From Caballeronia sp. M1242 (GTDB lineage Bacteria > Pseudomonadota > Gammaproteobacteria > Burkholderiales > Burkholderiaceae): a stretch of 64,000 nucleotides of DNA. Numbering within the stretch: position 1 is the stretch's first letter; each line of letters starts with the position of its first letter. Positions 1 through 64,000 of the stretch are shown one piece after another. The notes beneath the pieces are model-generated. The model was given only the letters and a program-made list of their open reading frames with translations, was not told the origin of the DNA and made no database searches. The translations under genes and the position numbers were made by a program. Location: positions 372,001-436,000 of the forward strand of contig NZ_CP071130.1 in the NCBI RefSeq assembly GCF_017220215.1. Direction: 5' to 3'.

Positions 1-110
1 CCTGGCTTTGGCGGACACATTGTAGGCATCGCCCGGCGCGCCGAACATCGGCCATTCGGACGACCCCTTGGTTCATGCCGAATCGCGCGGTATCTGCTAT
101 CGTCCACGCC

Positions 111-1033
<923 letters not shown>

Positions 1034-1037
<4 letters not shown>

Positions 1038-1795
1038 ATCTACACGCAGTTCGTGCAATCTACCGCTTCGAGATGGCGCGCGCCGGACGCACGTTGATGC
1101 AAAGCATCGTGTCGCCGGTCATCTCCACATCGCTTTACTTCGTCGTGTTCGGCGCTGCCATCGGCACTCGCATTCCGGAAGTGGACGGCATCAGCTACGG
1201 CGCGTTCATCGTGCCGGGGCTCGTCATGTTGTCGCTGCTCACGCAGAGCATCGCGAATGCGTCGTTCGGCATCTACTTTCCGCGCTTTACCGGCACCATC
1301 TACGAACTGCTGTCCGCGCCGGTGTCGTATATGGAGCTGGTCATCAGCTACGTCGGCGCGGCGGCCACGAAGTCGATCATTCTCGGCCTCATCATTCTTG
1401 CCACGGCTCGGCTTTTCGTGCCGCTGCGCATCGATCATCCAATATGGATGATTTTGTTCCTGTTGCTGACCTCGGTGACTTTCAGCCTGCTCGGTTTCAT
1501 CATCGGAATATGGGCCGACGGCTTCGAGAAACTACAGATCATTCCACTTCTGATCGTGACGCCGCTCACGTTTCTCGGCGGCAGCTTCTATTCGATCAAT
1601 ATCCTTCCGCCGTTCTGGAAGACGGTCGCGCTGTTCAATCCCGTCGTCTATCTCATCAGCGGATTCCGCTGGAGCTTCTATGGCCTCGCGGACGTGCAAG
1701 TCGGCACAAGCCTTGCGATGACGCTCGTGTTCCTGGCAATCTTCATCGCCATCGTCGCGTGGATCTTCAAGACCGGGTATCGACTGAAGGCGTAG
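1034..1795 (+). CDS. ABC-2 type transporter permease (YadH-like)
   Basis: This is the membrane subunit partnering the preceding ATPase. The 253-residue protein has about six hydrophobic segments and the ABC-2 permease pattern: an N-terminal amphipathic stretch, and the conserved region [36 protein letters not shown] split over residues about 175-212, typical of the YadH/NodJ branch. The start codon lies inside the last codons of the ATPase gene. Together they form a half-transporter pair that would assemble as two permeases plus two ATPases in the inner membrane. Export of a lipid, polysaccharide or drug-like compound is possible; the sequence does not decide. Confidence 0.92.
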
Positions 1796-1840
1796 CAAAG
1801 AGCGGCGCCACGCGACGGGAAAGGAGGAGGCGTTCATTCG

Positions 1841-2347
1841 ATGAAAATCATCAGACGCACGAAACGAAATTTCCTTGGCGCGATGGCCGCGACGCTGGCG
1901 GGCGGCATTGCGCCGTGGCGGCAGGGGATGGCCGCCACGCGGGCCAGCGGCATTCCTGAGTTCGAGGTCGAGCACAGCCGCACGCACTGGCGCCGGCGCT
2001 TGTCCGCGCGGCAGTATCGCGTGTTGCGGCGTGGGGCGACCGAGCCGCCGTTTTCGAGTCCGCTTCTCGAAGAAAGCCGCAGGGGAACGTTCGCGTGCGC
2101 GGGCTGCGGATTGCCGCTCTTTTCGTCTGAGACGAAATTCGAAAGCGGAACCGGCTGGCCGAGCTTCTGGGTGCCGCTGGACGGCGCGGTGGCGACGCAT
2201 GCGAGCACCGCGTCGATACCGTTGCCGAACGAAGTGCATTGCCGGCGTTGCGGCGGTCACCTGGGCCATGTGTTCGACGACGGCCCGAATCCAACAGGCT
2301 TGCGCTATTGCATCAACGGCGCGGCGCTCGTCTTTCAGGCGACGTGA
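1841..2347 (+). CDS. msrB: Peptide-methionine (R)-S-oxide reductase MsrB, exported form
   Basis: MsrB reduces the R-sulfoxide of oxidised methionine in proteins. Two CxxC zinc-binding pairs are visible (C86/C89 in CAGC, C134/C137 in CRRC) as well as the catalytic cysteine C157 in RYCIN. Also conserved are SGTGWPSF and the GGHLGHVFDDGP loop. Unlike the cytoplasmic enzyme, this protein begins with a basic segment ending TKRNFLGAM followed by an alanine-rich stretch, which looks like a Tat signal with KR in place of RR. A periplasmic location is therefore inferred. A strong AAGGAGGAGG sequence lies about 10 bases before the ATG. The gene follows the ABC pair by 45 bp and could be co-transcribed with it. 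Confidence 0.93.
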   Translation: MKIIRRTKRNFLGAMAATLAGGIAPWRQGMAATRASGIPEFEVEHSRTHWRRRLSARQYRVLRRGATEPPFSSPLLEESRRGTFACAGCGLPLFSSETKFESGTGWPSFWVPLDGAVATHASTASIPLPNEVHCRRCGGHLGHVFDDGPNPTGLRYCINGAALVFQAT

Positions 2348-2639
2348 GATGTTGTCGGCGGCAATCGCGAGGCGTGTCTTGTTGTGCCTATGCGTTGCTT
2401 CGCCACCCGGGGCAAAAAAAGTTCGCACTCCCTGACAATCGACAAGAGCCGCCGCGCGCCGGTCGGCATATTAAGAAATATCGAGTGGCCGATGATCCGG
2501 CACTTCTTTACGTTGTCGCTACTTCGTCGGCAGGGATCCCGCTCGCCGACGGAGGGCGTCCGTTCGTTCCCGTGTCCGGACGTCGCGCTTTCCCTGAGCG
2601 CCGGACGCGCGACATCGACGCGCGTCCACTTCCTCCCAT

Positions 2640-3800
2640 CTACGCGGTCGCGGGCACCAGCCGCACGCGCGTGATCTCGGACGGCGCGCCGAGCCGTTTC
2701 GGCGGGCCCCAGTATCCCGTCCCGCGACTCGTATAGACCCAGAGCCCGTTGAACTTCACGAGTCCAGCGACGAACGGTTGCTGGAGGCGCACGAAGAAGT
2801 TCCACGGCAGGAACTGGCCGCCGTGCGTGTGTCCCGAAAGCTGCAACGTGAAGCCCGCTTCCGCCGCCGCCGGCGCGGTACGCGGCTGGTGCGCGAGCAA
2901 GACGCGCACGAGCGCATCGGCCGGTGCGCCGTCGAGTGCCTTCGCCGGATCGCTGCGGTGCGCCGGGTCGAAGCTGCCCGCGCTGTAATCGGTGACGCCC
3001 GCGATTACGGCCTGCGCGCCATCATGATCCACCACCACATGCTGATTCAGCAGCACCTTCAGCCCGAGCCGACGAAACTCCGCGATCCACTTGTCCGCGC
3101 CCGAGTAATACTCGTGGTTGCCCGTCACGAGAAATGCGCCGTGCCGCGCGCTCAAGCCGGCGAGCGGGCGCGTGTGATCCGCGAGATGCGCCACGGCGCC
3201 GTCGACGACATCGCCCGTCACCGCGATAACGTCCGGCGCGAGGCCGTTCACCGCTGCGACGATGCGCTCCACGTAAGGCCGCTTGATCGTCGGGCCGACG
3301 TGGATGTCGCTGATCTGCACGATGGTGAAGCCGTCGAGCGCGGCGGGCAGATTGGCGATCGGCACGTCGACGGTGACGATCGGCGCGCGCTTGCGGGCGT
3401 TGTAGAAGCCGATCGCGGATAGCAGGATGGCCAGAATCGGCACGGCGAGCGCGCTCTCGGCGACGAGCGAGGGCGAACCGATGGGCGCGCCGCGCAACCA
3501 GTCGGCGAGATGAACGCACAAGAGCAGGACATCGCGTGCGAACGTCAACAACAGCAGCGACGAGAAGAAGCCCATCGCGGTGAGGCCGCACCACGCGAGA
3601 CGGTCGGAAAGCGGCTGCGCCTCGATGTTGCGCGCCATCATCCCGAGCGGAATCAGAATCAGCGACGCGACAAGCCACGCAGCCGCGAGCACCTTGACCG
3701 GCATGCCGACGGGCGCTGCCGGAATGAGCCGCCAGCCGACATAGACGTGAAACAGAACACCGACACCGATGAACCGGATGAAGAATGCGGAACGTCGCAT
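2640..3800 (-). CDS. Membrane-anchored metallophosphoesterase
   Basis: This 386-residue protein has four predicted N-terminal membrane segments followed by a calcineurin-like phosphoesterase domain. Metal-binding motifs occur in the usual order: QISDIHVG, VTGDVVDG, VTGNHEYYSG, LLAHQPR and LSGHTHGGQF. The arrangement matches the YkuE/YaeI-type enzymes that act on phosphodiester or pyrophosphate bonds of envelope lipids; the true substrate is unknown. The start at 3800 (MRRSAFFIRF) has an AGGGG sequence five bases upstream. An in-frame ATG at 3875 would add an unlikely arginine-rich leader. The gene is divergent from the next rightward gene. Confidence 0.9.
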   Translation of the reverse strand: MRRSAFFIRFIGVGVLFHVYVGWRLIPAAPVGMPVKVLAAAWLVASLILIPLGMMARNIEAQPLSDRLAWCGLTAMGFFSSLLLLTFARDVLLLCVHLADWLRGAPIGSPSLVAESALAVPILAILLSAIGFYNARKRAPIVTVDVPIANLPAALDGFTIVQISDIHVGPTIKRPYVERIVAAVNGLAPDVIAVTGDVVDGAVAHLADHTRPLAGLSARHGAFLVTGNHEYYSGADKWIAEFRRLGLKVLLNQHVVVDHDGAQAVIAGVTDYSAGSFDPAHRSDPAKALDGAPADALVRVLLAHQPRTAPAAAEAGFTLQLSGHTHGGQFLPWNFFVRLQQPFVAGLVKFNGLWVYTSRGTGYWGPPKRLGAPSEITRVRLVPATA

Positions 3801-4106
3801 AGCGCCCCTGTCGGGCCGGGTCGGCGCTCGTTGCGCTGCGCTCCGCCCCATGAAAGAAGGTTGGTGTGGATTCACAAGACGCGACGCAGACGGTCGCCAT
3901 CAGGCAGCCGATTCTACCGGTTCGCCGGGAAATCCGCCTTGAGGGGTCGAAGTCGGTGCAGATGATCGTCGAATCGACGATGTTTGACATTCGATTAGAC
4001 GATTCTTTGGTGCCGCCGCAACGCATAGAGCGATTCGATTTCAGCCGCCCGAGCAACGTGATATTGAATGGCAGGCACTGAACCCTTCGGCAAGGAGCCT
4101 ACGCAC

Positions 4107-4742
4107 ATGAAGACGAAACGGCGCGTGTTTCCATTTCTCGCGACGATGGCCTCGGCCTCGTTCGCAATCATCGTCGCAACGCCCGGCGCGGTATTCGCGC
4201 AAGCCGACGACGCGTTGAGCAAGGAGGCGCAGGAAGTCATCGCTTCTGCGCAGCCGGTCCACATTCAGGCGACGATCACCGGCATCGATCCCGCAAGCCG
4301 CATGGTGACGGTTCACGGTCCGCGTGGCGATGCTTCGTTCATCGTCAGCAAGGAGGTGACGAATTTCGACCAGCTCCACGTCGGCGACAAGGTGGACGTG
4401 CTCTATAAGAACGCTCTTCTCGTGACGGCCGAGAAAGTGAACGGACGGGGCAAGGGCGTGCGCACGCGCGTCGACACGCAGTCGATCGCGCCCGCGTCCG
4501 GGCCGGGCGGCGCGAGCGGTTTTGAGTCGTCGAGGCGGGTGGAGATTCTCGCGACCGTCGAACATATCGATAACAAACGGCACACGATTACGCTGCGCGG
4601 CCCGTGGCGCACGGAGACGCTGGACATCTCGCCGGCGCTCGAAGAGCAGAAGCTGAGAAAGGGCGATACGGTTCACGCCGTGTTCGTATCGGCGGCGGCG
4701 GTGAAGGTGACGCCTGCCAGCGCGACCAGCGCCGGGCAGTAG
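4107..4742 (+). CDS. Periplasmic hypothetical protein with two tandem OB-like repeats
   Basis: I do not recognise a named family. The 211-residue protein starts with a clear signal peptide (basic MKTKRR, hydrophobic core, cleavage near VFAQA). The mature part holds an internal duplication. The first copy has ATITGIDPASRMVTVHGPRG followed by LHVGDKVDVLYKNALLV. The second has ATVEHIDNKRHTITLRGPW followed by LRKGDTVHAVFVSAAAV. Each copy looks like a small beta-barrel seen in periplasmic DUF5666-like proteins. A ribosome binding site AAGGAG sits nine bases before the ATG. A periplasmic or envelope-associated binding role is an inference. Confidence 0.8.
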   Translation: MKTKRRVFPFLATMASASFAIIVATPGAVFAQADDALSKEAQEVIASAQPVHIQATITGIDPASRMVTVHGPRGDASFIVSKEVTNFDQLHVGDKVDVLYKNALLVTAEKVNGRGKGVRTRVDTQSIAPASGPGGASGFESSRRVEILATVEHIDNKRHTITLRGPWRTETLDISPALEEQKLRKGDTVHAVFVSAAAVKVTPASATSAGQ

Positions 4743-5084
4743 ACGCAGCGGCGCGAAGCGCCAGACTTCTACGCGAAGCGCGTTCCGGCGTGGATGCGAC
4801 CGTGCCGTGTCTCAGCATTTCCGCCACGCGGCAGACGCTCGTGCGGCCTCATATCCGCATCGCGCGGAATTGCGGCTTCGATTCCAAACGTTTCGCCAGC
4901 CTCTGAGAAAGCCAGTCCGCGCCGCCCACGCGCAGCCACCGTGCAAAAAACGCACAGCGCGTCACGCGAAACTGGCAAGCATCGGCCGACTGGAGGAAGA
5001 TGTGCGCCTTTCTGCTTTCGCGGCTGCGCGGCTTCAGCGCTTTGCGGCGCGCCGCCAGACTCATCTTTAGCAAGGGCTTCTTCC
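4743..5084. other. Intergenic region without recognised content
   Basis: This 342-bp gap lies between the duplicated-domain protein and the amidohydrolase gene. Reading frames run through it in several directions, including an in-frame 97-codon extension of the downstream gene, but none has family resemblance. I see no terminator hairpin or convincing promoter. Confidence 0.4.
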
Positions 5085-6284
5085 ATGACGACCGTTTCGT
5101 CCCACCACCGCTACACCGAAATCGCCGATCTCGCCGACGACGCGCTCTCGCTGCGCGAGATTCGCCACGACATCCACCGGCATCCGGAGTTGTCGTACGA
5201 AGAGACGCGCACCGCCGCGCTCGTCGCCGCGAAGCTGGAAGAGTGGGGCTGGCAGGTGACGCGCGGCATCGGCGGCACGGGCGTCGTCGGCACGCTGAAG
5301 GCGGGCGACGGGACGAAGAGCATCGGTTTGCGCGCGGACATGGACGCGCTGCCGATTCTCGAGCAATCCGGCAAACCGTACGCGAGCGAAACGCCCGGCA
5401 AAATGCACGCGTGCGGTCACGACGGCCACACGACCATGCTGCTCGGCGCGGCGCGCCATCTGGCGCGCACGCGGCGCTTCAACGGCACGGTGCACCTGTA
5501 TTTTCAGCCGGCGGAAGAGCATGGCGTGCCGAGCGGCGCGCAAAAGATGATCGAGGAGGGCCTCTTCGACCGCTTTCATTGCGACGCCGTGTTCGGCGTG
5601 CACAACCATCCGGGCGCGCAGCCGGGCACGTTCCTCTTCCGCAAGGGGCCGTTCATGGCGGCGGGCGATCAGGTGTCGATCGTGATCGAAGGCGTCGGCG
5701 GTCATGCGGCGCGGCCGCATCTGTCGGTCGATCCGGTGGTCGTCGCGGCGAGCATCGTCATGGCGCTTCAGACGATCGTCGCGCGCAACGTCGACCCGGC
5801 GCAGCCCGCCGTCGTGACGGTCGGCTCCATGCACGCGGGGACGGTCAACAACGTGATTCCGAACCGCGCGACGCTCGAACTGTCGGTGCGCTCGTTCAGC
5901 CCGGAAGTGCGCGCGCTGCTCAAGCGCCGCATTCAGGAACTGGTGGAGTCGCAGGCGGCGAGCTACGGCGCAAAAGCGACGGTGAAGTATCTCGAAGGCT
6001 ATCCGGTCGTCGTCAATTCGGACGCGCAGACCGAGTTCGCGACGCAAGTGGCGCGCGAACTGGTCGGCGAGGAAAACGTCGTCGCGCACGCGGATCTGCT
6101 AATGGGCAGCGAGGATTTCGCATTCATGTTGCAGGAGCGGCCGGGCACGTTCCTGCGCATCGGCAACGGTGCGGGCGAGGACGGCTGCATGGTCCACAAC
6201 CCGCATTACGACTTCAACGACAAGAATCTGCCGGTCGGCGCGGCGTACTGGGCGCGGCTCGTCGAGCGATTTCTGGAAGCGTGA
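5085..6284 (+). CDS. M20 family amidohydrolase (hippurate hydrolase / amidase type)
   Basis: This is a cytoplasmic zinc-dependent amidohydrolase of the M20D branch, which cleaves N-acyl or N-carbamoyl amino acid amides such as hippurate. The 399-residue length fits. Metal and catalytic motifs are visible: RADMDALPI, MHACGHDGHTTMLLGAARHL, the catalytic glutamate in FQPAEEH, the dimerisation-domain pattern GGHAARPH, and MGSEDFAFMLQERPG near the end. The start at 5085 (MTTVSSHHRY) gives the usual family N-terminus. A longer in-frame reading from 4794 has no family similarity. It converges on the chemotaxis receptor gene with a 20-bp gap. The physiological substrate cannot be read from sequence. 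Confidence 0.92.
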   Translation: MTTVSSHHRYTEIADLADDALSLREIRHDIHRHPELSYEETRTAALVAAKLEEWGWQVTRGIGGTGVVGTLKAGDGTKSIGLRADMDALPILEQSGKPYASETPGKMHACGHDGHTTMLLGAARHLARTRRFNGTVHLYFQPAEEHGVPSGAQKMIEEGLFDRFHCDAVFGVHNHPGAQPGTFLFRKGPFMAAGDQVSIVIEGVGGHAARPHLSVDPVVVAASIVMALQTIVARNVDPAQPAVVTVGSMHAGTVNNVIPNRATLELSVRSFSPEVRALLKRRIQELVESQAASYGAKATVKYLEGYPVVVNSDAQTEFATQVARELVGEENVVAHADLLMGSEDFAFMLQERPGTFLRIGNGAGEDGCMVHNPHYDFNDKNLPVGAAYWARLVERFLEA

Positions 6285-6304
6285 GCCGCCCGGCTGTGTG
6301 ACAG

Positions 6305-7855
6305 CTACGCGGGCAGCTTGAAACTGCCGATCGCCTCGCGCAGCACATCCACCTGATCCTTCAGCGAATGCGCGGCGGCCGCGGCTTGCTCGACGAGCGC
6401 CGCGTTCTGCTGCGTCACCTGGTCCATTTCGACGACCGCGCGATTCACCTGTTCGATGCCCGCGCTCTGCTCGCGCGAGGCATCGCTGATTTCGTCGAGA
6501 ATCTCGTTCACGCGGCGCACCGACTGCACGATTTCGCCCATCGTCGCGCCCGCGTTCGAAACGAGCGACGCGCCTTGCTGCACCGTCTGCGTCGACGTCT
6601 CGATCAGCGCCTTGATCTCCTTGGCCGCCGTTGCGGAGCGTTGCGCGAGGCTGCGCACTTCCGCCGCGACCACCGCGAAGCCGCGGCCCTGTTCGCCCGC
6701 GCGCGCCGCTTCCACCGCGGCGTTCAGCGCCAGAATGTTCGTCTGGAACGCGATGCCGTCGATCACGCCGATGATGTCGCCGATCTGCTGCGAACTCGCG
6801 GTGATGCGCGTCATCGTGTCGATGACTTCGCTGACCACGCCGCTGCCGCGCGTCGCCACGTCTGCCGCCTGCCCCGCGAGCTGCGCCGCCTGCGCTGCGC
6901 TTTGCGCGTTGTTCTTCACATTGGCGGTCATCTCGTCCATGCTCGACGCCGTCTGTACGAGCGCGGCCGCCTGTTCTTCGGTGCGCTGCGAAAGGTCGGT
7001 GTTGCCCGCGGCGATTTCGGAGGCGCCCACGTTGATGTTCTCGGTTCCGTTGCGCACGCGCGAAACGGTCTCGACGAGTCCGCGCTGCATCGTCGAAAGG
7101 GCGTGGAGCAGGCTCGTCGTGTCGTCCGGATGCACGGTCACGGCGGTCGTCAGGTCGCCCTCCGCCATGCGGTGCGCGGCGCCCACTGCCAATTCCAGTT
7201 CGCCGCCGAGATTGCGCTTGATGCTGCGCACGACGACGAGCATCGCCGCGGTCGCCGCCGCGCCCAGAAGCACCGTGACGAGCAGCCAGCGCAGGGCGCT
7301 CGCATAGAACGCGCTTTGCACGTCGTCCATGTACATGCCGGTCACGATGTACCAGTCCCACGGCGCAAACCGTTGCGAATACGAGAGCTTGGCGACCGGC
7401 TTGTCGTTGCCCGGCTTCGACCAGAGATAGTTGACGAAGCCGCCGCCCGGCTGGTCGCCTGCCTTGACGATATCGACAAAGAGCCGCGTGCCCGCCGGAT
7501 CGGTGTAATTCGACATGTCCTGGCCGATCATCGCGGGCTTGATCGGATGCATGACCATGGTCGGGTGCGAGTCGTTGATCGACAGATAGCCGTCCTTGCC
7601 GTAACGGATCGCGGCGACAACCGACAGCGCCTGTTTCTTGGCTTCGTCGTCGGTCAGGGTCTTGTTGGCGGCGAGCGCGGCGTAGTGCGACACGATCGCA
7701 TGCGCCTCGCCGACGAGCGACTTCAGCTGCTCCTTGCGGTCATCGATCATCGACGCGCGGTTCTGCCACGCGCCGATCACGCCGATGGCGATCAGCCCGA
7801 TCCACAGCACGGCGATCAGCGAGCCGAGCTTCTTGTTCAACGTCATTTTGTTCAT
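6305..7855 (-). CDS. Methyl-accepting chemotaxis protein with Cache sensor
   Basis: This 516-residue inner-membrane chemoreceptor has a first membrane segment at about residues 10-30. A periplasmic single-Cache domain follows, with [22 protein letters not shown] and [15 protein letters not shown] second membrane segment lies near 190-210, then a HAMP region and the signalling domain. The receptor hairpin tip is recognisable in [20 protein letters not shown] (split before [17 protein letters not shown]). The C-terminus ends FKLPA and lacks a CheR/CheB docking pentapeptide. Single-Cache receptors of this type often sense small organic acids, but the ligand here is unknown. No other chemotaxis genes are in the window. 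Confidence 0.95.
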
Positions 7856-7994
7856 AGGTGCGCCCGCGATGTCTTCGTTGGATTAACGTGTCTTCCACGA
7901 AGCGACGGCGCGCGCCGCCGCTCGTCTGCTTTACGGCAGGCGATGCGGCGGTTGAAGGGCGGGGATACCCGTAAAGCGAGGCTCGCGCGGCGGC

Positions 7995-8156
7995 TCAGAA
8001 GCGCCGGATCGGGTCCTTGTCGGGCGGCGCGTCCGGATGCTGCGGCTCTTCCGGGCGATGCCCCGGCGAGGGCGGCGTGAGCGGATCGGCTTCCGGATCA
8101 CGGTTCGGGTCCGCAATCGGGTCCGGAACGGGACTGGTCTGCAAGTCGAATTTCAT
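7995..8156 (-). CDS. Small proline/aspartate-rich hypothetical protein
   Basis: A 53-residue protein beginning MKFDLQTSPVPDP and rich in Pro, Asp and Glu, with no membrane segment or signal peptide. It is probably intrinsically disordered. The start is supported by GGGGAC about seven bases upstream. It begins 19 bp after the end of the GT9-like gene on the same strand, so the two are likely co-transcribed. I do not recognise a function. Confidence 0.5.
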   Translation of the reverse strand: MKFDLQTSPVPDPIADPNRDPEADPLTPPSPGHRPEEPQHPDAPPDKDPIRRF

Positions 8157-8175
8157 GATGGTCCCCGAAAGAAGG

Positions 8176-8775
8176 TCACGAGGCATCGTACACGGCTGGC
8201 ATGTGCAGCGTGAACGGACGGCCCGGATGCGCGTGCTCGACATCGGATAGTTCGGCGCGCGCGCGTCGCGTGATCGTATCGCTGCCGACGGCGCGCGGCT
8301 GCTCGGCGAGCACGATATGCGGCGTGCCGAGCGCGCGCGCGACCGCGACGGGCGAGGGCGCGGCGGCGTCGTCGGAGAGGAGAAGCTGTGCATCCGCGAT
8401 CAGGCGCGGCAGCGTGCGCGGCCCGACCGCGCCCGCCAGAAAGAGCGCCGCCGTCTGCATCGCGCCGAGCACGCCGGCGGTGCGCTCGGGCTCGGGCGCG
8501 TCGCCGACAATCGCGATCTGCCAGCCATCGGCGGCGAGCTGATCGGCGACATCGGCGTATTGCTCGGCGCTCCACGCGGGCGTGGACATATGGCTGCCCG
8601 GATGAATCAGCACCAGCCGCTCGCGTTCGATGCCGTGAAACGCGACGAGTTCGTCGTATTCCGCGTCCGACATGTCGCCCGACGGCGCGCGCGGTCCGGC
8701 GCTCGGCGCATCGGGAACGAGCGCGAGATCCGGTGAGAGCACGTCGGTCAGTTCGGAAAAGGGATGGGCTCGCAT
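8176..8775 (-). CDS. Short glycosyltransferase-9-like protein (C-terminal half of the fold)
   Basis: The 199-residue protein resembles only the nucleotide-sugar-binding half of GT9/ADP-heptosyltransferases. LVLIHPGSHMSTPAW matches the loop opening the C-terminal Rossmann domain, and LIADAQLLLSDDAAAPSPVAVARALGTPHIVLA matches the motif that normally reads (T/N)D(S/T)GxxHxAaAlgtP. The usual His of that motif is replaced by Ser-Pro, and the N-terminal acceptor domain is absent (full enzymes are about 330-350 residues). The start at 8775 is supported by AGGAG six bases upstream; a GTG at 8832 would add 19 residues. It may be a remnant or a repurposed non-catalytic domain. Confidence 0.7.
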   Translation of the reverse strand: MRAHPFSELTDVLSPDLALVPDAPSAGPRAPSGDMSDAEYDELVAFHGIERERLVLIHPGSHMSTPAWSAEQYADVADQLAADGWQIAIVGDAPEPERTAGVLGAMQTAALFLAGAVGPRTLPRLIADAQLLLSDDAAAPSPVAVARALGTPHIVLAEQPRAVGSDTITRRARAELSDVEHAHPGRPFTLHMPAVYDAS

Positions 8776-8876
8776 TCTGACTCCTGCAAAGGGCGTGGCC
8801 GCGTAAGCGGACTGCGGGAGTAGTTCCAGCACGTCGCATGCCCAGCTGACCGTGCGGTAAGGCGCAAAGCCAAAGT

Positions 8877-8914
8877 AAAACCGCCGCTTCGCGTTAAGCG
8901 AGAGCGGCGGTTTT
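8877..8914 (-). terminator. Rho-independent terminator
   Basis: AAAACCGCCGCT (8877-8888) pairs with AGCGGCGGTTTT (8903-8914) around a 14-base loop. With A-runs on one side and T-runs on the other, it can work in both directions. It lies 25 bp past the stop codon of the leftward membrane-protein gene. Confidence 0.85.
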
Positions 8915-8938
8915 CGTTGCCGGAGGATGCCAGAAGGC

Positions 8939-9433
8939 TCAAGTCTCGGTAGGACCGTCCTCGGCGGGCAAGGTTTGCGGCGTGAAGGCGTCGGCGCGGC
9001 GGCGGATGCCGTCGATTTCGCCGGTCACGAAGGTGCGGTTGTCGGCGGCGAGCGCCTGCTGATAGGACGCGCCTTCCGGCACGCGATGCAAGAGCGCGCG
9101 CAATTCGCCCTGCGTCGTCTGCTCGACGGGCTCGTAATCGTAGAGGCCGAGCATGAGTTCGGCGCGCTCGTGAAGCAGGAACAGGCACGACGCGAACGCC
9201 GCGACGCCCAGCACTTCCTGCACGCCGAAGCGGATTTCGCGCGGCAGCGGCGAAAACGGCAGCCACGCGACGAGCGCCGCGCCTACGACCGCCAGCGCGA
9301 TGGTCGCATTGAGCAGCCAGCCGGCGCGGGCGACGATGCGCTCGCGTTCGGTGTGCAACTGTCTCGCCGACTTCGGCACGAGCGCGGTCACGGAGATTTG
9401 CTGCTGCAAGGCGTCGAGCGGAAGAGCGGCCAT
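8939..9433 (-). CDS. Hypothetical inner-membrane protein
   Basis: A 164-residue protein of no family I recognise. It has two hydrophobic segments (WLLNATIALAVVGAALVAWL and EVLGVAAFASCLFLL, about residues 39-58 and 72-88). A charged, probably cytoplasmic C-terminal half contains the run LLHRVPEGASYQQALAADNR. It is followed by a clear rho-independent terminator. No good ribosome binding site is seen before the ATG at 9433. Codon usage matches the neighbours, so it is probably a real gene. Confidence 0.72.
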   Translation of the reverse strand: MAALPLDALQQQISVTALVPKSARQLHTERERIVARAGWLLNATIALAVVGAALVAWLPFSPLPREIRFGVQEVLGVAAFASCLFLLHERAELMLGLYDYEPVEQTTQGELRALLHRVPEGASYQQALAADNRTFVTGEIDGIRRRADAFTPQTLPAEDGPTET

Positions 9434-9550
9434 AAAAGTGTCTTGAAGAAAGCGCCCAAGCGGCGCGACACCGGTATAACGCTTTGCTTACACGACCGTT
9501 GACGATGCTTTCGTCTTGTTGCGCTCTGTTTCCGGTTGTTGCAATTGACG

Positions 9551-11059
9551 TCAGCGCGTCGGGTCCTTGACCGGCGTGCGCACGGTAGCGGTGCCGTCGG
9601 CGATTTGCTGCGCGAACACGAGCGCTTCGACAATGGTTCCGAACACTTCCGCGCGGATTGTGTCGTCGGTCAGGCGCAGCAGATACGACGGATGATAGGT
9701 CGGCACGACAATGCGCCCCTTGTGCTCGATCGTCTTGCCGAGATACTCGGAAAGCGCCGTGCGATGCCCGGTCAGCGCCTTGAGCGCCGTGGCCCCGAGC
9801 GCGACGACCACCTTCGGCCCGATGCGCGTCAGTTCTTCGTCGAGCCAGTGGCGGCAGGCTTCGCGCTCGCGTTGCGACGGCGTGACGTGCAGCCGCTCGT
9901 TGTCCTTTCCGTGCGCGTCCCACTTGAAATGCTTCACCGCGTTGGTCATATAAAGCGATTCGCGTTCGAGCTGCGCCTCGCGGATGGCCTCGTCGAGCAG
10001 TTTCCCCGCCGGACCGACGAACGGCTTGCCCTCGCGGTCTTCGTGATCGCCCGGCTGCTCGCCGACCAGCATGACGCGCGCACCCGCCGGACCCGCGCCC
10101 GGCACGGCCTGCGTCGCGTTGCGCCAGAGCGAGCAGCGTTTGCACGCGTCAAGCGAGGGCGGCTCCTTCAGCGACGTGCCGTTGAGCGGCTCGAGATCCG
10201 TATTCAGCGCGACTTCCATGTCCGCCGGCACGTTGCACGGATGGCGGTCGCGCCGCGTGTAAGGATCGGCGCGGGCGATCAGCGCGGGATCGGCGCGCTT
10301 GTTGTCCGAGTTCTTCCAGTAGCGCACCGGCATGTGCGACGCCATTTCGGCGGCATTTTCCTGCGCCGGCGTGAAGGTGCTCTCGTAATACGCGAGCCAC
10401 AATGCCTCGATGGCATCGCCGCTCACGGCCTCGCCGCTCATGGCGTCCGGGCCCACGCCGAAGTCCATGGGCTTTTCCTCCGGCTCGCTCGTGCGGTCCA
10501 CGCGCAGCAGGGCGCCGTCCCAGAACGCCGCGCCGTGCGGCGTGGCGATCATCCACGTGGCGCTGCCCATGCGCGTGGCGAAATACATGGCGGCGTGCTC
10601 CAGCAGGTCGTGCACCGGCTCGCACCAACTGATGAACTCCGGCGGCCCGAGCGACGAATCCCGGTGCCTGAAGCGCAGCGTCTTGCGCATTCTGGTTTCT
10701 TCCGCCTCCACGATTTCGATCATTCGAAGGAGCCGCTGCCCGTCCTCGTCTTCCGGCGATGCCACCGCGCGATCGCCCTGCGTCCAGCGCCACAGCACCT
10801 TGTACAGAAACGGCCAGCGGTCCGGCGCGCGGTAACACGCCGCCGTTTCCAGCATGGCGAGAAATTCGCGGGCGATTTTCACGGGCTTCGGCGCATTCGG
10901 GTTCGCCGGGCCGCACGCCGCACCGACGGTGCCGAACACGGTGGCCGATGCGCTCGATTCCCGCCACAGCACGTCTTCCGGCGGCACGCCCTCCATGACG
11001 AGCGAGCGCGCGACGGTGCGCCATGCAGCGAACGAGGGATCAAGAGTGACGCTTTTCAT
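9551..11059 (-). CDS. DUF4130 - UdgX fusion, SOS-linked uracil-DNA-binding/repair protein
   Basis: This 502-residue protein joins an N-terminal DUF4130 domain (about residues 1-250) to a C-terminal UdgX-type uracil-DNA glycosylase domain (about 300-490). The UDG part shows the iron-sulfur-type cysteines (C-x2-C in ACKRC), GEQPGDHED, KPFVGPAG, TNAVKHFKW and the late motif VPTYHPSYLL. In UdgX the KRRIH loop carries the histidine that bonds covalently to DNA at uracil sites. Here the aligned residues read NERLH, keeping the last Arg and the His but losing Lys and the first Arg. The ATG at 11059 is 30 bp from a consensus LexA box. Fusions of this kind are known to co-occur with a radical-SAM repair protein, which is not in this window. 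DNA repair under SOS control is a strong inference. Confidence 0.9.
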   Translation of the reverse strand: MKSVTLDPSFAAWRTVARSLVMEGVPPEDVLWRESSASATVFGTVGAACGPANPNAPKPVKIAREFLAMLETAACYRAPDRWPFLYKVLWRWTQGDRAVASPEDEDGQRLLRMIEIVEAEETRMRKTLRFRHRDSSLGPPEFISWCEPVHDLLEHAAMYFATRMGSATWMIATPHGAAFWDGALLRVDRTSEPEEKPMDFGVGPDAMSGEAVSGDAIEALWLAYYESTFTPAQENAAEMASHMPVRYWKNSDNKRADPALIARADPYTRRDRHPCNVPADMEVALNTDLEPLNGTSLKEPPSLDACKRCSLWRNATQAVPGAGPAGARVMLVGEQPGDHEDREGKPFVGPAGKLLDEAIREAQLERESLYMTNAVKHFKWDAHGKDNERLHVTPSQREREACRHWLDEELTRIGPKVVVALGATALKALTGHRTALSEYLGKTIEHKGRIVVPTYHPSYLLRLTDDTIRAEVFGTIVEALVFAQQIADGTATVRTPVKDPTR

Positions 11060-11089
11060 CGGAAACCGGAACCAGAAAAAGCCGAAAAG

Positions 11090-11109
11090 TACTGTATATC
11101 CATACAGTA
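11090..11109 (-). promoter_or_regulatory. LexA (SOS) box
   Basis: The 20 bases read TACTGTATATCCATACAGTA, matching the proteobacterial LexA consensus CTGT-N8-ACAG with both half-sites perfect and flanking TA dyads. It lies 30 bp upstream of the start of the DUF4130-UdgX gene, where LexA would block the promoter. The gene to its right is transcribed toward it and ends at 11187, so the udgX-type gene is the only plausible target. Confidence 0.9.
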
Positions 11110-11186
11110 ATTCTAGCGACGGCTCCGGCCGGTAGGCAACCTTTTTAAGATGGTCGTGCCCTTTTGACGCTGCGGACCGCGTGCAG

Positions 11187-11774
11187 TTAGCCTTGCGGCA
11201 AATCGCCCGGCTGATCGACGTCGCGCAACACGTTCGGATCGTCGACTTCCACCAGAAGCGGCGCCGCTGTCGCGAAAATGGCCCGCGCTCCGGCGTCGCC
11301 GTCCAAGGCGGCGAGCGTCGCGCGGTGCGCCAGGCCGAAGCCGACCGGATGCCCGCGCTGCCCGCGATACATCGGCGCGACGAGCGCCGCGCCCGCATCC
11401 AGCGGCCGCGCGACGGCTTCGATCGTCGCGGGCTCGATCCACGGCATGTCGCCGAGCGCGACGATCCATCCTTCCGCTTCGGACGTCGCGCGCACGGCGG
11501 CGGCGAGCGTCGCGCCCATGCCGCGCGCGGCGTCCGCGCTGAAGATCACGTCGCAGCCGGCTTCGTTCAGCACGTCCGCGAGCTTCTCGGCGCCCGGCCG
11601 CACGACCGCGATCACCTCGGACGCAACGGAAAGCAGCCGCCGCGCGGACTGGAACACGACCGGCGTGCCGCCGGGCAACGTCGCGAGGAGCTTGTTTTGC
11701 AGGCCGGAAGGATCGAAGCGGGTGCCGAGGCCCGCCGCCAGCAGGATGCCGGTCGCAGTGGACGAGTAGGTCAT
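11187..11774 (-). CDS. MobA-like molybdenum cofactor nucleotidyltransferase
   Basis: This 195-residue protein has the nucleotidyltransferase opening GILLAAGLGTRFDPSG with the NKLL lysine shortly after, then GDMPWIEP, the metal-binding motif of MobA/MocA. MocA transfers CMP to molybdopterin for xanthine-oxidase-family enzymes, and this gene follows such an enzyme's genes on the same strand with a 99-bp gap. A cofactor-maturation role for the upstream oxidoreductase is therefore likely. The start at 11774 (MTYSSTATG) gives the family N-terminus; a start at 11831 would add a nonhomologous leader. No XdhC/PaoD-type chaperone gene is seen in the operon. Confidence 0.85.
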   Translation of the reverse strand: MTYSSTATGILLAAGLGTRFDPSGLQNKLLATLPGGTPVVFQSARRLLSVASEVIAVVRPGAEKLADVLNEAGCDVIFSADAARGMGATLAAAVRATSEAEGWIVALGDMPWIEPATIEAVARPLDAGAALVAPMYRGQRGHPVGFGLAHRATLAALDGDAGARAIFATAAPLLVEVDDPNVLRDVDQPGDLPQG

Positions 11775-11873
11775 CGCGCGGCTCGAAGGACAAGGAAAGC
11801 CGATTGTGCAGTGCGACGAGAGGCGGGGCAAGCGCGAAGAAATGCCGCGCCTGACCCCGCCGTGATGCGCCGT

Positions 11874-14093
11874 TCAGGCGGTGCGTGGCATCACTTTGTC
11901 GAGCGTGATCGGCAGATCCCGCACGCGCACGCCGGTCGCGTGATACACCGCATTGCCGATCGCCCCGGCTACGCCCGTGATGCCGATCTCGCCGATTCCC
12001 CGCACGCCCAGCGGATTGATGAACGGATCGGGCTTGCCGACGAACGCGATGTCGATCTGTCCGATATCCGCGTTCACCGGCACGTGGTACTCCGCGAGAT
12101 TGGCGTTGGTGTAGCGGCCATAGCGCGGATCGAGATCGCTCTTTTCCATCAGCGCCGAGCCGACGCCCCACACGATGCCGCCCATCAACTGGCTATGCGC
12201 AGTCTTTTCGTTGAGCAGATTGCCGACGTCGTACACGCCGACGATGCGCGGCACGCGAATCGTGCCCAACTCCGCATCGACGTGCACTTCCGCGAACACC
12301 GCGCCGAACGAGTGGAACGCGTACTCCTTCTTCTCGTCGCCGGGCTTCGTCGTCGCGATGGCTTCGATCGGCTTGCCGCCGTTGCGCGCGATCACGGCCG
12401 CCGCCGGATCGCGCTTGTCCGGGTTCGAGCGGCTCACGACCCAGCCGTTGGCCACGGTCACGTCGTCGCGCGACAGTCCCGCGACGGGCGAGCCGCGGTC
12501 GGCAAGCGCCATCGCGATGAGCTGATCGCGCGCCTGTCTGGAGGCCGCCTGCACCGCCGGCGACACGCTCGCGACCGACTGCGAGCCGCCCGAGCCGGGC
12601 GCCTTCGGCAGCGACGAATCGCCGAGCGCGAAATTGACGTAGGCGGGCGGAAAGCCGAGCGCGTCCGCCGCCACTTGCGTCATCACCGTGTACGTGCCGG
12701 TGCCGAGATCCTGCGTGCCGGCGGCGACCATCGCGGTGCCGTCGGGCAGAATGCGCGCGATCGCGGACGATTCGCTGCGATTGGCCGGATACGTCGCCGT
12801 CGCCACGCCCCAGCCGATGAGCGTATTGCCTTCGCGCATCGACCGCGGCGCGGCGCGGCGCTTCGACCAGCCGAACTTCTGCGCGCCTTCCTGATAGCAC
12901 TCCATCAGCGCCTTGCTGGACCACGGCTTCTTTTCCTGCGGCTCCATGTTCGCGTAGTTCTTGATGCGCAGCGCGAGCGGGTCCATCGCGAGCTGGTACG
13001 CCATTTCGTCCATCGCCGTTTCCAGCGCGAACGACCCGCTCATTTCGCCCGGCGCGCGCATGAAGGTCGGCGTGCCGACATCCAGCTTCACGAGCTTGTG
13101 CGACGTGGAAAGATTCGGCACCGCGTACGACATGCGCGTGACGATCGCCGAGCTTTCGGTCCAGTCCTCGAATGTCGATGTCGTCGAAATGACGTCGTGG
13201 CGCATGCCGGTCATCGTGCCGTCCTCGCGCGCGCTGACCGCGATGCGCTGCTCGGTGAACGGCCGGTTGCCGACCATGCCGAACATCTGCGTGCGATCGA
13301 GCACGAGCTTGACCGGCCGCCCCGTCTGCTTCGCGGCCATTGCCGCCAGCACGACATGCGACCACACCGAGCCCTTGCAGCCGAAGCCGCCGCCGACGAA
13401 CGGGCAGATCACGCGCACGTCGTCCTCCGGAATGCCGAAGAACTTCGCCACCGAACTGCGCGCGCCGGAGACGCCTTGCGTCGTGTCGTAGAGCGTGAGC
13501 TTCGGGCCGTCCCAGCGCGCGAGCGTCGCGTGCGGCTCCATCGGATTGTGATGCTCGATAGGCGTCGTGTAGACCGTGTTCAGCCGCGTCGGACCCTGAC
13601 GCAGGCCGGCGTCCACGTCGCCGCGCTGCGTCGTGATCGCGCGGCCCATCATCTTTTGCGGCTGATACGCCGTGGGCCTCGCGCGGTCGAAATCGGCGTT
13701 CGGCGTGGCGGCGTCATAGCGAATATCGACGAAACGCGCCGCGCCCTGCGCATGTTCGAGCGTATCCGCGACGACGACGGCCACCGGCTCGTTGCTGTAG
13801 CGCACGTCGTTGGTTTGCAGAAGCGACAGGCCGCGAATTGCGGGCGGCTGCGCGTCGGGCTTGCCGCTGTGCGGCAGGCGCATCGCGTTGCGGTACGTCA
13901 TCACGAAGAGCACGCCGGGCATGGACTGCGCGCGGCTCGCGTCGATCGACGCAATGCGGCCTTTCGCCACCGTGCTCGTGATGAGCACCGCGTGCGCGAG
14001 CTTGGCCTCGCTGTTGTCGCCGCTGTAGCGCGCCTGACCCGTGACCTTCAGCACGCCGTCCGTGCGATCCATCGGTTGACCGATGACACTCAT
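11874..14093 (-). CDS. paoC: Aldehyde oxidoreductase molybdenum-binding subunit (PaoC-like)
   Basis: This is the 739-residue catalytic subunit of a xanthine-oxidase-family enzyme that oxidises aldehydes using a molybdopterin cofactor. Recognisable segments are GQARYSGD at the start, the Moco-binding region [27 protein letters not shown] and [13 protein letters not shown]. The near-terminal [12 protein letters not shown] contains the glutamate that acts as catalytic base. There is no own signal peptide; in PaoABC the complex is exported folded by the Tat signal on the iron-sulfur subunit, which is also true here. The start at 14093 ([10 protein letters not shown]) overlaps the stop of the FAD-subunit gene by 4 bp. 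Substrate range is likely aromatic or aliphatic aldehydes by analogy. Confidence 0.93.
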
Positions 14094-15091
14094 GCGACAC
14101 CTCCTGCGACGTTTCCTGCTTGTTGAACGGCGCGTACGATCGCCCGCTGCGCGAGCGTCACCTTGAACGCGTTGTCGCGTCGCGGTTGCGCGCCCTGCAC
14201 CGCAAGCGCGGCGGCGCTTTGCAGCGTGGCGGCCTCGAGCGTCTTGCCGACGAGCGCCGCCTCGGTCTCGCTCGCGCGCCACGGCTTGTGCGCGACGCCG
14301 CCGAGCGCGATGCGCGCGGTCCTGACCGTGTTGCCGTCCATCTGCAACGCGGCCGCCACCGAGACGAGCGCAAACGCGTAGCTCGCCCGATCGCGGATCT
14401 TCAGATACTTCGAGTGGTCGGCGAAGAGCGGCGGCGGCAGATCGACGGCGGTGATCAGCTCGCCCGGTGTCAGCGTCGTATCGAGGTCGGGCCGGTCGCC
14501 CGGCAGCCGATGAAACTCCGCGAACGGAATGACTCGCTCGCCGTTCGGGCCGGTCACGCGCACGGCGGCATCGAGCGCGGCGAGCGCCACGCTCATGTCC
14601 GACGGATTCGTCGCGATGCACTGATTGCTCGCGCCGAGAATCGCGTGAATGCGCGTGTTGCCGTCGAGCGCGGCGCATCCGCTGCCCGGCGCGCGCTTGT
14701 TGCACTGGGGAAAGCCGGTGTCGTAGAAGTAATAGCAGCGCGTGCGCTGCATCAGATTGCCGCCGACGGTCGCCATGTTGCGCAGTTGCGCCGACGCGCC
14801 CGCGAGCAGCGCCTGCGACAGCAGCGGATACCGCTCGCGCACCCACGTGTGATTGGCGGCGTCGCTGTTGCGCACGAGCGCGCCGATGCGCAGGCCGCCG
14901 TCCGGCAACGGCGTCACGCCGCCGAGGCCGTCGATATGCGTGATATCGACGAGCCGCGCCGGGCGCGCGACGCCGTTTTTCATGAGATCGAGCAGGTTCG
15001 TGCCGCCGCCGATGAACACCGTACCCGGCTGGCCGCCCGCCTTCACCGCCGAGCCGATGTCGGCGGCGCGCTGATAGGAGATCGCGTCCAT
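14090..15091 (-). CDS. paoB: Aldehyde oxidoreductase FAD-binding subunit (PaoB-like)
   Basis: This 333-residue protein carries FAD and passes electrons between the 2Fe-2S subunit and the acceptor. The FAD-binding motif is [17 protein letters not shown] (about residues 24-40), with a second site at [15 protein letters not shown]. Four cysteines, C119, C130, C139 and C158, sit where E. coli PaoB binds an additional 4Fe-4S cluster, which most xanthine-oxidase-family FAD subunits lack. This places the enzyme in the PaoABC group. The gene starts nine bp after the iron-sulfur gene and overlaps the molybdenum-subunit gene by 4 bp. Confidence 0.93.
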
Positions 15092-15100
15092 GTCGTCTCC

Positions 15101-15805
15101 TTAACTGCGCGTCGAAGCGACGGTCTTCACCGCCGCGACGATGTTCGGGTACGCGCCGCAGCGGCAGATGTTGCCGCTCATGCGCTCGCGGATTTCGTCG
15201 TCCGAGAGTTGCGGCGGGCGAAAGCGCACGTCGGCGGTGGCGGCGCTCGCGTCGCCATTGCGGTATTCGTCGATCAGCGCCGTCGCCGAACACAACTGAC
15301 CCGGCGTGCAGTAGCCGCACTGGAAGGCGTCTTTTTCGATGAACGCCTGTTGCAGCGGACTCAGGCTGTCGGCGGCGGGCGCAAGGCCTTCGACGGTCGT
15401 CACGCTTTCGCCCTCGTGCATGACGGCGAGCGTGAGACACGAATTGATCCGCCTGCCGCCGACGATGACCGTGCACGCGCCGCACTGTCCGCGGTCGCAG
15501 CCTTTCTTCGTGCCGGTGAGGCCCGCGTATTCACGCAACGCGTCGAGCAGCGTGGTGCGCGCTTCGACTTGCAATTCGTACGGATGACCGTTGATGGTCA
15601 GCTTGACCGGCATGACCGGCGCGGCGGATGGCGGCATCGGCGTGGTTGCCTGCGCGTCCGCTTGCTGCGAGCCGGCTTGCTGCGCGTGCGCAAGCGGCGT
15701 CGCGGTCACGGCCGCTGCCGCCGCGGCCGATTGAAGAAAACGCCTGCGCGACGGCTTTTGCACCGCGTCGTCGACGGGAGGTGAAGCTTTATTGACTGGA
15801 GACAT
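15101..15805 (-). CDS. paoA: Aldehyde oxidoreductase 2Fe-2S subunit with Tat signal (PaoA-like)
   Basis: This 234-residue iron-sulfur subunit is the first gene of the oxidoreductase operon. A twin-arginine signal (SRRRFLQSAAAAAA, then cleavage near AHAQQ) would export the assembled complex to the periplasm. The plant-ferredoxin-type cluster cysteines occur in KGCDRGQCGACTV, and the second cluster's cysteines in CGYCTPGQLC and NICRCGAYPN. The start at 15805 (MSPVNKASPP) places the Tat motif about 20 residues in; AGGAG lies about 15 bases upstream. A long Gln/Ala/Pro linker follows the signal. Confidence 0.93.
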   Translation of the reverse strand: MSPVNKASPPVDDAVQKPSRRRFLQSAAAAAAVTATPLAHAQQAGSQQADAQATTPMPPSAAPVMPVKLTINGHPYELQVEARTTLLDALREYAGLTGTKKGCDRGQCGACTVIVGGRRINSCLTLAVMHEGESVTTVEGLAPAADSLSPLQQAFIEKDAFQCGYCTPGQLCSATALIDEYRNGDASAATADVRFRPPQLSDDEIRERMSGNICRCGAYPNIVAAVKTVASTRS

Positions 15806-16209
15806 GGCGAAAGAAGGCTCCTCGCTCGTTCGGAAGGGCGTCGTCCGGCTCGGGTCTTCGTAGGCTGATCGCTCGCGGCCGACGCGACTTTCGGCCGATG
15901 AGCGCCGGTGCCCGGGTCCGCGCGGCGCAAGGTGTCTGCGAGCCGATGCGCAGTCGACTGTAAGGCGACCGAACGTTCGGCAATTCGCGACCGCATGGTT
16001 ATGCAAGTCGGGTGCCACGGCTTGTCGCGCGGGCGTTCTGTCGTGGATTGGTCCGAGCGCCGCGCGTAAATCCTGCATCGGCGAGTAAATCCGCGTTCGC
16101 CTCGCGCTTGCCATCGTTTCGGTATTTGTCAGGAACGAGGCCGCACTTTGTGACGTTTTCTCGGCTGCGCACGTCGCACAATCGCGTGAAGTCCGCTCCG
16201 AATTCGTCC
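15806..16209. other. Divergent intergenic region with a 12-bp palindrome
   Basis: This 404-bp gap separates the leftward oxidoreductase operon from the rightward TPR-glycosyltransferase gene and must hold both promoters. The only clear element is the perfect palindrome CCGAACGTTCGG at 15969-15980, of the size bound by a dimeric repressor. I could not fix -35 or -10 boxes with confidence. Confidence 0.5.
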
Positions 16210-18252
16210 ATGACAGCCGACGCCGATCGCTATCACGCCGCCTTTTCCCACTATTCGAACGCCCGCTTCGACGACGCGCTCGCGCTGCTCGCGTCGATGC
16301 TTGCGCGCTGTCCCGCGACGAGCGAAGTGCTGAACCTCGCGGCGATGTGCGCGTTCCGTGCCGATCGTCATGAACTCGCCGATGCTTATTGGCAACGTGC
16401 GATGGAGGAGCACCCGAACGACGCGGGTTCGTACAGCAACTTCGCGAGCGCGCTGACGGCGCGCGGCCGCCTGAGCGACGCGCAGGCGCTCTATCGCCGG
16501 GCGATCGAACTGCGGCCGGATTTCGTCGAAGCGCATTACAACCTCGCGAACGTGTCGCAGAAACTCGGCCATAACGACGAAGCCGAAGCGTCCTTCCGAG
16601 AGGCGCTGCGCCTGAAACCGGAGTTCGCGGAAGCGCATCTGAACCTCGCGGTGCTACTCGCGCACGCGCGCCGCCTGCCCGAAGCGGAGGCGGCGTATCG
16701 GCAGGCGCTGGCCGCGCGGCCCGGCTACGCGGAAGCGCACAACAACCTCGGCAATCTGCTGAAAGACGCCGGCCGGTTCGATGAAGCCGTGGCGCACCTT
16801 CGGCAGGCCGTCGCCGCTCGTCCGGACTGGGCGGACGCGCATTTCAATCTCGGCAACGCGCACAACGCGCAAGGATCGCTCGGCGATGCCCGCAGCGCCT
16901 ACCGGAACGCCCTCGCGCTGCGTCCGGATTTCGCCGCCGCGTTGAACAATCTCGGCGGCGTGCTGGACGCGCTCGGCTGCCTGAAGGACGCCGAAGCGGC
17001 GTATCGGCGGGTGCTTGCCATCGAGCCGGATTCGGCGGACGCGCACTGCAATCTGGCGAACGTGATTTATCGCGATGTCGCGCTCGGCCGTCGCGAGCGA
17101 TTGGCGGAAGCCGAAGCGTCGTATCGCCGCGCGCTGGCGCTTCGGCCGGGCTTTGGCGCCGCGTTGATCAATCTCGGCAATCTGCTGCGCGAGGACAACG
17201 CGCGTTCGGCGGAGGCGCAGGCCGTGTTCCGCGAGGCCCTGCGCGTCGATCCCGAATCGGCCGATGCGCGGCTCAATCTCGCGACGACGCTCCTGCGCGC
17301 GGGAGACTTCGAGCAAGGATGGGCTTGCTTCGAAGCCCGCTACGACGCGCGTCTCTCGCAGCGTTCGGTTCATCCGCCGGACGTTCCGTATCCGCGATGG
17401 CGCGGCGAACCACTCGCGGGCAAATCGCTGCTCGTGGTCACAGAGCAGGGTTTCGGCGACAGCATCCAGTTCATTCGCTATCTGCCGATGCTTAAGGCGC
17501 AAGGCGCGGCAAAGCTGACGGTCGTGTGCCCGCCGACGCTCGCGGCGCTGCTCGAATCCGCCGATGGCGTCGTGCAATGCGTAACCCCCGATGCGCTCGC
17601 CGCGCTGCCGCCGCACGACTACTGGTGCTTTCTGATGAGCCTGCCCGCGCGCGCCGGCACGACGCTGGACACGATTCCCCGCGCGACGCCGTATCTGCAC
17701 GCGAGCGCATCGCGCATCGAGTATTGGAAGCGCCGCTTGCCGGATATGCCGAAGATCGGCATCGCATGGTCGGGCGAGCCCCGCCCGTGGATGCCGGACT
17801 CGTTCGGCGCGCTCAGCCGCCGCTGGCTCGACGCGCGCCTGTGCGAGCCGCTTTTCGGCACGCCCGGCGTGACGTTCGTGAGCCTGCAAAAAGGGCCGAC
17901 CGCGCGCGCCCAGCTTGCCGCGCTGCCCGGCCCGCTGCGCCCGCTCGATCTGATGAACGATGTCGCCGATTTCGCCGATACGGCCGCGATCATCGCGTCA
18001 CTGGACCTCGTGATTTCCGTGGATACGGCGGTCGCGCATCTGGCCGGCGCGCTCGGCAAGCCGGTGTGGATACTGCTCAACGCGAACGCTTGCTGGCGCT
18101 GGCTCGAGGACCGCGCCGACTCGCCGTGGTACCCAACCGCGCGGCTTTTCCGCCAGCGCGCGCCGGGTCAGTGGATCGAGGTGATCGAGCGCGTCGCCGA
18201 TGCAATCGCCGAATGGCGGCGCCCGGAAGGCGTCACGCCTCGCTCTCCATGA
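16210..18252 (+). CDS. Tetratricopeptide repeat glycosyltransferase-like protein (TPR + GT9 fold)
   Basis: This 680-residue protein has an N-terminal array of roughly ten TPR units (recurrent patterns such as ALRPDFAEAHNNLGN, to about residue 380). A C-terminal domain of the heptosyltransferase/GT9 fold follows: LLVVTEQGFGDSIQFIRYLPML opens the first half, PKIGIAWSGEP opens the second, and DLVISVDTAVAHLAGALGKPVWILL carries the conserved nucleotide-sugar motif with its His intact. Proteins of this architecture are common in Burkholderia and are thought to glycosylate or process surface polymers; the acceptor is unknown. The start at 16210 has no clear ribosome binding site. The last 20 bp overlap the convergent gene. 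Confidence 0.85.
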   Translation: MTADADRYHAAFSHYSNARFDDALALLASMLARCPATSEVLNLAAMCAFRADRHELADAYWQRAMEEHPNDAGSYSNFASALTARGRLSDAQALYRRAIELRPDFVEAHYNLANVSQKLGHNDEAEASFREALRLKPEFAEAHLNLAVLLAHARRLPEAEAAYRQALAARPGYAEAHNNLGNLLKDAGRFDEAVAHLRQAVAARPDWADAHFNLGNAHNAQGSLGDARSAYRNALALRPDFAAALNNLGGVLDALGCLKDAEAAYRRVLAIEPDSADAHCNLANVIYRDVALGRRERLAEAEASYRRALALRPGFGAALINLGNLLREDNARSAEAQAVFREALRVDPESADARLNLATTLLRAGDFEQGWACFEARYDARLSQRSVHPPDVPYPRWRGEPLAGKSLLVVTEQGFGDSIQFIRYLPMLKAQGAAKLTVVCPPTLAALLESADGVVQCVTPDALAALPPHDYWCFLMSLPARAGTTLDTIPRATPYLHASASRIEYWKRRLPDMPKIGIAWSGEPRPWMPDSFGALSRRWLDARLCEPLFGTPGVTFVSLQKGPTARAQLAALPGPLRPLDLMNDVADFADTAAIIASLDLVISVDTAVAHLAGALGKPVWILLNANACWRWLEDRADSPWYPTARLFRQRAPGQWIEVIERVADAIAEWRRPEGVTPRSP

Positions 18253-19543
18253 TCCGGTCAATCCACCGCGCGTTCTCGCCCGCCGATCCGATGCCCGCGT
18301 GCTTGGCCATCGGCACGAAGAAATGCGTGGCGATCGGCAGCTTCGACGTTTCGAGCCAGCTCGTCAGATGCGCTTCCAGCCGCCGCGCGGGCGCCCGCAG
18401 TTCCTCGCGCAGCACCGGCGGCAGCTTCTCGAAGTGGCGCATGTCCGTTTGATACGGCTCGGGCGCGACGCACAGCGCGTTCGGGCGGCCCTCGACATCG
18501 GCGGGAAGGCGCTCCAGCGCCTGATGCAACAGCGCGACCCCGAGCCCTTCGCCACGCCACGGCTTACGCACTTCCCACTTGCTGATGTAGATCACGCGGT
18601 GCGTGCTGTAGATTTCGCAGAGCCGCTCGTGCCCGAGCGCTTCCGTCGATGCCAGCGCGAGCGAGAGCATTTCGCCCGAATAGGTGTCGAGCGTGTAGAC
18701 GAGGTCGGCGCTCTTCGTGAGCGGCGGCACCTTCACGAGCTTCAGTTCGACCGCGGCCGCGACGATATCGCTGCCCGCTTCGTGAAAGACGGCGAACGCG
18801 GTGCCGAGCCGCTCGTCGTCGACTTGCGGATACTCGTGGCGATACGTCATCGTGAAGAGCAGCGGGCCGATTTTCTCGCGATACGCGAGCGGGCGGTCCA
18901 CGTCGTAGTCGTCGGTGCCTTGCAGGCCGTACGGGTCGTAGTCCCGCTTTTCGCGGCGCTCGCCGCTTTCCAGCGATGACGCGAGCGCGGCGAGCGGCCG
19001 GCGCGATTCCGGCACGAGATCTTCCGGCAGCCCTTCCCACGAAAGGCGCAGGAATTCGCGTCCGCCACGGTAATGCGCCTCGAACAGCGACGCCACCGGC
19101 TGGCTCGCGACCGGATCGAGGATGCGCTGGGCGCATTCGAGCGCGCGGTCGAGCAACTGATCGGCTTCGGCGGGATCGGGCGCGAGCGGCGGTTCGTCGG
19201 CTTGCGGCGTGGCGGGCAATCCTTGCGCGACGCGCGCCTTGTGCGCCAGTTCGAGCCACTCGTCCGCGGCGCGCTCGGCGATGAAGCCCGCCGCGATCCG
19301 GTAGCCCGTCAGCACGACCGACTGTCCGGTATCGCCGAGCGGGAACACGTACTCGTCCGACATCGCTTCGTCCACGGTGACGGAGACGAAGGTCTCGCGC
19401 GGCAGCGGCGCGTTGGCCGCCGGGTCGAAACGGGTGTGGGACAGGACATGCGCGGCGAGGTCGGACGCGGCGGGACCGAATTCCGAACCCGGCCCGGGAA
19501 GCAGCTTCAGAAGAGGTAAGTCGATGATGCCCGATGTGCTCAT
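18233..19543 (-). CDS. Hypothetical protein with GNAT-like C-terminal domain
   Basis: A 436-residue soluble protein I cannot assign to a named family. The C-terminal third contains IYISKWEVRKPWRGEGLGVALLHQAL (about residues 325-350), which resembles the acetyl-CoA-binding motif (R/Q)xxGxG/A of GNAT acetyltransferases. The N-terminal part is acidic and has no recognised domain. There is no signal peptide or membrane segment. The 3' end overlaps the convergent glycosyltransferase gene by 20 bp. An N-acetyltransferase activity is an inference from one motif. Confidence 0.75.
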   Translation of the reverse strand: MSTSGIIDLPLLKLLPGPGSEFGPAASDLAAHVLSHTRFDPAANAPLPRETFVSVTVDEAMSDEYVFPLGDTGQSVVLTGYRIAAGFIAERAADEWLELAHKARVAQGLPATPQADEPPLAPDPAEADQLLDRALECAQRILDPVASQPVASLFEAHYRGGREFLRLSWEGLPEDLVPESRRPLAALASSLESGERREKRDYDPYGLQGTDDYDVDRPLAYREKIGPLLFTMTYRHEYPQVDDERLGTAFAVFHEAGSDIVAAAVELKLVKVPPLTKSADLVYTLDTYSGEMLSLALASTEALGHERLCEIYSTHRVIYISKWEVRKPWRGEGLGVALLHQALERLPADVEGRPNALCVAPEPYQTDMRHFEKLPPVLREELRAPARRLEAHLTSWLETSKLPIATHFFVPMAKHAGIGSAGENARWIDRIMESEA

Positions 19544-19655
19544 GAGTGCCGTCTCCGATCGTGAACGGCTATCGTAACAAACCGTGCCACTTCAGGAGAG
19601 CGGGCGCAGGACGTGCTTCTCGCTCGACACTTCGACTCGGTGGTGGAGAAACGCG

Positions 19656-20054
19656 ATGAACAGCGAGATTCACGAAGGCGGTTGCGCGTGCGGCGCGTTT
19701 CGCTTTCGCGCGAAGGGCACGCCGCGGCGCGTCGCGCTGTGTCACTGCATGACCTGCCGGCGCGTGCACGGCTCGGCGTTCGGCGCCTACGCGATCTTTC
19801 CTCGCGATCGAGTGGAGATGAGCGGCGCGCTCAAAACGTGGGAAAGCTCGGAAGACGGGCGGCGGCATTTCTGTCCGGTCTGCGGATCGGTGGCGTATAT
19901 GGAGTTCGTGAGCCGCCCGGAGGTGGATCTGCCGCTCGGCGCATTCGATGAAACCGGCCTCTTCGAGCCGAGCTACGAGCTTTGGTGCGTGCACCGCGAG
20001 CCGTGGCTGCCGAGTGGCGCGCGCTCGGAATACGCCGAGGAACGGACGGCATGA
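19656..20054 (+). CDS. GFA family protein (CENP-V/formaldehyde-activating-like)
   Basis: This 132-residue zinc protein belongs to the GFA family, named after glutathione-dependent formaldehyde-activating enzyme. The zinc ligands are visible as GGCACGAFRF, CHCMTCRR and HFCPVCGS, in the family order. Most GFA proteins have no proven activity. The ATG at 19656 has GGAG seven bases upstream and gives the usual short N-terminus before the first CxC. It is followed 40 bp later by the DUF72 gene and may be co-transcribed. Confidence 0.9.
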   Translation: MNSEIHEGGCACGAFRFRAKGTPRRVALCHCMTCRRVHGSAFGAYAIFPRDRVEMSGALKTWESSEDGRRHFCPVCGSVAYMEFVSRPEVDLPLGAFDETGLFEPSYELWCVHREPWLPSGARSEYAEERTA

Positions 20055-20094
20055 TCGCGCGCCGCCGCTGCTTGCGTCCCGAAAGGTGAGCGCC

Positions 20095-20997
20095 ATGCCC
20101 GGACGCGAGGGACACATTCGCATCGGCATTTCGGGCTGGCGTTATGCCGGCTGGCGCGGCGTGTTCTACCCGAAGAAGCTCGCGCAGGCGCGCGAACTCG
20201 AATTCGCGTCGCGCGCGGTGCAGACGGTCGAGATCAACGGATCGCATTATTCGCTGCAAAGTCTCTCCAGCTGGCGCGCCTGGCATGAAGCCACGCCGGA
20301 CGGCTTCGTTTTCAGCGTGAAAGGACCGCGCTATCTGACCCACATGCTGCGCTTTCGCGATGAAACGGCCATTCCCGCCATCGCCAATTTCTTCGCTTCG
20401 GGCGTGCTCGCGCTCGACGAGAAACTCGGGCCTTTCCTGTGGCAGTTTCCGCCGAACTTCAGTTTCAAGCCCGAATCGTTCGAACGGTTTCTCGAACTCT
20501 TGCCGAAGGACACGCAAGCCGCCGCCGCGCTCGCCCAGCAGCACGACACGCGCGTGAAAGAGCCGTGGTTCGAGGCGCGGCGCAAGCGGGCGCTGCGCCA
20601 TGCCATCGAAATCCGCCATCCGAGCTTCTGCACCGATGCCTTCGTGCGGCTCCTGCGCAAGCATGGCGCGGCGCTCGTCGTATCGGACTCGGTGGCGGAC
20701 TGGCCGTATGCCGAAGACCTCACGTCCGACTTCATGTATCTGCGGCTGCACGGCACGGAAACGCTGTACGGCGGCGCCTATTCCGACGACGCGCTCGACG
20801 GCTGGACGCGGCGCATCCAGCGATGGGCGGCGGGCGGGCAGGTCGAGGACGCGCGGCTCATTTCGACGGCGGCGGCGCGCCGCCGCGCATCGCGCGACGT
20901 GTACTGCTACTTCGACAACGACCAGAAAGTGCAAGCGCCTTTCGATGCCCGTCGCTTGATGGAACGTCTCGGCGTGAAACCGGAAAGCGGCGGCTGA
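20095..20997 (+). CDS. DUF72 domain-containing protein
   Basis: This 300-residue protein is a member of the DUF72 family (YecE-like), with a TIM-barrel fold and unknown biochemical role. Family landmarks are IRIGISGWRYAGWRGVFYP at the start, VEINGSHYSLQS, FVFSVKGPRYLTH, LWQFPPNF, AIEIRHPSF, DFMYLRLHGTE and VYCYFDNDQKVQAPFDARRL. The start at 20095 is chosen because the family begins about ten residues before the IGISGW strand and AAAGGTGAG lies just upstream. Confidence 0.92.
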   Translation: MPGREGHIRIGISGWRYAGWRGVFYPKKLAQARELEFASRAVQTVEINGSHYSLQSLSSWRAWHEATPDGFVFSVKGPRYLTHMLRFRDETAIPAIANFFASGVLALDEKLGPFLWQFPPNFSFKPESFERFLELLPKDTQAAAALAQQHDTRVKEPWFEARRKRALRHAIEIRHPSFCTDAFVRLLRKHGAALVVSDSVADWPYAEDLTSDFMYLRLHGTETLYGGAYSDDALDGWTRRIQRWAAGGQVEDARLISTAAARRRASRDVYCYFDNDQKVQAPFDARRLMERLGVKPESGG

Positions 20998-21265
20998 AGC
21001 GAACTGTAAGCCGGCCGCATCGGGCTATTTCGTGTCCGAATCGAACGGGACACGGATTGTCCCGCCGGAACTGCATTCTTCACTCAACGGTCCGACCCAC
21101 TGCATCGATTGCATTCGCGTCAGGAAAATAAGACGATAAGCGGCGGGCTTCGCGCGGAAGAAAAAGCGTTGAAAAAGCGATGAGCGAAGCACGCGCGCCG
21201 GATGCGCGACAAGCGGCAGGATCGAGAACCTTTGACCTTCAAAGCCTACGAGGAGCATCGATACC

Positions 21266-22867
21266 ATGGCGAAGCAACCGGTTAGCGGCAGCGACAAAAC
21301 CCATCCCGAGGGCGCGAAGTGCGTCGGCGCGTGCGACCTCGGCGAGCAGATCGAAGTCATCGTCATGCTGCGGCGCAAGGACGAAGCGGGCTTTCGCCAG
21401 ATGATGGCGCGCATCGACTCGGGCGATGCCCCCGCGCAGTCCGTCACGCGAGACGAATTCGACAAGCGCTTCGGCGCATCCCAGGACGATGTCGAAAAAA
21501 TCAAGAAGTTTGCCGCAGAGAACGGCCTGACCGTCGTGCGCGCCGAGCGGAGCACGCGCAGCGTCGTGCTCAAGGGCAGCATCGAGCAGTTCCAGAAGGC
21601 GTTCGACGTGAAGCTCGAACGCTTCCAGCATCACAACATCGGCGAGTATCGCGGGCGCAGCGGCCCGGTGAACGTGCCGGACGATATCCACGACGCCGTC
21701 ACCGCCGTGCTCGGCCTCGACAGCCGGCCGCAGGCGCGCCCGCATTTCCGCTTCCGGCCGCCGTTCAAGCCGGCGCGCGGCGTCACGCCGGCATCGTTTT
21801 CGCCCGTCGATCTCGCCGCTCTTTACGACTTCCCCGAAGGCGACGGCGCGGGCCAGTGCATTGCGATCATCGAACTCGGCGGCGGCTATCGCGACACGGA
21901 TCTTTCGGCGTACTTCTCGAAGCTCGGCGTGAAGTCGCCGAAAGTCGTGTCGGTGAGCGTCGACAACGCGAAGAACGCGCCGACCGGCAATCCGAACGGG
22001 CCGGACGGCGAAGTGACGCTCGATATCGAGATCGCGGGAGCCATCGCGCCCGGCGCGCGCATCGCGGTGTACTTCGCGCCGAACAGCGACGCCGGTTTCG
22101 TCGATGCCGTCAACCGCGCGATCCACGACAACACGAACAAGCCGTCCGTCGTGTCGATCAGCTGGGGCGGGCCGGAGGCCAACTGGACTTCGCAATCCAT
22201 CAACGCGTTCAACGACGTGCTGCAAAGCGCCGCCGCGCTCGGCGTGACAGTGTGCGCGGCCGCGGGCGACAGCGGATCGTCGGACGGCGTGGGCGACGGC
22301 TCGAATCACGTCGATTTCCCGGCGTCCAGCCCGTATGTGCTCGGCTGCGGCGGCACGAGCCTCGCGGCGTCGGCGCAGTCCATCACGCATGAAGTGGTGT
22401 GGAACGACGGCGATCAGGGCGGCTCGGGCGGCGGCGGCGTCAGCGCGGTCTTCGCGCTACCCGTGTGGCAGAAGGGCCTGAGCGTCGCGCACACGGGCGG
22501 CAAGCACACGCCGCTCTCGAAGCGCGGCGTGCCCGACGTGGCCGGCGACGCATCGCCGCAAACCGGCTACGAAGTCGTGATCGACGGCGAGGAAACCGTC
22601 GTCGGCGGCACGAGCGCGGTGGCGCCGCTGTGGGCCGCGCTGATCGCGCGGATCAACGCCATCAATGGCGCGCCGTGCGGCTTCGTCAATCCGAAGCTGT
22701 ACAAGGCGAAGACCGCGTTTCGCGATATCACGCAGGGCAACAACGGCAGCTTTGCGGCATCGGCGGGATGGGATGCATGCACGGGTTTAGGCAGCCCCAA
22801 CGGCGGCAAGATCGCCGCCGCGCTCACGCCCGCGAGCGGTCAGACACGGCAGTCGAGCAAGAGTTGA
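21266..22867 (+). CDS. Sedolisin family serine-carboxyl peptidase (S53, kumamolisin-like)
   Basis: This 533-residue acid endopeptidase carries an N-terminal activation domain (about residues 25-165) followed by the S53 catalytic domain. The catalytic set is intact: E249 and D253 in GEVTLDIEIAG, the oxyanion D335 in AAAGDSGSSDG and the nucleophile S450 in VGGTSAVAPLWA. A calcium site is expected in FRDITQG and DACTGLGSPNG near the end. No signal peptide is seen, although sedolisins are normally secreted; kumamolisin-type enzymes also lack classical ones. AGGAG lies ten bases before the ATG. An S10 carboxypeptidase gene follows closely. Confidence 0.95.
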   Translation: MAKQPVSGSDKTHPEGAKCVGACDLGEQIEVIVMLRRKDEAGFRQMMARIDSGDAPAQSVTRDEFDKRFGASQDDVEKIKKFAAENGLTVVRAERSTRSVVLKGSIEQFQKAFDVKLERFQHHNIGEYRGRSGPVNVPDDIHDAVTAVLGLDSRPQARPHFRFRPPFKPARGVTPASFSPVDLAALYDFPEGDGAGQCIAIIELGGGYRDTDLSAYFSKLGVKSPKVVSVSVDNAKNAPTGNPNGPDGEVTLDIEIAGAIAPGARIAVYFAPNSDAGFVDAVNRAIHDNTNKPSVVSISWGGPEANWTSQSINAFNDVLQSAAALGVTVCAAAGDSGSSDGVGDGSNHVDFPASSPYVLGCGGTSLAASAQSITHEVVWNDGDQGGSGGGGVSAVFALPVWQKGLSVAHTGGKHTPLSKRGVPDVAGDASPQTGYEVVIDGEETVVGGTSAVAPLWAALIARINAINGAPCGFVNPKLYKAKTAFRDITQGNNGSFAASAGWDACTGLGSPNGGKIAAALTPASGQTRQSSKS

Positions 22868-22915
22868 GGGACAACAGTGAACAACAACCACGACGACGAT
22901 TCTGGAGCGACCACG

Positions 22916-24685
22916 ATGAACTCCGATCCACTGACAACGAAGACGATTCACGGCCACACCGGCACGGGCGTCGCGCCCGATGCGGGCGCCATCGCGCCCC
23001 GGCCGGACGAGGCGAGCGAGCCCGCGGCGCAGGAGCACGCGGCGAAGGCGCCCGCCAAAGCGCCCGCCAAGAGCGCGGGCAAGAAGGACCAGCCGTATTT
23101 CGATCCGGTCGCCTACGGCAACGGCCCCGACGATTCGGTGGAAGCTACCGAAGCCGACGAAAACGCCGCGATCACGCATCACACGGTGACCATCGGCGGC
23201 GAGAAGATCGCGTACACCGCGACCGTCGGCCATCTGGTGACGGTGGACCCGAGCAGCTCGAAGCCGGACGCGAAGATGTTCTACGTCGCGTTCACGAAGG
23301 ACGGTGCGAAGGAGGAAGAGCGCCCGCTTACGTTCTTCTATAACGGCGGGCCGGGCTCGTCGTCGGTGTTCGTGCTGCTCGGCTCGTTCGGGCCGCGCCG
23401 CATCAAGACGGCCATGCCGAGCTTCACGCCGCCCGCGCCGTACGAGATGGAGGACAACCCGGACAGCCTGCTCGACAAGAGCGACCTGATCTTCATCAAC
23501 CCGGTCGGCACCGGCTATTCCGCGGCGATCGCGCCGAACAAGAACCGCGACTTCTGGGGCGTCGATCAGGACGCCGATTCGATCAAGCAGTTCATCAAGC
23601 GTTATCTGACGAAGAACAACCGCTGGAATTCGCCGAAGTTTCTGTTCGGCGAATCGTACGGCACGGCGCGCAGTTGCGTGCTCGCGTACCGGCTGCACGA
23701 AGACGGCGTCGATCTGAACGGCATCACGCTGCAATCGTCGATTCTCGACTATCGGCAGGCGGGCAATCCGGTGGGCGCGTTGCCGACGGCCGCCGCCGAT
23801 GCGTGGTATCACAAGAAGCTCGGCGTCCATCCGACACCGACGAACCTGCTCAACTTCACGGAGGAAGTGGCCGAATTCGCGCGCACGGACTACCTGAACG
23901 CGCTGCGCAAGTTCCCGCAGACGGACGACGAAGTGGTCGAAAAGCTCGCGGAATACACGGGCATCGACAAGGTGACGCTACTCGCGTGGAGCCTCGACAT
24001 CGCCGCTTACGACAGCCGCGGCAACTCGCTGTTCCTGACGACGCTGCTCAAGTCGAAAGGCGAGTCGCTCGGCTCTTACGATGGCCGCGTGACGGCGGTA
24101 TCGACGGGCATCGCGGGCAAGATCGATCCGAACAGCGGCGGCAACGACCCGACCATGACGGCGGTGAGCGGCGTGTACACGGCGATGTGGAACAGTTACC
24201 TGAACGAGCAGTTGAAGTTCACGTCCACGTCTTCGTTCACGGACCTCAACGATCAGGCGTTCATCAACTGGGACTTCAAGCACACCGATCCGACCGGCGA
24301 GGAAAAGGGCGTCGACGCGAAGGGCAACGTCGTGCTGTACACGGCGGGTGATCTGGCTGCGGTGATGGCGCTGAACGTGGATCTGAAGGTGCTGGCAGCA
24401 AACGGCATGTACGACTTCGTGACGCCGTTCTACCAGACCATCCTCGATCTTCAGCAGATGCCGCTCATCGACAAGACCGTGCGGCAGAACCTCTCGGCGA
24501 CGTTCTATCCGTCCGGACACATGGTCTATCTGGACGGCGGATCACGCACGCAGCTGAAGGCGGATCTCGCGAAGATGTACAGCGAAGCGACGTCGAACCA
24601 TGCGGCGATGAGCCGGATCATCGCGCTGCAGAAGGTCACGGCGGACAAGGCGGGCAAGGCGCTTTCGCCGGAGAACGCGCAGTAA
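22916..24685 (+). CDS. S10 family serine carboxypeptidase-like protein
   Basis: This 589-residue alpha/beta hydrolase belongs to the serine carboxypeptidase family, which removes C-terminal residues at acidic pH. Motifs are FFYNGGPGSSSVFVLLGSFGP (oxyanion region), the nucleophile S247 in FGESYGTAR, D500 in NGMYDFVTPF and H535 in PSGHMVYLD. An Ala/Lys/Pro-rich stretch precedes the catalytic domain and no signal peptide is seen. The ATG at 22916 has GGAG eight bases upstream; an in-frame GTG at 22877 with GAGGG upstream is also possible and would add 13 residues. The gene follows the sedolisin by under 50 bp, so an endo/exopeptidase operon is likely. Confidence 0.92.
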   Translation: MNSDPLTTKTIHGHTGTGVAPDAGAIAPRPDEASEPAAQEHAAKAPAKAPAKSAGKKDQPYFDPVAYGNGPDDSVEATEADENAAITHHTVTIGGEKIAYTATVGHLVTVDPSSSKPDAKMFYVAFTKDGAKEEERPLTFFYNGGPGSSSVFVLLGSFGPRRIKTAMPSFTPPAPYEMEDNPDSLLDKSDLIFINPVGTGYSAAIAPNKNRDFWGVDQDADSIKQFIKRYLTKNNRWNSPKFLFGESYGTARSCVLAYRLHEDGVDLNGITLQSSILDYRQAGNPVGALPTAAADAWYHKKLGVHPTPTNLLNFTEEVAEFARTDYLNALRKFPQTDDEVVEKLAEYTGIDKVTLLAWSLDIAAYDSRGNSLFLTTLLKSKGESLGSYDGRVTAVSTGIAGKIDPNSGGNDPTMTAVSGVYTAMWNSYLNEQLKFTSTSSFTDLNDQAFINWDFKHTDPTGEEKGVDAKGNVVLYTAGDLAAVMALNVDLKVLAANGMYDFVTPFYQTILDLQQMPLIDKTVRQNLSATFYPSGHMVYLDGGSRTQLKADLAKMYSEATSNHAAMSRIIALQKVTADKAGKALSPENAQ

Positions 24686-24689
24686 GGCG

Positions 24690-24724
24690 GCGCGTGCCGT
24701 TTCGGGTATCGCAACGGCACGCGC
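24690..24724 (+). terminator. Stem-loop after the peptidase pair
   Basis: GCGCGTGCCGTT (24690-24701) is perfectly complementary to AACGGCACGCGC (24713-24724) with an 11-base loop. It lies just after the S10 gene stop. No T-run follows, so it may act as a 3' stabiliser or a factor-dependent stop. Confidence 0.55.
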
Positions 24725-24812
24725 GAACGTGTCAAAGGCTCGTTAGCTGTCCGATTGGCGCGTCCTGCGCTTTCTGACACACTAGCTGCACCGCTCGGAT
24801 TGGGGGTGCAGC

Positions 24813-27800
24813 GTGTCTCATTCTTCGAGGCCGCAACGCGCGTTGCGCTTTCTGCTCGCTGTCGCATGGCTCCTCGCGGCGCTGACGGCGGGCGCTTCCC
24901 ATGCCGCCGCGCGGCTCGTGATCGGCGCAGTGCCGGGCATGGTTCCTCCGCTCGATGTCGCCGCAGGCCCGGACGTGGACGCAGACGCCGCGCCGCGCGG
25001 CGTCTCCGTCGAGTTCGCGCAGGCGGTGGCCGAATCGCTCGGCATGACGCCGCAATGGCGGCGCTATCCGAATCGCGCCGCGCTCATCGAGGCGCTCTCG
25101 CGCGGCGAAATCGACATGGCCACCGGCGCGACCGGCGGCGACCTCGGCGGCCCGCTGCTGCTGTCGCGCCCTTATCTGCCGATCAAGACGGTGATCGTCG
25201 AGCCGCTCGCGAAGCACGCGGCGACGCATCGCATGGCGTACGTGGAGACGCAGACATCGCCTGCGCGGCTTGCGGCCGCGTATCCGTCGATGACGCCCGC
25301 AGCTTACCCCGACACCGTTTCGGCATTGCTCGCGGTTTCGCTCGGTCAGGCCGATGCGTTCGCCGGCGACGTGACCGCCGCTGCGTACTGCATCGGACAC
25401 CTCGATTTGCCCGGTCTCGCGGTCACGGGCTTCGCGCCCTTCGACGAGAGCGGCTACAGCTTCGCGTTCGCAGCCGGCCGACCGGACGCACAGGCGCTGG
25501 CGCAGCGGGTCGATGCCGCGCTGGCGCGCCTGCCGCCGCGCTTTATGATCGTGGCCCGCGCTCGTTGGGAAGTGGCGATGACCGCAGTTTCGGCAGAGGG
25601 CACGCTCGAACTTACGCCCGAGCAGAAGGCGTGGATCGCGGCGCATCCGGTCGTCTATTACTCGATGCTCTCGCACGCGCCGCCGCTCATGTTCCGCGAC
25701 GCGCGCGGTCAGCCCGCCGGTCTCGCGCCGGACCTGCTCGCGGCCGTCTCGCGCATGACAGGGCTGCGCTTCGAGGCACGCCAGCGTCGCGATATCGCGC
25801 GGATCGAACGCGACGTGAAGACGGGCGAATCCGCATTCCTGCCGATCAGCGTGCCGCGCGATCCCGACGACCCGGACTTCGTCGCGTCCGTGCCGTTCGG
25901 GGAAGGGCTCGTTGCTATCGTCACGCGGTCGGGCGCGCCGCAGCTCGCCGATGCCGCCGCGCTCGCCGGCAAGCGCGTCGCGCTGCCGTCCGGATACCCG
26001 GCGGGGCCGTCGTTGCGCGAACAAGCGCCGGCGGCGCGCATCGTCGATGCCAGTCCGGGCGACGGCCAGCTCGCCGCCGTCGCGAACGGCAAGGCCGACG
26101 CGACCGTCCTCGATATGAAGCTCGCCAATTACGCGATCGGCAATCCGTATCGCGGCAGGCTCGCGATCACCGGCGTGTTGTCGTCGAAACCGTCGCCGCA
26201 CGTGTTTCTCGTCGCGCGCAATCAGCCGGTGTTGCTCGACATTCTGAATCGCGCGATCGCGGCATTGCCGCCGCACGAACTCGAAGCCATTCGCGCGCGC
26301 TGGCAGCTTACTGAGCATCCCGAAACGTTGTGGGAGCAAAGGCGTCCGCGCGTGGAACTGGGCGCGGCGCTCGGCGGGGCGCTCGTGCTCGTGCTGGCCG
26401 CGTGGGCGGTGTCGCTGCGCGCGCAGATCGTGCGACGCATCGCCGCCGAGAACGCGATGCGGGCCGCCAAGGAGGAAGCCGAGACCGCGAACCGCGCGAA
26501 GTCCACCTTCCTCGCGACGATGAGCCACGAAATCCGCACGCCGATGAATGCGGTGCTCGGCCTCATCGAACTGGAACTGCGCGCGCCCGGCAACCGCGAC
26601 GCAACCGAGCGGTCGCTGCGCACGGCGCATCATGCGGCGCGCGATCTGCTCGGCATGATCGACGATCTGCTCGATGTCGCGAAGATCGAAGCCGAGCGGC
26701 TGGTGCTGGCGCCTGCGCCTGTCGAGCTATTTGCGTGGATCGCGAGCGTCGCGGCCATCTACGAGCCGGCGGCGCGGGCGAAGGGCATCGCGCTCGTCGT
26801 CGAGCGGCACGGCGAGCGCGACGGCCCGGCGTGGATCGTGGCCGACGCGCAGCGGCTGCGGCAGATCGTCGGCAACCTGCTGTCCAACGCGATCAAGTTC
26901 ACCGATGCCGGCGCGGTCACGCTGGCCTGCGATGTCGCGCCGCCGCGCGACGGCAAGCGCGCGGTCACGCTGGTCGTGTCCGATACGGGCGTCGGCATTG
27001 CGCCGGAGCGGCAGGCGTCGCTCTTCACGCCGTTCGTGCAGGCCCACGACGGCGGCGCGCGGCGCTTCGGCGGCACGGGCCTCGGACTCACCATCTGCAA
27101 GCGGCTCGTGTCGATGATGGGCGGCAGCATCGCGTTTGCCAGCACGCCCGGACAGGGAACCCGCTTTACGGTGCGCGCCGCGTTTCCCGAAGCGCAGGAG
27201 ACGGCGCAGCCACAGGCATCCGAAACGCGCGATTCGGCGCCCGAGGCCGCGTGCGCGCTCAGGGGCTTGCGCGTGCTCGTCGTGGACGATCATCCGGCAA
27301 ACCGCATGGTGCTCGACGGACAGATCCGGCTGCTCGGCGGTTCGACCGAGCTGGCGGTGGACGGCCGCAGCGCGTTCGCGCGCTGGCGCGACCATCCGGG
27401 CGCGTTCGACGTGATTCTCACCGACTGCTCGATGCCCGAGATGAGCGGCGAGGAACTGGCCGAAGCCATCCGCGCCGACGAGGCGACGCACGCGTTCGGC
27501 GCACGCGCGACGCCGATTGTCGGACTGACGGCGAATGCGCAGCCCGAAGCGGCCCGGCGGGCAGTGGCGGCGGGCATGACGATGTGCCTCGTGAAGCCGA
27601 TCGGGCTGGATGCGCTGCGCGATGCGCTGGCGGCTGCGACGGGGATGCATGCGGCGGCGGCCGCGGGAAGCGCGGCCGAGCAGGAAGCTGGATTTGGGCA
27701 GACAGGACATATCGCTGAAAGCGAGCGAGGTGGGGTCAGGCCGACCGCGCCCGTGATGTTCGAGCCCACACAAGCCACGACAACGCAGCCGACGCCCCCG

Positions 27801-28196
27801 CAACCGACCCGCGATGCCACAGGCAACACCGACACCACGCCGCCTTTCGATTCCGCCACGCTCGCCACCTTCGGCGATCAGGCCGCGACGCTGCTCGAAA
27901 CGCTCCGATCGGCCAACGCGCAGGATCTCGAAGAGGCTCATGCGGCGCGAAACGCGTGCGACCATGAACGCCTGCGCGAGATCGCGCATCGGATGAAGGG
28001 CGCGGCGGCGGTCATCGGCGCGGCGCGGTTCAAAGAGACGTGCGTCGCGCTTCAGCGGGACTGCGATCGCGCCATCGACGAAGATCGCAACGGCGAGGAC
28101 GATGCCTCCATCGATGCATCGTTCGCCGCCTTCGAGCATGCCGCCCTGACGCTCGATGCCGCCCTCGACGCCGCCGTCGCGCGGCCTTCGGTGTGA
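24813..28196 (+). CDS. Hybrid sensor histidine kinase of the BvgS/EvgS type
   Basis: This 1127-residue inner-membrane kinase has a signal sequence and then two periplasmic venus-flytrap domains of the SBP_bac_3 type (about residues 32-250 and 270-505). A membrane segment follows near 515-535. The transmitter has phospho-acceptor H572 in MSHEIRTPMNAV, N-box NLLSNAIKFT and G-box DTGVGIAPE / GGTGLGLTICKRL. A receiver domain has D871 in ILTDCSMPEMSG, and an Hpt domain has H1059 in IAHRMKGAA. A low-complexity Ala/Thr/Pro linker separates receiver and Hpt. The start is GTG with GGGGGTG upstream. No response regulator gene is nearby, so the output partner is elsewhere. Ligands are probably small organic molecules; none can be named. 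Confidence 0.93.
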   Translation: MSHSSRPQRALRFLLAVAWLLAALTAGASHAAARLVIGAVPGMVPPLDVAAGPDVDADAAPRGVSVEFAQAVAESLGMTPQWRRYPNRAALIEALSRGEIDMATGATGGDLGGPLLLSRPYLPIKTVIVEPLAKHAATHRMAYVETQTSPARLAAAYPSMTPAAYPDTVSALLAVSLGQADAFAGDVTAAAYCIGHLDLPGLAVTGFAPFDESGYSFAFAAGRPDAQALAQRVDAALARLPPRFMIVARARWEVAMTAVSAEGTLELTPEQKAWIAAHPVVYYSMLSHAPPLMFRDARGQPAGLAPDLLAAVSRMTGLRFEARQRRDIARIERDVKTGESAFLPISVPRDPDDPDFVASVPFGEGLVAIVTRSGAPQLADAAALAGKRVALPSGYPAGPSLREQAPAARIVDASPGDGQLAAVANGKADATVLDMKLANYAIGNPYRGRLAITGVLSSKPSPHVFLVARNQPVLLDILNRAIAALPPHELEAIRARWQLTEHPETLWEQRRPRVELGAALGGALVLVLAAWAVSLRAQIVRRIAAENAMRAAKEEAETANRAKSTFLATMSHEIRTPMNAVLGLIELELRAPGNRDATERSLRTAHHAARDLLGMIDDLLDVAKIEAERLVLAPAPVELFAWIASVAAIYEPAARAKGIALVVERHGERDGPAWIVADAQRLRQIVGNLLSNAIKFTDAGAVTLACDVAPPRDGKRAVTLVVSDTGVGIAPERQASLFTPFVQAHDGGARRFGGTGLGLTICKRLVSMMGGSIAFASTPGQGTRFTVRAAFPEAQETAQPQASETRDSAPEAACALRGLRVLVVDDHPANRMVLDGQIRLLGGSTELAVDGRSAFARWRDHPGAFDVILTDCSMPEMSGEELAEAIRADEATHAFGARATPIVGLTANAQPEAARRAVAAGMTMCLVKPIGLDALRDALAAATGMHAAAAAGSAAEQEAGFGQTGHIAESERGGVRPTAPVMFEPTQATTTQPTPPQPTRDATGNTDTTPPFDSATLATFGDQAATLLETLRSANAQDLEEAHAARNACDHERLREIAHRMKGAAAVIGAARFKETCVALQRDCDRAIDEDRNGEDDASIDASFAAFEHAALTLDAALDAAVARPSV

Positions 28197-28304
28197 CGAT
28201 GCGCTTGGCGCGCCGCTTGTCGGTCGTGTGTTCTAATTGAGCCTCCGTTCATCTCGAATTAGCGGCCATGCGTTGGCCGCACGATCAGCTTGCGCGAACG
28301 AGGC

Positions 28305-28832
28305 ATGAATCGAAGGGATACATATGCAATCCGTCGTCGTTCGCGCTGCATGGTGCGGGCGGCGGCCTTCGTGCTTCTCGCGCTCATCGCCACGTCCGCG
28401 ATGTTTCGCACCGATGCGGCGCGCGCGCAGCAGCCGAACTGGCTCGACCCGCACGTCACGCAGGCCACCATCGTCGATACCATCTGCGTGCCCGGTTATG
28501 TCGATCGCGTGTTGCCGTCCTTCGAGACGCAGATGCGCCAGAAGGAACGGCTCTTAAAGCAGCGAAGCATCGACGCTTCCTTCGCGTCGGAGTATGCGCT
28601 CGATCATCGGATGCCGGTTCTGCTCGGCGGCTCGCCGAATTCGCCCGCCAATCTGGATGTGCGCCGGTGGGAAGGGCGCGACGGCCAGCGTCGCAAGGAG
28701 CGGCTCGCGGTTTATCTCAAGCGTTGCGTGTGTACCGGCGATATGACGCTCAAGGCCGCGCAGTCGGCTATGGCGGGGGATTGGGCGAATCTCTTTCCGA
28801 ATCTTTCTAGTATGTCGTGTCAGGGGTTTTGA
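28305..28832 (+). CDS. Small secreted HNH-like protein
   Basis: The encoded protein (175 residues from this start) has a hydrophobic export segment (AAAFVLLALIATSAMF, cleavage near ARAQQ). The mature domain contains YALDHRMPVLLGGSPNSPANLDVR and a later KERLAVYLKRCVCTGDMTLKAAQSAM. This resembles secreted bacterial proteins with a degenerate HNH motif (DHxxPxxLGGxPxxPxNL) closed by a cysteine segment; nuclease activity is unproven. The start is uncertain. The best ribosome binding site (AAGGG at 28313-28317) points to an ATG at 28324 in a different frame, while ATGs at 28305 and 28350 are in frame but poorly preceded. A frameshift near 28350 is possible. Confidence 0.65.
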   Translation: MNRRDTYAIRRRSRCMVRAAAFVLLALIATSAMFRTDAARAQQPNWLDPHVTQATIVDTICVPGYVDRVLPSFETQMRQKERLLKQRSIDASFASEYALDHRMPVLLGGSPNSPANLDVRRWEGRDGQRRKERLAVYLKRCVCTGDMTLKAAQSAMAGDWANLFPNLSSMSCQGF

Positions 28833-28913
28833 CGAGGTAGGAGGAGCGCGGGGCGCGCAGAGCGCGGAACGCAGGACACAGGACACAGGACGCTGAAGGC
28901 CGGACGCGGAAAC

Positions 28914-29010
28914 GCCAAACGCCAAACGCCAAACGCCAAAGGCCAAACGCCAAAGGCCAAACCAAAGGCCAAAGGCCAAAGGCCAAAGGCCAAAGGCCAA
29001 AGGCGGAAGG
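28914..29010 (+). repeat. Heptamer block GCCAAAC / GCCAAAG
   Basis: The block begins with three GCCAAAC units (28914-28934). It then alternates GCCAAAG and GCCAAAC and settles into a run of GCCAAAG, with one irregular ACC insertion near 28960. Degenerate units (GACACAG, GACGCTG) lead into it from about 28868. Confidence 0.85.
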
Positions 29011-29027
29011 CCGAAGGGCCAAACGTC

Positions 29028-29114
29028 GACTGCCGACTTCCGCCTTCCGCCTTCCGACTGCCGACTGCCGACTGCCGACTGCGACTGCCGACTGCCGACT
29101 GCCGACTGCCGAAC
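29028..29114 (+). repeat. Heptamer block GACTGCC
   Basis: This block consists of repeated GACTGCC units, with a short CTTCCGC variant run near its left end and one unit shortened to six bases near 29083. It is the only block with regular T on the plus strand besides the GCTGAAC block. Confidence 0.85.
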
Positions 29115-29127
29115 GCGAAAGGAGCAC

Positions 29128-29540
29128 GCCAAACGCCAAACGCCAAACGCCAAACGCCAAACGCCAAACGCCAAACGCCAAACGCCAAACGCCAAACGCC
29201 AAACGCCAAACGCCAAACGCCAAACGCAAAACGCAAAACGCCAAACGCCAAACGCCAAACGCCAAACGCCAAACGCCAAACGCCAAACGCAAAACGCAAA
29301 ACGCAAAACGCCAAACGCCAAACGCCAAACGCCAAACGCCAAACGCCAAACGCTGAACGCTGAACGCCAAACGCCAAACGCTGAACGCTGAACGCTGAAC
29401 GCTGAACGCTGAACGCTGAACGCTGAACGCTGAACGCTGAACGCAAAACGCTGAACGCAAAACGCTGAACGCAAAACGCTGAACGCAAAACGCTGAACGC
29501 AAAACGCTGAACGCAAAGCGCTGAACGCAAAACGCTGAAC
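29128..29540 (+). repeat. 59 consecutive heptamers in unbroken register
   Basis: Counting from 29128, every 7 bases starts a new unit up to 29540. The order is 14 GCCAAAC, 2 GCAAAAC, 7 GCCAAAC, 3 GCAAAAC, 6 GCCAAAC, 2 GCTGAAC, 2 GCCAAAC and 8 GCTGAAC. Then come 15 units alternating GCTGAAC with GCAAAAC (one GCAAAGC). The alternating part forms a 14-bp higher-order repeat with seven copies at 29436-29533. No insertion or deletion breaks the register. Confidence 0.95.
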
Positions 29541-29709
29541 GCAAACGCAAACGCAAAACGCAAAACGCAAAACGCAAAACGCAAAACGCAAAAGGCAAAA
29601 GGCAAAAAAAGGCAAAAGGCAAAAGGCAAAAGGCAAAAGGCAAAAGGCAAAAGGCAAAAGGCAAAAGGCAAAAGGCAAAAGGCAAAAGGCAAAAGGCAAA
29701 AGGCAAAAG
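29541..29709 (+). repeat. Heptamer block GCAAAAC then GCAAAAG
   Basis: Two shortened GCAAAC units are followed by five GCAAAAC units, then GCAAAAG. One unit at 29602-29611 carries three extra A residues. From 29612 to 29709 there are 14 identical GCAAAAG copies. The plus strand contains no T here. Confidence 0.93.
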
Positions 29710-29819
29710 GCGGAGTGCCAAATGCAATGCAAAACGCCGAATGCAAGATCGCGCACGCGGGCACCACCCGCCACTCATTTAACGGCGAGCGCGACGCGCA
29801 TGGCCAGTTGCTAGCCGAC

Positions 29820-30106
29820 AACCACGAACCACAAACCACGAACCACGAACCACGAACCACGAACCACGAACCACGAACCAAGAACCAAGAACCAAGAACC
29901 AAGAACCAAGAACCAAGAACCAAGAACCAAGAACCAAGAACCAAGAACCAAGAACCAAGAACCAAGAACCAAGAACCAAGAACCAAGAACCAAGAACCAA
30001 GAACCAAGAACCAAGAACCAAGAACCAAGAACCAAGAACCAAGAACCAAGAACCAAGAACCAAGAACCAAGAACCAAGAACCAAGAACCAAGAACCAAGA
30101 ACCGCG
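29820..30106 (+). repeat. Heptamer block AACCACG then 32 copies of AACCAAG
   Basis: Eight units of AACCACG (one reads AACCACA) at 29820-29875 continue in the same register into 32 identical AACCAAG units at 29876-30099 and one AACCGCG. A short degenerate tail of GAACCGAG-like units follows to about 30160. The run of 32 identical copies suggests recent expansion or strong homogenisation. Confidence 0.95.
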
Positions 30107-30412
30107 AGCGGTCCGTGAGCCGCGCGCCGAGAACCGAGAACCGAGAACCGCGAGCCGGTAGCCGTGCACTGCGAGCCGTGCATTGCCGCACTTGCACTCC
30201 GCCATCGCGCATTTCTCCAATCGCGCAGCTACCGCCGGAACAGACCTTGCTCCTTCGATGGGACGAACTAAACATCACAGCGAAGCCGGTGCCATCCCAA
30301 ACACCGGCTTTTTTGTCGATGCGCGTTCGTGCGGTGGACGGTCCGGCAAACCGTCCGTGGTCGAGACTCAAGCGGATCATTTATGCGGCACGAAGGAAAC
30401 AACGAGACGCCA
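30107..30412. other. Region between the repeat tract and the L,D-transpeptidase gene
   Basis: After a degenerate repeat tail to about 30160, the sequence is unique. It contains one strong rho-independent terminator at 30283-30314, listed separately, and otherwise nothing I recognise. The terminator could end a transcript coming from the HNH-like gene through the repeats, or an unrecognised small RNA. Confidence 0.4.
30283..30314 (+). terminator. Rho-independent terminator
   Basis: AAGCCGGTG (30283-30291) pairs with CACCGGCTT (30302-30310) around a 10-base loop. A run of six T follows on the plus strand. It would stop rightward transcription before the L,D-transpeptidase gene. Confidence 0.88.
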
Positions 30413-31747
30413 ATGGGCGCACGAATCATCGGGGTCGCGGCACTGATCGCACTATTCGCCTGCATGCCGCAAGCTCGCGCGGAAAGCGCGTCGTCGGGGT
30501 CGGTTGTGCAAGGGCGGGTCGCGCCTGCGCCAGTACCGCCCGCGCCGCCTTTTCTGCGTGGCGCCAGTGCGCCACAGGCCGCGAGCGCGCCGCCTCGCGC
30601 GTTGCCCGCGATGCCGGTCCCAATGACACCGCAAGGAGCATCGGCGGCGTTAGCCCGATCGAGTGCATCGGCAGCAAGCGGGGCATCAGCCGAACGCGGA
30701 GCATCGGCAGCAAGCTGGGCATCGTCAGCAAACAAGGCATCAATGGCACGCAAAGCATCGGCTGAAAGCGGACCGTCAGCGATTAGCGGTGCATCGGCAG
30801 CAAGCGGGGCATCAGCGGCAAGCGAAGCATCCGCAGCAAGCGAAGCCTCCGCTGCCTCCGCAGCATCATCAGCCGAAGCCGCCTCCGCCGCCGAAGCCGC
30901 ATCCGAAGCCGCCGCGCCCGAAGTCCCGCTTCCGCCCGAGCCGCCCGAGCCGAACGTCGCGCAGCGCACCGGCCTTCCGGCGACGGGCGCGTACGCGATG
31001 CGTCAGACGTTCGCGAGAGAAGTCGATCGCCGCCTGAACGTGCCGCTCGCCGCACAGCAGGCCTATGCACGCCTCCTGCAAAACGCGCTCGACGAACACG
31101 GCCACGGCGATCTCGCGAAGGAGTTCGTCGTGCTCGTCGATCGCGGTGAGAACGTACAGGCGCTCTTCGTCTACTTTCGCGCGAAGCCGGGCGATGCCTG
31201 GTCGATGATCGGCGCATCGCCCGTATCGACCGGACGGCCCGGCACATACGACCACTTTCTGACGCCGCTCGGCGTGTTCCAGCACGTCCCCGGCAACATG
31301 GACTTCCGCGCCGAAGGCACGCAGAACGAATACAAAATTCGCGGCTACGGCGCGCGAGACATGCGCATCTACGACTTCGGCTGGGCCGATGGCGAACGCG
31401 GCTGGGGCAAAGGCGGCGTCTCGCCGATGCGCTTCCAGATGCACGCCACCGATCCGGAAAAGCTCGAGCCGCTACTTGGCATGCAGCATTCAAAAGGCTG
31501 CGTGCGCATTCCGTCGACGCTCAACACGTTTTTCGATCACCACGGCATCCTCGATGCGCAGTACGAAGCGCGCGCGGCCGAAGGGGAATCCATGTGGGTG
31601 TTGAGGTCCACGCGGCAGACGACGCCGTGGGCGGGGCATTACCTCGTCGTCGTCGATAGCGGCGCGAAGGCGCGGCCCGCGTGGGCGCCCGGACCGGGCA
31701 AGGCGGCGCGGGCACGTACGCCGGTGGGCGCGAATTCCGTCGACTGA
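30413..31747 (+). CDS. L,D-transpeptidase (YkuD) with Ser/Ala-rich spacer
   Basis: This is a periplasmic peptidoglycan-modifying enzyme of 444 residues. The signal peptide is MGARIIGVAALIALFACMPQ with cleavage after ARA. Residues about 75-175 form a low-complexity Ser/Ala region built on a loose 5-residue period (GASAAS, EASAAS). The YkuD domain follows (about 215-430), with VSTGRPGTYDHFLTPLGVF and the catalytic C363 in HSKGCVRIP. YkuD enzymes form 3-3 crosslinks or attach lipoproteins to the wall; which applies here is unknown. The start at 30413 gives the shortest clean signal peptide; an in-frame ATG at 30383 is possible. A terminator lies about 100 bp upstream, so the gene has its own promoter. 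Confidence 0.9.
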   Translation: MGARIIGVAALIALFACMPQARAESASSGSVVQGRVAPAPVPPAPPFLRGASAPQAASAPPRALPAMPVPMTPQGASAALARSSASAASGASAERGASAASWASSANKASMARKASAESGPSAISGASAASGASAASEASAASEASAASAASSAEAASAAEAASEAAAPEVPLPPEPPEPNVAQRTGLPATGAYAMRQTFAREVDRRLNVPLAAQQAYARLLQNALDEHGHGDLAKEFVVLVDRGENVQALFVYFRAKPGDAWSMIGASPVSTGRPGTYDHFLTPLGVFQHVPGNMDFRAEGTQNEYKIRGYGARDMRIYDFGWADGERGWGKGGVSPMRFQMHATDPEKLEPLLGMQHSKGCVRIPSTLNTFFDHHGILDAQYEARAAEGESMWVLRSTRQTTPWAGHYLVVVDSGAKARPAWAPGPGKAARARTPVGANSVD

Positions 31748-31759
31748 ACGCGGCGAACG

Positions 31760-32641
31760 CTACTTCGACCGCGCGAGCACCACGCCCGCCAACGCGACGG
31801 CGAACCCTGCCAATTGCAGCGCGCCGAGCGTCTCGCCGAACGCGAGATAGCTCATCAGCGCGGCGAGCGGCGGCGCGAGAAAGAGCAGGGCCGTCGCGCG
31901 CGACGCGTCCCCACGCCGGACCATCCACACGAGCAGCGTCGTCGCAACGCCCGAGAGCATGAGCACGCCCCACGCGATGCACGCCCACGTCGTTATCGTC
32001 GGAATGAAGCGGTGTTCGCCGAGCGCCAGCGCGAGCACCGCCGCGACGATGGCCGCGCCCGCGTTTTGCAGCGCGCTCGCGCTACGGATGTCGGCGCTCG
32101 CAAGCGATGTCTTCTGATACAGCGTGCCCGCGGTGATCGCGAAAACGGAGACCACCGCGACCGTCACGACGAGCCATTGCGGCGCGGCGTTCGCGATATG
32201 CGCCGCCGGCGCGCCGCTTTGCGCGAGCTTCGGCGCGAGAACGAGCGCGACGCCCGCGAGACCCACGAGCAGCCCGCTCCACGATCGCGCTGAAAGCCGC
32301 TCGCCGAACACGCGCGCCGCGATAGCCGCTGTGAGAAGCGGCTGAAGCGCGCCCAGCAACGCCATCACGCCGACGCCCAGACCTTGCGCCACCGCCCAGT
32401 AGCCCGCGCCGAGATACACGCCTTGCAGCAGCGCGCCCGCGAAGAGATGCCGCGCGGCATCGCGTGCATTCGGCCATGCCACGCGAGCGGCGAGCGCCAG
32501 CACGACGAACAGCAGCGCCGTGCCGCAAAAGCGCGCGAGCAGATACAGATTCGGGTCGACGTAAGGCGTGATCGCCCGCGCGACGATAAAGCCCGTCGAC
32601 CATAGAAACACGAATACGGGCGCGATGAGCAAGGAGAGCAT
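31760..32641 (-). CDS. EamA family (DMT) transporter
   Basis: This 293-residue inner-membrane protein has ten hydrophobic segments arranged as two EamA repeats, typical of drug/metabolite exporters such as RhaT/YdcZ-like carriers. Landmarks are PVFVFLWSTGFIVARAI at the start, GVYLGAGYWAVAQG and the closing FAVALAGVVLAR. It converges with the L,D-transpeptidase gene with a 12-bp gap. The start at 32641 (MLSLLIAPVF) is the usual family start; a start at 32683 would place extra charged residues before the first membrane helix. The substrate is unknown. Confidence 0.9.
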   Translation of the reverse strand: MLSLLIAPVFVFLWSTGFIVARAITPYVDPNLYLLARFCGTALLFVVLALAARVAWPNARDAARHLFAGALLQGVYLGAGYWAVAQGLGVGVMALLGALQPLLTAAIAARVFGERLSARSWSGLLVGLAGVALVLAPKLAQSGAPAAHIANAAPQWLVVTVAVVSVFAITAGTLYQKTSLASADIRSASALQNAGAAIVAAVLALALGEHRFIPTITTWACIAWGVLMLSGVATTLLVWMVRRGDASRATALLFLAPPLAALMSYLAFGETLGALQLAGFAVALAGVVLARSK

Positions 32642-32816
32642 GAGCGAGTGTGGCAGACCAAAAAGGCAGCAGTATCGACGCAATCGCGCGTGCCGTCTTG
32701 TTCAACCGTGCACTGCCCAAGGCGCACATGACAGCGCCGCGCAGTCACGCCGATGTCACAGAGCTCTGCAATGCTTCGGCTCTACCGTCCTCTGTCATCC
32801 AGCCACGAGACCCTAC

Positions 32817-33905
32817 ATGACCCGCGATTCATCCCTCGCGCGCCGGCTGCTGCCCGGCGCGTGCGCATCGATTGCACTGGCTGCACTGGCTTCTTTCGCG
32901 GCGAAGCCCGCGCTGGCCGCCGACGCGGTCGTCCTGTACACCGCCGACGGCCTCGAAAATCTCTATAAGGACGTGCTGCCTGCCTTCGAAAAGAAAGAAG
33001 GCGTGAAGATCAATATCGTGACGGCGGGAAGCGGCGAAGTGGTAAACCGAGCGACCGTCGAGAAGGACTCGCCGAAGGCCGATGTCCTTGTCACGCTGCC
33101 GCCGTTCATCCAGCAGGCCGCGCAAAGCGGGCTTTTGCAAAACTATCAGAGCGTGAACTACAAAAACGTGCCGGCCATCGCGAAGGCGCCGGATGGCGCG
33201 TGGGCCACGTTCGTGAACAACTACTTCTCGTTCGCGATCAATCCGGAAGTCACGAAGACCGCGCCGAAGACGTTCGCGGACCTTCTGCATCCGAACTACG
33301 CGGGCAAGGTGGCGTATTCGAATCCGGCCACCGCCGGCGACGGCATGGCGGTCATCATCCTCACGTCCGCGCTGATGGGCGAGGACAAGGCGTTCGACTA
33401 CCTGAAGTCGCTCGAACAAAGCGCCAAGTTCCACACGAAGGGCACAGGTTATCTCGACGTGCTGCTCTCGCGTAACGAAATCGCGTTCGCGAACGGCGAC
33501 CTGCAAATGGATCTCGACGATGCCGCGAACGGCGGTTTGTCGATCAAGCCGCTCTTTCTCTCGCATGCCGCGGGCGAAGCGCCGACCACGTTCCAGCTTC
33601 CGTACGCCATCGGTCTCATCAAGGGCGGGCCGAATCAGGCGGAAGGCAAGAAGCTGATCGACTATCTGATGTCGGCCGACGTGCAGGCGAAAGTGCCGGA
33701 CATCTACGGCATCCCGGCGCGCACCGACGTGCCGCTCGCGGGCAAGAACGGCGACACGGTCAAGCAGGCAATCTCCGGCGTCAAGCTGATTCCGGTGGAC
33801 TGGAATCAAGTGATGCAGAAGAAGGCCGGCTGGAACGACCGATGGAAGAACGAAGTCATCGGCAATTCGGGCAAGCAGACCGAAGTCGTGAAGCCGAAGT
33901 CGTGA
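32817..33905 (+). CDS. phnS: 2-aminoethylphosphonate-type ABC transporter substrate-binding protein
   Basis: This 362-residue periplasmic binding protein has a signal peptide ending ALAADA. The mature start VVLYTADGLENLYKDVLPAFEKKEGVKINIV, split after about residue 55, is typical of the PhnS branch of Fe3+/AEP-type binding proteins. KADVLVTLPPFIQQA and SNPATAGDGM line the ligand cleft. It is the first gene of a four-gene transporter operon and overlaps the ATPase gene by 4 bp. The assignment to 2-aminoethylphosphonate rests on family resemblance; no phosphonate-degrading gene (phnW, phnX) is in the window, so polyamine or iron uptake cannot be excluded. Confidence 0.85.
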   Translation: MTRDSSLARRLLPGACASIALAALASFAAKPALAADAVVLYTADGLENLYKDVLPAFEKKEGVKINIVTAGSGEVVNRATVEKDSPKADVLVTLPPFIQQAAQSGLLQNYQSVNYKNVPAIAKAPDGAWATFVNNYFSFAINPEVTKTAPKTFADLLHPNYAGKVAYSNPATAGDGMAVIILTSALMGEDKAFDYLKSLEQSAKFHTKGTGYLDVLLSRNEIAFANGDLQMDLDDAANGGLSIKPLFLSHAAGEAPTTFQLPYAIGLIKGGPNQAEGKKLIDYLMSADVQAKVPDIYGIPARTDVPLAGKNGDTVKQAISGVKLIPVDWNQVMQKKAGWNDRWKNEVIGNSGKQTEVVKPKS

Positions 33906-34978
33906 GCACGCTTGCACTGTCGCCGGTCCCGCGCGAGGAACGCTCGCTCGCCGCGACCTCCGGCGTGCGCATCGAGCGCCTGACCGTGCGCTTCGGCGCG
34001 CGCACGGTGCTGGACGACCTCACGTTCAACATCGAGCGCGGCGAGTTCCTGACCGTGCTCGGCCGAAGCGGCTGCGGCAAGACCACGCTTCTGCGCTTCA
34101 TCGCGGGATTCGTCAACGCGGACGCGCTCGCGGGCACGCTCAGCATCGCCGGGCGCGATCTGACGCACGTGGCCGCGCATCGCCGCAATCTCGGCCTGCT
34201 GTTTCAGAATTACGCGCTCTTCCCGCATTTGTCCGTATTCGATAACGTCGCCTTCGGGTTGCGCGCGCGCAAGCTCAACGCGGCGGAAATCGCGCGGCGC
34301 GTCGCCGATGCACTCAAGCTCGTGCAACTCGCCGACGCTGGGCACGTGATGCCCGCGCAGCTTTCCGGCGGCATGCAGCAGCGCGTGGCGCTGGCGCGCG
34401 CGCTCGTCATCGAGCCGGACGTGCTCTTGCTCGACGAACCGCTCTCCGCGCTCGACGCGAATCTGCGCGCGTCCGTGCGCAGCGAACTGAAGGCGCTGCA
34501 CGAGCGTCTGCCGAACCTGACTATCGTCTGCGTGACGCACGATCAGGACGACGCCCTCGTGCTGTCCGATCGCACGCTTCTGATGCGCGATGGCCGCATC
34601 GCGCAACTCGGCTCGCCGCGCGAGCTGTACGACGCGCCCAACGACGGCTTCGTCGCGCGCTATCTCGGCGCGGCGAATCTGCTGCCGCCGCGCGTGGTGT
34701 ATCCGGTCGGCGATGCGCGTCACGACGAGCGCGAGCGTCTTGCGTGCATCCGTCCCGAGCGTTTCGCGATTGCGCCGCTCGGCGAAGGGCCGCTGCACGG
34801 CACGATTGCATCGGTGGACTGGTACGGCGCGGCGCTGTCCATTGCTGTCGCGCTCGATGCGCTGCCCGGCGAGCCCGTCCTCGTCACGATGCAGCGCGGC
34901 CACGCGCGCATGCCCGAAAAGGGCTCGCGCGTTTCTCTTCGCTTCGAGGCTGACGATGTCGTCCTTGTTCGTCCCTGA
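33902..34978 (+). CDS. phnT: Phosphonate-type ABC transporter ATP-binding protein
   Basis: This 358-residue ATPase contains Walker A GRSGCGKTT, Q-loop FQNYALFPHLSVFDNV, signature LSGGMQQRVALARAL, Walker B VLLLDEPLSALD and switch VTHDQDDA. A C-terminal TOBE-type regulatory domain follows (about 265-355). The start is a GTG at 33902 overlapping the upstream stop (GTGA), which indicates translational coupling. It energises the two permeases encoded downstream. The family includes the PhnT, PotA and FbpC ATPases; context points to the PhnT group. Confidence 0.9.
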   Translation: MSTLALSPVPREERSLAATSGVRIERLTVRFGARTVLDDLTFNIERGEFLTVLGRSGCGKTTLLRFIAGFVNADALAGTLSIAGRDLTHVAAHRRNLGLLFQNYALFPHLSVFDNVAFGLRARKLNAAEIARRVADALKLVQLADAGHVMPAQLSGGMQQRVALARALVIEPDVLLLDEPLSALDANLRASVRSELKALHERLPNLTIVCVTHDQDDALVLSDRTLLMRDGRIAQLGSPRELYDAPNDGFVARYLGAANLLPPRVVYPVGDARHDERERLACIRPERFAIAPLGEGPLHGTIASVDWYGAALSIAVALDALPGEPVLVTMQRGHARMPEKGSRVSLRFEADDVVLVRP

Positions 34979-35867
34979 CAGCGTCGCGCAAACGGCAGCG
35001 AACGCTGGCGACTTCGCCGCGCATCGGGCGGCGGCGCAGCGTCGCGAAAAGCGCGCTCAGTGGCAGTTGCTCTTTCTTCTCGTCGTGGTGCTCGGGCCGC
35101 TTGTCGTGTATCCGCTCGCGCGCCTCGTGTGGCTGAGTGCAACGGGTCCGCACGGCCTCACGTTCGATGCGTACACCGCGTTCTTCGGCAACCCGGAGAC
35201 GCGCGGCGTGATCGGCACGACGTTCGGCGTTCTCTTCGCGAGCGCGTCGATTGCGTCGCTGCTGGGCGTCGCGCTGGCTTCGATGCTGTTCTTCCGGCCG
35301 TTTCCGGGCGCGAAGCTGCTCACGCGCTTTCTCGAACTCTTTGTCGCGTTCCCGTCGTTTCTCGTCGCGTTCACGCTGATCTTTCTGTATGGATCGCAGG
35401 GCGCGGTGAGCATCGGATTGAAGCGCATGTTCTCGCTGGAAGCGCCGCCGCTCGATTTCCTGTTCGGCATCGGCGGCGTGATTCTGGCGGAAGTCGTGTT
35501 CTATGCGCCGTTCGTCGTGCGTCCGACGCTCGCTTCCTACGCCACGCTCGACATGCGTCTCGTCGAAGCCGCGAAAAGCCTCGGCGCCGATGGCTGGATG
35601 GTCGCGACGAAAGTCGTGCTGCCGATCGCGTGGCCGGGCATCGCGGCGGGGACCATTCTGTGCTTTCTGCTGACGTTGAACGAATTCGGCATTCTGCTCG
35701 TGCTTGGCAGCGCGCATCTGATTACTCTGCCCATTGCGATCTATAGCGCCGCCACCGTCGATCTCGACCTGCGCGCGGCGGCGGCGGGCTCGGTCGTCAT
35801 GCTGCTGATGTCGCTTTCGCTCTACGCGCTGTATCGCCGCGTCGATGCGCGCGCGAAGGGTCGCTGA
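34956..35867 (+). CDS. phnU: ABC transporter permease (PhnU-like)
   Basis: This 303-residue inner-membrane protein with six membrane segments belongs to the binding-protein-dependent transport family. The cytoplasmic ATPase-contact loop is EAAKSLGADGWMVATKVVLPIAWPGIAAG (about residues 203-231). The gene overlaps the end of the ATPase gene by 23 bp and ends one base before the next permease start. It forms a heterodimer with the next gene's product. Confidence 0.9.
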   Translation: MSSLFVPDSVAQTAANAGDFAAHRAAAQRREKRAQWQLLFLLVVVLGPLVVYPLARLVWLSATGPHGLTFDAYTAFFGNPETRGVIGTTFGVLFASASIASLLGVALASMLFFRPFPGAKLLTRFLELFVAFPSFLVAFTLIFLYGSQGAVSIGLKRMFSLEAPPLDFLFGIGGVILAEVVFYAPFVVRPTLASYATLDMRLVEAAKSLGADGWMVATKVVLPIAWPGIAAGTILCFLLTLNEFGILLVLGSAHLITLPIAIYSAATVDLDLRAAAAGSVVMLLMSLSLYALYRRVDARAKGR

Positions 35868-35868
35868 C

Positions 35869-36681
35869 ATGCAGCTTTCGGCATCCTACAAACCGGTCTC
35901 GCTGTTGCGCATGATGACGATGTCTGTTGTCGCGCTCGTCTGCTTCTGGCTCTTCGTGCTGCCGGTGATCGTAGTGGCGCTGTCGAGCGTGGCGTCGCAC
36001 TGGTCGGGCACGATTCTTCCTGACGGCTTCAGCACGCGCTGGTTTGCGCGGCTCGGCTCCAGCGAATTCGACGCGCTCACGACGAGTCTGACGACCGGCT
36101 TCGCCGTCGCCGTGCTCGGCACCGCGCTCGGCTTGTGGCTTGCGCTCGCGCTCGAAGGGCGCGACCGTCGCGGGCTCGGCGCGCTCGTTGATGCCGTGGC
36201 GATGGCGGGCAGCGGCGTGCCGAGCGTCGTGCTGGGGCTCGCGGTGCTGATCGCGTATCACAAGCGGCCAGTCGATTTGTCCGGGTCGGCGGCCATCGTC
36301 ATTCTCGTGCAGCTCGCGCTCGTGCTGCCGTTCTGTTACCGCTGCGCCGCCGCCGCGCTGCGCCCGGAACTGACCACGTTGCGCGAAGCCGCCGCGAGTC
36401 TCGGCGCGCCGCCGCGCATGGTGTTCTCGCGCGTGGTGCTGCCGCAACTGCTGCCCGCCGTGCGCGCGAGCCTCGCGCTCGGCTTCGCGCTGTCGCTCGG
36501 CGAACTCGGCGCGACGCTCACCGTGTATCCGCCGGGCTTCGCGACCGTGCCTATCGTCGTGGTCGGGCAGGTCAATCGCGGCTACTATCTGCCCGCGTCG
36601 GCGCTGTCTTTCATTCTGCTGGCCGTTTCGCTGGCCGCGCTCTTCGTGATCGCGGGCCGCGCGCCGCGTCGTCAAGGCTAA
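35869..36681 (+). CDS. phnV: ABC transporter permease (PhnV-like)
   Basis: This 270-residue second permease of the operon has six membrane segments. The ATPase-contact loop is REAAASLGAPPRMVFSRVVLPQLLPAVRA (about residues 172-200), the EAA-type signature. It starts one base after the previous stop codon. The operon order binding protein, ATPase, permease, permease matches phnSTUV of Salmonella. Confidence 0.9.
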   Translation: MQLSASYKPVSLLRMMTMSVVALVCFWLFVLPVIVVALSSVASHWSGTILPDGFSTRWFARLGSSEFDALTTSLTTGFAVAVLGTALGLWLALALEGRDRRGLGALVDAVAMAGSGVPSVVLGLAVLIAYHKRPVDLSGSAAIVILVQLALVLPFCYRCAAAALRPELTTLREAAASLGAPPRMVFSRVVLPQLLPAVRASLALGFALSLGELGATLTVYPPGFATVPIVVVGQVNRGYYLPASALSFILLAVSLAALFVIAGRAPRRQG

Positions 36682-36904
36682 ATCGTTCGACGTCCGAAAT
36701 AAAATTTACCGGGTTTTTACGCCACAAAGGCTGGAACCTTCGCGCCGCTCGTCATACCAAAAAAAATAAAACTGGCGTAACCTGCCTTTTTCGGGCGACC
36801 GCGTCCGCGCGTCTGTGCGCGAAATCAGTCGGTCATGCGAAATCCGGCCGAACTCGCGGCGCCCGTCGCTGTCGTTGCATAAGTTGAAAACACCGGAGGT
36901 TTCG

Positions 36905-39358
36905 ATGACATCCGTCGACCTGGAATTCGACCAGCTCAATAGCACCGTCGAGGCGCTGCGGCGCTCCATCTCGAACCGCCTGATGTACGGCGTAGGCAAG
37001 GACGCGGCGACCGCGCAGCCGCGCGACTGGCTGCATGCGGCGGAACTCGCCGTGCGCGACCGGCTCGTCGCCCGCTGGATGCGCACGACGCGCCAGCAAT
37101 ACGAACAGGACGTGAAGCGCGTCTATTACCTGTCGATGGAGTTTCTCATCGGCCGCACCTTCACCAACGCGCTGCTCGCGCTCGGCATTCACGACGAAGT
37201 GCGCGACGCGCTCGCGAGTCTCGGCGTCGATCTGGCCACGCTGGAGGACCTCGAACCCGACGCCGCGCTCGGCAACGGCGGTCTCGGGCGGCTCGCGGCC
37301 TGCTTTCTGGATTCGATGGCGACGGTCGGCGTGCCGGGCTTCGGCTACGGCATCCGCTACGAATATGGCATGTTCCGGCAGACGATCGTGGACGGCAATC
37401 AGGTCGAAATGCCCGATTACTGGCTGCGCGCGGGCAACCCGTGGGAATTTCCGCGGCCGGAAGTGGTGTACACCGTGCATTTCGGCGGGCGGACGGTGCA
37501 GCACGACGACCGCATCGACTGGATCGACACCGAGCACGTCAACGCGATGGCCTACGACACGGTCATTCCCGGTTTCGCGACCACCGCCACGAACACGCTG
37601 CGCCTCTGGTCCGCGCGCGCGACCGACGAATTCGATCTCTCCGCGTTCAATCAGGGCGACTACCGCCGCGCGGTGGAAGCGAAGAACACGTCCGAGCACG
37701 TGTCGCGTCTTCTGTATCCCGACGATTCGACGCAGGCCGGCCGCGAATTGCGTCTGCGCCAGGAATATTTCTTCGTGTCCGCGACGATGCAGGACCTGAT
37801 TCGCCGCTATCAGCGCACGCACACGCATTTCGGCCGGCTCGCGGAGAAGGTCGCCGTGCACCTGAACGACACGCATCCGGTGCTGGCCATTCCCGAACTG
37901 ATGCGCCTGCTCGTCGATACGCATCGCGTGCCGTGGGACAAGGCGTGGAAGCTCGTGCAGCAGATGTTCTCGTACACGAATCACACGTTGATGCCCGAAG
38001 CGCTCGAAACGTGGGACGTGGAGATGCTCGCGCGCCTGTTGCCGCGGCATCTGGAGATCATCTTCGAGATCAACGCGCAGTTCTTGAAACAGGTCACGGA
38101 GAAGTTCGGGCGCGATGTCGAACTGATCCGCCGTATCTCGCTCGTCGATGAATTCGGCCAGCGCCGCGTGCGCATGGCGCATCTTGCCATTGTCGCGAGT
38201 CAGAAGGTGAACGGCGTCTCGAAGCTGCATTCGCAGCTGATGGTGCAGAACATCTTCTCCGACTTCGCGCGCATGTACCCGGACCGCTTCACGAACGTGA
38301 CGAACGGCATCACGCCGCGACGCTGGCTCGCGCAGGCGAGCCCGTCGCTGTCGTCGCTCATCGACAAGCGCATCGGGCCGCGCTGGCGCACGGACCTCTT
38401 CGAGCTCGGACGCCTGCGTGAATGGCGCGACGATCCCGAGTTCCGCAAGGCATTTCACGACGCGAAGTTCGCCAACAAGCTGCGTCTCGTGGAACGCGCG
38501 CGGCGCGAAGCCAACGCGATCATCAATCCCGAGGCGCTGTTCGACTTGCAGGTCAAGCGCATCCACGAATACAAGCGGCAGTTGCTCAACATTCTGTACG
38601 TGATCGTGCGCTACAACCGCATTCGCGAGAATCCCGAACGCGACTGGACGCCGCGCGTGGTGATGTTCGCCGGCAAGGCGGCGTCGGCCTACAAGATGGC
38701 GAAGAACATCATCAAGCTCATCAACGAGGTCGCGCGCAAGATCAATGCGGACCCGCTCGTCGGCGACCGGCTGAAGGTGGGCTTCATTCCGAACTACGGC
38801 GTGAGCGTCGCGGAACTCATCATTCCGGCAGCGGATCTGTCACAGCAGATTTCGATGGCTGGCACCGAAGCGTCCGGCACCGGCAATATGAAGCTCGCGC
38901 TGAATGGCGCGCTGACCATCGGAACGCTTGACGGCGCCAACATCGAAATATGCGAAGCGGTCGGGCGCGAGAACATCTTCATCTTCGGCAATACGACCGA
39001 CGAAATCGAATCGCTGCGCGCGGCGGGGTATCGGCCGCGGCTGATCTATGAAGAGAATCCGGAGTTGAAGCTCGCGCTCGACCAGATTCGCCTTGGGCAT
39101 TTTTCGCCGGACGAGCCGCATCGCTTCTATGACATCTTCCACACGCTCGTGGACTGGGGCGATCATTACATGGTGCTCGCGGACTTCGAGAGCTTCGACA
39201 AGACGCAAACCGAGGTCGATATCAAGTTCCGGGACAAGGACGCGTGGACGAGAAGCGCCATAGAAAACGTCGCGGGAATGGGCATTTTCTCTTCGGACCG
39301 CACGATTGCCGAGTACGCGCGCGAAATCTGGCACGTGGAGCCGTTGAGCTTCGATTGA
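36905..39358 (+). CDS. glgP: Glycogen/alpha-glucan phosphorylase
   Basis: GlgP releases glucose 1-phosphate from alpha-1,4-glucans using a pyridoxal phosphate cofactor bound to a lysine. The 817-residue length is normal. Landmarks include [20 protein letters not shown] near residue 80, [37 protein letters not shown], and the PLP-lysine region [19 protein letters not shown] followed by LDGANIEI. The start at 36905 has CGGAGG close upstream. No other glycogen genes are adjacent, and the 223-bp gap from the transporter operon suggests its own promoter. Confidence 0.96.
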
Positions 39359-39370
39359 CCGGCGGTAAAA

Positions 39371-39394
39371 GCTGGCCGCGAGCGCGCGGCCAGC
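39371..39394 (-). terminator. Hairpin between convergent genes
   Basis: GCTGGCCGCG (39371-39380) pairs perfectly with CGCGGCCAGC (39385-39394) around a four-base loop. A short T-run follows on the minus strand (TTTTA). It can serve glgP and the leftward DUF6232 gene. Confidence 0.75.
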
Positions 39395-39400
39395 GAAAAG

Positions 39401-39793
39401 TCACGCCTGCGGCCGCGCCGCGTGCTTCGCCACGGCCTCGCCCACGAGCGCCGCCACGCGGTCCGCGAATGCCTGATCTTTGGTGATCAGCAGTTCGCGC
39501 TCGCCATCGGGCGTCGAGACCATCAGCTGATAGATCACGTCCTGCGTGATCCACGACAGATAGCCGACCACGACGATCATGACGCCGAGCACGAGCGCCG
39601 CGCCCGTGCCGGTTGCCACGCCGGCGCCGAGCACGGCCAGCCCGATCAGCGCGATGATGATCGGCAGCGGCTTCTTGCGCTCGATCTTCACGACCCGCGC
39701 CGCGCGCAATTCGCGCAGCGGAATCATCTGTCCGGAAGCGGAAAGGCCGGCGCGCGAGAGCGTCACGCCGCGTTCGTTGAAGGGTGTATCCAT
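39401..39793 (-). CDS. DUF6232-like membrane protein
   Basis: A 130-residue protein with the pattern of DUF6232: FNERGVTLSRAGLSASGQMIPLRELRAARV, then two adjacent hydrophobic segments (about residues 45-85), then a charged tail ending in ITKDQAFADRVAALVGEAVAKH. The N-terminal part resembles a small PH-like fold. The role is unknown. It is convergent with glgP. Confidence 0.75.
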   Translation of the reverse strand: MDTPFNERGVTLSRAGLSASGQMIPLRELRAARVVKIERKKPLPIIIALIGLAVLGAGVATGTGAALVLGVMIVVVGYLSWITQDVIYQLMVSTPDGERELLITKDQAFADRVAALVGEAVAKHAARPQA

Positions 39794-40230
39794 AAGCGGT
39801 TCGATTCAGTATTGACGGCAAGAGACCGGGCAGATTACCAGACGTCGCGCTCGAGCGAAGAAGTCGCGAACGAGAGCGATTGTAAGTGGCCGCCCGACTC
39901 CGGCTGTCGAAATCTGACAGCCGGCGAGCTTCTTTCCGAAAGTATCGTTCGGAGCGTTTCTCCGGCATATTCATTCGGATGCCGAAACATTGTGCGCATG
40001 TTGTTGGCACTTCGTTCATGCCGCATCCGTTCGAGCCGTGATGCGCAAACATCGCTGGACTGAGCGGCGCAAAGCGCCTCTAATGATCGTGTATCCGCGC
40101 GACGAGCGGGTACGTGTGCCCGTTCCCGCATGGCATGCGGCACTTCATTTGACGCCTGCGATTGTTCAGCGCGTGATTGACTGTATTGCATGCAGTGCTC
40201 GGACGTGGTCGACGAGGACAAGGAGAAGCC
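39794..40230. other. Divergent intergenic region without recognised content
   Basis: This 437-bp gap lies between two divergently transcribed small genes. It is somewhat AT-richer than its surroundings and must hold both promoters, but I found no convincing -35/-10 pair, hairpin or repeat. Confidence 0.4.
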
Positions 40231-40704
40231 ATGAATGCAATGAGAGGGCGCGCGGTCAGTGCGGTCGTGATCGCCGCGCTGGCGCAGAACGTCGCGGCGC
40301 AAAGCAAGCCGATCGCATATCCGTCGAAGGGGCAGAGTCCGCAGCAACAGCAGAGCGACGACGGCGCGTGCTATAGCTGGGCCAAGAGCAACACCGGCAT
40401 CGATCCCGCGACGGCGTCCACCGCGCCGCCGCCGCCCTCCGGTCCAGCAGTAGGCGGCGGCGAACGCGTGGGCGGCGCGGCGCGGGGCGCGGCGGGCGGC
40501 GCGGTGATCGGCGCCATAACGGGCGATGCAGGCAAGGGCGCGGCCATCGGCGCGGCAGCCGGCACGATGGCAGGCGGCGCGAGAGCCCGCCAGAACCGGC
40601 GCGCGCAGCAGGCGAACGCGCAGGCGCAAAGCCAGGGCGCGATGGACACTTACTACCGCGCGTGGGCCGCCTGCATGCAGGGGCGCGGCTATTCGATCCA
40701 CTAG
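40231..40704 (+). CDS. Secreted glycine-zipper protein
   Basis: This 157-residue protein has an N-terminal signal peptide (cleavage near VAAQS). A central glycine-zipper segment follows, GGAARGAAGGAVIGAITGDAGKGAAIGAAAG, read here in two parts around residues 90-125. The C-terminus ends YYRAWAACMQGRGYSIH. Glycine-zipper proteins of this type associate with the envelope membrane; many are annotated YMGG-like or OmpA-family. An AAGGAG ribosome binding site lies close to the ATG. The specific role is unknown. Confidence 0.78.
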   Translation: MNAMRGRAVSAVVIAALAQNVAAQSKPIAYPSKGQSPQQQQSDDGACYSWAKSNTGIDPATASTAPPPPSGPAVGGGERVGGAARGAAGGAVIGAITGDAGKGAAIGAAAGTMAGGARARQNRRAQQANAQAQSQGAMDTYYRAWAACMQGRGYSIH

Positions 40705-40757
40705 CGCCGAGACGGTTCGACGCATCCACGCGCAGCCGGGTTCGTGGGCATCGCGCC

Positions 40758-41357
40758 TCACGGGCCTGCGCTGCGGCCGATTCCCGCCGCGATGTCGCGG
40801 CTCACGCTCGCGAGCGCGCGGCTATGCGCGGCGACGAGCGCATCGAAGTCGGTTCCCGTCACCGGTTCGCGCACGACCGAGCGGCCGCTTAGCGCCGTAT
40901 CGCCGCCGACACTGCGCACGGTCCAGTGAGCATCGATCATGACGGTTTCGCCGGGAACGGATTCGAACTGCTGGATATCGACGCGCACGCGCCACGCCTG
41001 CGAGTCCGCCACCGCGCGCGACGCCACCGCCACGCGGTCGGAGCCGAGCAACAGCGTGAGATCCCCGGCGATGGCATCGGCGATGCTGCTCTTGAGCGGC
41101 GCGCCCCAACGCGCGTATTCGTTGAGCGTGACCTGGTTGGCCGAATCGCGCGTGACGATCTGCGGACGATCGACCAGTTCCGGCACCGTTACGGGGCCGA
41201 CGATCAGCGGCTGGCCCGGTTCGAAACGGGTCGTCGCGGTAAGCGACGGTTCCGCGCTCAGCCGGTAGAAGCTCGCGCGCGGCGACGCGCAGCCCGCGCA
41301 GATCGCGGCGAAAAAAGCGACGGACAAAACGACGGACACGAGAGCGGCGCGCATCAC
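40758..41357 (-). CDS. pqiC: PqiC-like membrane-integrity lipoprotein
   Basis: This 199-residue outer-membrane lipoprotein has a lipobox at ICAGC. The mature domain belongs to the ABC-type transport auxiliary lipoprotein family (formerly DUF330), with FYRLSAEP and IVGPVTVPELVDRPQIVTR. In E. coli, PqiC docks the PqiB needle to the outer membrane. The start overlaps the PqiB stop by 4 bp. It is the last gene of a six-gene leftward operon. Confidence 0.92.
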   Translation of the reverse strand: MMRAALVSVVLSVAFFAAICAGCASPRASFYRLSAEPSLTATTRFEPGQPLIVGPVTVPELVDRPQIVTRDSANQVTLNEYARWGAPLKSSIADAIAGDLTLLLGSDRVAVASRAVADSQAWRVRVDIQQFESVPGETVMIDAHWTVRSVGGDTALSGRSVVREPVTGTDFDALVAAHSRALASVSRDIAAGIGRSAGP

Positions 41358-42955
41358 TTCTTGTCCTCCGGCTTGCCGCGCAACAGCGCTTCAGGATGCT
41401 CCTGCAGATAGTCCGCGAGACTGCGGAACGAGGCCGCCGTGCGCGTCAGTTCGCGGACCGCTTCGGCCGTGTCCTGCTGCAGGCCGGAATCGGGCATGAG
41501 CGTGGAATGCGCGGCATCGAGCGCGGCGCGGGCGGCCGCGAGCGTCGTCGCGGCTTGCGGGACGATTTGCGTGTTCAGGTTGCTCATCAGCTGGCTCGTG
41601 TTGTCGAGCGTCTGCTTCGCGCTCGCCGTGAGTTCCTCGATCGGCAACTTGTCGATGCGCGTCATGATGCGGTTGACCGAATCCTGCAACGACGCGAGAC
41701 CGCTCGGCGTGGTGGGCAGAAGCGGCGGCGTGCGGTTCCAGTCGATGCTCGCCTTCTTCGCAGTCGGGAAGAAGTCGAGCGCCACGTACAGTTGTCCGGT
41801 GAGCAGACTGCCCGTTCGCAACTGCCCGCGTAAGCCGCGAGCCACGAGCAGTTCCGCGAGCGCGCGCGGGTCGCTCACCATCCGGCCGCCCTTCGCGCCA
41901 CTGGCGAAACGGGAGGTGAATCGCTCCGGATAGAGCTTCACTTCGACGGGAATGCTGATCTGCCGCGTCGCCGGATCGAAGCTCGTGTAGATGGCCGATA
42001 CCTCGCCGATGGTGATGCCCCGGAAATCCACCGGCGCGCCGACGGCGAGCCCGCGCACCGAGCCGTGAAAGTCGAACGCGTAGGTCTCGACGATGCGCTC
42101 CTGCACGCGCAGCGCGTCGGCGCGCGTCGGAAAAAGCGCGAACGTCGTGTTCGCGGGCGCCTCGGCCCAGTCGAGCGATGCTGCGGGCGTCTCGAACGCG
42201 AGGCCGCCGATCACCATCGAAACCAGAGACTGCGTGTTGAGCTTGAGCCCGTCGGTGCTGAGCGTGAGGTCGATGCCGCTTGCCTGCCAGAAGCGCGAAT
42301 CCGCGTTCACATAGCGGTCGTAGGGCGCGTTCACGAACACGTGAAGGGTGACGCCGCTGCCGTCCTGATCCAGTTCGAACGACGTCACCTGGCCCACTTG
42401 CAGGCGACGGAAGTAGATCGGCGCGCCGACATCGATCGAGCCGAGATCGGCCGCTTTGAGGATGAATTGCCGCCCCGGAACGTCGTTCGAGAAGACGGGC
42501 GGCGTTTCGAGGCCCACGTAGTCGCGCCGCTCGCGCTTCGTGCGGCCGATGTCCATGCCGATATACGCGCCCGAGAGCAGCGTGCTGATGCCCGATACCG
42601 AGCCGCCGGCCACGCGCGGCCGCACGACCCAGAAGCGCGTGTCGTCGACGAGCATCTTGCTGGCATCGCGCGTCAGCTCCGCCGTGGCGACGACGCGCGA
42701 ATAGTCCTTCGAAAGCGCCACCGACTTGACGAGCCCGATCTCCACGTCCTTGAACTTGATCTTCGTCTTGCCCGCTTCGAGCCCTTCGCCGGTTCGGAAG
42801 CTGATGGTGACGGTCGGCCCTTGTGCGAGCACGGCCTGTGCCGCGAGCCAGATGCCGATCGCCACAGCGATGGCCGGCACGATCCACACCCACGGAATGC
42901 GGAAGCGGCGTCTGGGCACGACCTCGGCGTCGGGCGTCTCGTCCGGCGTGCTCAT
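41354..42955 (-). CDS. pqiB: PqiB-like MCE-domain protein
   Basis: This 533-residue protein has one N-terminal membrane anchor (IPWVWIVPAIAVAIGIWL) and three MCE/MlaD domains, recognisable by VTISFRTGEGLEAGKTKIKFKDVEIG, GAPIYFRRLQVGQV and GAPVDFRGITIGEV. A C-terminal helical segment of LDNTSQLMSNLN and AARAALDAAHS type follows. In E. coli PqiB stacks as hexameric rings forming a tunnel across the periplasm for lipid traffic. The start at 42955 overlaps the PqiA gene by 4 bp. Confidence 0.95.
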   Translation of the reverse strand: MSTPDETPDAEVVPRRRFRIPWVWIVPAIAVAIGIWLAAQAVLAQGPTVTISFRTGEGLEAGKTKIKFKDVEIGLVKSVALSKDYSRVVATAELTRDASKMLVDDTRFWVVRPRVAGGSVSGISTLLSGAYIGMDIGRTKRERRDYVGLETPPVFSNDVPGRQFILKAADLGSIDVGAPIYFRRLQVGQVTSFELDQDGSGVTLHVFVNAPYDRYVNADSRFWQASGIDLTLSTDGLKLNTQSLVSMVIGGLAFETPAASLDWAEAPANTTFALFPTRADALRVQERIVETYAFDFHGSVRGLAVGAPVDFRGITIGEVSAIYTSFDPATRQISIPVEVKLYPERFTSRFASGAKGGRMVSDPRALAELLVARGLRGQLRTGSLLTGQLYVALDFFPTAKKASIDWNRTPPLLPTTPSGLASLQDSVNRIMTRIDKLPIEELTASAKQTLDNTSQLMSNLNTQIVPQAATTLAAARAALDAAHSTLMPDSGLQQDTAEAVRELTRTAASFRSLADYLQEHPEALLRGKPEDKK

Positions 42956-44247
42956 CGTGCCTCCTTGCGCGGCGTCGCGGTGTCCCAGATGAGGCGCGGA
43001 TCGAACGACATGGCGGCGAGCATGGTCAGCACGACGACCGCGCCGAACGCAATCGACGCGGGACCGGCCTCGATGGTCGCCACCGCGCTGAACTGCACGA
43101 GCGCGACGAGCACCGCGATCACGTAGATATCGAGCATCGACCAGCGGCCCACCAGTTCGACTATCCGGTAGATACGAGCGCGCTGTGCGTTGCGCTGGGT
43201 CATGCGCAGGTTGGCGCTCGCGGCGAGATAGCCGATGGCGAGAATCTTGAGCATCGGCACCGCGATGCTCGCGATGAATACGATGATCGCGAGCGGCCAC
43301 GATCCCGACTGCCACAAATAGGCGACGCCGCTCAGAATCGTGTCCTTCTGCGCGCCGAAGAGCGAGCTCGTGTTCATCACCGGCAGCGTGTTGGCGGGAA
43401 TGTAGAGGACCGCCGCCGCGCTCAGATAAGCCCATGTGCGCGACAGGCTTGCAGGCTTGCGCAGATGCACGCGCGCGCCGCAGCGCGGACAGCACAAGTG
43501 AGCGTGCCGGCGCGCGCCTCGCGTGCACAGGCCGCAGTCGTGACAGATGAAGATGCCGTTGGCGGCGGCGGTCGCGCCCCGTAGCGGCGTGTCGGGCGGC
43601 ATGCCGGGCGGCGCGCCTTCGATGCGCGCCCACATGGCCCGCTCGTCGAATGCCGACGATGCCGCGACGAGCAGCAGCATCAACGCCGCGAGCGACCACA
43701 GCGCCGGACCCGTCACCACCGACGCGATATGCGCGAGCTTCACGACGGCGACGAGGAGGCCGAGCATCAGCACTTCGGTCATGCCCCATTCGCGCGCGAC
43801 GCGCAGCAGGCGAAACACCGCATACGCGCGCCACGGCCTGCGATTCAGGTGCAGCGGCAGCAGCAGCCAGACCATGCCGAGCGCCTGCAAGCCGGGCATG
43901 AGAACCGTCGTGAAGAAGACGAGCCCGGCGAGCGGCCACATGCCGTCGCGATACAACACGCGCGCCGCGCCCATGAGCGTGGTCTGCACGAGCGAGCCGC
44001 TGACGGAAAGGCCCACGATCGGAAACGCGTTCGAGATGATCCACAGCACGCACGCCGTGAGCGCATAGGCGAGCGCGCGGTCGAATCCCTTTCGACGACG
44101 CCGGTAGAGCACGGCGCCGCATCGGCAGCAGGTCAGCGCGCCGCCGGGCGGCACCGGATTTTCCCGCTGAATGAGATCGCATTCGTGGCACGCGATCAGC
44201 GGACGAGCGCCGCGCGAGGCGGCCGACGCGGATGGCAGCGTGCTCAT
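42952..44247 (-). CDS. pqiA: PqiA-like inner-membrane protein
   Basis: This 431-residue protein has two homologous halves, each with a zinc-ribbon-like module and four membrane helices. The modules are CHECDLIQRE followed by CCRCGAVLY, and CHDCGLCTRG followed by CCPRCGARVHLRK. Each half carries the WIISNAFPIVGLS or YIPANTLPVMN pattern. PqiA is the inner-membrane partner of PqiB in envelope lipid transport. The start overlaps the outer-membrane-factor gene by 4 bp. Confidence 0.94.
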   Translation of the reverse strand: MSTLPSASAASRGARPLIACHECDLIQRENPVPPGGALTCCRCGAVLYRRRRKGFDRALAYALTACVLWIISNAFPIVGLSVSGSLVQTTLMGAARVLYRDGMWPLAGLVFFTTVLMPGLQALGMVWLLLPLHLNRRPWRAYAVFRLLRVAREWGMTEVLMLGLLVAVVKLAHIASVVTGPALWSLAALMLLLVAASSAFDERAMWARIEGAPPGMPPDTPLRGATAAANGIFICHDCGLCTRGARRHAHLCCPRCGARVHLRKPASLSRTWAYLSAAAVLYIPANTLPVMNTSSLFGAQKDTILSGVAYLWQSGSWPLAIIVFIASIAVPMLKILAIGYLAASANLRMTQRNAQRARIYRIVELVGRWSMLDIYVIAVLVALVQFSAVATIEAGPASIAFGAVVVLTMLAAMSFDPRLIWDTATPRKEAR

Positions 44248-45719
44248 TGCAGCGCCTGAGCTGTCCCGGCGGGAGCGTTCGTGCCCGCGCTCGCCTGTCC
44301 GGTCATCTTGTCCGCCTCGACGACCCAGCCGCCGCCCATCACCTTGTACAGCGTGACGAAAGACGAGAGCGCGGCCGCCTGCGTCTGCGTCTGCGCGAGT
44401 TGCGCGTCGAAGAGACTGCGCTCGGCATCGAGCACTTCGATGTAGCTCGTATAGCCGCCCTCGTAGCGCGCCCGCGCAAGCCGCGCATAGGTGGCGAGCG
44501 CGGCGACCTGCCGGCCTTGCACTTCGAGCTGCGTGTGCAGTTTCTCGGAGGCGATGAGCGCGTCGTCGACTTCCTGAAAGGCGACCTGTATGGCTTTCTG
44601 ATACGACAGCAGCGCAGCCCGCTGTTGCGCTTCGGCCGTCTGCACCTGACCGGAGATGTTGCCCGCCGTGAAGATGGGCTGCGTCACTGCGCCCGCGAAC
44701 GACCACACGCGCGACGGCCCGGTGAAGAGCGACGAGAACTGGCCGCTCGCCGTGCCTAACAAGCCGGTGATGGAGATCTGCGGGAAATACAGCGCCCGCG
44801 CCGCGCCGATGAGCGCATTCGCCGCGACCAGGTCCTGCTCGGCTTGCAGCAGGTCGGGCCGGCGCTCGAGCAGATCGGAAGGCAGTCCCGCCGGAATCAC
44901 GGGCGTAGCGAGCGCGCCGAGTTCGCGGCCGCGCACGATCGGCCGCGGGTTGTCGCCAAGAAGTATGGAGAGCGCGTCTTCCTGCTGCGCGATTTGCGTT
45001 TCCAGTTGCGGAATCGTGGCGAGCGAGGCTTCGTACTCCGACTGACTTTGCGCCAGTTCCAGTTGCGATACCTCGCCGCCTTCGAAGCGCAGCGTGAACA
45101 CATGGACCGACTCCGCGCGGCTTTCGGTGGTCGCCTTCGCGATGGCAAGCTGCTGATCGAGGCTGCGCAGGTTCAGATACGACGACGCGACCGACGCCAC
45201 GAGCGACAAGATCGTCGCGCGGCGGGCTTCCTCGCTCGACAGCAGGTTCGCGCGCGCCGCTTCCGTCAGCCTGCGGACGCGGCCGAAGACGTCGATCTCC
45301 CACGCCGCCGACACCGAAAGCTCGAAGCTGTTATAGACCGGTCCGACGCCCGGCAGCGTAGGCTGCGGTCCCGCCTGCGAGATGCGCTGCCGTCCCGCCG
45401 TCGCGCCTGCCGAGATCTGCGGGAAGAGCGCCGAGCGCGTCGTGACGAATTGGCCCATGAACTGTTCGACGCGCGCCGCCGCGATCTTCACGTCCTTGTT
45501 GTTCGCGAGCGCGGTGGCAATGAGGTCGTCGAGAACGGGGTCCTGAAACTGCTTCCACCATTCGGTGTTCGCGGTATCGGCGACCTCGGTGGCGGCGAAG
45601 CGAAACGTCGCGGGCGTCGGCACGGGCTCGCGCGAATAGTTCGGCCCGAGCAGGCAGCCGTTCAGCGACACGACGCCGACGATACCTGCGAGCGAAAGAA
45701 GGAGCCGGGCGCGCCGCAT
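44244..45719 (-). CDS. RND efflux outer-membrane factor (OprM/NodT family lipoprotein)
   Basis: This 491-residue protein is the outer-membrane channel of a tripartite pump. The lipobox is in LNGCLLGP; the mature part carries NYSREPVPTP, WWKQFQDPVLDDLIATALANN and the duplicated coiled-coil/beta-barrel repeats of TolC-like proteins (LLERRPDLLQAEQDLVAAN). It starts one base after the stop codon of the RND pump gene and overlaps pqiA, linking the efflux and lipid-transport halves of the operon. Confidence 0.94.
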   Translation of the reverse strand: MRRARLLLSLAGIVGVVSLNGCLLGPNYSREPVPTPATFRFAATEVADTANTEWWKQFQDPVLDDLIATALANNKDVKIAAARVEQFMGQFVTTRSALFPQISAGATAGRQRISQAGPQPTLPGVGPVYNSFELSVSAAWEIDVFGRVRRLTEAARANLLSSEEARRATILSLVASVASSYLNLRSLDQQLAIAKATTESRAESVHVFTLRFEGGEVSQLELAQSQSEYEASLATIPQLETQIAQQEDALSILLGDNPRPIVRGRELGALATPVIPAGLPSDLLERRPDLLQAEQDLVAANALIGAARALYFPQISITGLLGTASGQFSSLFTGPSRVWSFAGAVTQPIFTAGNISGQVQTAEAQQRAALLSYQKAIQVAFQEVDDALIASEKLHTQLEVQGRQVAALATYARLARARYEGGYTSYIEVLDAERSLFDAQLAQTQTQAAALSSFVTLYKVMGGGWVVEADKMTGQASAGTNAPAGTAQALQ

Positions 45720-45720
45720 G

Positions 45721-48700
45721 TCAGTTCCCCTCGTTGGGAGCGGAAGGCCGCGCGTCGGCGCCGCCGCCCGATGCGCCGTGAGCCTGCGTAGCGTCGGAAG
45801 CGGGCGGGGCGTGTCCGCTTTTCTTGCTCGAACGCGAGGACATCGTTTCGAGCACGTAGAAGAACATCGGAATGAAGAACACGGCGATGACCGTCGCGCC
45901 GAGCATCCCGCCGATCACGCCGGTGCCGATGGAATGCCGGCTGTTCGCCGATGCGCCCGTCGCGATGGCGAGCGGCACGCAGCCGAGAATGAATGCGAGC
46001 GATGTCATGACGATCGGCCGCAGACGTTCTTCGGCGGCGGTCATCGTGGCATCGAACACGGATTTGCCCGACTCGCGGTTGATCACGGCGAACTCGAAGA
46101 TGAGAATCGCGTTCTTGGCGGCCAGCGCGACCAGCATCGTGAGGCCGATCTGGAAATACACGTCGTTGTTGAGCCCGCGCAGCAGAATGGCGAGCAGCGC
46201 GCCGAAGATGGCGAACGGCACGGCCATCAACACGCCGAACGGCAGGCTCCACTTCTCGTACTGGGCGGCGAGGATCAGGAACACCATCACGAGCCCGAAT
46301 ATGAAAACGAGTGCCGACGAACTGCCCGACTGTTTCGCTTCGAACGCCTCGCCGCTCCACGCAATGCCGTAATCGGACGGCAATCCCGCTGCCACTTCTT
46401 CGAGCGCCTGAATGACCTGCCCGGACGCATAGCCGGGCGCGGCGTTCGCCGTGATCTTGACTGCCGGGAAGTTGTTGAAGCGCGTGATGAGATCAGGCCC
46501 GGTGACATAGCGCGTGTTGACCACCGACTTGAGCGGCACCATGCTGCCGCTCTTGCTCTTCACGAAGATCTGCGTGAGATCGTCGGGCCGTAGCCGATAC
46601 GAAGGCTCGGCCTGCAGGATCACTTGCCAGAGGCGGCTCGAGCGGTTGAATTGCGACACGTAGAGCGAGCCGAACATCGTCTGCATCGCGCTATACACGT
46701 CTTCGACGGGCACGCCGAGCGTCTCGGCCTTGTCGCGATCCACGTCGGCGAGCAACTGCTGCGAAGCCGCGTTGAAGGTGGACGTCACGCCGGTCAGTTC
46801 GGGCCGACGCTTGGCCTTCGCCACGAAGTCGTCGACGATCGCCGCGAACTGCGAGATGGGTGCATCGCCCTTGCTCTGAACCCACATTTCGGTGCCGCCC
46901 GTGGTGCCGAGGCCCGGTATGGACGGAGGATTGAGCGGCACCACGATGCCTTCCCTGATCTCCGAGAGCGACTTGTAAGCGTTGACCAGCACGGACCGCG
47001 CGTTTTGGGTGCGGATGTTCGCGGACTTGTATCGCTCCTCGAAGCTCTTGAAGCCCACGAAGAACGTGGAAGCGTTGTTCTTGTTCTGACTGTCGAGAAG
47101 ACTGAAGCCGTCGACCGTCGTGATGCTGCCGACGGCCGGCTGCTTCATGAAATACTCGGTGACGCGGTCCGACACTTGTCCGGTTCTGTCGAGCGACGCC
47201 GCGTCCGGCATGATGACCGCGCCGAGCAGATAGCCCTGGTCCTCCGGCGGCAGGAACGCGGTGGGAATGTCGCGCATCATCACCACAGCCAGCGCGATCA
47301 ATCCGGCAAAGAGCAGCAACGCGATCACGAAGCGTTTGATAACGAGCCGCACGACGCTCGTGTAGCCCGCCGTCATGCGCGCGAACTGGCGGTCGAACCA
47401 GCGGAAGAAGCCTTTCTTCTCGTGATGCCCCGGCTTGAGCAGCAGCGAGGCGAGGGCAGGCGACAAGGTCAGCGCGACGATGCCCGATATGATGACCGAT
47501 ATCGCGATGGTAATGGCGAACTGCTTGTACATCTGCCCCGTGATGCCGCCGAGAAACGCCACCGGCACGAACACGGCGCACAGCACGAGTACGATGGCGA
47601 CCACCGGCCCGGCCACTTCGTCCATCGCGAGCTTCGCGGCCGCCTTCGGATCGAGCTTGTGCACCGTCATGTTGCGCTCGACGTTTTCAATCACGACGAT
47701 CGCATCGTCCACGACAATGCCGATAGCCAGCACCATGCCGAACAGCGTCAGCATGTTGATCGAGAAGCCGAGCGCCGACATGCCCATGAACGTGCCGACG
47801 ATGGACACCGGCACTGCGAGCACCGGAATCAGCGTGGCCCGCAGGCTTTGCAGGAACACGAACACGACGATCACCACGAGCACGACCGCTTCGAAGAACG
47901 TGTGCACGACATCGGAGATGGAGGCCCGCGTGAACTCGGTCGTATCCATCGCGATCTGGTAGTCGATGCCTTCCGGGAACGACTTCTTCATTTCTGCGAG
48001 ACGCGCGCGCACCTGCTTCGACACGTCGAGCGCGTTCGCGCCCGGCTGTTGATACACCGCGAGCACGGTCGCGGACTTGCCCTGAAAGCGGCTGCGAATG
48101 GAATAGTCTTTCTGGCCGAGCTCCGCGCGACCCACGTCCTTCAGACGCACGATAGCCGCGCCGCCCGACTCCGCCCGGATGATGATGTTCTCGAACTGCG
48201 ACGGCTCCGTGAGCCGCCCCGATGTCGTCACCGCGAACGACTGCTCGACGGGCGCGCCCGTCGGCGATTGCCCGAGACGTCCCACCGCGAACTGCTGGTT
48301 CTGATTGGCGACGGCCGTCTGCACATCGGCGGCCGTGACGCCGAGTTGCGCCATGCGGTCGGGTTTGAGCCAGATGCGCATGGCGTAATCGGGCGTGCCG
48401 AAAATGCTCGCCTGATTCGCGCCGGGAATGCGCTTGAGCGCATCCAGCACGTAGACGTTCGCGTAGTTGGCGATATACGTGGCGTCGTAACGCTCGTCGG
48501 GCGAATAGATGGCAATCACCATCATGAACGCCTGCGACTTCTTCTGCACCTGCACGCCTTGCGCCGTGACCGACTGCGGCAGTTGCGGCAACGCGAGATT
48601 GACGCGGTTCTGCACGTCCACTTGCGCCAGCTCCGGGTTCGTGCCGATCTCGAAGTACGCGTTGATGGTCAGGTTGCCCGTCGAGGAACTCGACGAGCTC

Positions 48701-48939
48701 ATGTAGATCATCCGGTCGGCGCCATTGACCTGCTGCTCGATCGGCGCGGCCACGTTGTTCGCGACGACATCGGCGCTCGCGCCCGGATAGGTCGCGGAGA
48801 TGGTGATTTGCGGCGGCGTGATGTCCGGATACTGCGCGGTCGGCAGCGCGAGCATCGCGAGCGCGCCGCCCAGCGTGATGACGATGGAAATGACCGAGGC
48901 AAAAATCGGGCGGTCAATGCAGAAATGTGAGATGTTCAT
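45721..48939 (-). CDS. RND family efflux pump, inner-membrane subunit (HAE1)
   Basis: This 1072-residue proton-driven multidrug transporter has twelve membrane helices and two large periplasmic loops, as in AcrB/MexB. The proton-relay aspartates are in helix 4 (GIVVDDAIVVIENVERNM). Family start MNISHFCIDRPIFASVISI and TYPGASADVVANNV are clear. The C-terminus carries an unusual low-complexity tail (GASGGGADARPSAP). The adaptor gene lies 53 bp upstream. Substrates may include antibiotics, solvents or lipids. Confidence 0.96.
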   Translation of the reverse strand: MNISHFCIDRPIFASVISIVITLGGALAMLALPTAQYPDITPPQITISATYPGASADVVANNVAAPIEQQVNGADRMIYMSSSSSSTGNLTINAYFEIGTNPELAQVDVQNRVNLALPQLPQSVTAQGVQVQKKSQAFMMVIAIYSPDERYDATYIANYANVYVLDALKRIPGANQASIFGTPDYAMRIWLKPDRMAQLGVTAADVQTAVANQNQQFAVGRLGQSPTGAPVEQSFAVTTSGRLTEPSQFENIIIRAESGGAAIVRLKDVGRAELGQKDYSIRSRFQGKSATVLAVYQQPGANALDVSKQVRARLAEMKKSFPEGIDYQIAMDTTEFTRASISDVVHTFFEAVVLVVIVVFVFLQSLRATLIPVLAVPVSIVGTFMGMSALGFSINMLTLFGMVLAIGIVVDDAIVVIENVERNMTVHKLDPKAAAKLAMDEVAGPVVAIVLVLCAVFVPVAFLGGITGQMYKQFAITIAISVIISGIVALTLSPALASLLLKPGHHEKKGFFRWFDRQFARMTAGYTSVVRLVIKRFVIALLLFAGLIALAVVMMRDIPTAFLPPEDQGYLLGAVIMPDAASLDRTGQVSDRVTEYFMKQPAVGSITTVDGFSLLDSQNKNNASTFFVGFKSFEERYKSANIRTQNARSVLVNAYKSLSEIREGIVVPLNPPSIPGLGTTGGTEMWVQSKGDAPISQFAAIVDDFVAKAKRRPELTGVTSTFNAASQQLLADVDRDKAETLGVPVEDVYSAMQTMFGSLYVSQFNRSSRLWQVILQAEPSYRLRPDDLTQIFVKSKSGSMVPLKSVVNTRYVTGPDLITRFNNFPAVKITANAAPGYASGQVIQALEEVAAGLPSDYGIAWSGEAFEAKQSGSSSALVFIFGLVMVFLILAAQYEKWSLPFGVLMAVPFAIFGALLAILLRGLNNDVYFQIGLTMLVALAAKNAILIFEFAVINRESGKSVFDATMTAAEERLRPIVMTSLAFILGCVPLAIATGASANSRHSIGTGVIGGMLGATVIAVFFIPMFFYVLETMSSRSSKKSGHAPPASDATQAHGASGGGADARPSAPNEGN

Positions 48940-48992
48940 TGGCCTCTTCCGCGCGACGTGCTTCCGATGCTTCCGATAGTCGACTCTTCACA

Positions 48993-50276
48993 TCACTTCT
49001 CGGTGCCGCCGCCTTCGCTTTTCGTTTGGGTCAGGGACGCCTGCGCGCCGGGAGCGGACGTCGCGGCTGGCGCGGTTGCCGGTGCCGCGCCCGGCGTCGG
49101 CGCGCTTACCACGCGCACTTGAGAATCGGCTCCGACGCGCACCGCGCCGTCCACGATCACGCGCTCGCCGGCCTTCAGTCCGCTCGTCACGAACCAGTCG
49201 TCGCCATGCCATTCGCCGACTTCGACCACGCGCTGACGCGGCTTGGATTGATCATCGAGCACCCAGACGAAATGACTTTTCGCGCCCTGCAGAATCGCGC
49301 GCTGCGGCACCAGAATCGCGTTGGGGCGGACGGCGCCCGCCACGCGCGCTTTGACGAACTGGCCAGGACGCAACGTGCCGCGCGGATTCGCGAACACCGC
49401 GCGCACGAGGAACGTGCCCGTCTCCGTGCTGAACGCCGGATTCGTGAAGTCGATGTGGCCGGTCTGCGGGTAGACAGATCCGTCTGCCTGAATGACAGTC
49501 ACGTCGAACTTGTTTCCGGGCGGAAAGTGGAGTTCGTTCTTGCTGATCTCTTCGCGCCATCTCAGCAACTCGTTCTCCGAGATGCTGAAGTTCACCCACA
49601 TCGGGTCTAACTGATAGATGTAGGTGAGCAAGCCCGATTGCGTCGGCGTGACGTAGCTGCCTTCCTGCACGCGCGCAAAACTCGACAAGCCCTTGAGCGG
49701 CGAACGGATCGTCGTATAGCTCAGGTTCAGTTGCGCGGTCTGCACTTCGCCCTGCGCGGCGATGACGGCGGCCTCGGCCTGCTTTTCATTACCGGTGGCG
49801 TCGTCGAGATCCTTCTTGCTCAACGCGTTCATCGCGGCGAGAGGCACCACGCGCGCGAGGTTCTGCTTGGTCACGTAAAGCCGCGCCTGCTGCTGCGCGA
49901 GCGCGCCCTTGGCCGTTTGCAACGCGGCCTCGAAGGGACGCTTGTCCATGAGGAACATCACCTGTCCGGCTTCCACCAGCGCGCCTTCGGTGTACATGCG
50001 CTTCTCGAGGAAGCCGTCGACGCGTGCGCGTATTTCCACTTCGCGCGAACTCTGTGTTTGCGCGGTGAACTCGAAGTCGACTGGCGTGGACTTCGACGTG
50101 ACAGTGACGACGGTGACATCGACGGCCGGCCGCGGCGCTTCGGGAGGCGGCTTGTTGCACGCAGCGAGCGCGAGCAGCACGATCGAGGCAGAGCAACGCA
50201 AGCGCAGTGCGAGCATCCGGCGCGGCAGTTCGTGGAACCGCTTGCAGTCGAGCATCTGTTTGCACATGAACGCCAT
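48993..50276 (-). CDS. RND efflux periplasmic adaptor (membrane fusion) lipoprotein
   Basis: This 427-residue adaptor connects pump and outer-membrane channel. A lipobox at LAACNKPP (about residue 40) follows a long basic leader. Adaptor landmarks are DFEFTAQTQSSREVEIRARVDGFL, the hairpin region, LNLSYTTIRSPLKGL, GTFLVRAVFANPRGTLRPGQFVKARV and VPQRAILQG. An Ala/Pro-rich tail ends the protein. A strong GGGGGGAGG ribosome binding site seven bases before the ATG at 50276 fixes the start. It is the first gene of the six-gene leftward operon. Confidence 0.95.
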   Translation of the reverse strand: MAFMCKQMLDCKRFHELPRRMLALRLRCSASIVLLALAACNKPPPEAPRPAVDVTVVTVTSKSTPVDFEFTAQTQSSREVEIRARVDGFLEKRMYTEGALVEAGQVMFLMDKRPFEAALQTAKGALAQQQARLYVTKQNLARVVPLAAMNALSKKDLDDATGNEKQAEAAVIAAQGEVQTAQLNLSYTTIRSPLKGLSSFARVQEGSYVTPTQSGLLTYIYQLDPMWVNFSISENELLRWREEISKNELHFPPGNKFDVTVIQADGSVYPQTGHIDFTNPAFSTETGTFLVRAVFANPRGTLRPGQFVKARVAGAVRPNAILVPQRAILQGAKSHFVWVLDDQSKPRQRVVEVGEWHGDDWFVTSGLKAGERVIVDGAVRVGADSQVRVVSAPTPGAAPATAPAATSAPGAQASLTQTKSEGGGTEK

Positions 50277-50879
50277 GAGCGCCTCCCCCCTGGGATGGCC
50301 GATAGTCGGGAGCGAACGCGCTGACGCGTGCTCGCCACGGCATGCTCGCGCGATGCAATTGGCGACTGCGTGCTAAACGACGGCGTGCCGCAAAAGCCGT
50401 GGCTTTCCGAGCGACGTCATCGATACAACCGAACGGCCAAGCGACGTCAATGAGCGCGAGCCTGATACTTGTGATGTGTTAGCGGACTCCGATCGTAACG
50501 GTGCAAAGCGCCCGAAAGGTCGGCTCTCCACCGTCAGGCGTGACGTGTCGATGAGTCCAGTAATAAACGAAGACGATCCAAAACGCTATAAAAAGTTTGG
50601 TGACATCGCCGGAGGACCTCGGCGCGCGTCATGCTAAACGCAGATGAATCACCGCAGTTAGCGAATGTAGGGATTGCTTATTATCTTTCCTCACCGCCGT
50701 GTCCCTTTTTGAAACGATGGTCGTGACTGTGTACTCGTGTGCTCTATTACCCGCTTTGGACGCGACTGACGCGCGTACTTGCATATCGGAAAATAACGAT
50801 ATATAATTCGCCTCAAGACGATTCGAAACGTGCGTGCTCACTGCCGCATGTGTCGGCCGTCAGACGCACGAGCAACGAA
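50277..50879. other. Divergent regulatory region
   Basis: About 600 bp separate the efflux-pqi operon from the ArsR gene. The right end holds the arsR promoter, listed separately. The rest includes AT-rich stretches near 50575-50600 and 50670-50700 that probably serve the leftward operon, but I could not define its promoter. No regulator for the efflux operon is encoded here; the nearest is the ArsR gene itself. Confidence 0.5.
50779..50807 (+). promoter_or_regulatory. Promoter with overlapping palindromic operator for arsR-OYE
   Basis: TTGCAT (50779-50784) and a perfect TATAAT (50802-50807) are separated by 17 bases. Between them, ATATCG (50783-50788) is inverted at CGATAT (50797-50802), a 20-bp operator-like dyad overlapping both boxes. 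The ATG of the ArsR gene is about 70 bp downstream. Autoregulation is inferred. Confidence 0.7.
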
Positions 50880-51173
50880 ATGGACATCGACGCAATTCAT
50901 AAGGCCCTCGCCAACCCCCTTCGCCGCGAGATTCTCGAATGGCTGAAGGAGCCGGAGCGACATTTCCCTGATCAGGAACTGCCGCTGTCGCATGGCGTCT
51001 GCGCGGGTCAGATCGATGGGCGCTGCGGCATGTCGCAGTCCACCGTTTCCGCGCACCTTGCCACTTTGCATAAAGCCGGGCTCGTCACCACCAAGCGCGT
51101 AGGGCAGTGGGTGTTCTTCAAGCGCGACGAAGCGGTCATTCAGGCGTTTCGCGATTCCATCGAGAATCTTTGA
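50880..51173 (+). CDS. ArsR family transcriptional regulator
   Basis: This 97-residue winged-helix repressor has helix-turn-helix MSQSTVSAHLATLHKAGLV and wing RVGQWVFFKRDE. It starts at IHKALANPLRREILEWL, the usual ArsR helix. Two cysteines nine residues apart (GVCAGQIDGRCGM) precede the recognition helix and could sense thiol-reactive compounds. The ATG at 50880 (MDIDAIHKAL) is preferred to longer in-frame openings. An Old Yellow Enzyme gene lies 61 bp downstream; regulator-enzyme pairs of this kind are common and suggest an electrophile response. Confidence 0.9.
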   Translation: MDIDAIHKALANPLRREILEWLKEPERHFPDQELPLSHGVCAGQIDGRCGMSQSTVSAHLATLHKAGLVTTKRVGQWVFFKRDEAVIQAFRDSIENL

Positions 51174-51234
51174 GCGTCCGGATGCGCTTCCAGGTGACAG
51201 CATCATTTCAATTAACTTAGGATTTCTTATCGTT

Positions 51235-52296
51235 ATGCCGACTCTTTTCGATCCGCTTCAGGTAGGCGCAATCACGCTCAAGAACCGCATCATCATGGCG
51301 CCGCTCACGCGCCAGCGCGCAGGCGTCGAACGCGTGCCGAACGCAATGATGGCGCAGTACTACGCCGATCGCGCATCGGCCGGTCTCATTCTCAGCGAAG
51401 CGACCTCCGTCACGCCGCAGGGCGTCGGTTATGCCGATACGCCGGGCATCTGGTCGGACGAGCAAGTGGAAGGCTGGAAGCTCGTGACGCGCGCCGTGCA
51501 CGAAGCAGGCGGCAAAATCTTCCTGCAACTGTGGCACGTGGGCCGTATTTCGGACCCGATCTTCCTGAACGGCGAACTGCCGGTTGCGCCGAGCGCGATC
51601 GCAGCGAGCGGACACGTGAGTCTCGTGCGTCCGCAGCGTCCCTACGTCACGCCGCGCGCGCTGGAACTGGATGAAATCGCGGGCGTGGTCGCGGCTTATC
51701 GCAAGGGCGCGGAGAACGCGAAGCGCGCGGGCTTCGACGGCGTGGAAGTGCACGGCGCGAACGGTTATCTGCTCGACCAGTTCCTGCAGGACAGCACCAA
51801 CAAGCGCACCGACGAATACGGCGGCCCGATCGAAAACCGCGCGCGCCTGATGCTCGAAGTGGTCGACGAGTGCATCGCCGTGTGGGGCGCGGATCGCGTG
51901 GGCGTGCATCTCGCGCCGCGCGCCGATTCGCATACCATGGGCGACAGCGACCGCGCAGCCACCTTCGGCTATGTGGCGCGTGAGCTCGGCAAGCGCAAGA
52001 TCGCGTTCATCGCGGCGCGCGAGGCAGAAGGCCCGGACAGCCTCGGACCGCAACTGAAGAAGGCATTCGGCGGCGTGTATATCGCCAACGAAGGCTTCAC
52101 CAAGCAAAGCGCGGAAGCCATCATCGAGCGTGGCGATGCCGACGCCGTGGCGTGGGGCAAGCCGTTCATCGCGAACGCGGACCTCGTGCGCCGCTTCGAA
52201 ATCGACGCGCCGCTGAACCAGCCGGATACCACGACGTTCTACGCGCCGGGTCCGAAGGGCTACACGGATTACCCATTGCTGGAGACGGCGGAATAA
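51235..52296 (+). CDS. Alkene reductase, Old Yellow Enzyme family (NemA-like)
   Basis: This 353-residue FMN-dependent enzyme reduces activated C=C bonds, quinones and nitro compounds with NAD(P)H. It has the opening TLFDPLQVGAITLKNRIIMAPLTRQRA, the substrate-binding His-Asn pair in EVHGANGYLLDQFLQD, the STNKRTDEYGG motif and the FMN phosphate region GGVYIANEGF. It is cytoplasmic. It probably shares the promoter of the upstream ArsR gene and is followed by a strong terminator. Confidence 0.94.
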   Translation: MPTLFDPLQVGAITLKNRIIMAPLTRQRAGVERVPNAMMAQYYADRASAGLILSEATSVTPQGVGYADTPGIWSDEQVEGWKLVTRAVHEAGGKIFLQLWHVGRISDPIFLNGELPVAPSAIAASGHVSLVRPQRPYVTPRALELDEIAGVVAAYRKGAENAKRAGFDGVEVHGANGYLLDQFLQDSTNKRTDEYGGPIENRARLMLEVVDECIAVWGADRVGVHLAPRADSHTMGDSDRAATFGYVARELGKRKIAFIAAREAEGPDSLGPQLKKAFGGVYIANEGFTKQSAEAIIERGDADAVAWGKPFIANADLVRRFEIDAPLNQPDTTTFYAPGPKGYTDYPLLETAE

Positions 52297-52324
52297 GCAA
52301 CGCACGCTTCGAGCATGTTTCGAG

Positions 52325-52352
52325 AACAGCGGCTTCGGCCGCTGTTTTTTTT
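52325..52352 (+). terminator. Rho-independent terminator
   Basis: AACAGCGGC (52325-52333) pairs with GCCGCTGTT (52338-52346) around a TTCG tetraloop, followed by a T-run to 52352. It ends the arsR-OYE transcript. Confidence 0.95.
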
Positions 52353-52644
52353 CGCCCAAACATCGGTTACATGCGCTGCCATGCACAGTGCAACGATCTG
52401 ATCGCTTCAAACGCACTGCGAAATTATCGCTTTCGCCCTCAACCGCACCGCGAAAATAGTGTATTGGTGCGTTTGACTCTCTGCCGGCCGTTCTCAACCA
52501 CGCGCACCCGCGCCGGAACGACACCAACCAGGTGCATGCCGCGATTCCTCTCATGAACGATTGAAGACACCGCTCATTCCTTACGTTTCTCCCGTGCCCG
52601 TCGGGCATCTAACGGTCGCGGGTTCGTCCCGCAAAGGAGCGCAT

Positions 52645-54336
52645 ATGTCGTGGCTTACGCAAACGCTGCGCAGTTACCCGGAGATTGCCATCTTTCTCTC
52701 GCTCGGCGTCGGGTACTGGGTCGGCGGAAAGTCGTTCAAAGGATTCAGCCTCGGTGCGGTGACCGCGACGCTGCTCGCCGCCATCGCCATCGGGCAACTC
52801 GGCATCACCATTTCGTCGAATGTAAAGGCCGTCTTCTTTCTGATGTTTCTGTTCGCGGTCGGCTATGGCGTCGGCCCGCAATTCGTGCGCGGCATCGCAA
52901 AAGACGGCTTGCCGCAGGCGCTTTTCTCCGTCATCCAGTGCGTGCTCTGTCTCGCGGCGCCGTATGCAGCGGCGAAGATCGCGGGCTATGACGTCGGATC
53001 GGCGGCCGGACTCTTCGCGGGATCGCAGACCATCTCGGCGTCGATGGGCCTCGCCACGGACGCGATTAATCGCCTGGGCCTGCCCGCCACCGAGACCAAG
53101 GCATTGCTCGACGCGATGCCGACCGCGTACGCCGTCACGTACATCTACGGCACCATCGGCTCGGCGATCATTCTCGCGATGCTCGGGCCGAAGCTGCTCA
53201 ACATCGATCTCGTTGCCGCGTGCAAAGAGTACGAGCAACAGCTCGGCGGAACGGCCGAACTCGGCGGGCCGGGCAGCGGATGGCACCAGTTCTCGCTGCG
53301 CGCGTATCGCGTCGCTGATCAGGGCCGCGCAGCCGGCATGAGCGTGAGCCAGCTGGAGGCGCTGCGGCCCGCCGGCGCGCGCCTTTTCATCGAACGCATC
53401 CGGCGCGAGGGCAAGATTCAGGAAGCGAAGCTCGACGATGTGCTTCAGCCGGGCGATGTGGTCGCGGTCGTCGGGCGGCGCGAGCATCTTGTCGATTTGC
53501 TCGGCGGCACGGCGACCGAAGTGGATGACGCCGAACTGCTCGCGGTGCCGGTTGAAGGCGTCGACGTCTATATCACCAGCAAGAACGTCGAAGGGCGCAC
53601 GCTCGCCGAACTCGGGCAAACGCCGGGCGCGCGCGGCGTGTTCATCCGGCGCATCAAGCGCGGCGCGACGGAGACGCTGATTCCCGTGCTGCCGAGCACC
53701 AAGCTGTATCGCGGCGACACCGTGACGCTCGTCGGACGCACGCAGGATACGACTGCGGTGGCGAACGCAGTAGGCGTCATCGACCGCCCGAGCGACATGG
53801 CTGACATGGCGTTCGTCGGTCTCGCCATCACGCTCGGCGCGCTCATCGGCGCAATCGTGATCCGCTTCGGCGCGGTGCCTATCACACTCTCGACGGCGGG
53901 CGGCGCGCTGATCGCGGGCATCATCTTCGGCTGGCTGCGCGCGATCCATCCGACGTTCGGGCGCATTCCGTCGCCGACCATCTGGTTCATGAATTCAGTA
54001 GGACTGAATGTATTCATCGCGGTCGTCGGCATATCGGCGGGCCCCGGCTTCGTCGCGGGCCTGCAAAAGCTCGGCGTGAGCCTGTTTCTATGGGGCATTT
54101 TCGCGTCGTCGGTGCCGCTCATCATCGGCATGTATATCGCGAAGTACGTCTTCAAGTTCCATCCGGCGATTCTGCTCGGCATCTGCGCGGGCGCGCGCAC
54201 GACGACGGCCGCGCTCGGCATGATCTGCGATGCGGCCAAGAGCCAGGTGCCGGGCCTGGGCTACACGGTCACGTATGCGGTCGGCAATACGCTGCTCACC
54301 ATCTGGGGGATGGTCATGGTGATGCTGATGACGTGA
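52645..54336 (+). CDS. aspT: Aspartate:alanine antiporter AspT
   Basis: This 563-residue inner-membrane carrier of the AAE family exchanges external aspartate for internal alanine. It has hydrophobic blocks at both ends and two central TrkA-C-like cytoplasmic domains (about residues 215-385, with [16 protein letters not shown] and [11 protein letters not shown]). The family signature [17 protein letters not shown] is near the start and [13 protein letters not shown] near the end. An AAAGGAG site precedes the ATG at 52645. The aspartate decarboxylase gene follows by 65 bp, the partner needed for decarboxylation-driven proton motive force. Confidence 0.93.
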
Positions 54337-54377
54337 ACGCGGACGCTGCGTGTCTCATCGTTTTTTCCTGTACCTGA

Positions 54378-56042
<1,665 letters not shown>

Positions 56043-56045
56043 AAG

Positions 56046-56076
56046 ACAATCGGGCCGCGCAAGGCGGCCCGATTGT
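56046..56076. terminator. Stem-loop between convergent genes
   Basis: ACAATCGGGCCGC (56046-56058) pairs perfectly with GCGGCCCGATTGT (56064-56076) with a five-base loop. It separates asdA from the convergent porin gene and could end both transcripts, although T-runs are weak. Confidence 0.75.
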
Positions 56077-56097
56077 CCAAGCCATCTGGCGCGACGC

Positions 56098-57291
56098 TTA
56101 GAACTTGTGGCGCATGGCGATGCGGAACGCCAGTTGATTGTTCTCGCCCGCGCCCGACGTGCCGAAGTAGCTCGACGACGAGGAACCGATCGACGCCTGA
56201 TTCTCCACGCCGTTGTTCGAACCCGAGGCTTTCTGATAGATGGCGAGCAGGTACACGTCGGTGCGCTTGCTCAACGCATAGTCGAAGCTCGCGTCGATCT
56301 GGTGCCAGTGGCCCTTCAGGTTGTCGTACAGGTCCATGTAGGTGTAGCCGAGACCCGCCGTCATCACGGGCGTAATGGCGTACTTGCCGCCGATATCGAA
56401 CGCATTGATACGCGAGCTCGAACCGACGATCGGCTCGAAGCGCGTGTTCGTCCACAGGCCGAAGACGGTCGCCGCGCCGAACGCGTAAGTCGCGCCGACG
56501 CCGAACGAGCGCAGGTCCTTCGCGTTGTTGGTCGTGCCGGTGGTGTTGATGTTGGCGATCGTCGAGCTGAATGCAGGCGTCGCAGCCGTCGGATAGTGAA
56601 TGTCCGTGTACGCCGCGCCGATGCCGAGCGGACCGGCCTTGTAGTTCAGGCCGAAGCTGTAGGCGCGCGAGGAGCCCTGAGTGGTCGTGGTGCCGACGGT
56701 CGTGTTGGGCGTGCCCGCGAACGCGCCCGCCGTGTTCGAGAAGCCATACAACGCGCCGAACGTGAAGCCGTAGAAGTTCGCGCTCGAGAACTTGACCGCG
56801 TTGTTGATCCGGCTCGACGTCAACTGGTCGAAGTCGTTCATGTGGTACCCGTAGTTGCCGGCGACGGTCTGGCCGCCGATGGAATACGCGGAGCCGAGAT
56901 AGTCGGTGCTGAAGCTGTATTGACGACCGAACGTCAGCGAGCCGACGTCGTTCTTCGAGATACCCACATAAGCCTGACGGCCGAATTCCGCGCCGCCCTG
57001 ACCAAGCGTGCCCGTGCCGCTGTTGAAGCCGTTCTCCAACGTGAAGATCGCCTTGAGGCCGCCGCCCAGGTCTTCGGCGCCACGCATGCCCCAACGGCTG
57101 GCCTGAGCCACGCCGTCGTCGTACTTCACGAGCGACTTGCCGGCGCGCGTCGTGCTGGTCGAACTGTTGTTCACATAGCTGATGCCGGCGTCGATGATGC
57201 CGTACAGCGTCACGCTGCTCTGTGCATGAGCGGACGTGGCGAGGGTGGCGAAAGCGGCGAGGGCGGCAATAGCCAAAAGATTCTTCTTCAA
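56098..57291 (-). CDS. Gram-negative porin (Burkholderia type)
   Basis: This 397-residue outer-membrane trimeric porin has a signal peptide MKKNLLAIAALAAFATLATSAHA (read here as two parts around residue 12) and the mature start QSSVTLYGIIDAGISY. Alternating beta strands run throughout, and the conserved C-terminal strand ends AFRIAMRHKF with terminal Phe. The start codon is TTG at 57291, supported by GGAG seven bases upstream. Such porins admit small hydrophilic solutes. Confidence 0.95.
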   Translation of the reverse strand: MKKNLLAIAALAAFATLATSAHAQSSVTLYGIIDAGISYVNNSSTSTTRAGKSLVKYDDGVAQASRWGMRGAEDLGGGLKAIFTLENGFNSGTGTLGQGGAEFGRQAYVGISKNDVGSLTFGRQYSFSTDYLGSAYSIGGQTVAGNYGYHMNDFDQLTSSRINNAVKFSSANFYGFTFGALYGFSNTAGAFAGTPNTTVGTTTTQGSSRAYSFGLNYKAGPLGIGAAYTDIHYPTAATPAFSSTIANINTTGTTNNAKDLRSFGVGATYAFGAATVFGLWTNTRFEPIVGSSSRINAFDIGGKYAITPVMTAGLGYTYMDLYDNLKGHWHQIDASFDYALSKRTDVYLLAIYQKASGSNNGVENQASIGSSSSSYFGTSGAGENNQLAFRIAMRHKF

Positions 57292-57551
57292 AACGTGCTC
57301 CGTGAGTTGGTTCGCGGTGTGTGGTCGCGCTGCAAGGGCAGCGCCTGTCGGCGGCGCGTCGCGCTCTGTCCGGCGCGTGGCGGCGACGGGCGCAAATTTA
57401 GCGATGACTGAAGAAAGAAATGTGACAGGGTTTACCTCGACCTCGCGTGTCTCGCCCGTGCAACGGGGCTGGCGCATCGCGCTCGGGTGTGCCAACGCGC
57501 GCACGCGTGGCCGCGCTATGCTGGGCGGGTCATCACCGCGAGCGCATAGAC

Positions 57552-57920
57552 ATGGACGAACAGGGAATCCGCGAACTGGAGGAACGGCTGAGGCAGGCGA
57601 TGATCGCCTCGGACGTGAAAGCGCTCGATGCGCTTCTCGCCGACGACCTGAGCTTCGTCGACGCAACCGGCAAGGTCTGGACGAAGGCCGACGACCTGAA
57701 CGGGCATCGCTATGGCATGCAGCGCATCGACACGCTGAGGATCGAGGAGCAAAGCATCCGCGTGTACGGCGCGTTTGCGATTACGGTGACGCGCGTGACG
57801 ATATCCGGCACGTTCGGCGGCGCCCCGTTCACGGGCAGCCTGCGCTATACGCGGACTTGGGGCGAGACCGCAGGCGCCTGGCGCGTGGTCGCGGCGCAAT
57901 GCGGTCTCATGGCTTTCTAG
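57552..57920 (+). CDS. NTF2-like (DUF4440) protein
   Basis: This 122-residue cytoplasmic protein has the SnoaL/NTF2-like cone fold pattern: LEERLRQAMIASDVKALDALLADDLSFVDATG followed by YTRTWGETAGAWRVVAAQ. DUF4440 members are often of unknown function. It is divergent from the porin gene and convergent with the deacylase gene. No own regulatory element is evident. Confidence 0.85.
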   Translation: MDEQGIRELEERLRQAMIASDVKALDALLADDLSFVDATGKVWTKADDLNGHRYGMQRIDTLRIEEQSIRVYGAFAITVTRVTISGTFGGAPFTGSLRYTRTWGETAGAWRVVAAQCGLMAF

Positions 57921-57934
57921 AAACTAAAGAACGA

Positions 57935-59050
57935 TTAGGCCGACAGCAGCGAGCCCGTGCGATACGCCTTCGCGCCCGCGATGCGCGCGACTTCGAGACC
58001 CGCCGTCGCGAAGCGCGTGATATGCCGCGCGTACATGACGCCCGACGTGCTGCACTTGACCGTGGTCACCGTGTCGGTCAGCGGATCGACGATATCGGCG
58101 ATCGCTTCGCCCGCGTCGATGAACGCGCCCACTTGCGCGCGAAACACGAGCACGCCCGACACGGGCGCGACAATCGGCTCCGCGCCTGCGAGCGGCGTCG
58201 CGGGGAACGCGAGCGCGGGCAGCGGCGCTTGCGGCGCATCGATCACGCCGCGGTGAATCAGGTAGTTGACGATTGCCTGCGCGTCCTTGTCCGCGAGTTC
58301 GTGCGACACGTCATGCTGGCTGCGCAATTCCACCGTCACGGAGATGCCGCCGTTCGGAATCGGGAAGCGGTCGCCGTAACGCGCGCGCAGATCCGACCAG
58401 CAGAAGCTGTGAATCTCGTCGAACGGATTGCCGACCGAATTCAGCGCGAGCAGCGATGCCTTCGAGTCCAGATAACGCGCGAGCGATTCCACTTCTTCCC
58501 AGATGTCCGGGTTCGTGTACAGATGCAGCGCGGCGTCAAGGTCGCAGTGCAGGTCGAGCACGACGTCCGCGTCGTAGGACAGCTTTTGCAGCGCCAGGCG
58601 TTGCGATTCGAGCTCGGTGCGCGGCGTCTGTTCGTCGAGCGCCTCTTTCATCGCGGCGCGCACGGCGAGGCGGTTCGCATCCGCGTCGTTGGTCAGGCGC
58701 GCTTCGATGCGCGGCGCGATCAGCGCGGCGAGATCGTGGAAATTGCGGTTGAAGTTGTGACCGCTGTTGGTATCGAACCGGCCGAGCAGATTGCCGTGCA
58801 GGAATTGATTGAGGCCGATGGGATTCGGCACCGGCACGATCACCACTTCGCCGCGCAGCTTGCCGGCGGCTTCGAAAGCGGCGAGCTGGCGGCGCAGCTT
58901 CCACGCGACCAGCATGCCCGGGAGTTCGTCCGCGTGCAGCGACGACTGAATGTAGATCTTCTGTCCGTCACCCGGACCGTAATGGAAACTGGCGATGCTG
59001 CGTGAGGTGCCGAGCGTCGGCGAGATGAGCTGGTGAGTTCTGGTCTGCAT
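57935..59050 (-). CDS. Succinylglutamate desuccinylase/aspartoacylase family protein (M14-type)
   Basis: This 371-residue zinc carboxypeptidase-like enzyme has zinc ligands in SSLHADELPG (HxxE) and in DLHCD. PVPNPIGLNQFLHG and HNFNRNFHDL follow family patterns. A C-terminal beta-rich domain contains PVSGVLVFRAQVGAFIDAGEAIADIVDP, like a biotinyl/lipoyl barrel. Family members remove acyl groups from N-acyl amino acids. It lies downstream of an amino-acid-binding protein gene on the same strand but is separated by a terminator. Confidence 0.9.
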   Translation of the reverse strand: MQTRTHQLISPTLGTSRSIASFHYGPGDGQKIYIQSSLHADELPGMLVAWKLRRQLAAFEAAGKLRGEVVIVPVPNPIGLNQFLHGNLLGRFDTNSGHNFNRNFHDLAALIAPRIEARLTNDADANRLAVRAAMKEALDEQTPRTELESQRLALQKLSYDADVVLDLHCDLDAALHLYTNPDIWEEVESLARYLDSKASLLALNSVGNPFDEIHSFCWSDLRARYGDRFPIPNGGISVTVELRSQHDVSHELADKDAQAIVNYLIHRGVIDAPQAPLPALAFPATPLAGAEPIVAPVSGVLVFRAQVGAFIDAGEAIADIVDPLTDTVTTVKCSTSGVMYARHITRFATAGLEVARIAGAKAYRTGSLLSA

Positions 59051-59240
59051 AGTGTTCGCGCGCACGCGAGTGCGCGAGGTCTTGCCTCGATGGTTGCTGG
59101 ACGGGCTGAGGCGCTCCGATGCGGGGCGAGTGGGGCGCCGCGGTGTCTCCGTCCGCCGGCGCCGCCTCAGACGTTCGATCTTAGCCGAAATCGGCGCGGC
59201 GGGCGGCCGGCTTGTCGGCACGGGCCGAACGGCGCGCAAT

Positions 59241-59266
59241 AAAAAACGGGCTCCGCGGAGCCCGTT
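59241..59266 (-). terminator. Rho-independent terminator
   Basis: AACGGGCTCC and GGAGCCCGTT (59245-59254 and 59257-59266) form a stem with a two-base centre. On the minus strand it is followed by a run of T (59241-59246 complement). It ends the amino-acid-binding protein transcript. Confidence 0.9.
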
Positions 59267-59290
59267 CGTTCTTTGGCTGCTTCCGGAGAA

Positions 59291-60082
59291 TTAGCCGCCG
59301 TACACGTCGAAGTCGAAGTACTTCTTCTCGATCTTCTTGTACGTGCCGTCCTTGATGATGTCGGCGATCGCCTTGTCGATCTTCGTCTTCAGGTCGGTGT
59401 CTTCCTTGCGCAGACCGATACCGGCGCCATTGCCGAGAATCTTCTCGTCGACGATATCCTTGCCCGCGAAATCGTAGCCCGCGCCGCGGGGCGTCTTCAG
59501 AAAGCCGATGTCGGCCTGCACTGCGTCTTGCAGCGCGGCGTCCAGACGGCCCGAGGTCAGGTCGGCGTAGACCTGGTCCTGGTTCTGGTACGGCGTGACG
59601 GTCACGCCCTTCGGCGCCCAGTACGTCTTGGCGTAGGTTTCCTGAATCGTGCCCTGCTCGACGCCCACATTCTTGCCCTTCAGGCTCTCAGCCGTCGGCA
59701 GAATGCCGCTGCCTTTCTTCGCGACGAGGCGCGTCGGCGTATTGAAGAGTTTGCTGGAGAAAGCGATCTGCTCGGCGCGTTGCGGCGTCATGGACATCGA
59801 CGACAGCACGCCGTCGAACTTCTTCGCCTTCAGCGCGGGGATCATGCCGTCGAAATCGTTCTCCACCCACACGCACTTGGCCTTCAGGCGCGCGCAGATT
59901 TCATTGCCGAGATCGATGTCGAAACCGACCAGCTTGCCATCCGAACCCTTCGATTCGAACGGGGGATAGCTTGCGTCGACGCCGAAGCGGATCGTCGAAT
60001 AGTCCTTGGCATGGGCCGTGACGGCGGTGAACGACGTGACGGCGAGAAGGGACATCGACAAGGCGGCAAGCAGTTTCTTCAC
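59291..60082 (-). CDS. Amino acid ABC transporter substrate-binding protein (HisJ/ArgT family)
   Basis: This 263-residue periplasmic protein has a signal peptide ending TAHAKD. The mature domain shows IRFGVDASYPPFESKGSDGKLVGFDIDLG (about residues 30-58), FDGMIPALKAKKFDG and MSMTPQRAEQIAFS, typical of lysine/arginine/ornithine/histidine binding proteins. No permease or ATPase gene is adjacent, so it works with components encoded elsewhere. It is followed by its own terminator. Confidence 0.94.
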   Translation of the reverse strand: MKKLLAALSMSLLAVTSFTAVTAHAKDYSTIRFGVDASYPPFESKGSDGKLVGFDIDLGNEICARLKAKCVWVENDFDGMIPALKAKKFDGVLSSMSMTPQRAEQIAFSSKLFNTPTRLVAKKGSGILPTAESLKGKNVGVEQGTIQETYAKTYWAPKGVTVTPYQNQDQVYADLTSGRLDAALQDAVQADIGFLKTPRGAGYDFAGKDIVDEKILGNGAGIGLRKEDTDLKTKIDKAIADIIKDGTYKKIEKKYFDFDVYGG

Positions 60083-60432
60083 TGTTTTAACTCCAGAAGG
60101 TGGTCAGTTCGGCCCGGAAGGTCTCGTTCCGGTGCCGTCCGGCGAGGCGGGCGGTCGCCTGAAACAGGCCGGAAGGCGCGCATTCCGCGGATCGTGTCCG
60201 TGCAGAATCGGCAGAAGGTTACCAAGCCAAAATAGTTCGGAACCTAGTGAAACCCCGAATAGAGCTTTTCCTCCTTTCGGCATCCGCTTTCGAGCGCGCC
60301 GGCCGTCCCCGAACCCGCCGCGCCGCGAGGATGATCCATCCGGTTAAGATGCGGCCTTCGCTTTGCGCGCCTCGAAGTCGAACGCCGCGCATCGCCAGAT
60401 AACAGCCCGACATGAATCAGGAGACGACACCG

Positions 60433-61878
60433 ATGCCCACCTCACCCGCGGCGACTTCCAGCCGCGCATCCGCCGATGCCGCGCCGCCCGCGCTGTCCGC
60501 CGGCATGATTTCCGCGCGCCTCGACCGGCTGCCCGCCACGCGCACGGTATGGACGCTCGTCGTGCTGCTGAGTCTCGGCTTCTTCTTCGAGCTTTACGAC
60601 TTGCTGTATTCGGGCTATGTCGCGCCGGGTCTCGTGCGAAGCGGCATTCTGACGCCCACTACGAACGGCTTCTTCGGCATGACGGGCGTGGCGAGCTTCA
60701 TCGCGTCGCTGTTCGCGGGGCTCTTTATCGGCACGGTCGCGTGCGGCTGGCTCGCCGACCGCTTCGGGCGTCGCGCGGTGTTCACGTATTCGCTGCTGTG
60801 GTACACGGCAGCCAACGTCGTGATGGCGTTTCAGGAGACCGCGACGGGCCTCAACTTCTGGCGCTTCATGGCGGGCGTGGGCATCGGCGTGGAACTCGTG
60901 ACCATCGGCACGTATATCTCCGAACTCGCGCCGAAGCACATTCGCGGCCGCGCGTTCGCGTGCGAGCAGGCGGTGGGCTTCATGGCGGTGCCGGTGGTCG
61001 CGTTCCTCGCGTATCTGCTCGTGCCGCGCGCGCCGTTTCACATCGACGGCTGGCGCTGGGTCGTCGTGATCGGCGCGCATGGCGCGCTTTTCGTCTGGTG
61101 GATTCGCCGCCGCTTGCCCGAGAGCCCGCGCTGGCTCGCGCAGAAGGGGCGGCTCGACGAAGCCGACCGCGTGATGTCCGCGCTCGAAGCGCAGGTGCAG
61201 CGCGAATACGGCAAGCCGCTGCCGCCGCCCGCCGAGCCGGAGCCGGTTCTGGACGCCGAGCGCGCGAAAGGCGGCTCGTTCGCCGGCATGTGGCGCGCGC
61301 CCTATGGCAAGCGCGCGACGATGATGATCATCTTCAACGTGTTTCAGACCGTCGGCTTCTACGGTTTCGCGAACTGGGTGCCGACGCTGCTCATCAAGCA
61401 GGGCATCACGGTGACGTCGAGCCTGATGTATTCGAGCATCATCGCGATCGCCGCGCCGATCGGCCCGATGATCGGCCTCGCGATTGCCGACAAGATCGAG
61501 CGCAAGACGGCCATCGTCGCGATGGCGGCGGCCAATATCGTGTGCGGGCTGATATTCAGTCAGTCGTCGAATGCCGCGTTTTTGATTGCGATGGGCGTCG
61601 GACTCACGCTGTCCTCGAACATCATGTCGTACAGCTTTCACGCTTATCAGGCCGAGCTTTTTCCGACGAGCATCCGGGCGCGCGCGGTCGGCTTTGTCTA
61701 TTCGTGGAGCCGATTTTCCGCGATCTTCACGTCGTTCATCATCGCGGGCGTGCTGAAGGGTTTCGGCACGACGGGCGTGTTCGTGTTCATCGCGGGTGCC
61801 ATGCTGATCGTGATGGCGGCGATCGGGCTGATGGGGCCGCGAACGCGCGACATGGCGCTCGAGAAGATCTCGCATTGA
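60433..61878 (+). CDS. MFS transporter, metabolite:H+ symporter type
   Basis: This 481-residue inner-membrane carrier has twelve membrane segments. Signature loops are GWLADRFGRRAVFTYSLL between helices 2 and 3, RFMAGVGIGVELVTIGTYISELAP, and PESPRWLAQKGR before the central loop. The start at 60433 (MPTSPAATSS) has AGGAG nine bases upstream; an ATG at 60412 lacks one. The family includes sugar, aromatic acid and niacin carriers; the substrate is not evident. Confidence 0.92.
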   Translation: MPTSPAATSSRASADAAPPALSAGMISARLDRLPATRTVWTLVVLLSLGFFFELYDLLYSGYVAPGLVRSGILTPTTNGFFGMTGVASFIASLFAGLFIGTVACGWLADRFGRRAVFTYSLLWYTAANVVMAFQETATGLNFWRFMAGVGIGVELVTIGTYISELAPKHIRGRAFACEQAVGFMAVPVVAFLAYLLVPRAPFHIDGWRWVVVIGAHGALFVWWIRRRLPESPRWLAQKGRLDEADRVMSALEAQVQREYGKPLPPPAEPEPVLDAERAKGGSFAGMWRAPYGKRATMMIIFNVFQTVGFYGFANWVPTLLIKQGITVTSSLMYSSIIAIAAPIGPMIGLAIADKIERKTAIVAMAAANIVCGLIFSQSSNAAFLIAMGVGLTLSSNIMSYSFHAYQAELFPTSIRARAVGFVYSWSRFSAIFTSFIIAGVLKGFGTTGVFVFIAGAMLIVMAAIGLMGPRTRDMALEKISH

Positions 61879-61965
61879 GAGGCGACGGCGTGCCGATTGC
61901 TGCGTGTGGGCGTTCTGTATGCCAGAATCCGCAGAACGTTCCTTGTTAAAGCCAACAATTCGAAT

Positions 61966-62859
61966 ATGTCCGACACGCTCACCCCAGTCGAAGCAGATCA
62001 TGCGATGCGCAACTGGATCTATCGATCCGAAGGCCGGATTCGGATCGGTTCCGAGCTGCACAAGCGCATGTTCTGCGAGATGCTGCTGACGACGCACAAC
62101 CCTTATAAGCCTGCCGTCATCGAGTGGCCGAAGCTGGACCCGGCGGCGCTCAGGCGCGTCACGTCGCTGCCCATCTGGGATATCGCGGTGCAGACCGAAG
62201 GCCGCGCGTCGATTCGCGTGGCGACGTATGCGGCGAGCGTGTCCGACCCGCTGCTCAACGAAGCGCTCTGCATGAACGGCGGCGAGGAGGCGCGGCACAA
62301 GCTCGTGCTGTCGAAGCTCGTCGAGGCGTACGGCATCGAACTCGCGCCCGAGCCGCCGTATCCCGCGCCCGACGACGCCCTGCGCGCGTGGATGCTCACG
62401 GGCTACAGCGAGTGCATCGACAGTTTCTTCGCCTTCGGTCTTTTCGAGGCGGCGCGCCAGTCCGGCTATTTTCCGGAAGCGCTCGTCGAGACGTTCGAGC
62501 CGGTGATTCAGGAAGAGGCGCGGCACATTCTGTTCTTTGCGAACTGGGTGGCGTGGTATCGGCGCAGCTTGCCGTGGTATCGCAAGCCCGGCTTCCTGCT
62601 GAAGACCGCGGGCGTGTGGCTTTCGCTGATCCGCGATCGCATTTCGCTCGCGCGGGGTTTCGACAAGAGCGGCGCGGCGCAGGACGCGAATTTCCCGGCA
62701 AATGTCGGGGATTCGGTGGCCGGGAACGTGTCGGTGGGCGCGTTGATCGATCTGTGTCTCGTCGAGAACGAGCGCCGCATGGCGGGCTACGACGCGCGGC
62801 TGCTGCGGCCGACCACGGTGCCGATGCTCGCGCGGCTGGCGCGGCGGTTTGTCAAGTAG
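61966..62859 (+). CDS. Ferritin-like di-iron protein of unknown function
   Basis: This 297-residue protein carries two ExxH-type motifs on separate helices, NGGEEARHKLVLSKL and VIQEEARHILFFANWV, which suggests a ferritin-like di-iron site. No signal peptide is seen, but the second half has amphipathic/hydrophobic helices around LLKTAGVWLSLI. I do not recognise a named family; an oxidase or hydroxylase role is possible. The start at 61966 (MSDTLTPVEA) is the likeliest. Its end overlaps the convergent TetR gene by 8 bp. Confidence 0.78.
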   Translation: MSDTLTPVEADHAMRNWIYRSEGRIRIGSELHKRMFCEMLLTTHNPYKPAVIEWPKLDPAALRRVTSLPIWDIAVQTEGRASIRVATYAASVSDPLLNEALCMNGGEEARHKLVLSKLVEAYGIELAPEPPYPAPDDALRAWMLTGYSECIDSFFAFGLFEAARQSGYFPEALVETFEPVIQEEARHILFFANWVAWYRRSLPWYRKPGFLLKTAGVWLSLIRDRISLARGFDKSGAAQDANFPANVGDSVAGNVSVGALIDLCLVENERRMAGYDARLLRPTTVPMLARLARRFVK

Positions 62860-63592
62860 CCGAGCTCGCTCCGGGTACTTTGGCCCGCTCCTCATACCGC
62901 CGCGACGCATCCTCCACGTCCTGCCTGAACCGTGCCAGCGCCGCGAGCTGCGCATCCGGCGGTTGCAGCGCGGCCCACAACACGTCCACCAGTTCATCCG
63001 CCGTCGTCTCGATCTGAGCCTGACTCAGGCGGCGCTTCGCCAGCGTCGCGTCCCACAGCACATGCTCCATCGGCCCGAAAACGAGCGAGCGCAAGAGACG
63101 CAGCGACACGTCCGCGCGTACGTGCCCGAGCGCTTGCCCGCGCGCGAGCACGTCCATCAACGGCGCGGTGTAGCGGCGCTGCAATTCAGTCAGCGTATCC
63201 GACAGATCGTGCTGTTTCGTGCGGCCTTCCGACAGCACCAGCGAACATAAGCCGGTGCCGTTGACGAGCATCAGCCGCAAATGCGTCCGCACGATGAACG
63301 CGAACTGTTGCCGGATCGAGCCCTCGCGCGGCAGCCCGCTCTCGAACGCGTCGATGATCTCGTCGTACCAGTCCGCGATCACGCGCGCGCACAGCGCCCG
63401 CTTGCCGCTGAAGTAGCTAAAGACGGTCGCCTCCGAAATGCCCGCGCGCTGCGCGATTTCCGCCGTGGTTGCCGCGTCGTAGCCTTTTTCCGCGAAGACA
63501 TCGCGGCCTGCTTGCAGGATGTCGCGCACGCGTTGCTGCGATTTGACGCCGGCAGGCGTGCGGCGGCCGGTTCCGGTGGATTGCGTGGACAT
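62852..63592 (-). CDS. TetR family transcriptional regulator (LiuQ-like)
   Basis: This 246-residue repressor has an N-terminal TetR helix-turn-helix: ILQAGRDVFAEKGYDAATTAEIAQRAGISEATVFSYFSGK (about residues 25-65, read in two parts). A C-terminal ligand domain follows. It is transcribed divergently from an isovaleryl-CoA dehydrogenase gene. In some betaproteobacteria a TetR-type regulator (LiuQ) controls leucine catabolism, which fits this position. Two matching palindromes lie between the genes. Confidence 0.9.
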   Translation of the reverse strand: MSTQSTGTGRRTPAGVKSQQRVRDILQAGRDVFAEKGYDAATTAEIAQRAGISEATVFSYFSGKRALCARVIADWYDEIIDAFESGLPREGSIRQQFAFIVRTHLRLMLVNGTGLCSLVLSEGRTKQHDLSDTLTELQRRYTAPLMDVLARGQALGHVRADVSLRLLRSLVFGPMEHVLWDATLAKRRLSQAQIETTADELVDVLWAALQPPDAQLAALARFRQDVEDASRRYEERAKVPGASSAT

Positions 63593-63622
63593 GATCGTGC
63601 CGAAGAGTGTCGGGAACAAATG

Positions 63623-63635
63623 TGAGCGTAGCTCA
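63623..63635. promoter_or_regulatory. Operator-like palindrome, copy 1
   Basis: TGAGCGTAGCTCA has inverted arms TGAGC/GCTCA. It lies 31 bp upstream of the TetR start codon and shares the pattern TGAGCGNANCTCA with the second copy at 63701-63713. Confidence 0.65.
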
Positions 63636-63643
63636 AAACCCTA

Positions 63644-63672
63644 TTGACGGCTACCCGATTTGAGCGTGAAAT
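63644..63672 (+). promoter_or_regulatory. Candidate promoter for the isovaleryl-CoA dehydrogenase gene
   Basis: TTGACG (63644-63649) and TGAAAT (63667-63672) are 17 bases apart. They lie between the two operator-like palindromes. The -10 box is a weak match. Confidence 0.4.
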
Positions 63673-63700
63673 AAGCCACCATTCGGCTTGATGCCCGTTG

Positions 63701-63713
63701 TGAGCGAAACTCA
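63701..63713. promoter_or_regulatory. Operator-like palindrome, copy 2
   Basis: TGAGCGAAACTCA matches copy 1 at 11 of 13 positions and retains TGAG/CTCA arms. It lies about 42 bp upstream of the dehydrogenase ATG. A half-site TTGAGCGTGAA also occurs near 63660. Confidence 0.65.
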
Positions 63714-63755
63714 AATTCGGGCACGCCAACCCTACTGCATATCGAGGAGACACCC

Positions 63756-64000
63756 ATGAGCACCGTGCCGGGCCTGAACTTCGCGCTGGGCGAAGACATC
63801 GACATGTTGCGCGACACGCTCGTCAACTTCGCAGCGAAGGAGATTGCGCCGCGCGCCGCGGAAATCGACCGTACCGACCAGTTCCCGATGGACCTGTGGA
63901 AGAAGTTCGGCGATCTGGGCGTGCTCGGCATGACGGTCTCCGAAGAATACGGCGGCGCGAACATGGGCTACACCGCGCACATGGTCGCGATGGAGGAGAT
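63756..64000 (+). CDS. liuA: Isovaleryl-CoA dehydrogenase, 5' part (runs off the window)
   Basis: Only the first 81 residues are present. The sequence LNFALGEDIDMLRDTLVNFAAKEIAPRAAEIDR followed by QFPMDLWKKFGDLGVLGMTVSEEYGGANMGY is characteristic of isovaleryl-CoA dehydrogenases, which oxidise isovaleryl-CoA in leucine degradation using FAD. GAGGAG lies about eight bases before the ATG. It probably begins a liu operon beyond the window edge. Confidence 0.9.
   Translation, partial: MSTVPGLNFALGEDIDMLRDTLVNFAAKEIAPRAAEIDRTDQFPMDLWKKFGDLGVLGMTVSEEYGGANMGYTAHMVAMEE

Follow-up and report, generated by a model that had tools for sequence, protein, structure and literature searches.

The intergenic region that follows position 28832 of the window (the 64,000-nt stretch of Caballeronia sp. 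M1242 DNA analyzed here) very probably contains a compound heptanucleotide satellite, i.e., a long simple sequence repeat of the VNTR type that has grown by whole-unit slippage or recombination together with occasional point mutation. The tract is unusually long, and a known kind of process explains it well. It is an extreme member of a repeat kind known from Burkholderia and offers a clear example of units turning over in place. The in-place replacement of units that separates two close relatives is where the finding is most useful, and it provides a clean natural experiment on the turnover of bacterial heptamer satellites, with one site, one putative ancestral unit, and a different amplified derivative per lineage.

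The tract was characterized by direct reading of the DNA and with Tandem Repeats Finder (TRF). Over positions 28868-30106 (1239 nt) the match at lag 7 is 0.846, versus 0.270 in window positions 20000-28800, and lags other than multiples of 7 give matches of 0.229-0.391 within the tract. The longest unbroken lag-7 run comprises 222 matches (29875-30103, 229 nt), the maximum in 1000 mononucleotide shuffles being 11. Exact period-7 runs, counted if at least 12 nt long, cover 1105 of the 1293 nt between 28872 and 30164. Among the gaps between these runs are a spacer (29712-29819) and shorter interruptions at 28892-28909, 29018-29026, 29113-29125, 29515-29523, 29543-29548, 30104-30126, and 30151-30152. 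A tandem 7-bp tract of about 1.24 kb between two ordinary genes, as stated in a preliminary description, is thus real but not continuous.

On the plus strand, the tract opens with a short CAGGACA array of 2.9 copies (28872-28891; TRF, lag 7). Arrays of AACGCCA and AAGGCCA with phase breaks occupy 28910-29023 (TRF period 7, 16.4 copies) and include a duplicated 40-bp segment at 28922-29001 (TRF period 40, 2.0 copies); across the tract, TRF detects tandem duplication at 7, 14, and 40 bp. A CGACTGC array with a short CTTCCGC block is found at 29027-29112 (TRF, lag 7). The stretch 29126-29542 holds 59 in-register units of the form ACGC(CA/AA/TG)A arranged in blocks, the right part of which alternates AA and TG with a 14-bp higher-order period. 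Only three major unit types are present in this stretch, one unit bearing a further change, and they form 22 runs (mean 38.4 and minimum 25 in 10,000 shuffles). The variable positions of this AACGCNN block are concentrated at two adjacent columns, a clustering that constraint could also yield, although few mutation events would suffice. AACGCAA and then AAAAGGC (GGCAAAA x14) blocks with frame-breaking units inside extend over 29543-29713, the frame-breaking units of the tract being found at approximately 29540-29556 and 29601-29611.

The non-repeat spacer (29712-29819, about 105 bp), recognized from the period-7 run map and a local match to the related locus L035, separates two array families. 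To its right, eight AACCACG units (one of them AACCACA) are followed by 32 AACCAAG units and one AACCGCG (29820-30106; TRF, lag 7), and the plus strand contains no T from 29820 to 30103. A CCGAGAA (= AACCGAG) remnant of 3.4 copies, representing the putative ancestral unit, and a degenerate 1.7-copy run complete the array at 30127-30164. Among the heptamer loci whose runs were listed, this tract is the longest.

Several specifics of the preliminary description hold on re-examination, namely the perfect register over 59 units, the 32 identical consecutive copies of AACCAAG, and a plus strand nearly free of T (48 of 1239 nt, 3.9%). Its count of at least eight unit types is exceeded: at least ten were found (CAGGACA, AACGCCA, AAGGCCA, CGACTGC, CTTCCGC, AACGCAA, AACGCTG, AAAAGGC, AACCACG, and AACCAAG), and a further type, CCGAGAA, lies just outside its right end (30106). 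The suggested change of one or two bases from block to block applies within the AACGCNN family and within the AACCNNG family, but neither between these two families nor to the CGACTGC block.

The tract is intergenic, lying between the stop codon at 28832 and a hairpin that precedes the ORF starting at 30383. The upstream gene (28290-28832, plus strand, from the ORF list), the stop codon of which served as the left anchor of the locus, encodes 180 aa with no Pfam family at 1e-3 (residues from 28308 on); a hybrid sensor kinase gene is located further upstream. The hairpin with its T-run (30283-30315, plus strand) is a probable intrinsic terminator between the tract and the downstream gene (z = -4.4 for the fold of 30270-30325). 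A similar hairpin and T-run can be recognized by eye in L035, L036, L038, and L039; the hairpin at 30283-30315 was not listed by a consensus terminator scan with loops of 3-8. The downstream gene (30383-31747, plus strand; ORF list, match in relatives), used as the right anchor, has no Pfam match at 1e-3. Its product carries an SKGCVRIP stretch, which we take to resemble the active-site motif of YkuD L,D-transpeptidases. A degenerate 18-bp tandem repeat within this gene (30665-30867) encodes an Ala/Ser-rich stretch, and the start of the gene fails to align between many relatives.

No sign of a gene or a structured RNA was found in the tract, and Rfam gave no match in 28200-30600. Minus-strand ORFs span the tract; however, the minus strand contains 49 A in 1241 nt, and its frames are open mainly because stop codons can hardly form with so few A. 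A protein-coding minisatellite was therefore rejected, given also the 7-bp period and the 17 of 19 orthologous gaps without a heptamer tract. Plasmid records gave four matches of 41-84 bp, all inside the upstream kinase gene, and none to the repeat, for which BLAST is a weak test since it filters simple repeats.

The orthologous site was traced with a 701-bp piece of the downstream gene as a DNA query, which matched 41 of the 58 genus genomes; the region was taken from 20 of these, and the gap between anchors was measurable in 19. The alignment of the upstream query (26501-28830, holding the upstream gene) reached or came close to the final bases of the query in 19 of the 20 fetched regions; the query had no match in L042, which ends at a contig end. 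A heptamer tract was found in only two of the 19 other orthologous gaps, L035 and L038, with best 56-bp lag-7 matches of 0.98 and 0.80, respectively, compared to 0.34-0.46 in the remaining 17. L038 carries a smaller compound array at the orthologous place, so that three different arrays (window, L035, and L038) occupy one site in this between-species comparison of one genome per species.

The most informative comparison is provided by L035 (genome G074), which is 94% identical to the window over 701 bp of the downstream gene and has an anchor-to-anchor gap of about 454 bp, versus about 1570 bp in the window. Local matches show 86.7% identity over 105 bp for the spacer (29726-29830) and 82.7% over 243 bp for the right flank, both segments being homologous between the two loci. 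Between these shared anchors, L035 contains AACCGAG x5.0 followed by AATCGAG x7.9, and the corresponding place in the window contains AACCACG, AACCAAG x32, and the AACCGAG remnant at the right end. L036 (genome G012) is also 94% identical in the downstream gene, but its gap comprises 2.7 kb of other sequence, and about 158 bp separate the anchors in L037 and L040. In place of the tract, L036 has three successive ORFs of 195, 264, and 146 aa (L036:6830-9555), of which the third matches DUF4952 and the first two match no Pfam family; a first impression that the 195-aa product is PAAR-like was not borne out.

The units of the right-hand array are nearly private to this locus. All 30 own-genome (G000) matches of (AACCAAG)3 are at the tract, and one of the other 57 genus genomes has a single match; (AACCGAG)3 has two matches in the 58 genus genomes, both in G074 at the orthologous locus. 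Because of this near-confinement, the AACCAAG and AACCGAG units most likely originated at the site itself rather than by copying from another part of the genome. The simplest reading of the sequences would be that AACCGAG is ancestral and that a derivative one or two bases away from it was amplified in place, a different one in each lineage, the change in the window presumably running from AACCGAG to AACCAAG. Short arrays may already have been present in the ancestor shared with L035 and L038, a presence deduced from few species because only these two gaps of 19 carry a heptamer tract.

In the proposed mechanism, short heptamer arrays would lengthen and shorten in whole units via slipped-strand mispairing and/or unequal recombination, and a point mutation in one unit would occasionally spread through many copies, giving homogeneous blocks one or two bases apart. 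Frame-breaking indels would be rare and most length changes would be multiples of 7; the register would survive because repeats pair in register, and the site would tolerate growth because a stop codon precedes it and a terminator follows. We infer slippage or recombination as the copying step, as well as neutrality of the tract. The scheme was simulated by letting units slip as wholes, bases change at random, and frame-breaking indels arise ten times more rarely (400 runs per ratio), using parameters and criteria of our own choice: 12-35 runs, 3-6 unit types, at least 3 major types, and unbroken register over 59 units. With 0.005 substitutions per bp per slip per unit, 15.5% of the 400 runs showed all of these together; with 0.01 the share was 17.7%, and at the other five ratios tried it was 0-6%. 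In this model, which takes the unit step as given and leaves the choice of 7 outside, no 7-bp measuring device is needed for the register. The same crude model would place slippage per unit at only about 100-200 times the frequency of substitution per base, slower than at a contingency locus. Of the two processes offered by the preliminary description, slippage with drift draws good support from the orthologous loci and suffices in simulation, whereas a process measuring 7 bp is superfluous for the simulated register, though it may bear on why period 7 is common.

Heptamer arrays are rare elsewhere in the sampled part of the same genome. In 864 kb (the window and 800 kb of sampled stretches), we found one other compound heptamer locus, L220, and a pair of short exact 7-mer runs with 2.9 and 3.4 copies. 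L220 (L220:7157-7396; contig C2 of G000, at about 557.2 kb) contains GAGCCCA x4.6 and AGAAGCC x9.7 with degenerate RAGCCNN between them. Exact arrays of at least 4 copies with periods of 4-16 outside the tract number two of period 7, both in L220, and one of period 4. No 7-mer array of at least 4 copies was found in 800 kb of G078 or 400 kb of G012, and period 7 is therefore not dominant in the sampled stretches of these genomes; G078 has one pentamer and two hexamer arrays of at least 4 copies, and G012 has nine hexamer arrays. In the G012 sample (L284-L303), exact hexamer arrays but no 7-bp ones thus reach this copy number, and close relatives may differ in their preferred period.

At a larger scale, (GCCAAAC)4 arrays were found in at least 119 stretches from many phyla in a collection of 84,980 species, 80 of them listed with names. 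The shorter (GCCAAAC)3 is present in one of 299 genomes drawn across the phylum, namely the own genome, where all 22 matches lie within the tract, and in two of 61 relatives, the own genome included. No enrichment, and hence no special status, is claimed for this unit, which despite arrays in many phyla occurs in a single one of the phylum-wide genomes. A four-unit AAYGCNN pattern gave 174 matches in 19 of the 58 genus genomes, versus 31 matches in 8 genomes for the reversed control; overlapping matches in one tract were counted separately, and G000 and G078 account for 56 and 55 of the 174, respectively. Units next to (AACGCCA)n were compared in the cross-phylum (GCCAAAC)4 stretches, a set that includes L133 (probably of the source genus) and other Burkholderiaceae. 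The variants affect all seven positions (repeated-variant counts 7, 8, 5, 9, 6, 12, and 12), as drift predicts, and constraint on an AAYGC core was rejected; single-substitution internal variants are uneven, numbering 18, 10, 5, 7, 3, 16, and 9 by position (chi-square p = 0.004). Since arrays are few in the sampled genomes, (GCCAAAC)4 stretches are spread across phyla, and variants fall on all seven positions, heptamer arrays with block structure appear to be a sparse, general feature.

Growth by slippage and drift has to be weighed against a dedicated process that imposes the 7-bp unit, such as the footprint of a polymerase or clamp, or a protein that templates or binds at a site of 7 nt, the tract being its product or a binding array. 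The period is exactly 7 across the unrelated families AACGCNN, CGACTGC, and AACCNNG, two of the three other own-genome arrays of at least 4 copies in the 864 kb have period 7, and Mrazek et al., as reported in PMC4679880, proposed 7 nt as a polymerase-interacting length. Nonetheless, this explanation is very unlikely, given the pentamer and hexamer arrays without heptamers in the G078 and G012 samples, a simulated register kept without any such process, and no 7-bp phasing of AAYGC in a 2.34-Mb sample. In that sample, which left out the window tract, L035, and the L038 tract and kept the L220 tract, 23 AAYGC pairs occur at spacing 7, versus 28-36 at 8, 10, 13, 16, and 19; the list of 7-bp-phased pentamers is headed by those of L220 units, e.g., CCAGA. 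It is likewise unlikely that the heptamer-phased intergenic sequences of the genus form one related vocabulary (AAYGCNN/GCRTTNN) that recurs at numerous loci with unrelated flanks and is in part preserved across species in short degenerate strings, with the kilobase tract as a runaway expansion whose 7-bp step was set by a cellular factor and not by chance.

A function at the RNA level, with the tract as an extended 3' region of the upstream transcript, poor in U and unstructured, that loads Rho or a cold-shock-type protein or buffers against RNases, would suit its position after a stop codon and before a hairpin with a T-run. As RNA, 29820-30106 has a folding energy of zero, and structure in the 59-unit part falls far below that of its shuffles (z = +8.6). 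However, the lack of structure follows from the lack of T and requires no function, and the orthologous gaps mostly hold no heptamer tract, with 2.7 kb of other sequence in L036 and about 158 bp in L037 and L040, which makes such a role very unlikely. The chance that the tract is an assembly artefact is smaller again: although it is longer than short reads can span, it is internal to a contig of 1.32 Mb in a genome of four contigs, comprises many distinct blocks and a non-repeat spacer, and has smaller counterparts at the same place in two other genomes. Phase variation, in which unit number would tune a neighboring promoter, has a nearly negligible probability. Tandem repeats of similar size class do vary in number in Burkholderia (PMC1853098), but a scan limited to the sigma-70-like type found 0 promoter patterns in 28700-30500 (0.2 expected), the hairpin with its T-run stands between the tract and the downstream gene, and no likely reading frame is hit by unit changes, the open minus frames stemming mainly from scarcity of A.

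The satellite is best compared with tandem arrays of Burkholderia, and the earlier statement that no counterpart has been described in Burkholderiales is wrong. According to U'Ren et al. (2007; PMC1853098), tandem arrays are preponderant in B. pseudomallei; the unit is 6-9 bp long in the majority of them, and most are intergenic. There, 36.3% of the arrays are duplicated elsewhere, most by motif only and without flanks; 104 of 108 and 112 of 114 duplicated arrays exceed 200 bp, and the largest reaches almost 6000 bp. In culture, 6- and 7-bp arrays mutate by one to six whole units, multiple-repeat mutations spanning two to six. The satellites of B. mallei and B. pseudomallei derive from 6-8-nt units (PMC6749651), and B. 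pseudomallei is an outlier for repeat-associated indels, bacteria on average showing no short tandem repeat enrichment (PMC12699852). The M1242 tract shares with the arrays of these two species the mostly intergenic location, the 6-9-bp unit, and the sometimes degenerate and long form, and would share the whole-unit mutation reported there (PMC1853098). Like them, it has a 5-11-nt unit repeated beyond chance and a unit number and type that differ between relatives, in our case at the species level. It differs in that over half of the 6- and 7-bp motifs of those species recur at further loci, a usual though not required trait, whereas (GCCAAAC)3 and (AACCAAG)3 occur at one locus only in the own genome, and in that the majority of their arrays have 4-10 units (PMC1853098). 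Such tracts should accordingly no longer be regarded as foreign to Burkholderiales; among the literature matches listed, neither this tract nor any similar one in Caballeronia was described.

In the survey of Mrazek et al. (2007), as summarized in PMC4679880, four of the ten genomes richest in 5-11-nt repeats are Burkholderia spp., and heptanucleotides are the most abundant class in most genomes. The tract has in common with those heptanucleotide long simple sequence repeats the period of 7, a length beyond chance, and a non-coding location (PMC4679880 and PMC4692102), and appears to differ from them as a kilobase compound of several unit families. G-rich heptamers, GGGNATC in Xanthomonas and GGGGA(C/T)T in Nostoc, are described by Rehm et al. 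(2015; PMC4692102). They likewise have period 7 and are over-represented in non-coding DNA, but show G-runs of three or four, a genome-wide spread, and a preference for four units, whereas GGG or CCC occurs three times in the tract, outside the main units. The only such runs within 28872-30164 are two of GGG (29016, 29759) and one of CCC (29767), and a G-quadruplex repeat of the GGGNATC type was rejected for want of a G-tract of at least 3 per unit. The STRR heptanucleotides of filamentous cyanobacteria share tandem arrangement and period 7 with the tract and differ in phylum and probably also in their units. The STRR assignment was rejected: the host is not a cyanobacterium, and (GCCAAAC) arrays occur in Burkholderia, Paraburkholderia, and a genus-mate.

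Some further sequences of the genus were recorded along the way. The 18-bp string GCGTTTTGCATTACGCAT, allowing 0-1 mismatch, is present in 19 of the 58 genus genomes, with no match in the reversed control, and is absent from the own genome. Its loci (L308-L337, at about position 1501 in most, and also L061-L064, L074, L075, and L081) include 30 that form seven clusters without shared flanks, the largest of which often has two copies about 40 bp apart. In several clusters the string lies within degenerate 7-bp-phased GCRTTNN sequence, at loci that share 84-94% identity across species; no such setting is evident in L316 and L322, each of which forms a cluster of one locus. Finally, L009:1261-1860 of G012 contains GTTTGGC x11 and GCATTCG x7 arrays in what appears by eye to be a larger repeat of about 270 bp, which also holds a non-heptamer segment around GGAGACGGCCGGCATTAC.
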